From an uncultured Woeseiaceae bacterium (GTDB lineage Bacteria > Pseudomonadota > Gammaproteobacteria > Steroidobacterales > Woeseiaceae), in the NCBI GenBank assembly GCA_902512585.1, contig CABXJW010000008.1:1-45538 (forward strand): a stretch of 45,538 bases of DNA, read 5' to 3'. Under the pieces are notes generated by a model that saw nothing but the letters and a program-made list of their open reading frames with translations, did not search any database and had not been told where the DNA came from. The first letter of the stretch is position 1. Each line of letters begins with the position of its first letter. Below, one piece after another: positions 1 to 45,538 of this stretch. Made by a program: the position numbers and the translations under genes.

Positions 1-948
1 ATGAATGAAACGCAAAATTTTACTCTGGCTTAATTTGGACAAAAAAGCATCACGACGCGCACGAAAAATTTCATGGAATCTTTTTGGGCTGATTTGATCT
101 TTAAGGGCTGTTATGGCGGCATATTGAACGAACTGATTAACGCCAAAATATTGAGCTTGTGACAAGCTAGTCAATGCCTCAATAATAATCTCAGGGGCGA
201 TTATCCAACCAATGCGCCAACCTGACATAGCGTGGGATTTTGAGAGGCTGTTAACGACGATCACATTGCTTCTTGTTTCAACTTGAGTATAAGCTGAAAC
301 ATGCTCTTGCCCATATGTGAGAGACCAATAGACCTCGTCAGAAATAAGCCATATATTTCTTGCACAACATAAAGAGGCAAGTTTATTAAGTGTTTCTTGC
401 TTAAATATTACACCAGAGGGATTACAGGGAGAATTGATTAGAATAGCTCGCGTTCGATCAGTTATGACTGCTTTTATTTTATCAATATTAAGTTGATATT
501 GATCCGCATCATCTAGCACCACCGTCACTACTCTTGCTCCAGTAGCTCTAATTACTGACGGGTAAGTGGCATATGTAGGCTCTAATATTATTACTTCGTC
601 ACCACGGCCACTAGTGGATAAGAGCGCAGAGAATAAAGCAGCTTGTGCACCCGGTAATACAGCAATATTTCCTTCTGAAATGCCTGACCCATAAAGTGAG
701 TTAGCATGCACCGCTATTTGTTGCCGCAAGGCCTCCTCTCCCGCTAATGGACTGTAATGAGTCTTCCCATCTCGGAGAGCCTCCTCAAGAGCCTCAATTA
801 TTGGTTTTGGTGTATCAAAATCAGGATCACCAATTCCTAAATGAATAATATCTTTACCTTCAGCCATTAAGTCAAAAGCTCTATCACCAACTGCCCATGC
901 TTTTGAACTAGGTCCGGAAATTTCATTTATAAGTTTACTTGTTTTCAT
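1..948 (-). CDS. Class I/II pyridoxal-phosphate aminotransferase (3' end cut by window edge)
   Basis: The first 316 codons are present, from an ATG at 948; the gene runs off the left edge with no stop. It should be a cytosolic PLP-dependent aminotransferase of the aspartate/aromatic fold-type I family. Visible landmarks are LGIGDPDFDTP near the N-terminus, LPGAQAALFSALL (cofactor-phosphate region), NSPCNPSGV, the Asp region ISDEVYWSL and the Schiff-base lysine motif SLSKSHAMSGWRIGW. The order and spacing match the AspC/AatA-like group; substrate cannot be set from the sequence. It is divergent from the glutaredoxin-like gene at 1019, with a 70-bp gap for both promoters. Family assignment is secure, specificity is not. 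Confidence 0.9.
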   Translation of the reverse strand, partial: MKTSKLINEISGPSSKAWAVGDRAFDLMAEGKDIIHLGIGDPDFDTPKPIIEALEEALRDGKTHYSPLAGEEALRQQIAVHANSLYGSGISEGNIAVLPGAQAALFSALLSTSGRGDEVIILEPTYATYPSVIRATGARVVTVVLDDADQYQLNIDKIKAVITDRTRAILINSPCNPSGVIFKQETLNKLASLCCARNIWLISDEVYWSLTYGQEHVSAYTQVETRSNVIVVNSLSKSHAMSGWRIGWIIAPEIIIEALTSLSQAQYFGVNQFVQYAAITALKDQISPKRFHEIFRARRDAFLSKLSQSKILRFIH

Positions 949-1018
949 TTATTTAAAATTTTACTCTATTACTGCAAATAAAAACGCATTATATCTCAAG
1001 CAGAAATAAGGACATACA

Positions 1019-1399
1019 TTGATTAGAAAAATATTAAGAAGAGTTCTGGGGCGCGTCCTATTTGGTAATTTACTTAGAGTGATCAATTACATTACGTTAC
1101 CTAAACCCATTAAAAGGAAAGCTAGTGTGCAAGCAACTATTGATAAAGTAACCAAAGATCTCTCACTTTATCAATTTGTTACCTGTCCATTTTGTATAAA
1201 AGTCACAAGGTTTATGCATTCGAATGCAATTAATATTGAACTCAAAGATACTCAGAAAGATGATCATCATAAATCTGATCTAATTACTTTTGGGGGTAAG
1301 CAGCAAGTTCCTTGCTTAAGGGTTCCCCAAAAAGAGCAGCAAGATATTTGGTTATATGAATCCGATGAAATCATAAAATATCTAAAAAAAATGTTTTAA
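1019..1399 (+). CDS. Glutaredoxin / GST N-terminal-domain protein
   Basis: A 126-residue protein starting at TTG, chosen because AAGGA at 1008-1012 sits six bases upstream and no ATG fits. A basic, partly hydrophobic N-terminus (about 35 residues) may bind the membrane. It is followed by a thioredoxin-fold domain with the redox motif CPFC, a cis-proline motif VPCL and the glutathione-site motif YESDEI. This architecture is common in gammaproteobacteria as a small glutaredoxin-like or GST-N-only protein; a role in glutathione-dependent thiol reduction is inferred. It converges on the photolyase-like gene, ending 35 bp before that gene's stop. Confidence 0.85.
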   Translation: MIRKILRRVLGRVLFGNLLRVINYITLPKPIKRKASVQATIDKVTKDLSLYQFVTCPFCIKVTRFMHSNAINIELKDTQKDDHHKSDLITFGGKQQVPCLRVPQKEQQDIWLYESDEIIKYLKKMF

Positions 1400-1434
1400 A
1401 TCATTAATTTATATATATTAACTAATAAACTAAA

Positions 1435-2928
1435 TTAATATGTTTTTATTTCAATAAAATGCTCAGCCTCATTAAAAATAAGTGTCTTTCGTTCAGGCTT
1501 AATACGATCTAAAGTTCTGCTTGTCATAGCCAACCTAGGTTGTTTTAGAAAAAAATCTCGGTTGTCATTAATAAATTTCCAATACAATCCGTCCAGCACA
1601 TTACACCATGGAGCTTTCTTATAATTACTCATTTTTAGAATATAGTTCGATCCGCATAAATATGGTTTAGTAGCAAATATCCCACCATCAGCAAATGTTC
1701 CCATACCAAATACATTGGGCACCATAACCCAATCAGACGAATCGACAAACATTTCCATAAACCAATTATATATTTCATGTGGATCAATTCTTGCCAAAGT
1801 CATAACATTAGCCACAATCATCAATCTCGGGATGTGATGACTATAACCATAATCAAGACAACTATGGATAATATCGTCGAGTGGTTCAATACCTGTTGTA
1901 CCCTCATACCAGTGCTTAGTGAGTTTCCCATTGTGCTTCCAAAAATTACTGGTTCGTTGCTCCTCACCTTTGCAATGATATACCCCTCTTATAAACTCCC
2001 GCCAACCAATAATTTGACGTATAAACCCCTCTAATGAATTCAACGGAATCGGATGTCTTTCATGGTAATCAATAGCTTTTTTAATAACTTCCCTTGGTGT
2101 AATCAGCCCAAGATTCATGATTGGGCTCAATGCGCTATGGAATAAAAAATTATTCTCTTTCCACAGAGCATCCTCATAAGAGCCAAAATTAGAAAATTTA
2201 TACTTAAAAAATTTATCCAGCCAAACTAGAGCAGCTTCACGATTTAATGGCATCCATAAATTATCCATAGAGCCTGGGTGGTCATTAAAATGTATATTAA
2301 TATTTTCCTTTAAAGCGTTGAGCTCAGGATGGTTATTACCTAGAGGCATCTCTGGTATATCTAGATCGCGTGGTAACTTCTTCCTATTCTCTTCATCAAA
2401 CGACCATTTCCCTCCAACTGGTTTGCCAGCATCATCTAATAATATTTCCATATCACGCCGCATAAGCTGATAAAAACTTGCCATTCTGAGATTTTTTTTC
2501 TGTTGTGAAAAAAGAGAAAATTTCTCCCTAGTACACAGGAACATTGGGCTTTGATGCTCTTTACATGAAATCTTAAGTTGCTTTTTTAGGATATTAAATC
2601 TCTTTTCGAAGGCATGATCCTCAATTTCAAAATAATTAACTTCAGAAATCTCATGCATTGTAACTGTGGCCATTAATTTTTCTTCATATGACTGGGTAAA
2701 TTCATTGTCATCAATTGAAGAGTAATGAACCACCATTCCGTGATTTTCTAAATCTTTTCGGTACGCTCTCATGGCACCTAAGAACATCAGGATTTTTAAT
2801 TTATGATGTTTGGTTTCTGAGCATAAATCATAATCTTCCGCCATAAATACTGCAGATGGATTAATTTTCTTTATCTCAGAGATTGGGAAGAGTTGATTAC
2901 CCAATATCACCAACAAACTTTTATTCAA
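1435..2928 (-). CDS. Cryptochrome/photolyase-related flavoprotein (FeS-BCP/CryB-like family)
   Basis: A 497-residue protein of the COG3046 family (bacterial (6-4) photolyases/CryB). The N-terminal Rossmann part begins LLVILGNQLF. The C-terminal FAD-binding part shows GFIRQIIGWREFIRG, GYSHHIPRLMIVANV, DWVMVPNVFGMGTFADGG and YILKMSNY...GLYW, all typical. Known members bind FAD, 6,7-dimethyl-8-ribityllumazine and a [4Fe-4S] cluster. Cysteines sit near residues 357, 425 and 442, but the loop between MSNY and WC..LYW is short and lacks the C-x2-C pair expected for the cluster, so the cluster may be absent. It likely repairs UV damage or senses light. It is the last gene of a minus-strand run from 5358. 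Confidence 0.9.
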   Translation of the reverse strand: MNKSLLVILGNQLFPISEIKKINPSAVFMAEDYDLCSETKHHKLKILMFLGAMRAYRKDLENHGMVVHYSSIDDNEFTQSYEEKLMATVTMHEISEVNYFEIEDHAFEKRFNILKKQLKISCKEHQSPMFLCTREKFSLFSQQKKNLRMASFYQLMRRDMEILLDDAGKPVGGKWSFDEENRKKLPRDLDIPEMPLGNNHPELNALKENINIHFNDHPGSMDNLWMPLNREAALVWLDKFFKYKFSNFGSYEDALWKENNFLFHSALSPIMNLGLITPREVIKKAIDYHERHPIPLNSLEGFIRQIIGWREFIRGVYHCKGEEQRTSNFWKHNGKLTKHWYEGTTGIEPLDDIIHSCLDYGYSHHIPRLMIVANVMTLARIDPHEIYNWFMEMFVDSSDWVMVPNVFGMGTFADGGIFATKPYLCGSNYILKMSNYKKAPWCNVLDGLYWKFINDNRDFFLKQPRLAMTSRTLDRIKPERKTLIFNEAEHFIEIKTY

Positions 2929-2957
2929 AATAATTTCTCAAAAATAGATAACTATGC

Positions 2958-3455
2958 TTAAAATAATTTTACTATAAAAAATATTACCCAAGAAAGATGT
3001 GCTACAAATACTACAAGAGTAAGTCTAAATCTCATATTTCTGTATTGTTGATTATAGTTATATGTTCTTAGTTCAAAAGCAAACAATACCCAGTAGAAAA
3101 GCATCAGTGATATCAATAAAAGCAATGAAACATTTTCTTCAATTGCATAAATATTAATAACAGATAATGTTACCGGATAAAACAATGCCATTAATAACAA
3201 CGAGAACATAAAAAGTAACAAAAAAAGGACTATTGGACCCAGTGGAGATTGATTCTCATAAATACTGAAAGACCATAATGCGCCAGTCAAGAAGCAACCT
3301 ATTAGTAAACTATAAGTACAAAAAAATAGGTACAAAGGATCAAAAGGAACCCCTGTGCCAATAAGCCATATAGTTATACTTGGGAGCAAAAAAGGAATTA
3401 GGCCAAAGTAACCAAACCACAGTGCTGACTTATTTAATTTTATCTCATTGGGCAT
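2958..3455 (-). CDS. DUF3429-type membrane protein
   Basis: A 165-residue integral membrane protein with about five hydrophobic segments. The N-terminal ALWFGYFGLIPFLLPS and C-terminal LRTYNYNQQYRNMRFRLT fit the DUF3429 family (TMEM69-like), whose function is unknown. It starts 7 bp after the SAM hydrolase gene stops and ends 29 bp before the photolyase-like gene starts, so co-transcription with both is likely. No catalytic residues are evident. The family call rests on motif resemblance only. Confidence 0.7.
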   Translation of the reverse strand: MPNEIKLNKSALWFGYFGLIPFLLPSITIWLIGTGVPFDPLYLFFCTYSLLIGCFLTGALWSFSIYENQSPLGPIVLFLLLFMFSLLLMALFYPVTLSVINIYAIEENVSLLLLISLMLFYWVLFAFELRTYNYNQQYRNMRFRLTLVVFVAHLSWVIFFIVKLF

Positions 3456-3462
3456 ATGATAA

Positions 3463-4365
3463 TTACTTCCAGATCTCGATAGTTGTCGACGAACCTGCAG
3501 AAATATTATAGGTTTTAGCCATATCTCCTTGATTCAATGCAATCCCGATATTTAATATATCATTGACATAGATTACTGGCTCACCTAATTCCACTTGACC
3601 AAACGAACTTGCGAATTTAACTTTTTGCGAAAATAGCTCTTCGTCAGCTATGAGGATTTTAATCCACACAAAATCACCCGTCATCACTTCTAATTGATCA
3701 AAAAGTTCAACGCTAATATTAGTCCACACATTTCCATAATGAGTATCAAGTATTGGAATATTTCCAGTTATTTTATTTTTTTGCAATTGTGGTTTAGCAT
3801 ATTCGAGTCTCAATATAACTGGATCAAGCAAATCCCCAACTTGGGAGAAGTTAATAACCTCAGAGGCTAATCTTGCTCCAGTGTAAGCATAAACATCACG
3901 TCCATGAAAAGTATGAGATCTCTCAGATCCTTTTAGTCTATTGACCTTCTCATTAATCTCACGAACTGCCTGTATACCAAGTTTATCGGCTACTAGAGTT
4001 AAAGATCCATTGTCAGGACTTACAAAAAAGTGTCCTGATTTTGTCTCCAAGACCACAGATTTTCTTTGCGTGCCCACACCTGGATCAACAACATTCACAA
4101 ATACGGTTCCTTTCGGCCAGTAATCAGCAGCTTGATTCAAGCGATAGGCAGCTTCCCAAATATTAAATCTTGGGATTTCATGGGTAATATCAAACATTTT
4201 TAAATCAGAGGAAACATTAAAGGCCACGCCCTTCATTTGAGAAACGGCAGGCTCCTCTAAACCAAAATCTGTTTGAAATACTAACGCATTTTGTGTCCAA
4301 GCTACGGGTGATAACAGCAGCATAATCAGACTAATCTTTATTGATGCATACCTAATACTTAACAT
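3463..4365 (-). CDS. Exported SAM hydrolase (SAM hydroxide adenosyltransferase, DUF62 family)
   Basis: A 300-residue member of the family that splits S-adenosylmethionine to adenosine and methionine with hydroxide (relatives: fluorinase, chlorinase). Characteristic segments appear in order: LVFQTDFGLEEPAV, DITHEIP, VVDPGVGT, SPDNGSL and TFHGRDV, then a C-terminal beta domain containing YGNVWTNI. A clear N-terminal signal peptide (basic start, hydrophobic SLIMLLLSPVAW, cleavage near TQNA) predicts a periplasmic location, which is odd for an enzyme whose substrate is normally cytosolic. It lies between the TPR gene and the DUF3429 gene. The family is secure; the physiological substrate outside the cytoplasm is unknown. 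Confidence 0.88.
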   Translation of the reverse strand: MLSIRYASIKISLIMLLLSPVAWTQNALVFQTDFGLEEPAVSQMKGVAFNVSSDLKMFDITHEIPRFNIWEAAYRLNQAADYWPKGTVFVNVVDPGVGTQRKSVVLETKSGHFFVSPDNGSLTLVADKLGIQAVREINEKVNRLKGSERSHTFHGRDVYAYTGARLASEVINFSQVGDLLDPVILRLEYAKPQLQKNKITGNIPILDTHYGNVWTNISVELFDQLEVMTGDFVWIKILIADEELFSQKVKFASSFGQVELGEPVIYVNDILNIGIALNQGDMAKTYNISAGSSTTIEIWK

Positions 4366-4425
4366 TTAGAAATACTCCTAAGGTTGGGCAATTTTAATGT
4401 AAATTAAATCCTATTGATGTCTTTT

Positions 4426-5358
4426 CTATCGATCGTTATTGGCTAAATCCACCTCGGCCGCAATGAAACCAAAAGCACTCCAACTTCTACCAGCTATTAT
4501 ACTTTGTAATAGTTTATCGGATCTAGATTTGTCGCCATTATAATAGAAGTAATTAGCTAATCCATAGGCCACTGCGGCACTGCTTGGACTATCTCCGTCT
4601 GCAGTCATCATTTCATCAACCTTAATCTCAGACTTATACAAAAGACATAATTGATGATAGCTCATATTCTCAATGATATTCATCTCAGCATTAATATCTT
4701 TAAGCGCAAGGTCAGCCTCATTTTCTTTTCCCATGAGACGTAATATCATATATATCCAATGTCCTGTAGAAACCAAATTATCATCATTACCGCCTAAGTT
4801 ATAACCATTGCGAAAAGCATTTAATGCATTTGGCCAATCTTGTTTTAGATAATATGCAAGTCCCAAGTGATACCAAACATTTCCTTGTGTGGTGGTTAAA
4901 GGGATATTTTGACTATTAGGTAAACCATCAGGCTCAATCTCAATAGGGAGACTTTCCATAAGCATCGCTGCCTTAGTAAAATCCTCAATCGCATGATCAA
5001 ATTGTCTTATAGATATATAACGGTGGCCACGATGGCGATAAAACCTAGGATCATTTGGATATTTCTCTATTCCATCTGAAAATATTTTAATAGCTTCATG
5101 ATAATTGCCCGTATATGCCATTCTTCTTCCTAGCCATATATTCAAATCTGGATCATGGGGGCTCTTTTGAAATGCCACTCTTGCACTCGCTAAATTAGCT
5201 AAGCTTAAATCACTGGGTTTAATTGGGATAAGAATTTCTCCAGTTACTGATAGGATGTCTCCAACCCCCTCTTGATCACTATTTATTTCTACAGCCATTA
5301 ATATACTGCAATGACTTAGCAAAAAAAGAGTTAATAAGTGTCGTATAATTATTTGCAT
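4426..5358 (-). CDS. Exported tetratricopeptide-repeat protein
   Basis: A 310-residue protein with an N-terminal signal peptide (IIRHLLTLFLLSHCSILMA) and TPR-type helices. Repeats are clearest around residues 70-135 (IWLGRRMAYTGNYHEAIKIF, then FYRHRGHRYISIRQFDHAIE) and 160-190 (VWYHLGLAYYLKQDWPNALN). It is probably periplasmic, or lipid-anchored if SHC acts as a lipobox. TPRs mediate protein-protein contacts; the partner is unknown. It is the first gene of the minus-strand run to 1435 and is divergent from malonyl-CoA decarboxylase across 73 bp that must hold both promoters. I do not recognise a specific family. Confidence 0.8.
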   Translation of the reverse strand: MQIIIRHLLTLFLLSHCSILMAVEINSDQEGVGDILSVTGEILIPIKPSDLSLANLASARVAFQKSPHDPDLNIWLGRRMAYTGNYHEAIKIFSDGIEKYPNDPRFYRHRGHRYISIRQFDHAIEDFTKAAMLMESLPIEIEPDGLPNSQNIPLTTTQGNVWYHLGLAYYLKQDWPNALNAFRNGYNLGGNDDNLVSTGHWIYMILRLMGKENEADLALKDINAEMNIIENMSYHQLCLLYKSEIKVDEMMTADGDSPSSAAVAYGLANYFYYNGDKSRSDKLLQSIIAGRSWSAFGFIAAEVDLANNDR

Positions 5359-5431
5359 ACATTATCCTTTTTTATAAAAATTTTTACTCTAAGACGATTT
5401 TAATAGTATTGTAATAGGTATCTTGTAAAAT

Positions 5432-6706
5432 ATGATTATGTCATATACACAAACAATCAGCTCATTACTTGAAAATCTCTTCGAAAAAAGTATCAAGGCC
5501 CCAACACAACTTTTATTTAAAAAAAGTAAGCCAAAAGACGGAGTATACCAAGTACTACAAAGATTAATTAACACTAAAAGTAATACCTCAAGAGTAAAGT
5601 ATGCAAAAGATTTTTTTGCTGAGGTAGATTTACTAAGTGATGCTGAGTTTAAAAATTTTATGCTCCATTTACGTGACCAGAGAGATATTGATACTGAATT
5701 ACTCAAACTTTGCACAGAAAACTACATCAATGATGATTCTGAGATTAACTATATTAAATTACAAGAAGTCCTAACTACCGAAAGAAAGGACCTCTTCAGA
5801 AAGCTCAATTGTTTTGATGAATCGACTATCCACCTTGTTAATCTCAGAAAGAGGATACTTGCCAATTCAACTACCAATCAAAATTTTCAAAAAGTGGAGC
5901 ATGATCTTAAAACTCTATTTATTGATTGGTTCAATAGAGGATTCTTAATACTAAAACCTATTGACTGGAATACTCCTGCCTCAATATTGGAAAAAATCAT
6001 CAAATATGAATCAGTACACCAAATAAATAACTGGCGAGAATTAAGGGACAGAATAGATTCACATGATCGCAAATGTTTTGCTTTTTTTCATCCAGCTATG
6101 GCAACAGAACCACTAATTTTTGTTGAAATTGCATTCCTTGATAAAATGCCTAACAAGATTAACACCATACTAGATACTCAGCGAAACATGCTCAGTGAAT
6201 CAGAGGCGAATACAGCTGTATTTTATTCCATTTCCAACTGCCAGAGGGGTTTGGATGGGATCTCATTTGGAAACTTTTTACTAAAAGAGGTGGTTACTTT
6301 CATTGAGAAGGAAATCCCCAATATCAAAAATTTTATTACGCTTTCACCAGTACCAAGATTTATGACCTGGCTTAAAACTCATGATACTGATCTACACACC
6401 GCAATAATGGCATCGCCGCAAACAGAAAATATCAGCAAGTATGAAAAACAACTTAATATCCACATAAGAGATTATTTGTTGATCTCTAAAAGGGAGGACC
6501 AGAAACCCAATGACCCAGTATCGAGGTTTCATCTAGGGAATGGAGCATCATTACACCGTATAAACTTTATGGCAGATACTTCAAAAAATAATTTGCTAAA
6601 AAGCGCCTCTTTCATGGTTAATTATAAATATGACAACAAGAATATTGAAAAAAACCATGAACAATACACTAAGCATAATCGGGTCATTGTAAGAAAAAAT
6701 ATTTAA
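5432..6706 (+). CDS. Malonyl-CoA decarboxylase
   Basis: A 424-residue enzyme converting malonyl-CoA to acetyl-CoA and CO2 (MCD family, GNAT-like catalytic domain). The N-terminal half is helical. The C-terminal half carries FHPAMATEPLIFVEIAF, FYSISNCQRGLDGISFGNFL, ITLSPVPRFMTWL and FHLGNGASLHRINFMAD, the last including the conserved catalytic His. The C-terminus NYKYDNKNIEKNHEQY is also typical. An ATG six bases downstream (5438) is an alternative start; neither has a strong ribosome site. No malonyl-CoA synthetase or malonate transporter is adjacent, so it may tune malonyl-CoA levels rather than serve a malonate operon. Confidence 0.92.
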   Translation: MIMSYTQTISSLLENLFEKSIKAPTQLLFKKSKPKDGVYQVLQRLINTKSNTSRVKYAKDFFAEVDLLSDAEFKNFMLHLRDQRDIDTELLKLCTENYINDDSEINYIKLQEVLTTERKDLFRKLNCFDESTIHLVNLRKRILANSTTNQNFQKVEHDLKTLFIDWFNRGFLILKPIDWNTPASILEKIIKYESVHQINNWRELRDRIDSHDRKCFAFFHPAMATEPLIFVEIAFLDKMPNKINTILDTQRNMLSESEANTAVFYSISNCQRGLDGISFGNFLLKEVVTFIEKEIPNIKNFITLSPVPRFMTWLKTHDTDLHTAIMASPQTENISKYEKQLNIHIRDYLLISKREDQKPNDPVSRFHLGNGASLHRINFMADTSKNNLLKSASFMVNYKYDNKNIEKNHEQYTKHNRVIVRKNI

Positions 6707-6764
6707 ATTAGGGAATAATAATTTAATTCAAACCTCTTTTTTCACGCTGGATTAATACCTATTT

Positions 6765-7181
6765 TTATAGGACGAGGAAAACTCCTAAATCCACCATTAA
6801 ATACACATTTGCCAAGAAACCGGTAATATAAAAAACACTTCTAATACTCGGATTTCTATCAGTAGCAACAATGTAGTATAAGAACATATGGATAATTCTA
6901 GAAATGGCATATACCCATACAATAATCGTTAATACACTAGCCGTATAATCTACCATTATTGCAATAATGCTCATCCCAAAAATTGGTACTATATTTTCTA
7001 ATGAGTTCCAAAAAGTTCTATAAGCTCTAAATAAGAAAGAGTCTTGACCGAGGGAGGCATCCATCACACCAACCTTGTAGCTTTTTTGCTTTCTGTGCGC
7101 TCGAATTAAAATGATTGCCTGAATAATAATTGTACTTAATATGAGCCATAATCCAGTATATACTTGCTGATACTCATCCAT
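6765..7181 (-). CDS. MAPEG family membrane protein
   Basis: A 138-residue protein with four hydrophobic segments and the MAPEG (membrane-associated eicosanoid and glutathione metabolism) pattern: RAYRTFWNSLENIVPIFGM, followed by the RIIHMFLYY segment. Bacterial MAPEG proteins are inner-membrane proteins, some with glutathione transferase or peroxidase activity. It is convergent with malonyl-CoA decarboxylase (58-bp gap) and lies downstream of the MerC gene on the same strand, separated from it by an inverted repeat at 7222-7252. Confidence 0.85.
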   Translation of the reverse strand: MDEYQQVYTGLWLILSTIIIQAIILIRAHRKQKSYKVGVMDASLGQDSFLFRAYRTFWNSLENIVPIFGMSIIAIMVDYTASVLTIIVWVYAISRIIHMFLYYIVATDRNPSIRSVFYITGFLANVYLMVDLGVFLVL

Positions 7182-7221
7182 ATTTTTTAATCCTTAGTGT
7201 ATTAATGACAGAATACTTATG

Positions 7222-7252
7222 TTACCTCACTTCATTAATTAAAGTGAGGTAA
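7222..7252. repeat. Perfect 11-bp inverted repeat, possible terminator or operator
   Basis: TTACCTCACTT and AAGTGAGGTAA flank a 9-base spacer in the gap between the MerC stop (7292) and the MAPEG start (7181). It could end the zinc-region transcript, but no strong T-run follows on the minus strand, so an operator for the MAPEG gene is equally possible. Confidence 0.6.
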
Positions 7253-7291
7253 TAGATTTAAAAGAATTAATTTAACTATAGAAAAATAATT

Positions 7292-7693
7292 TTATTCTTC
7301 ATGACAAGAGCAATCTAGGTTAATGCAAACTTGGTAGTTTTTATAGTGTGAGTAAGTAACAAAAATAGTACCCAACAAAGTCAATCCTTTTTCACCATAT
7401 TCACCCAGCATTCTCTCGCCCAATAGCACTGCCAGAATAAGTATTAATAATCCCAATATACCAATGAGTAGAAAGGAAATGGTTTTATGATTTTTATAAC
7501 CCATAGTCAAAGCAAAAATACTGATAGGAACTGCTAATAATAGAATCATCTTATGCATAAACTCATTATCATAAGAAAAAGAAAGAAAAGCAGAAGTTAA
7601 GATAATAAATGAAGGGGCGAATAAGCAATGGATTAAGCATATCATGGATAATGACATAGCAAATTTATCCGTTGTTAGTTGTGTTCTAATCAT
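7292..7693 (-). CDS. MerC-domain membrane protein
   Basis: A 133-residue protein with four hydrophobic helices. The N-terminal DKFAMSLSMICLIHCLFAP carries the MerC pattern with its Cys/His near the first helix, and the tail ends in CINLDCSCHEE, a plausible metal-binding motif. MerC was named for mercury uptake, but MerC-domain proteins also occur beside zinc-responsive TonB receptor genes; the ZnuD-like receptor upstream makes zinc the likelier metal here (inference). It lies 82 bp downstream of the 59-residue microprotein on the same strand. A partial Zur-like sequence overlaps its start codon. Confidence 0.82.
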   Translation of the reverse strand: MIRTQLTTDKFAMSLSMICLIHCLFAPSFIILTSAFLSFSYDNEFMHKMILLLAVPISIFALTMGYKNHKTISFLLIGILGLLILILAVLLGERMLGEYGEKGLTLLGTIFVTYSHYKNYQVCINLDCSCHEE

Positions 7694-7702
7694 AATTATA
7701 AC
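7691..7702 (-). promoter_or_regulatory. Weak Zur-box-like sequence over the MerC start
   Basis: On the minus strand this reads GTTATAATTATG. One half matches the Zur half-site GTTATAA and the other is imperfect. It overlaps the ATG, which is near where the stronger site lies at the small exported gene. Low confidence; AT-rich DNA gives such matches by chance. Confidence 0.25.
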
Positions 7703-7775
7703 TCTCTACACGAAACAACTCCGTAATAATGACCAAAAGCTGATCTAGATTGGATATTATTTCTAACTTTTAAAT

Positions 7776-7955
7776 TCATTCCCCGCTATCAGAAACTAAC
7801 TTCATTTTCGATGAACCAATTAATAACAAACCAAAAATCAGCATAAATAAAAACGGACCAATAATTGAAATTTTTGGCTTTGCGGTCGCCATCCAAATAT
7901 CCCCAAACATCGGAATCTGATCGAATGTTTTAGTTAAGTTTTTCGTTTCAATCAT
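7776..7955 (-). CDS. 59-residue membrane microprotein in the zinc cluster
   Basis: A short ORF between the zinc receptor and MerC genes. It starts at ATG 7955 with GGAG eight bases upstream and ends with TGA at 7776-7778. The protein has a polar N-terminus (MIETKNLTKTFDQIPMFGDI), one strong hydrophobic helix around residues 29-47 (SIIGPFLFMLIFGLLLIG) and a short charged tail, giving a single-pass membrane topology. I do not recognise the family. The first ten residues resemble an ABC ATPase start, but no Walker motif follows. Position and strand suggest co-expression with the receptor, perhaps as a small partner of MerC or of a TonB/Exb complex (inference). The good ribosome site and AT-biased third positions support it being real. 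Confidence 0.65.
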   Translation of the reverse strand: MIETKNLTKTFDQIPMFGDIWMATAKPKISIIGPFLFMLIFGLLLIGSSKMKLVSDSGE

Positions 7956-7992
7956 ATTGATTGCTCCAAGTTAGTGAGAATTTGACGGAGAG

Positions 7993-8029
7993 GCAAGGAT
8001 TCAAATCCGGGGAAGATTTGAATCCTTGC
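7993..8029. repeat. Perfect 15-bp hairpin between receptor and microprotein genes
   Basis: GCAAGGATTCAAATC and its exact complement GATTTGAATCCTTGC enclose a 7-base loop, CGGGGAA. It lies between the TonB receptor stop (8082) and the microprotein start (7955). No T-run follows on either strand, so it is probably not a simple terminator. An intercistronic RNA-stabilising or processing hairpin that sets receptor against downstream expression is the best inference. Confidence 0.8.
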
Positions 8030-8081
8030 ACTAGTTGAGAAACAGTTAGTCCGCCAGTTGAGTTCTTAAACTATCAATAAT

Positions 8082-10208
8082 TTAGAACTTCACACTAAAA
8101 CTTACACCAATATTTTTTCCTGCTAAGGGAACCTCGTTTTTAACAAATGAAGAGTGATTTCGTGCCACCTCATTGAGTAAATTATGACCGAATACTGATG
8201 CAAATATCTCTGTTCCTGATTCAGAAACAAACTTCTGACTGAATCTAGCATCCAACATTTTAAAGCCTTTGGTCACCGTTTCATTCAAACCAATATCGTT
8301 TTGCTCTTGAACATCCTTCAGTACCAAACTAAATCGAGCACCCTGTTCCTTCGAGTACAATAATGAATAAATATTCCTTTCAGGAGTCATCCTGGGAATA
8401 TTGCCCCCATCATTAAATTCACCTGATATAGAATCTTTGGCTATTGATAATTCTAAATTGCCATCATATATATTAAATGTTCTACCTAGTTCTAATTCAT
8501 AACCAGTTAATTGGGCATCTTTTTGTCTATAATTAGCAACAGTAAGATTCTCTTCTTTCTTCGCTGAATCCATAATATAAATATAGTCATCTACATTGTT
8601 GTTAAACATTGTGAATGTCCCAAAAAAACCACTTTGATTGTAATTTAGAGTTAGGTCGATATTTCTTGACCTTTCTTTATCAATGCTTGTGTTACCTATT
8701 TCAAACCTGCCTGTTGCTAGGTGTGGCCCATTCATATAAAGCTCAACCGCTGATGGAGCTCGCTCTACGCTTGCCATATCCAAACTAACATTGAAATATT
8801 CATTAATGTTTCGATTAAGACTTATGGCCAAACTGTCATTTTCGAAATCCTTGTCAAAATAATCTATTTCTTCCTCATGCTCCTCGTGCTCATGACCTTC
8901 TTCCTCTTCTTCATGATGCGCAACGGAACCTTTTCTATTGATACGGTCATGTCTGATGGCCAGATCAAAGTTAAATAAGTCTAAATCTGTGCTGACATAA
9001 TAGCCAAATGAGAATTCTTTATTATCAGAGGGCTTCATGAATGCTTCATGACCAATGATTGAAATATCTTCTTGTATCATATTAATCACTGTTCGTTGCG
9101 AGAGTTTGTCAGTTGAAAAATCAACCACGACACCAAATTCCTGCGCCTCATTATTGAAGGTTGTCGGCCCCTCTTCATGCCCATGATCATCTTCCTCTTC
9201 TTCATGACCAGCTTCCTCAGCATGCTGCTCAATTAGGGAATACTCAGTCCCTGCATAAAAGTAATCAATTTTTTTCAAAGCGCTATCTGAAAAAATATAA
9301 GAGCCTTCTAAGTTAAATACTTCAGAATCGGAGGTGACAAATATTCTTTCTTCCTCATGCTCACCCTCTTCCTCCTCTTCATGCTCTTCACCATGAAATG
9401 GAACTCCATAAAGACTCTCTATTCCACGATAAGAGAGGCCCACATAACCCCAATCACCGGTCTTGGAGACACCAATACGTTGCGACTCACTTTCATAATC
9501 AGAATTTGTTAGATATTTTGGATTCTCTTCATGCTCTTCATGCTCATCTTCGTGCTCTTCTTCATGCTCTTCTTCATGTATTATCGCACCGAAAGGTATT
9601 TCAAATTTCTCAAAACTTGAATCTTTATAAGCCAAACTAAAATTCAAACCACCTAGATTATTTTGATAAGACATTTCTCCAGATTTACCGCCATTGACTG
9701 TTTGAGCTTCACCTCCTATGCGTAACTCTGATTCCAAAAAGTCAGTTCTAGCAATAGTATTATCAACCACGTTAATAATTCCGCCTGTAGTACCATTGGA
9801 ATAGAATATTGATGAAGGACCTCTGATGACTTCAATTTGTTGAATATTATTGAGGTCAATATCATTTATATGATCAGCGCCAATACCAGCGACATCACGA
9901 TTTACCCTACCATTACTCATTATTTTTACACGATTCCCAGACATTCCACGAATAACTGGTTGGCCTACTCCTGAACCATAATCGGCGGAGGATACACCCA
10001 GAAGATTGTCTATTGTTTCTCCAAGGCTCTGGGTTGCCATATTTGAGACAGCATCACCATCCAAAAGATGGATTGGGTTATGAATACTATTTAAGTTTTT
10101 TTCTATGTAAGAGGAAGTTACAATTATTTCCTCTATTACATCCTGTGCAAGGACATTATTTATATTTATTACACTCAATAATATGAGTGCACATCTGATT
10201 TTTTTCAT
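8082..10208 (-). CDS. TonB-dependent receptor with His/Glu-rich loops, ZnuD-like (probable zinc uptake)
   Basis: A 708-residue outer-membrane receptor. It has a signal peptide, a TonB-box-like segment near EEIIVTSSY, a plug with PVIRGMSGNRVKIMSNG, a GADH segment and QQIEVIRGPSSIFYSNGTTG, then a beta-barrel ending in VSFSVKF with a terminal Phe. Four acidic/His blocks lie at about residues 207-227, 271-287, 327-347 and 426-446, probably extracellular loops that capture metal. This matches the ZnuD group of zinc receptors, where His-rich loops are known. GGAG precedes the ATG by eight bases. The upstream small exported gene carries a Zur-box-like site, so induction by zinc starvation is likely. 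Nickel or copper is a less likely substrate. Confidence 0.9.
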   Translation of the reverse strand: MKKIRCALILLSVININNVLAQDVIEEIIVTSSYIEKNLNSIHNPIHLLDGDAVSNMATQSLGETIDNLLGVSSADYGSGVGQPVIRGMSGNRVKIMSNGRVNRDVAGIGADHINDIDLNNIQQIEVIRGPSSIFYSNGTTGGIINVVDNTIARTDFLESELRIGGEAQTVNGGKSGEMSYQNNLGGLNFSLAYKDSSFEKFEIPFGAIIHEEEHEEEHEDEHEEHEENPKYLTNSDYESESQRIGVSKTGDWGYVGLSYRGIESLYGVPFHGEEHEEEEEGEHEEERIFVTSDSEVFNLEGSYIFSDSALKKIDYFYAGTEYSLIEQHAEEAGHEEEEDDHGHEEGPTTFNNEAQEFGVVVDFSTDKLSQRTVINMIQEDISIIGHEAFMKPSDNKEFSFGYYVSTDLDLFNFDLAIRHDRINRKGSVAHHEEEEEGHEHEEHEEEIDYFDKDFENDSLAISLNRNINEYFNVSLDMASVERAPSAVELYMNGPHLATGRFEIGNTSIDKERSRNIDLTLNYNQSGFFGTFTMFNNNVDDYIYIMDSAKKEENLTVANYRQKDAQLTGYELELGRTFNIYDGNLELSIAKDSISGEFNDGGNIPRMTPERNIYSLLYSKEQGARFSLVLKDVQEQNDIGLNETVTKGFKMLDARFSQKFVSESGTEIFASVFGHNLLNEVARNHSSFVKNEVPLAGKNIGVSFSVKF

Positions 10209-10249
10209 TTCGATCTCCGGTATAGATAAAGTTAATTAATACAATAAAA

Positions 10250-10528
10250 TTAAACTTTACTAATAGGAGGCGCTCTGGAGTGAAAGTTACTGAAGTATGC
10301 AGATATGTAGATCTCAATCTTTTCAATGGCGAGAGAGCCCTGGAATGAGAAATTTGCAATAAAATTATTAACGTTAAATGAATCTGAAATATCATTGCCA
10401 CAATGATTACATTCAAAATGAACTGTCTCTGTATTTATTTCATCACAAGAAAAAGCATGTAATGTTGACGAACAAGCAAAGAGCAAGCCAATTATCAGAA
10501 TAATAGTTTTATTATTTAAATACTTCAT
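10250..10528 (-). CDS. Small exported Cys-containing protein upstream of the zinc receptor
   Basis: A 92-residue protein with a signal peptide (KTIILIIGLLFACSSTLHA) and a mature part bearing C-x2-C in CNHCGND and a C-terminal SRAPP motif. Small exported proteins of this layout, ending in RAPP, occur upstream of zinc receptors in other gammaproteobacteria, as far as I recall. LFAC could also serve as a poor lipobox. Function is unknown; a periplasmic metal carrier or sensor is an inference. It is first in the operon: the gap to the receptor is 41 bp, and the promoter and Zur-like box abut its ATG. An overlapping ORF in another frame (10156-10416) has no signal peptide and was not chosen. Confidence 0.75.
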   Translation of the reverse strand: MKYLNNKTIILIIGLLFACSSTLHAFSCDEINTETVHFECNHCGNDISDSFNVNNFIANFSFQGSLAIEKIEIYISAYFSNFHSRAPPISKV

Positions 10529-10532
10529 AAGT

Positions 10533-10545
10533 GTTATAATATAAC
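10533..10545 (-). promoter_or_regulatory. Zur-box-like operator
   Basis: GTTATAATATAAC, with six-base inverted arms around a central A, plus flanking TG on one side, matches the core of the gammaproteobacterial Zur consensus (TGTTATA-N-TATAACA). It ends four bases upstream of the ATG of the small exported gene at 10528 and covers the -10 element, so bound Zur would block transcription. No zur gene is in the window. Confidence 0.7.
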
Positions 10546-10565
10546 GTAATGATCATATTAAGCAA
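10538..10565 (-). promoter_or_regulatory. Predicted promoter of the zinc operon, nearly leaderless
   Basis: On the minus strand TTGCTT (10565-10560), a 16-base spacer and TATATT (10543-10538) form a plausible sigma-70 promoter. Transcription would start a few bases before the ATG at 10528, and no Shine-Dalgarno sequence is present, so a leaderless or near-leaderless mRNA is predicted. Inference from sequence only. Confidence 0.5.
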
Positions 10566-10601
10566 AATATTTTAAAAAATTGCTTGGTAAAATCAGCTTA
10601 T

Positions 10602-11246
10602 TCAAGCTTTCTTAGCGAAATCATCATAATGGAAATATTTAATTCCTTGAGATTTTCTTGATGTAACCATGGTCTTAGCAACTAAATCTGCCCTGACACA
10701 CTTATATTTACTGAATGCTCCCATCAGAAGAAAGTTTATTAGGATGAAGCACTTTTGACCTATATCTTCCATAAACCTGGGCTCACTTCGAGCCCCTAAA
10801 AGTAAACCAGGACGAAATATATTGGTACTCATAAAATCTAATGCTTCAATTTTCTTTTCTATTTTACCTTTGGTACTTAAATAGAAGTTATTTGAAGATA
10901 CATCTGCGCCCACCGAAGAGATAAGGCTCACTTTCAGTGCTCCAGCCTTTTTTGCTTTTTCAGCTAAAGCAATGGTGTAATCATGATCTATTTTCTTGAA
11001 GTTATTCTTATTACCCGCCTTTTTTATAGTTGTCCCCAGACAAAGAAATAAATGATCACACGTTGGAAAATTGCCATTACAAATAAAATCATCAAAATCA
11101 ACTATCAAATTATCAATATTACTGCTTAGATTTGACATAGATCTTCGTGTAATAGCGATGACTTTATTCTCTTTTTTACTCAAATGATGGCACACTAAAT
11201 TACCGACAAGACCTGTTGCACCTATTACGACCGAAATTTCTGACAT
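10602..11246 (-). CDS. NAD(P)-binding Rossmann protein, TIP30/HTATIP2-like atypical SDR
   Basis: A protein of about 214 residues with the dinucleotide-binding motif VIGATGLVGNLV at the N-terminus, then LFLCLGTTIKKAG, VSLISSVGAD, a possible YLSTKGKIEKKI active-site segment (Tyr-x3-Lys) and NIFRPGLLLGARSEPR. These match the atypical short-chain dehydrogenase group that includes TIP30/HTATIP2 and bacterial nucleoside-diphosphate-sugar epimerase-like proteins. Substrate is unknown. The ATG at 11246 is preferred over an in-frame GTG three bases upstream. It is divergent from the NTF2-like gene across about 160 bp. Confidence 0.85.
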   Translation of the reverse strand: MSEISVVIGATGLVGNLVCHHLSKKENKVIAITRRSMSNLSSNIDNLIVDFDDFICNGNFPTCDHLFLCLGTTIKKAGNKNNFKKIDHDYTIALAEKAKKAGALKVSLISSVGADVSSNNFYLSTKGKIEKKIEALDFMSTNIFRPGLLLGARSEPRFMEDIGQKCFILINFLLMGAFSKYKCVRADLVAKTMVTSRKSQGIKYFHYDDFAKKA

Positions 11247-11408
11247 CACACTAAACTCATTAATTATCTAATTATTTTTCATTACATCATGAATAAAATT
11301 TTTACGTTCCAAGATTTAACCATAATTCATCATAAGAATAAGTTTAACTCAACAAAGTAAATACTGCTCTATTCATCCTAACTAGGTTTGTTGTATTATT
11401 AGCTTATT

Positions 11409-11888
11409 ATGATTACACCAAAAAATACTTGTGAGAAAGACATAATTGAATTTCTTACATCATGGAAAGATGGAATACTTGATATTGGAAAAGCATTCCG
11501 TAACCATGAGAATTACGAAGAAAAAGCAGAAGCATTCATACACAAACATTATGCCTTTGAAGATGAACAAGTTTTATTTAAGCCCACCTATACTAAAGAT
11601 GTAATATTTAGGAATGACTTTGATCAAGCGCTGTCTTATTTTATATCCGGCAATATTGCTGAAGACTCCGGATTTGCTATAAAACCATGGTTGGATATTT
11701 CTACAACTGACATTAATTTTATAATCGAAGATCAACTCTGCGCTGTAATGGGTGTACTTGAACTCAAAGCAGAAGCCTCTACAAGCATTGCTGTAATTGC
11801 TTTCACATTTGTATTGATAAAAACTAAAACAAAGCTAAAAATCAAAATTCACCATTCTTCTGAAATAAGCTCTAAATTACTAATTTAA
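11409..11888 (+). CDS. NTF2-like fold protein (often mislabelled phosphoribosyl-AMP cyclohydrolase)
   Basis: A 159-residue soluble protein with an N-terminal helix, then YAFEDEQVLFKPTYT, ALSYFISGN and EDSGFAIKPWLDIS, followed by a beta-rich C-terminus. This pattern recurs in a conserved bacterial family with an NTF2/SnoaL-like cone fold that databases sometimes call phosphoribosyl-AMP cyclohydrolase; the zinc-ligand Cys pattern of HisI is absent, so I reject that name. Function is unknown. It converges on the DUF2805 gene, with only four bases between the stops. Confidence 0.65.
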   Translation: MITPKNTCEKDIIEFLTSWKDGILDIGKAFRNHENYEEKAEAFIHKHYAFEDEQVLFKPTYTKDVIFRNDFDQALSYFISGNIAEDSGFAIKPWLDISTTDINFIIEDQLCAVMGVLELKAEASTSIAVIAFTFVLIKTKTKLKIKIHHSSEISSKLLI

Positions 11889-11892
11889 AAGT

Positions 11893-12102
11893 CTATTTGT
11901 AGCTGTATCTTCTATCAGAGAAAGAGCGGACTCGCTTTCGCCAAGCTCTATAAGAACCTGTTTTTAGATTTTCTCGCATCAGTTTTTTTACTTCATTCTC
12001 ACCTAGACCATACTGTGTTTTTATATTTTGGAAAGTAACATGATCAGAGAGTGCCATCTGAATAACTTCACTTACTTGATCTTTAGAAAGTTCTTTTTTC
12101 AT
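11893..12102 (-). CDS. DUF2805 / TIGR03643 small protein
   Basis: A 69-residue basic protein matching the DUF2805 pattern: IQMALSDHVTFQNIKTQYGL, GENEVKKLMRENLK and SYRAWRKRVRS. The centre reads like a helix-turn-helix and the C-terminus is rich in Arg/Lys, suggesting nucleic-acid binding (inference). The family is widespread and uncharacterised. It is last in a minus-strand run with the aminotransferase and a small membrane protein, 26 bp from the latter. Confidence 0.85.
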   Translation of the reverse strand: MKKELSKDQVSEVIQMALSDHVTFQNIKTQYGLGENEVKKLMRENLKTGSYRAWRKRVRSFSDRRYSYK

Positions 12103-12128
12103 ATTTGTAAGATAAAAAAATTAGACAA

Positions 12129-12353
12129 TTAAAACCATCGAACAACACCAATTATTCCAGCAGTTGCATAGAAGAATTGTAATAATAAAATACCATAATG
12201 CCTACAAAGAAAAGCCCATACACCAATTGCAACAGCAGAGATAAAAAGGAGGGTGAAACCTAGCACTTCATTTCCAGTGTTTGAGGCAACCAACATCGAA
12301 TAAGCAATTGCAGTAATAACTCCGAACCATTCTAGTACTTTTTTAGAAATCAT
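12129..12353 (-). CDS. Small three-helix membrane protein
   Basis: A 74-residue hydrophobic protein with probable helices at about 8-24, 29-49 and 53-72 and the conserved-looking segments ASNTGNEVLGFTLL and LLLQFFYATAGIIGVVRW. The size and topology resemble small YgjV/SemiSWEET/PnuC-like half-transporters, but I cannot name the family. It sits 19 bp after the class III aminotransferase start-proximal neighbour's stop (12373) and 26 bp before DUF2805, so all three are probably co-transcribed. Confidence 0.7.
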   Translation of the reverse strand: MISKKVLEWFGVITAIAYSMLVASNTGNEVLGFTLLFISAVAIGVWAFLCRHYGILLLQFFYATAGIIGVVRWF

Positions 12354-12372
12354 TATTTAGTGATAAGGTAAT

Positions 12373-13773
12373 TTAAAAACCAGCATCGCCAGTTGGCCAG
12401 GCTGGACTATTGCCAACATCTTGGCCATCTCGATTAATCTTTGCAATGGCACTTTCCATAATTGTTAGGCCCTCTTTGAATGTTTTTTTATCCATATTTA
12501 AAGCAGGGTACATCCTGATATTCTCCTCACGATCACTAATCGCCCAAACCCCGGTATAGAGCATTTCACTCCTAACGGCACGTGCATACCACCAACTTTT
12601 ATCATCTTTTTTATCTTCAGGTGGCTGGAAACTCACTCCTAACAACAAACCACTGAGTCGAATTTGCCTCACAATTTCATATTTTTCTTCCCAGTTCTTC
12701 ATCACGTCTTTAGCTATTTTGGCTAATTGTGCCGCATGATCGATAATGTTATCACGTTTAAATATCTCGAGAGTTTTTATGCCAGCTGCACAACCTGCTG
12801 GTGTACCTGCAAACGTTGAGTTTGCTGAAAAATCTGGGTTATTACCAAGAATTTCATCACGTGCTGCAACTCCAGCACATGCTTCAATACCGCCAGATAA
12901 ATTTTTACCTATTACTAAAATATCTGGCGTAACATCATAATGTTCAACAGCCCACATTTTTGCAGTGCGACCCAGCCCAGTAAGCACCTCATCAGCAATC
13001 ATTAACCAGTCATTGCGATCGCATATATCACGAATTCCTTGTAAAAATTCTTTAGTTGGTATCCAGTTACCGCCCTCAGCTAAGCCAGGTTCAACCATGA
13101 CTGCTGCAATGTTATCTTTAGCTGCAATATAGTCTGGAATATGGTACTCCAAATAATGTAAACAATAATCTGTATATTGTTTTTCTGTCATGCCAGCTGG
13201 AATAAAATCACTGTGTGGGTATGGTGCGATAATGGCACCACCATTCCAGCCTTCCATATATTTTCTGCTATTTAGCCCACCAAAAACTTTGGTTCCGATG
13301 CTGTTCCCATGGAATGAAGAGGAAAAAGTGATCACATGGCGTCTTTTTTTATAGCACATCGCCATATAAAAAGCTGATTCAGCCGCTTCAGTGCCTGAAA
13401 CCTCATAAGTAAAGCGAGATAAGGCTTGATTTGGCGTAATTTGAGTAATATTTTCAGCTAATTCATAGCGCAATGGATGGTCATAATGAAATCCATATCT
13501 CTGTTGCGCTTTATGCACCGCTTCAATTACCTCAGGATGAGCATTACCAAGTGGGTTTGTTGCCCACCCATTTTGAAAATCGATGTATTTATTACCATCA
13601 ACATCCCATATGTAGTCTCCAAGCGCCTTACCAACCATAACTTGTCCGGCCGGTCTAAAACCACGTTTCGCAGCTTGTTGCAGCTTATCATCGAAAATTA
13701 AACCATTCTGGAATAATGAAACACCACGCTTTAAGATTGCTTTGGCTTTGGGCCCTGGAATGGATTTAGTCAT
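12373..13773 (-). CDS. Class III aminotransferase
   Basis: A 466-residue PLP enzyme of the GSAM/omega-aminotransferase type. Visible features are IWDVDGNKYIDFQNGWATNPLG (N-terminal), VSGTEAAESAFYMA, FSSSFHGNSIG, IAAVMVEPGLAEGGN, LMIADEVLTGLGRT and the Schiff-base lysine near residue 290 in VIGKNLSGGIEA. The lysine context (GKNLSGG rather than GKGLGGG) is unusual. Closest in appearance to glutamate-1-semialdehyde or aspartate-family aminotransferase-like proteins; without the hemL neighbourhood I do not assign tetrapyrrole synthesis. It is first in a run with the small membrane protein and DUF2805. Confidence 0.88.
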   Translation of the reverse strand: MTKSIPGPKAKAILKRGVSLFQNGLIFDDKLQQAAKRGFRPAGQVMVGKALGDYIWDVDGNKYIDFQNGWATNPLGNAHPEVIEAVHKAQQRYGFHYDHPLRYELAENITQITPNQALSRFTYEVSGTEAAESAFYMAMCYKKRRHVITFSSSFHGNSIGTKVFGGLNSRKYMEGWNGGAIIAPYPHSDFIPAGMTEKQYTDYCLHYLEYHIPDYIAAKDNIAAVMVEPGLAEGGNWIPTKEFLQGIRDICDRNDWLMIADEVLTGLGRTAKMWAVEHYDVTPDILVIGKNLSGGIEACAGVAARDEILGNNPDFSANSTFAGTPAGCAAGIKTLEIFKRDNIIDHAAQLAKIAKDVMKNWEEKYEIVRQIRLSGLLLGVSFQPPEDKKDDKSWWYARAVRSEMLYTGVWAISDREENIRMYPALNMDKKTFKEGLTIMESAIAKINRDGQDVGNSPAWPTGDAGF

Positions 13774-13874
13774 ATTAAATACTTATTACTCAATTATGTC
13801 TTCTATCATTCAGTATAACAGTAAGTATTAATAGCTAAAATATTACGCACACAATGTGCACCGCAAAACTAATA

Positions 13875-14300
13875 TTAATTAACCGGATTAAAAATTGGTC
13901 GTGTTACTGAGTAAGCCCAATAGAAAAACAGAAACTGCAATGCTAAACGGAAATATAATAAAGATAATGGGATCTCAGGAAATGCTTCAGGGGTAAGCGC
14001 CATGTATATATTTGCCGGATAAACGCAAATTAAAAGTGCCACTAAGCCCCAGCCAGCAATTTTTCGTAATCTAGGAACTAACAAGCAAACACCTCCTAAA
14101 ATTTCAAAAAAACCACTGATATATACTGCCTCTGCATGCAATGGAAAAGAAGGAGGCATGATGGCTAAATAAAACTCTGGATTTATAAAGTGATCAACAC
14201 CTACGTTTAAAAAAAAACCAGCCAAACCCAGCAAAACTAACTTTCTCCATATACCCAAGGGTAACTTCAGCCATGAAGAAATAAACGATAGTAATTGCAT
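13875..14300 (-). CDS. DoxX family membrane protein
   Basis: A 141-residue protein with four hydrophobic helices and the DoxX signature in GVDHFINPEFYLAIMPP, FEILGGVCLLVPRLRKIAGWG and VYPANIYMAL. DoxX-like proteins are inner-membrane proteins linked to respiration or thiol-oxidation systems; the exact role is unknown. It follows the MDR dehydrogenase by 22 bp on the same strand, suggesting one transcript with it and the DUF1295 gene. Confidence 0.88.
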   Translation of the reverse strand: MQLLSFISSWLKLPLGIWRKLVLLGLAGFFLNVGVDHFINPEFYLAIMPPSFPLHAEAVYISGFFEILGGVCLLVPRLRKIAGWGLVALLICVYPANIYMALTPEAFPEIPLSLLYFRLALQFLFFYWAYSVTRPIFNPVN

Positions 14301-14322
14301 AATTTTGAATTATCGCTCGCTA

Positions 14323-15459
14323 TTATTTATGAGGAGCAACTAAGTATTTCTCACCAGTTGCCTGTTTGGCATAGCTCTTGATTATTTCTGGCTGCAACAT
14401 CTCTTCAAATGAGATAGTTTGCGTATACTGGCTGGCAAAAGTTGTTTTTATTTCTTTGGCCACACGGTCACGCATCAGCTGGAATTTTTCCATACCAATT
14501 CTTTCTATCATTGGCATTAGAAGCCACCCACCAAGGCCCCATTGCATCCCAAAAGATCGATTCAGAATAGTTGGTGATTGATCTAACCCTCCATAAATAT
14601 ATACCTGTTTGTATGTATCAGATCCATACCGACTATATTCTTTTGATTTTTTATTAGCAGCCACTTCCATTGCCGCTAAGATCTGGCCCGCTAATTTACC
14701 ATCATTGCCGCCTCCAGTCGCATCAAAACCTAATGTGGCACCGGTAACTGTTAACGCCTCAATCAGGTTTCTCATAAAATTCTGATCACTGCTATTTAAC
14801 ACATAGTCTGCACCTAATTCTTTCAAAGTTTTAACTTGTTCATCAGTTCTTACTATATTTACGAGTGGTATTGCATCATCCATACACACCTTAATTAACA
14901 TTTTTCCTAGATTTGATGCTGCAGCAGTATTCAATAAAGCATGGTGATTTTCCATCCTCATAGTTTCAACAAATGCGAGAACAGTTAGTGGGTTAACAAA
15001 TGACGATGCTGCTTCAGTTGCAAGAGTATCATCATTCATAATCAAACAATTATGCGCAGGCACACAGCGGAACTGAGAGTACATTGCACCACCTGCTACA
15101 CCTGCCAATTTTCCAATCAAAGTTGTCGAATTTGAGCCACTTGCCTCTATCACTCCAGCACCTTCATTACCGACTGGCATAGCTTGATTTAATCTTGATT
15201 TCATTGTTCCCATCAACGCCGGATGAACTCTCATACTAGTTAACGTATTATCTCCTGAACCTCGGGTATTGAGACTTTCAAGGTCAGCAGCAAAGCTTAT
15301 TAAAAGGCCAAGATCCGAGGGATTAATTGGTGATGCTTCTACTTTTACTAACACCTCGTGTTCCAGAGGAACTGGTTTCTTTGTGGTCGCAATGGACAAT
15401 TCAATAAAACCCTCAGGTGTTAGTGTCGATCTTATTTCTTTAGAGGTATTTTCAGACAT
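14323..15459 (-). CDS. MDR-superfamily NAD(P)H-dependent dehydrogenase (zinc-less, quinone-reductase-like)
   Basis: A 378-residue protein with a GroES-like domain (VKVEASPINPSDLGLL, MPVGNEGAGVI) and a Rossmann domain (LNTAAASNLGKMLIKVC, LKELGADYVLNS, LGFDATGGG). The catalytic-zinc Cys/His ligands of classical alcohol dehydrogenases are not visible, so it is nearer to quinone or enoyl reductases. The region around residues 230-310 is longer than usual for quinone oxidoreductases. It starts two bases after the DUF1295 gene stops, a tight operon arrangement. Confidence 0.85.
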   Translation of the reverse strand: MSENTSKEIRSTLTPEGFIELSIATTKKPVPLEHEVLVKVEASPINPSDLGLLISFAADLESLNTRGSGDNTLTSMRVHPALMGTMKSRLNQAMPVGNEGAGVIEASGSNSTTLIGKLAGVAGGAMYSQFRCVPAHNCLIMNDDTLATEAASSFVNPLTVLAFVETMRMENHHALLNTAAASNLGKMLIKVCMDDAIPLVNIVRTDEQVKTLKELGADYVLNSSDQNFMRNLIEALTVTGATLGFDATGGGNDGKLAGQILAAMEVAANKKSKEYSRYGSDTYKQVYIYGGLDQSPTILNRSFGMQWGLGGWLLMPMIERIGMEKFQLMRDRVAKEIKTTFASQYTQTISFEEMLQPEIIKSYAKQATGEKYLVAPHK

Positions 15460-15461
15460 AG

Positions 15462-16352
15462 TTAACCCTTAATATTATTTTTAAAAAGGGATGGTACTAA
15501 TTTTGGAGTATTTTTCCTGTAATTATTATATTCATCTAAATGCCCCCATTTTTCTGTGCCTCGTGCCTCTAATATTCTTATTCCACTAATAAAATTCAAA
15601 AGTAAATAAGTAAAAATGGGAGAAAATAATGCCAGATAACTCATACCCTCAAATGAAGAAATACTCATGACTGTAATTCCAGTCCATAAGGTAATCTCAC
15701 CAAAATAGTTAGGGTGTCGTGACCTCGCCCAAAGACCCTGTGTTATGAACAAATCCTTATTATCTATGTTGGATCGGAATGCGAGTTTCTGCCTGTCGGC
15801 GATTACCTCAAAAGCAAAGCCAAATATGAATAGAATTAAGCCTAAAATAAATAAATTATTTACTATCACTCCCGCGGGACTCGTAATTGCTACCAATGCT
15901 GCTGAAGAGCATATAAAAACCCACATACCTTGAAGCGTCCAAGTCATCAAAAACCGAGAATAAGAGGTTTTAATTAAATCAAATCTTTTATCTTTGCCAT
16001 CTTTATGAATTCTCATAAAAAGAAAAGAACCAAGCCTGATTGCCCATATGATAATAGCCCCAGCAACAATTAAATTACTGTATTTCAGATCCACAATACT
16101 GTCTGTTACTATCAGGCAATACACAGAGATACTCAAGTAAGTGATACTACCAGTTAAATCATAGAATTTTTCAGTCTTAAAATAAAAAGCTGGCAAGAAG
16201 GCGATCCATTGAATAATAAACGCAATAAACAAAACCTGTTGCATTAGATTTATAGCATAAATTTCAATGCTGTTAGATGAGATTAGGTCAGCATAAATTT
16301 TTGTAAAAACAAAAACTACAGCAACAATTACTATGTTTTTTAAATGATTCAT
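15462..16352 (-). CDS. DUF1295 / steroid 5-alpha-reductase-like membrane protein
   Basis: A 296-residue polytopic membrane protein with about seven helices and the family signature RSRHPNYFGEITLWTG near the C-terminus, which in relatives contributes to NAD(P)H binding. Upstream, IRLGSFLFMRIHKDGKDKRFD is also typical. The family includes steroid and polyprenol reductases and isoprenylcysteine methyltransferase-like folds; the substrate here is unknown. It heads a likely operon DUF1295-MDR-DoxX, with a palindrome at 16367-16386 just upstream of the start. Confidence 0.87.
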   Translation of the reverse strand: MNHLKNIVIVAVVFVFTKIYADLISSNSIEIYAINLMQQVLFIAFIIQWIAFLPAFYFKTEKFYDLTGSITYLSISVYCLIVTDSIVDLKYSNLIVAGAIIIWAIRLGSFLFMRIHKDGKDKRFDLIKTSYSRFLMTWTLQGMWVFICSSAALVAITSPAGVIVNNLFILGLILFIFGFAFEVIADRQKLAFRSNIDNKDLFITQGLWARSRHPNYFGEITLWTGITVMSISSFEGMSYLALFSPIFTYLLLNFISGIRILEARGTEKWGHLDEYNNYRKNTPKLVPSLFKNNIKG

Positions 16353-16366
16353 AAAGACCAGCTCTT

Positions 16367-16386
16367 TTGTGATGATTTAATCACAA
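16367..16386. promoter_or_regulatory. Palindrome upstream of the DUF1295 gene, possible operator
   Basis: TTGTGAT, six bases, then ATCACAA: a perfect seven-base inverted repeat ending 15 bp before the ATG at 16352. Its position suits a repressor site. The TGTGA/TCACA cores are eight bases apart, not the six of a CRP site, so I do not call it CRP. Confidence 0.45.
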
Positions 16387-16450
16387 TATTAACATAATTG
16401 AATAGCATGAATTTGTAATTAAATGAAATTACGATAAGTCTTTATTATAA

Positions 16451-18187
16451 CTAGGCAACCGCAATCGCAGAAATTGTCCATAATAGAATTGAGATTATTG
16501 CAATGCCAAACGCAGGAACGAATTGAGTCTTAACATGATCCATTAAATCGCAACCTGTTGTGGTAGCGCTAAGTATTGTAGTGTCTGAAATAGGTGAACA
16601 CTGATCACCAAAGACACCTCCATTGAGAACACTGACAAAGCAAATGGACATATACAGCTCCTGATATGCCACACCTTGAGATTGAGTAATCGCCCAAGCG
16701 AGCGGCATTGCTAATGGATAAGCAATTCCATAGGTGCCCCAGCTACTTCCAGTAGAAAACGATATGGCTGCAGTTAATATAAATAATGAACCAGGTAACA
16801 TATAAAAAGGCATTTTATCTCCTAGAAGATCAATCAAGAAGACTCCTCCCCCTGTCTCAGCACTAATACCTCCTACCATAATAGCAAGCATCATAATTGT
16901 TACCGCAACAATGACTCCTTTCAGTCCAGTTCCAATCCCATCAACGACCTGTTGTATGGACATGCCTTTCAATAGTGCGATTAAGATAGATACAGTCAAG
17001 GCAGCACCAAAAGCCCAATTAACTTTTGGAGTTCCGAGCCAAAAAAAACTTCCAATAGCAATGAAAATCAAAATAACAAGAGGTACGATAAATTCAATTA
17101 TATGTGATGAATATCCTTCCGGTGCATTACTAATATGCAGCTCAGGTGAACTAATGGGAATCGCTTCAGAGGCATCTAATTCACCTGTCTCTAATGCTCG
17201 CTTTCTTGCTCTTTGAAGACCTTTTCCTGAAAAATAATTAACATCAAGGCTTAACAAAAGCACACACAATATAGTTAGAATAGAATAAAAACTAAATATT
17301 AAGCTACTAAAATAAAAATTTACTCTATCTAGCTCACTGTTAAGAAAGGTTACTCCTGGAATAAAAATTAAAGCTTGAACAAATAATGGCCAAGCATTAA
17401 AGGCAAGAAGAGAAGCTACAGGGGCTCCAGTTGAGTCAACTATATAGCTAGTCTCCTCATGACTAACTCGATTACGATCAGCGATAGATTTAATTGATAC
17501 TCCTGCGAGCACAGTACTGATGGAACCACCCTGAAAAAAAATAACACCTAATAACCAAGCAGCAAACTTGGCAGATTTTGGACCTCTTACGAAATTTTTA
17601 GTAGTAAAATTAGCAAATGCTTGTGCTGCACCAGTGCGCGACCAAATACCAAGTAGCCCACCTAACAACCAAAGGTACAAAAGAAGAATACTTGCTGAAT
17701 TACTATCTGAAAGTACAGGAATAAATATATCATCAATGATGTTAAAATTACCTAGAAGGAATGCACCAACCACAACTCCACTAAAAAGAGAGGTAAGAGG
17801 TTCTCTAGTCATTAAACATAAGCAGACAGCAGTAAGTGCTGGCAAAAGAGACCAAAAACCATAATGTTTACTTGCCCTTAATATTGAATAAGATTTGTTT
17901 CCACCCTCTTCAGATAACTCTACCACCCATTCTGACTCTGGTAATTGCTTGCTACCTAAATCATTCAACGCATCCTGCCTAAGCAAAGATTGATCATAAG
18001 GAACCACCTCATCTAACATTGCAATTTTTTTTCCATCCAGCGAAAAAATTTGCCCAAAATCATCCACAACCACCTGCATGGTAGTTTTTTGTTCCTGATA
18101 TATGGGAGGCACAAAAAGATGCACATATATCCCAAGGGAGAGACTTAAAACCAGAGACCAAAAGGAGAGGTTTATTTTTTGAAACAT
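16451..18187 (-). CDS. NhaC-family Na+/H+ antiporter with N-terminal extension
   Basis: A 578-residue polytopic protein. From about residue 110 onward it follows the NhaC pattern: repeated hydrophobic helices, LWLLGGLLGIWSRTGAAQAF, FQGGSISTVLAGVSIKSIAD, SFSTGSSWGTYGIAYPLAMP and NGGVFGDQCSPISDTTILSA. The first 110 residues, with one helix and a soluble stretch (VVDDFGQIFSLDGKKIAM), are extra relative to typical NhaC proteins of about 460 residues. It probably exchanges Na+ for H+ or for an organic ion at the inner membrane. It follows the threonine aldolase gene by 44 bp on the same strand. Confidence 0.85.
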   Translation of the reverse strand: MFQKINLSFWSLVLSLSLGIYVHLFVPPIYQEQKTTMQVVVDDFGQIFSLDGKKIAMLDEVVPYDQSLLRQDALNDLGSKQLPESEWVVELSEEGGNKSYSILRASKHYGFWSLLPALTAVCLCLMTREPLTSLFSGVVVGAFLLGNFNIIDDIFIPVLSDSNSASILLLYLWLLGGLLGIWSRTGAAQAFANFTTKNFVRGPKSAKFAAWLLGVIFFQGGSISTVLAGVSIKSIADRNRVSHEETSYIVDSTGAPVASLLAFNAWPLFVQALIFIPGVTFLNSELDRVNFYFSSLIFSFYSILTILCVLLLSLDVNYFSGKGLQRARKRALETGELDASEAIPISSPELHISNAPEGYSSHIIEFIVPLVILIFIAIGSFFWLGTPKVNWAFGAALTVSILIALLKGMSIQQVVDGIGTGLKGVIVAVTIMMLAIMVGGISAETGGGVFLIDLLGDKMPFYMLPGSLFILTAAISFSTGSSWGTYGIAYPLAMPLAWAITQSQGVAYQELYMSICFVSVLNGGVFGDQCSPISDTTILSATTTGCDLMDHVKTQFVPAFGIAIISILLWTISAIAVA

Positions 18188-18231
18188 TTAAATTTATAGT
18201 TCATTGTTGACTTTAATTGGGAAATTTTTTC

Positions 18232-19257
18232 TTAATTATTTAAAATTTCTGAGATTTCACTAATGAGTTTATCACCTGCTACCGCATTGACATTTAAACA
18301 GGTAACTATGCGGATTCTTCTTTCGCCAAATGCCCCAACTAATATGCCTTTTTTTTGAAGTTTTTCTACAATATCACTTGCTGTGGGTGCGTCACGCTCT
18401 AAATCAAATATTATTATGTTAGTGTCAACCGGTAACATTTTGACCACTTTGGGTAGTTTTGCTATTCGCTCTCCGATTGAAGCAGCTAGATTATTATCTA
18501 TAGTTTGTTGTTCAAGATGATGGTCAAGAGCATAAAGACAGGTTGCCGCTAGCACTCCCGATTGTCGCATAGCTCCTCCAAGTGCTTGTTTCTGTCGCCA
18601 TGCTTCATGACAAAACTCAGCTGACCCAGCTAAAACCGCTCCACATGGAGCCCCCAATCCTTTTGAAAAATCAATCCAAACTGTATCAAAGTCACGTGCA
18701 TATCGACTTGCTTCGATATTTGTTTTAGCAACTGCATTGAGAAGTCTCGCGCCATCCATATGTGTAACAAGCCCATGTTTTCTCGCTTCTTCAGTAACAT
18801 TATCAATCTCTTCAAGTGGCCAGATCGCTCCACCACCGAGATTTGCTGTTTGCTCAACAAGTAACATTTTACTGACAGGCATATAGCGTGAATGAGGTCT
18901 TACAGCTCTTTTAACATCTTCGGCGCTAAAGATTCCATTAACCCCATTTAAGGTTCGTAATGTAACACCACTAAGTGCAGCTGGTGAACCACATTCATAA
19001 TTCAAAAGATGTGATGTCTCGTCACAAATTATTTCATTGCCTGGTTGGCAATGAACCTTAACCGCAATCTCATTACACATAGTTCCTGAAATCATAAATA
19101 CTGCTGCTTCTTTTCCTAGAAGCTCAGCAACTCTGGCTTCAAGTTTAGCAGTTGTGGGGTCTTCACCCTTTTGCTCATCACCTAAAGGAGCTGATATAAT
19201 TGATTCCAGCATTGCTTTTGTCGGAATTGACTTTGTATCACTATAAAAATCGTACAT
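18232..19257 (-). CDS. Low-specificity L-threonine aldolase
   Basis: A 341-residue fold-type I PLP enzyme that cleaves threonine or allo-threonine to glycine and acetaldehyde. Key segments: YDFYSDTKSIPTKAML at the start, FMISGTMCNEIAVKVHC, THMDGARLLNA with the cofactor-binding Asp and Arg, and WIDFSKGLGAPCGAVLAG with the PLP lysine. Length fits the family. It lies between a small membrane protein and the NhaC antiporter on the minus strand with 44-61 bp gaps. Confidence 0.9.
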   Translation of the reverse strand: MYDFYSDTKSIPTKAMLESIISAPLGDEQKGEDPTTAKLEARVAELLGKEAAVFMISGTMCNEIAVKVHCQPGNEIICDETSHLLNYECGSPAALSGVTLRTLNGVNGIFSAEDVKRAVRPHSRYMPVSKMLLVEQTANLGGGAIWPLEEIDNVTEEARKHGLVTHMDGARLLNAVAKTNIEASRYARDFDTVWIDFSKGLGAPCGAVLAGSAEFCHEAWRQKQALGGAMRQSGVLAATCLYALDHHLEQQTIDNNLAASIGERIAKLPKVVKMLPVDTNIIIFDLERDAPTASDIVEKLQKKGILVGAFGERRIRIVTCLNVNAVAGDKLISEISEILNN

Positions 19258-19318
19258 ATTTTTTCCTAAATTGCTCTTATTTTTAAGTTAAAAAAATTCT
19301 CAAGACAAATACCCTGAC

Positions 19319-19576
19319 TCAGTTACTTTGCATCTCGCCTGCTTTTTTATTTTTATAATATCCTTGAAAAGCAATATAAGTTTGTATCAAATTAGCGATA
19401 ACAAAGGCATATAAATCTACAATGATAAAGACTGCCGCACCAGAAAATCTTGCTACACCGGTGAGGATGTAACCATTTAATCTAGTCTCATGCTTAACAG
19501 AACTAACCAAATATAAACTCATAATGCTCAAAATTAAAATTACCCATTGGCCATACTGCAAAAAATTCTCAATCAT
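19319..19576 (-). CDS. Small membrane protein
   Basis: An 85-residue protein with two or three hydrophobic helices (about 8-27 and 40-70) and a basic C-terminal tail (GYYKNKKAGEMQ). Its layout resembles the 74-residue protein at 12129 and other small YgjV/SemiSWEET-like proteins, but sequence identity is low and I do not assign a family. A weak promoter-like AT stretch precedes it at about 19590-19610. It is on the same strand as threonine aldolase, 61 bp upstream of it. Confidence 0.6.
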   Translation of the reverse strand: MIENFLQYGQWVILILSIMSLYLVSSVKHETRLNGYILTGVARFSGAAVFIIVDLYAFVIANLIQTYIAFQGYYKNKKAGEMQSN

Positions 19577-19684
19577 TATTTTTACCTCTAGTTTATAATA
19601 TAGTTATGTAGATTTAGCATGAATTTTAACTCTCCAAGCGAAAATATCATAACAAATCATAGACTTTTAAGTACTTTGCTATCT

Positions 19685-21616
19685 TTACAACTTGAGTTTA
19701 ATACCGCCATTAATAACGAAACCATCTAAAGGTGCATAAATATCAGAAAAGACGGGGTTTATCCGCGAGCCTGTATAAATTGAACCAAATCGAGTTTGGC
19801 GGGTGTCGGAAAAATTCTCAAAGTTCAAAAATACTGAGAGATCCTCATTGAATATTTTCTCCATCATTAATCCCAAAATCCAAAAATCTCTTGCTTTACT
19901 TCCATCAGTCAGCCTTTGATGGCCATAATAATATGCCTCTAGTCCTACTCTGAAATCATTTTCACGCTCATAAACAAAGACATTATTAACTCGAGTTTTT
20001 GGCATCAGAGGTGACGTCAGGATATTAGTCGCAGTATGCTCCTCTACACGAGCGTGGGTATAGCCAAAAAAATATTTAAAATCTTTCCATCGCCATACCA
20101 AACCAAGCTCAACACCTTGAGTATCCATATAATCATCTGGTTGACTGAATGCAAAGCGATCCTTACTCAGTTTTAATAAGCGCAAAGGATTATTTACCTT
20201 GGTAGAGAAAAGCAGTAAGTTCAAATTCAATGCAGCATCATTTTGAAGGATAAATCTCTGGTTAAAGTCGATATTAAAACCAGCGGACTCTTCGGCTTCA
20301 AGCTGATTAATATCTATGGGCAATAATCCCTGATAATGAATTGATTCAGCTTGATGATCAAAAAGGGTTGGTTCCTTATAACCCAAACCTCCCCCGATCC
20401 TTATTGATGTAAGTTCATTTGGCGCATACAGTACAGAAAGCCGTGGCAACAAAAAACTACCATAGTCTGATGTTGAATCGATTCGTAATCCGCTTTCTAT
20501 AGACCATAGGTCATCTAAAAAAAATGTCCCTTGAGCAAAAGTTCCATACGTTTGAGTATCTGAATTTAAAGCTAAAGATGCTTGAATTCTGTCCTGTTCA
20601 AAACTTTCTGTCCATAAATTAATACCGATAACCCAGTCTATTATGTCCGACGATCCAAGAAGATGAGCTTCAGAAAAACTTGAGAGCTGCTCTCCTCCAA
20701 AAGAATAGTTTGGAATACCAAGATCTTGTTGGTAATGATTGAAACTATTTCTTAGTACGAACTTCTTGCCCGATTGCGCCCGCAATATATATTCAAACTG
20801 TGTTGAGAATCGCTCTGTTTCAATTTTTTCATAATAGGCTGGATTTTGTCGATTACCGTCAATATAGTTCATATCTCCACCAATACGATCCTCCTTAATT
20901 GCATTAAATCCAATATTAAATTCGCTATTTTGCCTCTCAAAAAAAAAGCGAGGATTTAATGTCCATCGCTCAAATTCAGGAATGGCGCTAAATCCATTAT
21001 TGGCAGGATCATACGCATCACTTCTGTTGAATGATGTGAAGACCGTTGCACCCTTGTTATTTAGTTTTGCAGAATAAAAGCTACTGACATCCAGCCCCCC
21101 TGAGGAGGTCGCATTAAAAAGTAGCGAAGTCTTGCCCGGTGTTTCTGGTTTCTTTGTTATGAGATTCACTAAACCTGCTATTGCACCTCCGCCATAAAGA
21201 GTAGAGTTAGCACCTTTGATAATTTCAACTTGCTGAATATCTAAAGGCGCTATCTGCAGCAATCCTAGACCGGAAGAAAATCCGCCATACAATGGCATTC
21301 CATCGCGCAAGAGTTGTGTATATTTACCACTTAGACCTTGAATTCGTATATTTGAATTAAAGCTCGTTGCTGAAGTTTGCTGTACATGAATGCCTGTCAT
21401 TTCATTCAATAACATACGGATGTCGCCAGGTTTCATATTGGCTTTTTCATTGATTTCCTCACCAGCAAGTACTTCAATTCGGGTAGGTTGCTGCTCAAAA
21501 CTGCGGCGATTTCGAGTGGAAATAACTGTTATTTCTTCTATCTCATGAAGTTCTTCTTCGTTCTGCGCACTGACATAAATGGGTATATTTATCAGCATGG
21601 AAGTACAGAGAACCAT
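19685..21616 (-). CDS. TonB-dependent outer-membrane receptor (iron/cobalamin type); start probably upstream
   Basis: A receptor of at least 643 residues. It has a TonB-box-like EIEEITVISTR, a plug with IRIQGLSGKYTQLLRDGMPL and QQVEIIKGANSTLYGGGAIA, and a beta-barrel to the C-terminus. It resembles BtuB/siderophore receptors; the ligand is unknown. The first ATG (21616) lies 23 bases from the only ribosome site (AAAGGAGA, 21646-21639). An in-frame ATT at 21631 is correctly spaced and adds MKYLY, which completes a normal signal peptide, so translation may begin at ATT. The flavin reductase gene is 60 bp upstream on the same strand and may be co-transcribed. Confidence 0.88.
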   Translation of the reverse strand: MVLCTSMLINIPIYVSAQNEEELHEIEEITVISTRNRRSFEQQPTRIEVLAGEEINEKANMKPGDIRMLLNEMTGIHVQQTSATSFNSNIRIQGLSGKYTQLLRDGMPLYGGFSSGLGLLQIAPLDIQQVEIIKGANSTLYGGGAIAGLVNLITKKPETPGKTSLLFNATSSGGLDVSSFYSAKLNNKGATVFTSFNRSDAYDPANNGFSAIPEFERWTLNPRFFFERQNSEFNIGFNAIKEDRIGGDMNYIDGNRQNPAYYEKIETERFSTQFEYILRAQSGKKFVLRNSFNHYQQDLGIPNYSFGGEQLSSFSEAHLLGSSDIIDWVIGINLWTESFEQDRIQASLALNSDTQTYGTFAQGTFFLDDLWSIESGLRIDSTSDYGSFLLPRLSVLYAPNELTSIRIGGGLGYKEPTLFDHQAESIHYQGLLPIDINQLEAEESAGFNIDFNQRFILQNDAALNLNLLLFSTKVNNPLRLLKLSKDRFAFSQPDDYMDTQGVELGLVWRWKDFKYFFGYTHARVEEHTATNILTSPLMPKTRVNNVFVYERENDFRVGLEAYYYGHQRLTDGSKARDFWILGLMMEKIFNEDLSVFLNFENFSDTRQTRFGSIYTGSRINPVFSDIYAPLDGFVINGGIKLKL

Positions 21617-21676
21617 ATATAAATATTTAATTATAAAATCTCCTTTAATCTCAAGGTTAGTTAAATATTAGTGTAA

Positions 21677-22153
21677 TCAAATAGTATTAATTCTATATAT
21701 ACCATCTTGATACATGAGAGGATTTTTGAAATCTGAATTTCTAATTTTTTGAACCAATCCTATTACAATTGAATGAGTTTTATATTCAACAATTTTATCT
21801 ACTTTGCATATTATATTGACTAGGGCATTTTTCAAAATTGGAGGCTTACTTTCAACCCATTCAATATTTTTAAACCTCTCATCTATCTTATTTGGATCAG
21901 AACAAATTTTCGCAATATCTTGTTGTTTTTCGTTTAATAAATTTATACAAAATTCTGAGTTAGGAATTAAACTTTCATGAATGCTGCTTTTCTTATTAAT
22001 ACACGTAATAATACTAGGTGGCTCCATTGAGATAGATGTGACTGAAGAAACTGTAATTGCATTTCTTGAGCCATTTGATTGTGTATTTGAAATCACAGAT
22101 ACTGAATAAATATACTTACGCATTCCGATTCTAAATTCGTTCTGAAGATCCAT
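21677..22153 (-). CDS. Flavin reductase domain protein (HpaC-like)
   Basis: A 158-residue protein with the flavin reductase-like pattern: FRIGMRKYIYSVSVISN at the start, GSRNAITVSSVTSISMEPPS, an NKKSSIHE segment, and SEFCINLLNEKQQDIAKICS. Such proteins reduce FMN/FAD with NAD(P)H, either for two-component monooxygenases or for ferric reduction. No monooxygenase gene is adjacent. The downstream TonB receptor makes a link to ferric-siderophore reduction possible but unproven. Confidence 0.85.
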   Translation of the reverse strand: MDLQNEFRIGMRKYIYSVSVISNTQSNGSRNAITVSSVTSISMEPPSIITCINKKSSIHESLIPNSEFCINLLNEKQQDIAKICSDPNKIDERFKNIEWVESKPPILKNALVNIICKVDKIVEYKTHSIVIGLVQKIRNSDFKNPLMYQDGIYRINTI

Positions 22154-22233
22154 TATCTGATTTCCTTATCAATTATTAATTTATTCATAATGTTATCCTA
22201 TGATTCTTTTTGCATGGATTTGCTTCTGCAGCA

Positions 22234-23193
22234 TCATCTTAATCTGAAGATTTCAATATACATTCTAGTATCGAAAGGCACTCTAGCGCTTATCACATGC
22301 AGGGTTATGAAGTGCACAAAAGGATTTCCAGTAACCACAGTGAAAGTTGCTTTGCCCATACCAACAAGAGTTTGAGTCATGACTATATATGTGAAAGAAG
22401 TAAACCCAGAAGAAAAACTGCTGTAATCTACACCCTGATCAAATAAGCTAAATACCGAATAAAATAAGCCTCCAAGCAAAATTACAGTTAGCTTATTATC
22501 AATTAATACTGCTACACGTGGAATGAAAATCATATGCATCATCACCACTACAGGCAATCCAGCTCCCAAGGTATTAATTAAAATTCCAAGCGGAATACCT
22601 TGAGCATATTGACTTGAACTAATGCCACCAATGAAATCAGTAGATCCAGAAAATATTGGACCGAAAAAATCTATTGCCCAATAAGCAATGATTATCCATA
22701 AATCCCTAATCCATTTAAAAGAACCAAAAAGTTTTTTTAAGGAAAATCCTCTTCCTCTGAGCCAGATTAAGGGAAGAATGGTATAGATAATTGTATATGT
22801 AATTGCCCAAACCCAAACATCTGCTTGATAGTGACTTCCTGTGGAATAAACATCTGTTCCAGGGAAGTGAAGTCCCATATTAAAACCTAAACCCAAAATC
22901 AATTGAGTAACTAGCAAGTAAACTACAGTCAACCATGCTTCTCTTTTTGCAGTAGATTTTTTAACTGAATAAAGATTGATCCAATTAACTGCGTCTCTCT
23001 TTCGGGTTAGATATAACAGCAAGAATACTGCAAGAACTAATACAGGTATGTATGCAGTTAATAAACTTGTTAAACCATCCTCCGCTATAGGTGATATATC
23101 GAAACCTTTCTGAACTGAGAAAAAATAAGAAAAAGTTGCAACTATCCAAAATGAAAGCCCTGCTAAGAAGATTTTATTTTTAGGCATAGTCAT
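22234..23193 (-). CDS. Polytopic membrane protein of unknown family
   Basis: A 319-residue protein with about eight hydrophobic segments. Paired histidines in MMHMIF and NPFVHFITLH recall the late helices of CPBP intramembrane proteases, but the EExxxR motif is missing, so I leave the function open. The gene stops 80 bp upstream of the flavin reductase start and begins only three bases after the guaA stop (23197), so read-through from guaBA is likely. Confidence 0.6.
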   Translation of the reverse strand: MTMPKNKIFLAGLSFWIVATFSYFFSVQKGFDISPIAEDGLTSLLTAYIPVLVLAVFLLLYLTRKRDAVNWINLYSVKKSTAKREAWLTVVYLLVTQLILGLGFNMGLHFPGTDVYSTGSHYQADVWVWAITYTIIYTILPLIWLRGRGFSLKKLFGSFKWIRDLWIIIAYWAIDFFGPIFSGSTDFIGGISSSQYAQGIPLGILINTLGAGLPVVVMMHMIFIPRVAVLIDNKLTVILLGGLFYSVFSLFDQGVDYSSFSSGFTSFTYIVMTQTLVGMGKATFTVVTGNPFVHFITLHVISARVPFDTRMYIEIFRLR

Positions 23194-23196
23194 CCT

Positions 23197-24762
23197 TCAC
23201 TCCCACTCAATGGTGGCTGGAGGTTTGCCAGATATATCATAAGTAACTCTAGATATACCCTCAATTTCATTAATAATTCTTAGGGAAACTAATTCTAAAA
23301 AATCATATGGTAATCGTGCCCACCGAGCAGTCATAAAATCTATCGTCTCCACAGCCCTCAATGCAATAACATAGTCATAGCGGCGCCCATCACCCATAAC
23401 TCCAACAGATTTGATCGGTAAAAATACTGCAAATGCCTGACTGGTTTTATCGTACAAGTCATGCTTAATTAATTCATCTATGAATATATTGTCAGCTAAT
23501 TGAAGTAATTCTGCATATTCTGGTTTTACTTCACCTAGAATCCTCACACCCAAACCAGGACCCGGGAATGGATGACGGTATACCATTTTCTCAGGAAGTC
23601 CAAGCTCTACACCAATCTTGCGAACTTCATCTTTAAAAAGTTCACGGAGTGGCTCTATTAACTTCATGCGCATATTCTCAGGTAAGCCCCCCACATTATG
23701 ATGGGATTTAATAACGTGAGCCTTACCTGTTGAAGCACCTGCCGATTCGATGACATCGGGATAAATTGTACCTTGGGCTAGCCATTCAATATCATTTAAT
23801 TTTTCAGCTTCCTCATCAAAAACTTCGATAAATAAATGGCCAATTATTTTTCTTTTTTCTTCTGGATCAGTGATACCCTCAAGAGCCGCGAAGAAACGAT
23901 CCATCGCATTTACTCGGATAACCTTAACGCCAAGATTATCAGCAAATGTCTGCATTACTTGATCGCCCTCGTGATAACGCAATAAACCGTGATCAACGAA
24001 GACACATACCAACTGATCACCAATAGCTTTATGTAAAATAGCCGCCACCACTGAAGAATCAACTCCACCAGATAATCCCAGTAGAACTTGACCACTACCG
24101 ACCTCTTCTTTTACTTTATTTACCGCTTCCTTTGCAATATTTGCTGAAGTCCATTCATGAGGGCACTCACATATTTCATGTAGAAAACGATCGATAATTG
24201 TTTTGCCCTGTAAAGTATGAGTTACCTCAGGATGAAACTGCAATCCAAAGTACCGACGCTCGACATCTTCCATTGCTGCATAAGGTGAATTTTGACTACT
24301 TGCTATGGCTTTAAAGCCATCAGGTATAGATTCAATGCGATCGCCATGGCTCATCCATACTTTTAAGAGTGCAATTGATAAATCTGGAGCATCATTAAGA
24401 CCGTTTAATAACAAAGAATCTGTCGTATTGATTTCAGCATAACCAAATTCACGCTCATCAGATGCTTCAACTGCTCCACCCAACTGAGCCGCCATGGTTT
24501 GCATGCCATAGCAAATCCCCAATACTGGAACTGATAACTGAAAGATAACCTCTGGAGCTTTGGGAGGATTCTCTAGGTTAACTGACTCAGGCCCCCCTGA
24601 TAGGATAATACCAGCAGGTTTGAAATTAAGAATGGTTTGCTCATCTGCGTCCCAAGGATAAATCTCGCAATAAACACCACTTTCACGAACTCTTCTGGCT
24701 ATTAATTGGGTGTATTGACTACCAAAATCAATAATCAATATTTGATTTACATGTATATTCAT
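23197..24762 (-). CDS. guaA: GMP synthase (glutamine-hydrolysing)
   Basis: A 521-residue enzyme converting XMP, ATP and glutamine to GMP in the cytosol. The class I glutamine amidotransferase domain shows the nucleophile Cys in [16 protein letters not shown] and the His/Glu in [10 protein letters not shown]. The ATP-pyrophosphatase domain shows the P-loop [14 protein letters not shown], followed by the dimerisation domain with [14 protein letters not shown] and the C-terminal PPATIEWE. The length equals the family norm. It lies 27 bp downstream of guaB, as in the classical gammaproteobacterial guaBA operon. Confidence 0.98.
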
Positions 24763-24789
24763 TAATCGCCTAAATAACTCTTAATATCT

Positions 24790-26301
<1,512 letters not shown>

Positions 26302-26305
26302 CTAC

Positions 26306-26334
26306 TCTTTAGTTTTTTACTGGTAAACTAAAGA
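26306..26334. repeat. Inverted repeat in the guaB-xseA divergent promoter region
   Basis: TCTTTAGTTT and AAACTAAAGA, ten bases each, perfectly complementary, with a nine-base spacer in which TTTAC/GTAAA can also pair. It lies 46 bp upstream of guaB and 59 bp upstream of xseA. It could be an operator or a hairpin in one leader; no known consensus fits. Confidence 0.55.
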
Positions 26335-26393
26335 TTGAAAAAATTATTATTTTTTTCTGCTCTTAACACTCAGGTCTTAGTTATACTTAGTTC

Positions 26394-27752
26394 ATGGATG
26401 AATTTGTAAAAACAGTGGTAACACCCAAAATAATCTCTGTCTCAGAGCTTAATCGAAAAGCAAAATCAATCCTTGAGGAAGGTATTCCAAAATTATGGAT
26501 TGAAGGTGAAATCTCTAATCTAGCTCGACCGGCTTCAGGACATATTTATTTCAGCTTAAAAGATCAGACAGCACAAATAAGATGCGCTTGGTTCAAACAA
26601 CGTCAAAATCAAATCACTAACAATATACATAATGGTACTAAAATGCTGGCTCTAGGGAGGATCAGCCTTTATGAACCACGAGGCGAATATCAATTTATCA
26701 TCGAAAAATTAGAGTTAGCAGGTGAAGGTGACTTAAAAAGAAAATATGAAAAATTAAAAGCAAAATTATCCGATGAGGGTTTCTTTTCTCCTGAGAGCAA
26801 ACTAGCTCTTCCGGCATTACCCAACAAAATTGGTATCGTAACTTCTCCATCGGGAGCAGCAATAAGAGATGTATTGAGTATTCTTAAAAGAAGATTTCCA
26901 ATGGTGCCTGTCATCATATTTCCTACCGCTGTCCAAGGTGATGCGGCAGCATCGCAAATCAAAAATGCTATTATCTTAGCTAATAATCGCGCAGATTGTG
27001 ATCTCTTGATCCTTACCCGAGGAGGGGGATCAATAGAAGATTTATGGCCTTTTAATGAGGAAATTGTTGCAAGAGAAATTTTTGCGAGTCGGATACCTAT
27101 AATTAGCGCTGTGGGCCATGAAACTGATGTAACAATAGCTGATTTTGTTGCTGATTATAGAGCTCCAACACCCTCAGGAGCAGCTGAAATTGCTGTTCCA
27201 CATCAACATGAATGGATAAAAATGTTTACCAACAATGAGGTGAAACTTGGCTCATTAATCACTGGTACTATCAATAATTATCACCAAACACTTGATTGGA
27301 CTCATAAAAGACTGTCACAAAGTAGCCCGCAAATGTCAGTCAAACGTCAAATAGAGCAATCCATTAATCTAAAAAAAGCCCTAATTAGTACGATGAAACA
27401 TAAATTAATTACACTTAACCATCGATTAGATCAACAATCCTTCAGGTATACTCAGAGCTCTCCAAAGCACATAATTCAGCAACAAATTTTAAAGTTAGAA
27501 AGACTTACACAACGTATTATTAATAAAAATAATGAACTTATAAATACCAACCGTAACCAACTCCAGTTACTTGCAAAAACATTACATAATGTCAGTCCAC
27601 TTGGAACTCTGGATAGGGGTTACTCTATAGTTAGCGCGTTGGAATCAAAAAAAATTCTTACTAATGCGAATCAAGTTGAATTGAAGAGTAAGCTCGAGAT
27701 AATGTTGGCAAAGGGAAAGATTATTGCAAGTGTGGAAAGTAAAGAATCTTAG
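26394..27752 (+). CDS. xseA: Exodeoxyribonuclease VII large subunit
   Basis: A 452-residue protein, the catalytic large subunit of exonuclease VII, which degrades single-stranded DNA together with XseB. An N-terminal OB-fold (IWIEGEISNLARPASGHIYFSL-type region, residues about 30-110) is followed by the nuclease domain with KIGIVTSPSGAAIRDV, LTRGGGSIEDLWPFN and ISAVGHETDVTIADFVAD, then a coiled-coil C-terminal half and LDRGYSIV. xseB is not adjacent. The gene is convergent with metX (four bases between stops). Confidence 0.97.
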   Translation: MDEFVKTVVTPKIISVSELNRKAKSILEEGIPKLWIEGEISNLARPASGHIYFSLKDQTAQIRCAWFKQRQNQITNNIHNGTKMLALGRISLYEPRGEYQFIIEKLELAGEGDLKRKYEKLKAKLSDEGFFSPESKLALPALPNKIGIVTSPSGAAIRDVLSILKRRFPMVPVIIFPTAVQGDAAASQIKNAIILANNRADCDLLILTRGGGSIEDLWPFNEEIVAREIFASRIPIISAVGHETDVTIADFVADYRAPTPSGAAEIAVPHQHEWIKMFTNNEVKLGSLITGTINNYHQTLDWTHKRLSQSSPQMSVKRQIEQSINLKKALISTMKHKLITLNHRLDQQSFRYTQSSPKHIIQQQILKLERLTQRIINKNNELINTNRNQLQLLAKTLHNVSPLGTLDRGYSIVSALESKKILTNANQVELKSKLEIMLAKGKIIASVESKES

Positions 27753-27756
27753 ATGT

Positions 27757-28848
27757 TTATTGACTCTCTAGAAAATCACTAATTACTGGACGGAATGCAT
27801 CCATTTCTACCAAAAAAGAATCATGGCCCTTGATACAATCAAGAGCAATAAAACTACTATTTTTAATTACTCTACCGAGATTTTTTGCTAATTCTTCCTG
27901 TTGATGGATAGGAAATAAAAAGTCACTCTTCACCCCAATCACCAATGAAGCTTTGAGTTTGAGCTTTTCACAGGCTTTTGCCAATGAGCCACCATTTTCA
28001 TTGAAATCAAATAAATCTGAGGCGCGTGAAAGGTACAAATAACAATTTGCATCAAATTGTCCCGTGAATCTCTCTGCTTGACTTTGAAGATAGGATTCAA
28101 CAGCAAAATCTCCATAGAATTGATCGCCATCCTTATACTCGAGAGTATTCCTCTCCCGTGCAAAACGGGCCTCCCATTCTTCTGCAGAACGATAAGTGAT
28201 CATTCCAAGTTTTCTCGCAAGACGTGGCCCCTCTATTGGTGGATCATTAGGATCATAATTACCTTCCAACCATTTAATATCCCTGCGAATCATTTCTCTT
28301 TGTAAAGATCGGATCGCGATTGAAAATGGTAACGCTCTCGCTGATGACGATATAGAGATTAAGCGTTCACTAATCTCAGGAAATTGAATGCAAAAAGAAA
28401 GTGCACTCATACCACCCATTGAGCAACCAATTATTGTATGTACCTTTTTTAATCCAAGCGATTTAATAACCTCATATCCACCTTTGGCAACGTCTTCCAA
28501 AGAGAGCACTGGGAAATTTAGTTTATAAGGTTTACCACTAATTGGATCAATTGAGGCTGGTCCAGTTGACCCAAAGCAACTGCCTAATGAATTCACACAA
28601 ATAATAAAGTATTTATCCGTATCCAGAGGTAATCCTGAGCCAATCATATCTTCCCACCAGCCACTTTTTGGGTCTTTAGTTGAGGAAGAGGCATGCGCTG
28701 AAGGTGAAAGGCCAGTAAAAATTAAAATAGCATTACAATCGGTATGCTTTTTGCCCCATGTTTCATAGGCTATTGATGGTGATTCCAAGTAACCTCCACG
28801 ATGCATCTGGAATTTACCATCAATTTTGACGTATTGTGTTGCTTTCAA
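27757..28848 (-). CDS. metX: MetX-family O-acyltransferase (serine/homoserine O-succinyl- or acetyltransferase)
   Basis: A 363-residue alpha/beta hydrolase-fold acyltransferase. The nucleophile elbow is GCSMGGMSAL, the catalytic His lies in CIKGHDSFLVEMDAFRP and the acid probably in VKSDFLFP. Other signatures are NSLGSCFGSTGPASIDP and TYRSAEEWEARF. MetX enzymes acylate homoserine for methionine synthesis, but a subgroup acylates serine with succinyl-CoA for cysteine synthesis. The segment NCYLYLSRASDLFDFNE resembles that serine subgroup as I recall it, so substrate is uncertain. No metW follows, though metX-metW pairs are frequent. Confidence 0.88.
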   Translation of the reverse strand: MKATQYVKIDGKFQMHRGGYLESPSIAYETWGKKHTDCNAILIFTGLSPSAHASSSTKDPKSGWWEDMIGSGLPLDTDKYFIICVNSLGSCFGSTGPASIDPISGKPYKLNFPVLSLEDVAKGGYEVIKSLGLKKVHTIIGCSMGGMSALSFCIQFPEISERLISISSSARALPFSIAIRSLQREMIRRDIKWLEGNYDPNDPPIEGPRLARKLGMITYRSAEEWEARFARERNTLEYKDGDQFYGDFAVESYLQSQAERFTGQFDANCYLYLSRASDLFDFNENGGSLAKACEKLKLKASLVIGVKSDFLFPIHQQEELAKNLGRVIKNSSFIALDCIKGHDSFLVEMDAFRPVISDFLESQ

Positions 28849-28882
28849 TTAAAAATCCTATTCAACTTATACAAGAATCTTA

Positions 28883-30295
28883 TCATTTCTTTTTTACAAA
28901 ACTCATTAAACGTTTTCTCTTTCTATCTTGTCTTGGGGTCAATTTATTTCGCCTACCTTTAAAAGGATTATCACCTGTTTTAAATATAAGTCGAACAGGA
29001 GTACCTTTCAAACGAAACTTCTTTCTAAATCGTTTCGTTAAATAGCGCTTATATGTTAATGGTAAACGCTCAGTTTGATTCCCATGTATTACAATAGTTG
29101 GTGGATTGCGACCACCCTGATGAGCATAACGAAGACGGATTCTTCGTCCTTTTACCAATGGAGGGGCATGCTCAATCAAGGCAGCTTCAAGCTCACTGGT
29201 GAGATTATTAGTGGAAAGGTCCCGCGTAGCAGCTTGGTAAGCCCTTTGTGATGCCATTAAGAGATCACCAACTCCAGTTCCATGCAATGCGGATATGGTA
29301 TGTTGTTCCGCAAAGTCAAGAAAAGGTAATCTTCGATCAATCTGATCTTTTACGTATTTTCTTTGTTCGCCTGTTAATCCATCCCACTTATTTATTATTA
29401 CTACTAGCGCACGCCCTCTCTGGACAATTAGGCCCATTAGGCTAATATCTTGTTCAGTAATTCCCTCTTTGGCATCCATCACCGCGAAAACAACATTAGA
29501 TTTTTCTATTGCTTGTAATGATTTTATGATACTGAATTTCTCAATAACTTCTTTAACTTTACCTTTTCTACGAACACCTGCCGTGTCAATAAATAGATAA
29601 TGCTTTTTATCCCTCTCTAGTGGAACTGCAACACTATCTCGAGTAGTGCCAGGTTTATCAAAGACCACCAATCGATCTTCGCCTATTAAACGGTTTATCA
29701 AAGTTGATTTTCCAACGTTTGGGCGACCAATAAATGCAATGTTTAGTGCATCATTATCAATTAATTCTTCCTTATTAGCTTGCTCCTCAGAGTCAATATC
29801 TTCAAATGGAACTAGTATTTCATCTATTAACGCCGATACTCGATCTCCATGAGCTGCTGAAATGGCTATTGGTTCTGCTATACCTAAACCATGAAATTCA
29901 GCTATGGCAATATCTGAATCCAAGCCCTCGGTTTTATTTGCTACGAGCCAAACTTGTTTTGCATTCTCACGAGTAAGTTGAACGATATACTCATCTGAAG
30001 CGGTCAATCCTGACCTGCCATCAACCATAATGATTGCTACATCTGCTTCTTGAAGTGCCTGGATGGATTGTTGAGCCATCAATTCATGAATACCCTCCTC
30101 TCCTCCAGTCACACCCCCGGTATCAACCACAAGATAGGGAATAGAGCCAAGTTTACCGTAACCATATTGACGATCTCTTGTAAGACCTGGGTAATCAGCA
30201 ACCAATGCATCACGAGATTTAGTTAAGCGATTAAAAAGTGTTGATTTTCCAACATTTGGACGCCCAATTAATGCGATCACAGGCAACATATTCAT
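28883..30295 (-). CDS. der: Ribosome biogenesis GTPase Der (EngA)
   Basis: A 470-residue protein with two tandem GTPase domains and a C-terminal KH-like domain; it assists 50S subunit maturation. P-loops are GRPNVGKSTLFNRL (residue about 10) and GRPNVGKSTLINRL (about 190), with DTGG and DTAG switch-II motifs. Specificity motifs are NKTEGLD in domain 1 (Glu in place of the usual Asp) and NKWDGL in domain 2. It ends in a basic tail. Last gene of the rodZ-hisS-yfgM-bamB-der run, 19 bp after bamB. Confidence 0.98.
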   Translation of the reverse strand: MNMLPVIALIGRPNVGKSTLFNRLTKSRDALVADYPGLTRDRQYGYGKLGSIPYLVVDTGGVTGGEEGIHELMAQQSIQALQEADVAIIMVDGRSGLTASDEYIVQLTRENAKQVWLVANKTEGLDSDIAIAEFHGLGIAEPIAISAAHGDRVSALIDEILVPFEDIDSEEQANKEELIDNDALNIAFIGRPNVGKSTLINRLIGEDRLVVFDKPGTTRDSVAVPLERDKKHYLFIDTAGVRRKGKVKEVIEKFSIIKSLQAIEKSNVVFAVMDAKEGITEQDISLMGLIVQRGRALVVIINKWDGLTGEQRKYVKDQIDRRLPFLDFAEQHTISALHGTGVGDLLMASQRAYQAATRDLSTNNLTSELEAALIEHAPPLVKGRRIRLRYAHQGGRNPPTIVIHGNQTERLPLTYKRYLTKRFRKKFRLKGTPVRLIFKTGDNPFKGRRNKLTPRQDRKRKRLMSFVKKK

Positions 30296-30314
30296 TTAAC
30301 TTGGCCATAATGGC

Positions 30315-31520
30315 TCAAGTTTCCCCTGTTGCTGAGAGTTCAGCTTGACTTAAAGGGGTTTCTTTTTTTTCAATCATTGTAAACACAGCCATTTCACTGG
30401 ATTCATTTTGTACGAATAAATAGTTATCAATCACAATTGGAGAGCCAGAAATAGCACCTTTACCAACCCTTTTTCTGGATAATAATTCCCCAGTTTTGTG
30501 ATCAAAGAAATGGAGATATCCTTCAAGATCACCAACCACTACTGTTGATTTAAATTTCGTTGGAGCAGAGACCTCTCTCCTCAAGAGTATATTTTTTCGC
30601 CAGACCTCGCTCCCGTCTCTGAGTAGCATACCAATAACATCACCAGTATCCGTAACCGCGTAAATATATTCATCATCCAGGGCTATACCTGCATTACTTG
30701 ATAGTTCTTTTGCCCACAAAATTTGGCCAGATTCGGCAGCAATACTTGCAATTTGACTTTGATAACCAGCAGCATATATATCTTGCCCTAAAGATTTAAT
30801 TGCACCATCAATATCAGTTAATCTTTCTAAATCACTTTTTCCAGTAGGAGGAGATAGCATAGTCTCCCAATCTACAATACCAGTGGCAATATCAATAGAA
30901 AGTAAGCGGCCATTATCAAAACCAGCGACCACATTATTACCTACAGAAATTGGGGCAGAAGAGCCTCTTAAAGTCAAAGCAGGCATATCCTGATCCACCG
31001 TCCAGCGTTCTACTCCATCAAAGATAGAGTAACTTCTTAATTGTCCATCAATTGTGGCCACCATAACTGCATCATTTTTTATAAGCGGTAAAGCGACCGA
31101 TTCGCTGTTAATATTTACTCGCCATACCTCTGATCCATCATCACTTCTGAGACAAATCAGTTCACCATTTTTACCCACAACTACAATTCTTTCTTCCCCA
31201 AATGCAGGACCACTGGTTAATGTAATATTTAAATTAACATCCCACAGTCTCTGACCATTGACGGATTTTTTTGCTATTACTTTGCCATCATAACTAGCGG
31301 CAAATACTCTACCTAAATCGCCATTAGGGACTAAAGACAAGTGAAGAGATTCAGAGCCTTTGCCAATTTTTGTTTTCCATATCTGCTCTATCTTGATTTT
31401 TTCATCATATTTGACTAACTCGGCAGGGAGTATCTCTTCATCCTTATCTTGAAAAAAAGTGCAACCAGCGATGAGCATCATACTCAACCAGAAAAAAATT
31501 AGCCTTGCTACTGACCTCAT
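30315..31520 (-). CDS. bamB: Outer-membrane assembly lipoprotein BamB
   Basis: A 401-residue lipoprotein of the BAM complex that helps insert outer-membrane beta-barrel proteins. The N-terminus carries a lipobox, LIAGC, after a hydrophobic segment. The rest is an eight-bladed PQQ-type beta-propeller with repeats such as DGSEVWRVNI, DGVERWTVDQ, ESGQILWAKEL and DGSEVWRKNI. It shares one base with the end of yfgM and precedes der, the usual order. Confidence 0.95.
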   Translation of the reverse strand: MRSVARLIFFWLSMMLIAGCTFFQDKDEEILPAELVKYDEKIKIEQIWKTKIGKGSESLHLSLVPNGDLGRVFAASYDGKVIAKKSVNGQRLWDVNLNITLTSGPAFGEERIVVVGKNGELICLRSDDGSEVWRVNINSESVALPLIKNDAVMVATIDGQLRSYSIFDGVERWTVDQDMPALTLRGSSAPISVGNNVVAGFDNGRLLSIDIATGIVDWETMLSPPTGKSDLERLTDIDGAIKSLGQDIYAAGYQSQIASIAAESGQILWAKELSSNAGIALDDEYIYAVTDTGDVIGMLLRDGSEVWRKNILLRREVSAPTKFKSTVVVGDLEGYLHFFDHKTGELLSRKRVGKGAISGSPIVIDNYLFVQNESSEMAVFTMIEKKETPLSQAELSATGET

Positions 31521-32203
31521 TAAGATTCCGCTCCGAGCGATTCATCTTGTGTCTCTGTATTGACAGTATTTTGCTGAGGAAGATCATTAATTTTCATTTG
31601 CAACAGAGCAGCATCAATGACCTGAGGAGACCCAGTATCTTTCAATGCATTCATATAGGCGAATTCTGCATTTTCATAATCTTCAAGGCCAAGGTAAGCA
31701 TCTCCGATTAATTCACTATATTTTGTTTCAAAAGCATGACCTAAATTACCTTCTAAAAGATCTAAGACCTCTTGATATTTACTTTGATATAACAAGATCT
31801 TCGCTAAACGCATATTAGCAATTAATATCATTTCATTATTTTCTGAGCTTTCAATTAATCCCCTTAACTCATCAGCAGCATCTTCGTCTCGACTTTGACT
31901 CATATAAAAATAAGCCATTGCCAATCTTGCCTGATCCGCATAGATAGATTCACTATATTCGCTATAAATTTCTTCAGCGATGAGCTCACCACTCTCTAAA
32001 TTATTCTCCGAAATCTCAACTGCGAGAGACTCATATAGGCTAGAAGCCGCTATTTGCTCGTTTAATACACTTGCTTTCCAAGTATTTGTGCCGGCCACAC
32101 TTCCAATAACAACAAAACCAAAAATAAATATATACATACGATTGTCACGCCACCAATCACGAATATATTGAATTTGTTCTTTTTCTGAGAGAAATTCGTC
32201 CAC
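31520..32203 (-). CDS. yfgM: YfgM-family periplasmic chaperone / SecYEG ancillary subunit
   Basis: A 227-residue protein. The cytosolic N-terminus (DEFLSEKEQIQYIRDWWRDN) precedes one membrane helix at about 22-44 and a periplasmic TPR-like domain (YADQARLAMAYFYMSQSRDE, LGLEDYENAEFAYMNAL). In E. coli YfgM works with PpiD at the Sec translocon. Position between hisS and bamB supports the call. The acidic C-terminal tail (TQDESLGAES) is not conserved. Confidence 0.92.
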   Translation of the reverse strand: MDEFLSEKEQIQYIRDWWRDNRMYIFIFGFVVIGSVAGTNTWKASVLNEQIAASSLYESLAVEISENNLESGELIAEEIYSEYSESIYADQARLAMAYFYMSQSRDEDAADELRGLIESSENNEMILIANMRLAKILLYQSKYQEVLDLLEGNLGHAFETKYSELIGDAYLGLEDYENAEFAYMNALKDTGSPQVIDAALLQMKINDLPQQNTVNTETQDESLGAES

Positions 32204-32252
32204 TTTACTGCCTTTTTAATTATTGATTTATATTTTTTTGAGGATGATTATA

Positions 32253-33527
32253 TCATTCAACAATACATTTAATTTCACTTATTATATTATCAAAATGAAT
32301 TTCTACTTGATCGCCTTTTGCACGTAATGATTTTAATCCAATAGTATTATTTTCTATTTCTTCCTCACCAATAATTATCGCATAAATCGCCTGACTTTTA
32401 TCGGCTCGTTTCAATTGTGATTTAAAACTTCCTGCACCCATATTCATTTGGATTGCATTTTTTGGGAAATTATTGCGTATTTCCTCTGCAAGCTCAAATC
32501 CTTTCAGTAATGCAGGATTGCCATCAGTAACAAGATAAAAATAAGGTTTTAAATTCTCGATACGTTTATTATCCACTTCATACAAACTAACTAATCTCTC
32601 AATGCCCATTGCCCAACCTATTGCTGGTGTAGAACGACCACCTAATTTTTCTATTAAGCCATCATATCTTCCTCCGGAACATACAGCACCTTGCGCGCCC
32701 AAATCATCTGTAATCCACTCAAATACAGTTTTGTTATAATAATCCAAACCACGAACTAATCTTGGGTTTACTTCATACTTGACACCCGAGCCATCCAGTA
32801 ACTTTTTCAAAACTTCGAAATCTTTTTTTGATTCAGGATCAAGATAATCGAGCATAACTGGGGCATTACTAATAATCGAACGCATATCAGGATTTTTACT
32901 ATCAAGAATCCTTAATGGATTTGATTCAAGCCTTTTTAGACTATTCTCATCCAAATTATTTTTATATTTTGTAAAATAAGTAATCAATTCATTACGATAT
33001 AGCTTCCTGGTATCGCCGCTCCCTAAGGAATTGATTTCAAGCCTCAGATTCTTTAGATTTAATAACCGCCACATTCTGGCGCACATAATTATAATTTCTG
33101 CATCTATATCTGGACCACTAAAGCCCATTGCTTCAATATTAAATTGATAAAATTGCCTATAGCGACCTTTTTGAGGTTTTTCGTATCGAAACATAGGGCC
33201 CATTGTCCATAATTTTTGTTGTTGATTATGGAGTAAGCCATTCGTTATAGCGGCCCGAGCCATGCTCGCGGTAGCTTCGGGTCTTAAGGTAATGCTCTTC
33301 TCATTACGATCTTTAAAGGTGTACATTTCTTTTTCAACAATATCAGTATCTGCACCGATTGATCGTTGAAATAATTCAGTTCTTTCTAGAAGTGGTAACC
33401 GAATTTCACTAAACCCATAGGATTCGACTATTTTTATTATAATTTTTTCTAAATGTCGCCATGTAGCAATAACCTCAGGCAAGAGATCATTCATTCCTCT
33501 GATGGTACTTGGTTTCTTAATCTTCAT
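32253..33527 (-). CDS. hisS: Histidyl-tRNA synthetase
   Basis: A 424-residue class II synthetase charging tRNA-His. Motif 1 is in the N-terminal part (RGMNDLLPEV, then FSEIRLPLLE). Motif 2 is FRYEKPQKGRYRQFYQFN, followed by the histidine-specific LVRGLDYYNKTVFEW and SGGRYDGLIEKLGG and motif 3 TPAIGWAMGIERL. A C-terminal anticodon-binding domain follows. The ATG overlaps the rodZ stop by four bases; ispG, normally between them, is absent. Confidence 0.98.
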   Translation of the reverse strand: MKIKKPSTIRGMNDLLPEVIATWRHLEKIIIKIVESYGFSEIRLPLLERTELFQRSIGADTDIVEKEMYTFKDRNEKSITLRPEATASMARAAITNGLLHNQQQKLWTMGPMFRYEKPQKGRYRQFYQFNIEAMGFSGPDIDAEIIIMCARMWRLLNLKNLRLEINSLGSGDTRKLYRNELITYFTKYKNNLDENSLKRLESNPLRILDSKNPDMRSIISNAPVMLDYLDPESKKDFEVLKKLLDGSGVKYEVNPRLVRGLDYYNKTVFEWITDDLGAQGAVCSGGRYDGLIEKLGGRSTPAIGWAMGIERLVSLYEVDNKRIENLKPYFYLVTDGNPALLKGFELAEEIRNNFPKNAIQMNMGAGSFKSQLKRADKSQAIYAIIIGEEEIENNTIGLKSLRAKGDQVEIHFDNIISEIKCIVE

Positions 33528-34351
33528 TCTAGAATCGCTATTTCGAATCTCAATACAGAGCCTCTTCTCGAAGTTATAGGCAATGCAAAATCCTGATCAT
33601 CAACTTTTATATTATTCACTTGATCTATAGCACCAAAAAGTACATCTAAAGGTGCAACGCCACTCACAACAACATCTTGATCATTATTTCCTAAATCATA
33701 AAATAACACATTTCCGAAGGCGTCATATATTTCAGTCCAGCACGCACCATTATAATTTACTTTTAATTTTACCTCAGCTATCTCCTCGACAACAGGATTC
33801 GGTTCAATGATTTCAGGCTCATCAATTTCACTTACTGGCTCAATTATTTCCTCATCAACAACCTCCTCGACAACAGGGTTCGGTTCTTCATAAACGGCTT
33901 GGTTATTTGATATTGCTGGCAAAGGATTGTCTTGTGGTATAGCAGAAAATATCGCCCATCCTATTAAAATAATAACTAAGACTGATGTAGCTATAAATAT
34001 CAATTTAGGAGTTAGTACATATTTTCTGATCTGCTCTTCAGCCTCATTAACAATAGGTTTATAACTCTGATCTGGATGATTTTTTTCATAACTATCAATA
34101 ACCATATCTATTTTTAACCCTAGCAAACCTGCATATTGGCGAAGATAACCCTTAACAAATACAGGTGCTTCAATCAACTGAAATTCATCATTTTCCAGTT
34201 TCTTTATTATTGAGCTATCAATTCTTAATTCTCTGGCAACATCCTTTATGCTCAAATCTTTTGCTTGCCTTTCGGATGATAACAATTTGCCACAACTCAC
34301 CTCATTGTTAAGATCATTGGTTTCTTGGTTTTTTTTGATTTCCTTTGTCAT
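33524..34351 (-). CDS. rodZ: Cytoskeletal protein RodZ
   Basis: A 275-residue bitopic membrane protein that links MreB to the cell-wall elongation machinery. A helix-turn-helix (Xre/Cro-type) domain spans about 20-85 (LLSSERQAKDLSIKDVAREL, FVKGYLRQYAGLLGL). One membrane helix lies at about 115-137, then a Glu/Pro/Val-rich linker with the block EPNPVVEE repeated 27 residues apart, then the C-terminal beta domain DUF4115 (YNGACWTEIYDAFGNVLFY). It lies 31 bp after rlmN and overlaps hisS. Confidence 0.95.
   Translation of the reverse strand: MTKEIKKNQETNDLNNEVSCGKLLSSERQAKDLSIKDVARELRIDSSIIKKLENDEFQLIEAPVFVKGYLRQYAGLLGLKIDMVIDSYEKNHPDQSYKPIVNEAEEQIRKYVLTPKLIFIATSVLVIILIGWAIFSAIPQDNPLPAISNNQAVYEEPNPVVEEVVDEEIIEPVSEIDEPEIIEPNPVVEEIAEVKLKVNYNGACWTEIYDAFGNVLFYDLGNNDQDVVVSGVAPLDVLFGAIDQVNNIKVDDQDFALPITSRRGSVLRFEIAILE
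33782..33886. repeat. 24-bp direct repeat in the RodZ linker (copies at 33782-33805 and 33863-33886)
   Basis: The two copies differ at one base (CAACAGGATTCGG versus CAACAGGGTTCGG in the core) and are 81 bp apart, an exact multiple of three. They encode EPNPVVEE twice. An in-frame duplication in a flexible linker. Confidence 0.85.
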
Positions 34352-34382
34352 ATTAAACTCGATAGCATTTAGTGTAAGATCA

Positions 34383-35483
34383 TCATGATACTACTGTTCT
34401 TCCTTTTTTCTCACCCAATCTAGTTAAAACTCTATTCTTAACTTTACCAGCTAATTGTCCGCATGCAGCATCAATATCATCACCTCTTGTCTTTCTTGTT
34501 GTAACAATAATCCCTAATTCGCGCAACTTAGATTGAAATCTTCTGATACGGTCAACTGGTGAACGCTCATAATCAGAGCCACTAAATGGGTTAAATGGAA
34601 TTAAATTTATCTTCGCAGGCTTACCTTTCAGTAAACCTGCTAACTCCTTAGCTTGTGAAATTGAATCATTAACATCACGCAACATAACGTACTCAAATGT
34701 CACGTAACGATTTGATTGTTTCTTTGCATAAGTCCAGCAAGCATCTAGTAATTCACTAATTGGATGAATTTTATTTATCGGAACAAGTTTATTTCTTAGC
34801 TCATCATTGGGGGCATGTAATGAAACTGCCAAGGAAACATTGCAATCGTCACCAAGTGCTTGAAGGTTTGGAACCACTCCTGAGGTACTTAGGGTAACTC
34901 TTCTTCTTGATAGTCCATAAGCATTATCTGCCAATAACATCTTCAGTGCTTTAGTTACATTTTTATAGTTTGCGAGTGGCTCACCCATCCCCATAAATAC
35001 AACATTACTAATTGCAGGTAAATTATTATTTCTTCTTGGTAGAACTCGATTTGCATAACAAACTTGGCCAATAATCTCTGCTGTTGAGAGATTTCTATTG
35101 AAACCCTGAAAACCAGTGGCGCAAAAAGAACAATCTAATGCGCATCCCACTTGCGAGGAAATACAAAGAGTACCACGATCCTTTTCCGGAATATAAACAG
35201 ATTCAATTGCCTGCCCAACACCAGAGCTAAATAACCATTTTATTGTTCCATCATTTGAGTGATTTTCAGAAATAATATCTGGAAGTCTTACTGATGATAA
35301 TTCATTTAATCTAATTCTCAGATCCTTTGACAAATCAGACATGAGATCAAAATTATCTACATACTTTTGATGCATCCATTGAAAAACTTGTTTAGCTCGA
35401 AATTTTTGTTGACCTTGCGATTCAAAAAAAACCTCTAACTCCTTCAGAGTCAATCCTAATAAATTTTTCTTTTCAGCAGCCAT
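34383..35483 (-). CDS. rlmN: 23S rRNA (adenine2503-C2)/tRNA adenine37-C2 methyltransferase
   Basis: A 366-residue radical-SAM methyltransferase. The 4Fe-4S motif is C-x3-C-x2-C in GCALDCSFCATG, and the methyl-carrying Cys lies in DDIDAACGQLAGK near the C-terminus. Other motifs: NVVFMGMGEPLANYKNV and VSLHAPNDELRNKLVPIN. The N-terminal accessory domain (LTLKELEVFFESQGQQKFRA) is present. It lies between ndk and rodZ; pilF, found after rlmN in many relatives, is missing. Confidence 0.97.
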   Translation of the reverse strand: MAAEKKNLLGLTLKELEVFFESQGQQKFRAKQVFQWMHQKYVDNFDLMSDLSKDLRIRLNELSSVRLPDIISENHSNDGTIKWLFSSGVGQAIESVYIPEKDRGTLCISSQVGCALDCSFCATGFQGFNRNLSTAEIIGQVCYANRVLPRRNNNLPAISNVVFMGMGEPLANYKNVTKALKMLLADNAYGLSRRRVTLSTSGVVPNLQALGDDCNVSLAVSLHAPNDELRNKLVPINKIHPISELLDACWTYAKKQSNRYVTFEYVMLRDVNDSISQAKELAGLLKGKPAKINLIPFNPFSGSDYERSPVDRIRRFQSKLRELGIIVTTRKTRGDDIDAACGQLAGKVKNRVLTRLGEKKGRTVVS

Positions 35484-35501
35484 TTAATTGTAAGCATTTG
35501 A

Positions 35502-35936
35502 TCAAGTTCTTGTACGTTGGCATATCTCACTGTCGTCAAAGAAAAAGTTAATCTCATGAATAGCTGTTTCAGGGCCATCCGAACCATGCACGATATTCTC
35601 CTCAATACTATCTGCAAAATCCGCTCTGATTGAACCTGCCGCTGCTTCTGAAGGGTTAGTAGCACCCATAATTTTTCTATTTGCATCAATTGCAGATTCC
35701 CCTTGAAGAACCTGAACCATTACTGGTCCTGACATCATATAATTCACAAGATCACTGTAAAATGGACGCTCGGAATGAACTGAATAAAATCCCTCTGCCT
35801 GATCTTTAGATAAATGCAGCATTTTGGATGCAACAATTTCAAGACCAGCCTTTTCAAATCGATTATAAATCTCTCCAATAAGATTTTTTTGAATTCCATC
35901 TGGTTTAATTATTGAGAGTGTTTGCTCAACTGACAT
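35502..35936 (-). CDS. ndk: Nucleoside diphosphate kinase
   Basis: A 144-residue enzyme transferring phosphate between nucleoside tri- and diphosphates. Motifs: [18 protein letters not shown] at the start, [17 protein letters not shown], and the phosphohistidine in [15 protein letters not shown] 35936 is chosen because the AAGGTGG ribosome site ends only a few bases upstream; the in-frame GTG at 35945 lies inside that site. An 84-94 bp gap after iscA contains a TATAAT-like element, so ndk may have its own promoter. Confidence 0.97.
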
Positions 35937-36029
35937 GATAACCACCTTTTTAATATAGTTATGAGTAATTTAAATTATTAGTTTTATTATAGAAAATTTA
36001 CAGAATCATTAGAAGGAGAAGCTTGTGAG

Positions 36030-36356
36030 TTAGATGCTAAAGCTTTCACCACAACCACATTCGCCTGCAACGTTTGGGTTGCGAAAGCGAAAAGCCTCAT
36101 TTAATCCTTCCTTATAGAAATCGACTTCAGTCCCATCTATAAGCTCCAAACTTAACTTGTCCACGATAATCTTAATATCATGATCAATGAATATTTCATC
36201 ATCATCTTTTATTCCGTCTGAATAATTAATAACATAAGCATAGCCATTGCAGCCAGTTTTCTTGACTCCGATTCTAAGACTTATTTCTTCATTTTGTGAT
36301 TTACCAGAATAATCTTTTATTCGATTAATTGCTGCATTTGTGAGTGAAATTGCCAT
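36030..36356 (-). CDS. iscA: A-type iron-sulfur carrier IscA
   Basis: A 108-residue carrier that delivers Fe-S clusters. The three ligand cysteines are present in VKKTGCNGYAYV and in AGECGCGESFSI at the C-terminus. FYKEGLNEAFRFRNPN is also typical. It follows the IscU-like gene by 24 bp, giving the order iscS-iscU-like-iscA. The hscB, hscA and fdx genes that usually follow are absent; ndk comes next. Confidence 0.93.
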   Translation of the reverse strand: MAISLTNAAINRIKDYSGKSQNEEISLRIGVKKTGCNGYAYVINYSDGIKDDDEIFIDHDIKIIVDKLSLELIDGTEVDFYKEGLNEAFRFRNPNVAGECGCGESFSI

Positions 36357-36380
36357 ACCTATTACATTTATTTTCCTAAT

Positions 36381-36776
36381 TTACACGCATTGTAACCTAA
36401 TCTCATCAATTACGTCTTCTAATAATAAGATCAATGCAGTTTTTTCGGTTGGTATCGCCAGTTTAATTTGCATTTCATGTAAATCAATTTTTGCAATATC
36501 ATTAATTAGGCTTCCTTCGATTTCTTCACAAAAATACTCTACCAATGCCATGAAATGTGGGCAGCCAAAAACTCGATATCTTATTGTACTTATTGTTTGA
36601 CCCTTTATAAAACACTTAAGTTGCAGTAAGTGTCCTAGTCCAAGGTCACCCATTTTTAACTCAATAAGTTCACCTTCAAAATAATCTTTACTGTCACAAT
36701 ATTCTGCTCGGGTGAATAGCTTCTGAGTTAACTCATTATATCCATGAATCTGAGTGGTTCCGGACTTATCGTTCAT
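36381..36776 (-). CDS. IscU-like protein lacking two of three cluster-ligand cysteines
   Basis: A 131-residue protein between iscS and iscA, with the IscU fold signature IRYRVFGCPHFMALVEYF (Cys near residue 72). The first ligand region, ACGD in IscU, is replaced by DLGLGH. The third, HCS in LPPVKIHCSILAE, is replaced in IKLAIPTEKTALILLLEDVI, leaving no Cys. Other Cys (27, 55, 83, 130) are not at canonical sites. It probably keeps the IscU fold and may bind IscS, but is unlikely to hold a cluster the usual way. ATG overlaps the iscS stop as ATGA. Confidence 0.8.
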   Translation of the reverse strand: MNDKSGTTQIHGYNELTQKLFTRAEYCDSKDYFEGELIELKMGDLGLGHLLQLKCFIKGQTISTIRYRVFGCPHFMALVEYFCEEIEGSLINDIAKIDLHEMQIKLAIPTEKTALILLLEDVIDEIRLQCV

Positions 36777-37939
36777 AACCCATCCGGAAGAATTTTTCTT
36801 AAAAAATTAACTGCTTTATTATATTTTTTTATAGCAAAATCAATTTCATTAAATTGTGTATTCCGATTAAAGCTGAATCTTATCGCACTTTGGGCGAGAT
36901 GATCGCTGAGCCCTAAACTCTTTAATACGTGCGATGCTTCATGAAATTTTGAATTACAAGCTGAACCCCGAGCGACACAAATAGGTTCAAGCATAAGCAT
37001 TAGACTATCTCCATCTATACCCGGCAAGGATACATTCAAGATACCAGGAAAATATGACTCAGTAGATCCATTGACAACTATTCCAGAATTATTTTTTATT
37101 CCATTCCACATTCGTTGGTACAACTTTTGCATTAATTTTATATCACTCTTCATTGATGAAGTTGCTATTTCTGCGGCCAATCCAAAGCCAACAATCTGAT
37201 GGACTGGAAGAGTTCCTGGGCGTATCCATTTCTCCTGCTCACCCCCATGAAATAATGGAATAACCCCGCATCCAGCCGCTTTTCTTATATAAAGAGCGCC
37301 TATCCCTTGTGGTCCATACATTTTATGAGCGGATACGGATAATAAATCTACTGGCAATCGCTCTAAGTTAAGAGGTAATTTACCAACTGATTGTGCTGCA
37401 TCCGTATGAAATAAGACATCCAATTCACGACATAATTTCCCAATCTCATTAATGTTTTGAACTACACCTGTTTCGTTATTCACATGCATAATCGAAATCA
37501 GTTGTGTCTCACTTTTAATTGCAGCTGTTAAATCATCGATGTGAAGAAGACCAGTTTCATCTGGCATTAGCCGAGTAACCTCGAAACCTTCTTTTTCTAG
37601 ATAATCAAAAGCTCCAGACACCGCTTTATGCTCGGTTTTCATAGTAATCAGATGGCGCCCTCTATTAGATCTGAATCTAGCAGCACCGATAATCGCCAGA
37701 TTATTCGACTCAGTCGCACCTGAAGTCCAAATTATATTACTGGCATTTGTTCCAACCAAATCTGCTAATTGCTGTCTTGCCAAATCGATAGCTTGCATCG
37801 CCTTTTGGCCCAAAATATTTGCCGAAGAAGGGTTACCAATAAATTCATCGCTTCTAAGACATTCAATCATAGCCTCACTGACTTGGGGATTTATAGGCAT
37901 AGATGCGGCAGCATCTAGATAGATTGGGTTAGTGGTCAT
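36773..37939 (-). CDS. iscS: Cysteine desulfurase IscS/NifS type
   Basis: A 388-residue PLP enzyme that takes sulfur from cysteine for Fe-S clusters and tRNA thiolation. Features: YLDAAASMPINPQV, HTDAAQSVGKLPLNL, the PLP lysine SAHKMYGPQGIGALY and the persulfide Cys loop ARGSACNSKFHEA. The C-terminus stops at NFLRKILPDGL and lacks the roughly 18-residue tail that E. coli IscS has after this point, a region used to bind IscU. Overlaps trmJ by 11 bases and the IscU-like gene by four. Confidence 0.93.
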   Translation of the reverse strand: MTTNPIYLDAAASMPINPQVSEAMIECLRSDEFIGNPSSANILGQKAMQAIDLARQQLADLVGTNASNIIWTSGATESNNLAIIGAARFRSNRGRHLITMKTEHKAVSGAFDYLEKEGFEVTRLMPDETGLLHIDDLTAAIKSETQLISIMHVNNETGVVQNINEIGKLCRELDVLFHTDAAQSVGKLPLNLERLPVDLLSVSAHKMYGPQGIGALYIRKAAGCGVIPLFHGGEQEKWIRPGTLPVHQIVGFGLAAEIATSSMKSDIKLMQKLYQRMWNGIKNNSGIVVNGSTESYFPGILNVSLPGIDGDSLMLMLEPICVARGSACNSKFHEASHVLKSLGLSDHLAQSAIRFSFNRNTQFNEIDFAIKKYNKAVNFLRKILPDGL

Positions 37940-38675
37940 TTTGATTATGACCTAATTTTTTTGTTAAGCGATATTCAAAAGAAGATAATATTCCTCTTAA
38001 AATATTAATTTCATTTTGATCGGGTGATGCTTTATTGAATAATCGTCTAATTCTGCGCATTAAATGACGTGGGTTTTCAGGATCTAAAAATTCATTTACA
38101 ACAAGATGTGACTCCAGATGATCATAAAAATTTTCCATTTCTTGGACCGATGCATACCTTACATTTGACTCGTACTTATAAGGCTGTTCACCATAAAACT
38201 GACTCCGGAGTTCATAGCAAAAGATCTGCACTGCCATAGCTAGATTCAATGAACTAAAATCTGATGATGTAGGTATATTCAATAAAGCATGACAGTGATC
38301 AAGATCTTGATTTTTTAGCCCTGATTTCTCAGGACCAAAAACAATAGCTGTATATTCATCTCGATGCTCAGTAAGAATTTTTTTTGCACATTCCTTAGGA
38401 TATACGCTTGGCCAATCAATTGATCTGGATCGAGCACTTGCACCAATTACATAATGACAATCACTAATCCCTTCAAGCAAATTATTCACTACTACAGCAG
38501 ATTCTAATATATCATCTGCTCCTGATGCTCTGGATAGTGCATCTTGGTGAGGGAAATTCTGAGGATTCACCAGAACCAGGTCTGCTAAACCCATATTTTT
38601 CATCGCTCTAGCTACAGCACCTATATTCCCAGGATGAGAAGTTTCCACTAATATAATTTTAATTTTTAAATTCAC
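37929..38675 (-). CDS. trmJ: tRNA (cytidine/uridine-2'-O-)-methyltransferase TrmJ
   Basis: A 248-residue SPOUT methyltransferase modifying the ribose of position 32 in tRNA. Motifs: VETSHPGNIGAVARAMKNMG at the N-terminus, VFGPEKSGLKNQDLDHCH, and LNIPTSSDFSSLNLAMAVQI forming the knotted SAM site. The start is GTG (38675-38673); no in-frame ATG fits. It heads the trmJ-iscS-iscU-like-iscA run; iscR, often between trmJ and iscS, is absent. Divergent from suhB. Confidence 0.95.
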   Translation of the reverse strand: MNLKIKIILVETSHPGNIGAVARAMKNMGLADLVLVNPQNFPHQDALSRASGADDILESAVVVNNLLEGISDCHYVIGASARSRSIDWPSVYPKECAKKILTEHRDEYTAIVFGPEKSGLKNQDLDHCHALLNIPTSSDFSSLNLAMAVQIFCYELRSQFYGEQPYKYESNVRYASVQEMENFYDHLESHLVVNEFLDPENPRHLMRRIRRLFNKASPDQNEINILRGILSSFEYRLTKKLGHNQNDH

Positions 38676-38756
38676 AGGTTAATTTTCTGATAAAAATATA
38701 TATTTTCAGTATATCAATTAGTAAGGTCTGTTATTCTATATGTAGTGGAGCTACTA

Positions 38757-38783
38757 ATGAAACCACTAAAATGTTCTTTTTAA
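38757..38783 (+). promoter_or_regulatory. Possible 8-codon leader ORF upstream of suhB
   Basis: ATG at 38757 with GGAG six bases upstream encodes MKPLKCSF and ends in TAA, 19 bp before suhB. The inverted repeat TAGTGG (38743-38748)/CCACTA (38763-38768) would enclose its ribosome site and start codon. Could be a translated leader or chance. Confidence 0.3.
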
Positions 38784-38802
38784 ATTTATTGGAATCATAA
38801 AC

Positions 38803-39612
38803 ATGCATGCATTACTTAATGTCGCTACCATTGCCGCTCATCGCGCCGGTGATTCGTTAATTCGTAATCTTAATAAACTGGAAAAGATTAAATCAAAAGT
38901 AACGCTCAAAGGACGTAATGATTTTGTCAGCGAGGCGGATATCATAGCTGAAAAAATCGCCATTGAAACTATCCTCAAGCATTACCCTGATCATGCGATT
39001 TTAGCTGAAGAAAGTGGTCAAACCGGTGACTCAGAATACCTTTGGATAATTGACCCACTTGATGGTACCACTAACTTCCTTCATGGCTTTCCAATATTCT
39101 GTGTGTCTATAGCTCTAATGCATAACAAAAAACTCATTCATGCGGCAGTGTATGACCCAGTAAAACAAGAACTCTTTACAGCTTCAGATGGCCAAGGCGC
39201 GCACCTTGATGGGCGAAGAATTCGTGTTAGCGGTGAACGGAATTTAAACAGAGCTCTAATAGGGACAGGATTTCCATATCGTGACACCAATAAAGCAAAA
39301 TTACCTTATTTGAATATGCTTCAATTAGCGATTGATCATACTGCAGGAATAAGACGACCTGGCGCGGCGGCTCTGGATCTCTGCTACGTTGCTGCTGGGA
39401 GACTGGACGCATTCTGGGAAACAGGATTAAGCATCTGGGATCTTGCAGGTGGAGCTCTAATTATTCGTGAAGCTGGTGGTATTATTTCTGGATTAAATGG
39501 ATCAGATAAATTCCTAGAAGAAGGTCATGTATTGACTGGGTCACCTCGAATACATTCATCACTCACAAATCTATTTGAAAAAGACATCAACAAGATGTTC
39601 GATCTTACTTAA
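38803..39612 (+). CDS. suhB: Inositol-1-monophosphatase family protein SuhB
   Basis: A 269-residue Mg2+-dependent phosphatase-fold protein. Metal and substrate motifs: ILAEESGQTG, WIIDPLDGTTNFLHGFP and GLSIWDLAGGALIIREAGG. In E. coli SuhB also joins the rRNA antitermination complex. Its placement between trmJ and secF is the conserved gammaproteobacterial location. Convergent with secF, four bases between stops. Confidence 0.96.
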   Translation: MHALLNVATIAAHRAGDSLIRNLNKLEKIKSKVTLKGRNDFVSEADIIAEKIAIETILKHYPDHAILAEESGQTGDSEYLWIIDPLDGTTNFLHGFPIFCVSIALMHNKKLIHAAVYDPVKQELFTASDGQGAHLDGRRIRVSGERNLNRALIGTGFPYRDTNKAKLPYLNMLQLAIDHTAGIRRPGAAALDLCYVAAGRLDAFWETGLSIWDLAGGALIIREAGGIISGLNGSDKFLEEGHVLTGSPRIHSSLTNLFEKDINKMFDLT

Positions 39613-39616
39613 ATTA

Positions 39617-40558
39617 TCAAGGCAGATCATCAATTAACTCTGGGTTCTTTTCTGCAGGCATTAAATCCTTGGTATTTACATCCAATAATAAGGCAACTGC
39701 CCCTGCAGTATAAATAGATGAATAAGTACCTATTATAATCCCCACAATTAAAGCAACTGAAAATGGTCGCACCGATTCACCACCCAGAAGTAATAATGCA
39801 ATCAACACTACTAATGTAGTGACACCTGTAATTATTGTTCTTGCTAGCATTTCGTTTATTGAAATATTCATCGCTTCATCAGAAGCGACACCTCTTAACT
39901 TAATAAAATTTTCCCTAATACGATCAAATGCCACCACAGTATCATTCAAAGAATAACCGATAACAGCTAAAACAGCGGCAACCACAGTTAAATCAAATTC
40001 AAAGCGGAATAACGAAAAGAAGCCAACGGTAATAATTACATCATGCGCAAGTGCACAAACTGCTCCAGCTGCAAATTTCCACTGAAAACGAAACATCACA
40101 TAAGCAAAAATCATTAGTAAAGCAAAAATCATTGCCAATCCACCCTGCTCCGTTAAATCTTTTCCCACCTGTGGACCAACAAATTCAACACGTCGCAGAT
40201 CAACCTCAGGTTCATCAGCAGCTAATAAGCTACGTAGACGATCTCGAATCATATTTGGATTCTCATTTATCTGAGGCGGCAAACGTAAAAGTACATCTTT
40301 AGTTGAGCCAAAACTTTGAACTTGCACATCCTCAAAACCATCATTAGTCAAAAGAGTACGAATTCTGGGTAAATCAGCATCTTTTGGGTAACCAATTTCT
40401 AATAATACACCACCAGTAAAATCAATCCCTAAATCTAAGCCCCGAGTAGCTAAAGACGAAAGCGAAACAAGAACTAATAAAATAGAAAAACCTATAGCAA
40501 TTTTTCTTCGAGTTTCTCCAAGAAAATTTATAGTGGTTTTTTTTGTTATAAATTGCAT
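39617..40558 (-). CDS. secF: Protein translocase subunit SecF
   Basis: A 313-residue inner-membrane protein which with SecD uses proton motive force to complete protein export. Six membrane helices. Signatures: LDLGIDFTGGVLLEIGY after helix 1, VEFVGPQVGKDL, and GYSLNDTVVAFDRIREN in the conserved membrane core. It lies eight bases after secD stops. Confidence 0.97.
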   Translation of the reverse strand: MQFITKKTTINFLGETRRKIAIGFSILLVLVSLSSLATRGLDLGIDFTGGVLLEIGYPKDADLPRIRTLLTNDGFEDVQVQSFGSTKDVLLRLPPQINENPNMIRDRLRSLLAADEPEVDLRRVEFVGPQVGKDLTEQGGLAMIFALLMIFAYVMFRFQWKFAAGAVCALAHDVIITVGFFSLFRFEFDLTVVAAVLAVIGYSLNDTVVAFDRIRENFIKLRGVASDEAMNISINEMLARTIITGVTTLVVLIALLLLGGESVRPFSVALIVGIIIGTYSSIYTAGAVALLLDVNTKDLMPAEKNPELIDDLP

Positions 40559-40566
40559 CTATTATC

Positions 40567-42378
40567 CTAGATAGGTAATTTATCGAGACGTCTATTACCA
40601 AAAACCAGATTTACAATTGCCCGCGTACCAATAATTGAAGTAAACATGGAGGTTAAAATTCCAAGAGACAGCGTAATAGCGAAACCTTTGATAGGTCCAG
40701 TCCCAAAAGCGAATAAAACAATAGCGGCTATCAGGGTAGTAATATTGGCATCAGATATAGACGATAAAGCTTTATCATAACCAGAACTTATACTTCCTTG
40801 AGCAGTCCCACCGGTTCTTAATTCTTCTCTGATACGTTCAAAAATAAGTACATTTGCATCAACAGCCATACCAACAGTAAGTACGATGCCAGCTATACCT
40901 GGGAGGGTGAGCGAAGCCTGCAATAAAGATAATAATGCCACAATAAAAATCAGATTAGTAAATAGAGCCAAATTAGCAATCATCCCAAACCATTTGTAAT
41001 ATAAAGCCATAAATATCACAACCGCCAAAAAACCTATTGTGACCGCACTAAAGCCCCGATCAATATTATCTTGACCTAAGCTCGGCCCAATTGTTCGCTC
41101 TTCGATTTTAAAAACCGGTGCAGCTAACGCCCCAGCTCTCAATAAAAGCGCTAATTCTCTTGCCTCTATCGGTGTCAATCCAGTAATCTGAAAACGATCC
41201 TTAAAGATGCCACGTATTGTAGCAGTACTAATTATTTCTTCTGTTTTTATAATTTTAGTATTTACAATGCCATTATTTGTTTCGGTTATGCGACGAGTCT
41301 CAATAAAGACAGTTGACATTGGTTTATTGAGATTCTCACGTGTAGTCTTGAGCATGCTCTCTCCTCCAGCTGCATCTAAGGTAATAAATACAGCGGGTTG
41401 GCCCTGGCTAAAGCCAGATTCAGCATCGATAATTTGATCTCCAGAAGCTATTATTTCTCTCCTTAGATTTTGAGAAGGTACTCCAGGTCTTCCTGTGTAT
41501 CTTCTTGATCCAGGGAAATTACCTCCGTTATCTGCTAGATGAAACTCCAGGGTAGCAGTTGCTGTCAAAATATCATCTAATCGATTCGGATCCTGCACAC
41601 CAGGCAATTGGACAACGATTCGATCTACTCCTTGTCGCTGCACTAATGGCTCTGCGACACCTAGTTGATTAACTCTATTTCTCAATGTAGTTATATTTTG
41701 TTCAATTGCGAAATCTTGTCTTGCTTTGATTTGAGTTTCAGTCATTCGCAATCGAAATGAGCTATCATCGGAGCCATCTAATACTAATAAATCAGGATCA
41801 GCCTCAGAAATCATAGTTAAGGCCCTGGTTCGATCATCGACATTCCTCAGTCTTACTATAATATCGGAATTCACTATATCGACTCGGCTTCTAATATTTT
41901 CTTCCCGCAACAGATCACTAAAACTTTGCTCATACAAAGTTAGCCTTGAAGCAATTGCAGTGTCCATATCAACTTCCAAGAGAAAATATACACCACCCCT
42001 AAGATCTAAACCCAGACTCATTGGTTTAATACCGAGTTTTCGTAGCCAATTTGGTAAATTAGGTGTTAACGTGTAGGCCACGCTCTTTTGCTCACTGTAT
42101 CTATTTCTTAGGCGTTGCCCGGCCGTTGTCTGATCCTCCGGATCCTTAAAAAGAATTATAGCTCTCCCATCTTCGATAAAGCTTGCAAGAGGAGATAGTC
42201 TAATATTACCTAAAGCATCCATGACCTCTTGCAATTGGTCATCATCAAAATCAATCCCATTTGAATTGGCTATTTGCACAGATGGGACACTGCTGTATAG
42301 GTTCGGAAGAGCCAAGATAGCGCCCAGCATAAAGACAACTACTACCAGAATATTCAACCATGAGGGATAACGATTCAT
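40567..42378 (-). CDS. secD: Protein translocase subunit SecD
   Basis: A 603-residue inner-membrane protein. One N-terminal helix, then a large periplasmic part with LGLDLRGGVYFLLEVD (P1 base) and VDRIVVQLPGVQDPNRLDDI, and five C-terminal helices with GMAVDANVLIFERIREEL. Length matches gammaproteobacterial SecD (about 615). Twelve bases after yajC. Confidence 0.97.
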   Translation of the reverse strand: MNRYPSWLNILVVVVFMLGAILALPNLYSSVPSVQIANSNGIDFDDDQLQEVMDALGNIRLSPLASFIEDGRAIILFKDPEDQTTAGQRLRNRYSEQKSVAYTLTPNLPNWLRKLGIKPMSLGLDLRGGVYFLLEVDMDTAIASRLTLYEQSFSDLLREENIRSRVDIVNSDIIVRLRNVDDRTRALTMISEADPDLLVLDGSDDSSFRLRMTETQIKARQDFAIEQNITTLRNRVNQLGVAEPLVQRQGVDRIVVQLPGVQDPNRLDDILTATATLEFHLADNGGNFPGSRRYTGRPGVPSQNLRREIIASGDQIIDAESGFSQGQPAVFITLDAAGGESMLKTTRENLNKPMSTVFIETRRITETNNGIVNTKIIKTEEIISTATIRGIFKDRFQITGLTPIEARELALLLRAGALAAPVFKIEERTIGPSLGQDNIDRGFSAVTIGFLAVVIFMALYYKWFGMIANLALFTNLIFIVALLSLLQASLTLPGIAGIVLTVGMAVDANVLIFERIREELRTGGTAQGSISSGYDKALSSISDANITTLIAAIVLFAFGTGPIKGFAITLSLGILTSMFTSIIGTRAIVNLVFGNRRLDKLPI

Positions 42379-42390
42379 TTAATATTATTC

Positions 42391-42717
42391 TTAAGCTGCA
42401 TCGACTGTCCCTTTTGGGACAATCGCAGATACAGAAGACTTTTGAATCTTAACTTCAACGCCTTCTGATATCTCTAAGGTAGCGTAATGCTCACTAACAG
42501 CAGTGACTTTTGAAAGCAAACCACCAGTAGTGGTTACCTCATCACCAGCTGATAAGGCCTGCAATAGGGCTGCATGAGCTTTTTGTCTTTTTTGCTGTGG
42601 ACGAATAAGTAAAAAATAGAACACAATAAAAATAGCGGCCATAGGTAATAAAAACCCAAATGGATCTGCCGCTGGTGAACTACTTTGCGCTTGTGCATTA
42701 CTAATTAAAAAATTCAT
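42391..42717 (-). CDS. yajC: Sec accessory protein YajC
   Basis: A 108-residue protein with one membrane helix at about 20-40, followed by RPQQKRQKAHAALLQALSAGDEV and TTGGLLSKV, typical of YajC. It associates with SecDF in the inner membrane. First gene of yajC-secD-secF, with a promoter-like TATAAT about 40 bp upstream. Confidence 0.96.
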   Translation of the reverse strand: MNFLISNAQAQSSSPAADPFGFLLPMAAIFIVFYFLLIRPQQKRQKAHAALLQALSAGDEVTTTGGLLSKVTAVSEHYATLEISEGVEVKIQKSSVSAIVPKGTVDAA

Positions 42718-42755
42718 AATTTATTCTTTTATTAAGTTATTTTGTTAGTCGAACT

Positions 42756-42761
42756 ATTATA
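42756..42761 (-). promoter_or_regulatory. Probable -10 element of the yajC-secDF promoter
   Basis: A perfect TATAAT on the minus strand lies 39 bp before the yajC ATG, in the 92-bp gap after tgt. The -35 region is weak (TACTTG at 16-base spacing). The gap suggests yajC-secDF is transcribed at least partly apart from queA-tgt. Confidence 0.45.
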
Positions 42762-42809
42762 CAACAAGAAACCACTCAAGTACGACGAATGTGTATATTA
42801 TTGATTCAT

Positions 42810-44968
<2,159 letters not shown>

Positions 44969-45064
44969 TTATATCCATTTTTAAACTATTCTAAAAATTA
45001 ATTATAAATCACTGCTCACATGTAATATATGTATTTAAATAATGTGATTGAATTAAAAATATAA

Positions 45065-45202
45065 TTAGAAGTTAAAAATCATTTACGTATAAATGCTCAA
45101 AATTGTGTGCACTGCAAAACTTGTGACATTAAGGACCCCAAGCAAAATATAGTCTGGGCGGTCCCTGAGGGCGGTGGCGGTCCGAATTATTCTGGAATGT
45201 AG
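45065..45202 (+). pseudogene. C-terminal remnant of an ETF-ubiquinone oxidoreductase gene
   Basis: Forty-five codons plus a TAG encode the exact C-terminus of electron-transfer flavoprotein:ubiquinone oxidoreductase, including [20 protein letters not shown] (three of four ligands of its [4Fe-4S] cluster), the segment [17 protein letters not shown] and the stop. A TAA at 45062-45064 precedes it in frame, there is no start codon, and no other ETF-QO sequence is recognisable upstream. The full protein has about 550 residues, so over 90% of the gene is missing. The near-perfect reading frame suggests a recent deletion, or an assembly join. It faces the HSD10-like gene, seven bases away. Confidence 0.85.
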
Positions 45203-45209
45203 AATTGCA

Positions 45210-45538
45210 TTATTTGGGTTGCATTCTAATAGCACCATCTATGCGAATAGTTTCACCATTAAGCATTACATTTCGATAAATACTATCAACTAAATCGGCA
45301 TACTCCTCTGGACGACCTAGTCGGGGTGGAAAAGGCACTTGTTTACCCAGTGATTCTTGAAGTTCTGGTGTCATTCCCGCTACCATTGGTGTTTTGAATA
45401 TTCCAGGGGCGATTGTATTTACTCTAATTCCGATTCTTGCAAATTCTCTCGCTAATGGCAGCGTCATTCCTACAATACCTCCTTTAGAGGCCGAATAGGC
45501 AGCCTGACCAATTTGACCTTCATATGCAGCTACAGAAG
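45210..45538 (-). CDS. HSD10-like short-chain dehydrogenase (5' part beyond window)
   Basis: The last 109 residues of a short-chain dehydrogenase; the gene continues past the right edge. The catalytic Tyr-x3-Lys is in [14 protein letters not shown], followed by [20 protein letters not shown] and the C-terminal [15 protein letters not shown]. This matches type-10 hydroxysteroid/3-hydroxyacyl-CoA dehydrogenases that act in branched fatty-acid or isoleucine breakdown. The adjoining ETF-QO remnant also belongs to acyl-CoA oxidation, which fits an old neighbourhood for that pathway. Confidence 0.9.

What the first reader, a model, noticed from the sequence alone, without database searches (positions are those of the whole stretch)
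7292..10565. Candidate zinc-starvation operon with an undescribed microprotein
One strand carries a Zur-like operator, a small exported Cys protein, a His/Glu-rich ZnuD-like receptor, a perfect hairpin, a 59-residue membrane microprotein and a MerC-domain protein. Receptor plus MerC near Zur sites is known; the full set with the microprotein is not one I recognise. A possible division of labour: receptor brings zinc across the outer membrane, exported Cys protein carries it in the periplasm, MerC and the microprotein act at the inner membrane.
Basis: partly seen in the sequence, partly recalled or inferred. Interest (0 to 1): 0.7.

Follow-up and report, generated by a model that had tools for sequence, protein, structure and literature searches.

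The report
Zinc operon with a deletion scar
A marine bacterium's probable zinc-starvation operon is real, but the supposed new microprotein in it is the stump left when most of a three-gene transporter was deleted.

Summary
The 59-aa "microprotein" is not a gene of its own. Another genome labelled the same species (98.1% identical over 4,058 bp) has in its place an ABC ATPase beginning MIETKNLTKTFDQ, then a permease. The rest of the window ORF is 53-63% identical to the C-terminus of that transporter's second permease, present in two congeners. The ORF is thus an in-frame join of ATPase codons 1-13 with the end of permease 2, after loss of about 3.3 kb at a short shared repeat. Two other congeners keep different stumps of the same module. 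The lost module has the make-up of Caulobacter znuGHI, which is Zur-repressed. The rest is a plausible Zur-type zinc-uptake operon. A CxxC protein also lies just before ZnuD in 15 of 20 chosen, more distant loci. In ten genomes searched no ZnuB passed the cut-off and no ZIP was found, so MerC is the remaining Zur-linked inner-membrane candidate. That last step is inference; nothing was tested at the bench.

The parts
10533..10545 (.). Zur-type operator, GTTATATTATAAC on the coding strand
   Evidence: Exact palindrome; 0.00 expected per window; one-mismatch version at nearly the same distance from the start in G004 and G002. Binding not tested.
10250..10528 (-). Small exported CxxC protein ending RAPPISKV (92 aa)
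   Evidence: ORF; hydrophobic N-terminus, CxxC, R[AG]PP shared with congeners; no Pfam family over its cut-off.
8082..10208 (-). ZnuD-like TonB-dependent receptor (708 aa) with His/Glu-rich stretches
   Evidence: PF07715 and PF00593 over cut-off; best NCBIfam name ZnuD, 218 bits, under its cut-off of 950.
7993..8029 (-). Hairpin between receptor and former ATPase gene, no U-tract
   Evidence: exact pattern once each in G000, G099 and G002 of 9 genus genomes; similar hairpin in G004.
7776..7955 (-). 59-aa ORF: deletion scar joining the start of an ABC ATPase to the end of ABC-2 permease 2
7917..7955 (-). Part of the scar from the ATPase gene (codons 1-13, MIETKNLTKTFDQ)
   Evidence: 13 of 13 residues identical to same-species G099; DNA compared.
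7776..7924 (-). Part of the scar from permease 2 (from the shared TTCGATCA on)
   Evidence: 53-63% identical to the permease C-termini of G003 and G005 over 38-43 residues.
7292..7693 (-). MerC-family membrane protein (133 aa)
   Evidence: PF03203 89.5 bits against 27.6.

Best explanation
The region is a Zur-type zinc-uptake operon of a small-genome Woeseiaceae bacterium. It once read: operator, CxxC protein, ZnuD-like receptor, a znuGHI-type ABC transporter (one ATPase, two ABC-2/DUF3526 permeases), MerC. In the window's genome about 3.3 kb of the transporter was lost between two short copies of a TTCGATCA-like repeat, one in codons 11-13 of the ATPase and one near the end of permease 2. Both copies are read as FDQ in frame, so the join kept the frame and left a 59-codon ORF with the ATPase's start site and the permease's last membrane helix. 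This much is shown by sequence, except that the right-hand repeat of this very species is inferred from congeners. The rest is inferred (about 0.7): low zinc releases Zur, the receptor brings zinc into the periplasm, the CxxC protein binds it or hands it on, MerC carries it across the inner membrane. The 59-aa peptide, if made at all, probably has no function.
For:: outside the window's own genome the only strong hits among 99 genomes (9.2e-12 and 3.6e-11; the next is 0.015) fall in 463- and 505-aa frames of congeners G003 and G005, the C-termini of ABC-2/DUF3526 permeases. G099, labelled same species, 98.1% identical over 4,058 bp, goes on into an ATPase beginning MIETKNLTKTFDQNTVLEG and then permease 1; window and G099 agree through AAAACATTCGATCA, then part; permease 2 of G005 holds TTTCGATCAAATCCC; between ZnuD and MerC, G002 keeps 68 aa of the ATPase and G004 keeps permease-2 residues 363-420. 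Zur-like boxes (2 mismatches or fewer) at 8 of 22 CxxC genes (0.39 expected) and 11 of 21 MerC genes (0.26 expected), 0 in both controls; no ABC-3 permease over cut-off and no ZIP in 10 of 10 genomes. (PMC4176598, passages): Caulobacter znuGHI, an ABC-2 system next to receptor znuK, is Zur-repressed.
Against: Permease 2 is not on the G099 contig. G099's ATPase itself has a frameshift near codon 180, so an intact transporter is not proven in that genome. The fused ORF is in frame with an inherited start region and its tail still resembles intact permeases, so expression is not excluded. No Fur-family gene was found in the window's assembly, which is 65.7% complete. No box with 2 mismatches or fewer was found at the CxxC gene of G001, G005 or G006, and three of the eight boxed CxxC genes are from this one genus. 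No zinc response was measured.
Confidence: 0.9

Rival explanations
1. The fusion ORF is a new, working membrane microprotein born from the deletion. It would be made from the ATPase's start site and sit in the inner membrane beside MerC.
For: In frame; start region shared with G099; one hydrophobic helix; tail 53-63% identical to intact permeases.
Against: Found whole in 1 of 9 genus genomes; absent from G099, labelled the same species; G002 and G004 have other stumps in the same gap. The frame follows from both repeat copies being read as FDQ.
Confidence: 0.05
2. The junction is an assembly error in the window's genome and the transporter is whole in the cells.
For: G099 reads on into the ATPase; the shared repeat is a possible mis-join; the window's genome is an incomplete draft in 71 contigs.
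Against: The shared repeat is only about 8-10 nt, short for a mis-join (general knowledge); G002 and G004 show independent losses at the same place.
Confidence: 0.05
3. The operon serves another metal, such as iron, copper or mercury, and the palindrome is bound by another Fur-family protein.
For: The receptor is far under the ZnuD cut-off; MerC is known for mercury (PMC12193353, passages); Fur-family genes are present in 8 of 10 genomes, in up to three copies.
Against: The operator has the Zur form published for Caulobacter; no mer gene among the 8 neighbouring proteins scanned; Zur-like boxes also precede other MerC genes.
Confidence: 0.15

Closest known systems
Caulobacter crescentus znuK and znuGHI (CC1517-CC1520), PMC4176598, passages seen
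   Same: Zur-controlled TonB receptor beside an ABC-2 ATPase and two ABC-2 permeases; like operator (GATGTTATATCATAACAAT printed for znuK).
   Different: In the window the ABC module is deleted to a scar, and MerC and CxxC/RAPP genes belong to the cluster. No direct sequence comparison with CC1518-1520 was made; PF12040 rings in the Caulobacter control genome.
ZnuD zinc receptor (NF038289)
   Same: Best-scoring named NCBIfam family; TonB-dependent receptor.
   Different: 218 bits against a cut-off of 950: a distant relative.
MerC (PF03203)
   Same: Clear family member.
   Different: Lies with a zinc-type receptor and a Zur-type operator, not with mer genes.
DUF2946 (PF11162)
   Same: Small proteins from comparable loci match it: L141 34 bits (over the cut-off of 23.7), L109 22.8 bits, L140 14.6 bits.
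   Different: The window protein has no DUF2946 match at E up to 1.

Membership tests
Independent microprotein gene | The same ORF conserved as a separate gene in relatives | tested here: not met
   Whole in 1 of 9 genus genomes; the strong outside matches are ends of full-length permeases.
znuGHI-type ABC-2 transporter | One ATPase and two ABC-2/DUF3526 permeases, whole, in the window | tested here: not met
   Only both ends remain; PF12040 finds nothing in G000. All three genes are read in G003 and G005.
znuGHI-type ABC-2 transporter | Sequence orthology of the congeners' module to CC1518-1520 | not tested
   No Caulobacter locus was among the 80 kept.
ZnuD (NF038289) | Score over the curated cut-off | tested here: not met
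   218 against 950 bits.
TonB-dependent receptor | Plug and beta-barrel domains | tested here: met
   PF07715 60.3 and PF00593 66.9 bits, both over cut-off.
MerC (PF03203) | Score over the curated cut-off | tested here: met
   89.5 against 27.6 bits.
Mercury-resistance operon | Neighbouring mer genes such as merR, merT, merA | tested here: not met
   No other mer family among the 8 proteins scanned from 5432 to 12102.
DUF2946 (PF11162) | Score over cut-off for the window protein | tested here: not met
   No match at E up to 1.
Zur regulon | Zur-type palindrome at the promoter | tested here: met
   Exact GTTATANTATAAC.
Zur regulon | Zur binding and zinc-dependent repression | not testable with these tools
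   Needs an experiment.

The most novel reading that the evidence does not exclude
In this genus of small-genome Woeseiaceae, Zur-controlled MerC proteins have taken over zinc import across the inner membrane. ZnuABC and ZIP appear to be absent and the znuGHI-type transporter is being lost separately in several species. MerC would be a zinc importer fed by the ZnuD-like receptor and the CxxC protein.
Probability: 0.3. Interest if true: 0.6.

Novelty: new variant of a known kind. Interest (0 to 1): 0.35.

Why it matters
It shows how a deletion scar can pass for a new microprotein when sequence is read alone, and how a genome of the same species settles it. What remains is testable: a receptor, a CxxC protein and MerC with Zur-like operators, in bacteria where no ZnuB over cut-off and no ZIP was found. 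Which protein carries zinc across the inner membrane there is open, and MerC, known for mercury, is the first candidate.

Tried and rejected
Rejected: (1) the 59-aa ORF as a conserved microprotein. (2) The hairpin as tRNA or known RNA: no tRNA in the window or at the hairpin in the loci scanned; the only Rfam match in 6500-11500 is a below-cut-off snoRNA model at 8137-8208, E 0.96. (3) The hairpin as a dispersed repeat: one place each in 3 of 9 genus genomes. (4) The hairpin as an ordinary terminator: no U-tract, not reported by the scan, unlike the hairpin with a T-run after ZnuD in G001. (5) A viral home for the receptor: no relative confirmed in viral contigs, a weak test with two peptide patterns.

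Led nowhere: NCBIfam named neither permease beyond a weak GldF match. Paper searches: DUF3526 with zinc, none; ZnuD, MerC and Zur together, one review, listing only; MerC, zinc, Zur and TonB together, one review, whose MerC passages concern mercury; DUF2946 with zinc, three, of which only the Caulobacter paper was opened. A word-start search for MerC also catches mercury and author names; PMC10563805 has no MerC. PMC6103462 was seen in passages. These searches cover the held library only.

Caveats. The 20 ZnuD loci L108-L127 were chosen (best-scoring, plus some with MerC on the contig), not all 46 genomes with a hit; the R[AG]PP ending was the search term, so its presence there is by selection. 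In one search, of 30 MerC loci, 21 were counted: 4 in a ZnuD cluster were set aside by me and 5 had no ATG start. Related genomes are not independent events. In one search the receptor profile rests on 9 sequences and the MerC profile on 21, permease 2 was not annotated, and boxes were counted anywhere in a locus. In one search, of the six long ORFs with a box, only those of L141 and L146 were also matched by the ZnuD query. One-mismatch Zur-like places on G000 C4 and C29 were fetched but their genes were not examined. Most genus genomes are incomplete; absence rests chiefly on G004 (99%), G007 (93%) and, outside the genus, G072 (92%).

Full report
What is there. On the minus strand, in order, lie a Zur-type palindrome (10533-10545), a 92-aa exported CxxC protein, a 708-aa ZnuD-like TonB receptor, a hairpin, a 59-aa ORF and a MerC protein. 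The palindrome is exact and expected 0.00 times per window; it is the only exact match in the 1.11 Mb assembly. It ends 4 nt before the start codon of the CxxC gene; G004 and G002 carry a one-mismatch version 3 nt before the corresponding codon.

What the microprotein is. In 99 genomes the 59-aa protein has two strong matches outside its own genome, in long open frames of congeners G003 and G005. These are 458- and 481-aa ABC-2/DUF3526 permeases, matched at their C-termini. In both genomes the permease is the last of a row MerC, ABC ATPase, permease 1, permease 2, with a one-mismatch Zur-like box before MerC. The N-terminus MIETKNLTKTFDQ is that of the ATPase. G099, labelled the same species, is 98.1% identical to the window over 4,058 aligned bp, window 7918-11958. 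Where the window's ORF turns to permease sequence, G099 reads on through the ATPase, which has a frameshift near codon 180, into permease 1, where its contig ends. The two agree through AAAACATTCGATCA; permease 2 of G005 holds TTTCGATCAAATCCC. Deletion between these short copies, about 3.3 kb by the G005 coordinates, gives the window's ORF.

Parallel loss. The same gap between ZnuD and MerC holds 68 aa of the ATPase in G002 and permease-2 residues 363-420 in G004. In G001, G005 and G006 ZnuD is followed by a MAPEG gene instead. DUF3526 is found in 2 of the 8 genus genomes (G003, G005); G099 was not in that search. The module is being lost separately within the genus.

What the lost module was. 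It has the make-up of Caulobacter znuGHI, an ABC-2 ATPase and two ABC-2 permeases next to receptor znuK, shown there to be Zur-repressed by microarray, lacZ fusions and gel shift (PMC4176598, passages). PF12040 rings in one of 14 control genomes, Caulobacter vibrioides; that genome is not among those ringing for ABC-3 or ZIP. Among 80 named loci with a related permease (the best 80 of 136), a receptor was found in 31, MerC in 20 and a Zur-like box with one mismatch or fewer in 10. In seven of the 20 (L225, L229, L234, L244, L245, L247, L250) MerC lies about one permease length after permease 1, and in three (L234, L244, L250) a receptor follows MerC. In 6 of 20 DUF3526 loci of unnamed relatives such a box lies at the start of, or before, the long ORF preceding the ATPase. 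MerC and ZnuD lie within about 11 kb of each other in 10 of the 46 genomes with a ZnuD hit (my reading).

The CxxC protein. Small ORFs of this kind sit directly before ZnuD in the six genus genomes with ZnuD, in G099, in G072 and in 15 of the 20 chosen distant loci; the misses are L110 and L124-L127. Of 22 aligned, 20 have CxxC (not G072, G065), and most have a His soon after the hydrophobic segment. Zur-like boxes (2 mismatches or fewer) lie at 8 of 22, against 0.39 expected, 3 at most in 300 shuffles, and 0 in the control; three of the eight are from this genus, while G001, G005 and G006 have none.

MerC and the inner membrane. MerC genes outside the ZnuD cluster have Zur-like boxes in 11 of 21 cases, 0.26 expected, 3 at most in shuffles, 0 in the control. 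A further MerC in the window's genome has a one-mismatch box about 50 nt upstream. No ABC-3 permease passes the cut-off in 10 of 10 genomes (G006 has one match just under it, 18.6 against 20.1 bits) and no ZIP was found in 10 of 10; the controls ring in 13 and 8 of 14. A Fur-family gene was found in 8 of 10, not in G000 or G005. MerC as zinc importer is an inference by exclusion; NRAMP, CorA and phosphate transporters were not searched.

Verdict. A plausible Zur zinc-uptake operon, a variant of a known kind, in which the supposed microprotein is a deletion scar.

Noticed in passing
window 6765-7181: A MAPEG-family gene stays near ZnuD in the six genus genomes with ZnuD but changes place: after MerC here, before the CxxC gene in G002 and G004, directly after ZnuD in G001, G005 and G006.
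   Followed up: partly
window 10528-10545: The Zur-type operator ends 4 nt before the ATG of the CxxC protein (3 nt in G002 and G004), leaving little room for a leader; translation may be leaderless or begin further in.
   Followed up: no
L155 6666-7129 (G000:C1): A further MerC gene with a one-mismatch Zur-like box about 50 nt upstream; a MerC copy outside the ZnuD or znuGHI cluster is found in 7 of 8 genus genomes.
   Followed up: partly
window 7993-8029: Strong hairpin with conserved arms and varying loop between ZnuD and the former ATPase gene in G000, G099, G002 and G004, without a U-tract.
   Followed up: partly
L156 1231-1290: The ATPase gene of same-species G099 has a frameshift near codon 180; real decay or a sequencing error.
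   Followed up: no
L225, L229, L234, L244, L245, L247, L250: In named relatives MerC follows the znuGHI-type module, and in three of the seven a receptor follows MerC: MerC plus znuGHI looks like a recurring unit.
   Followed up: partly
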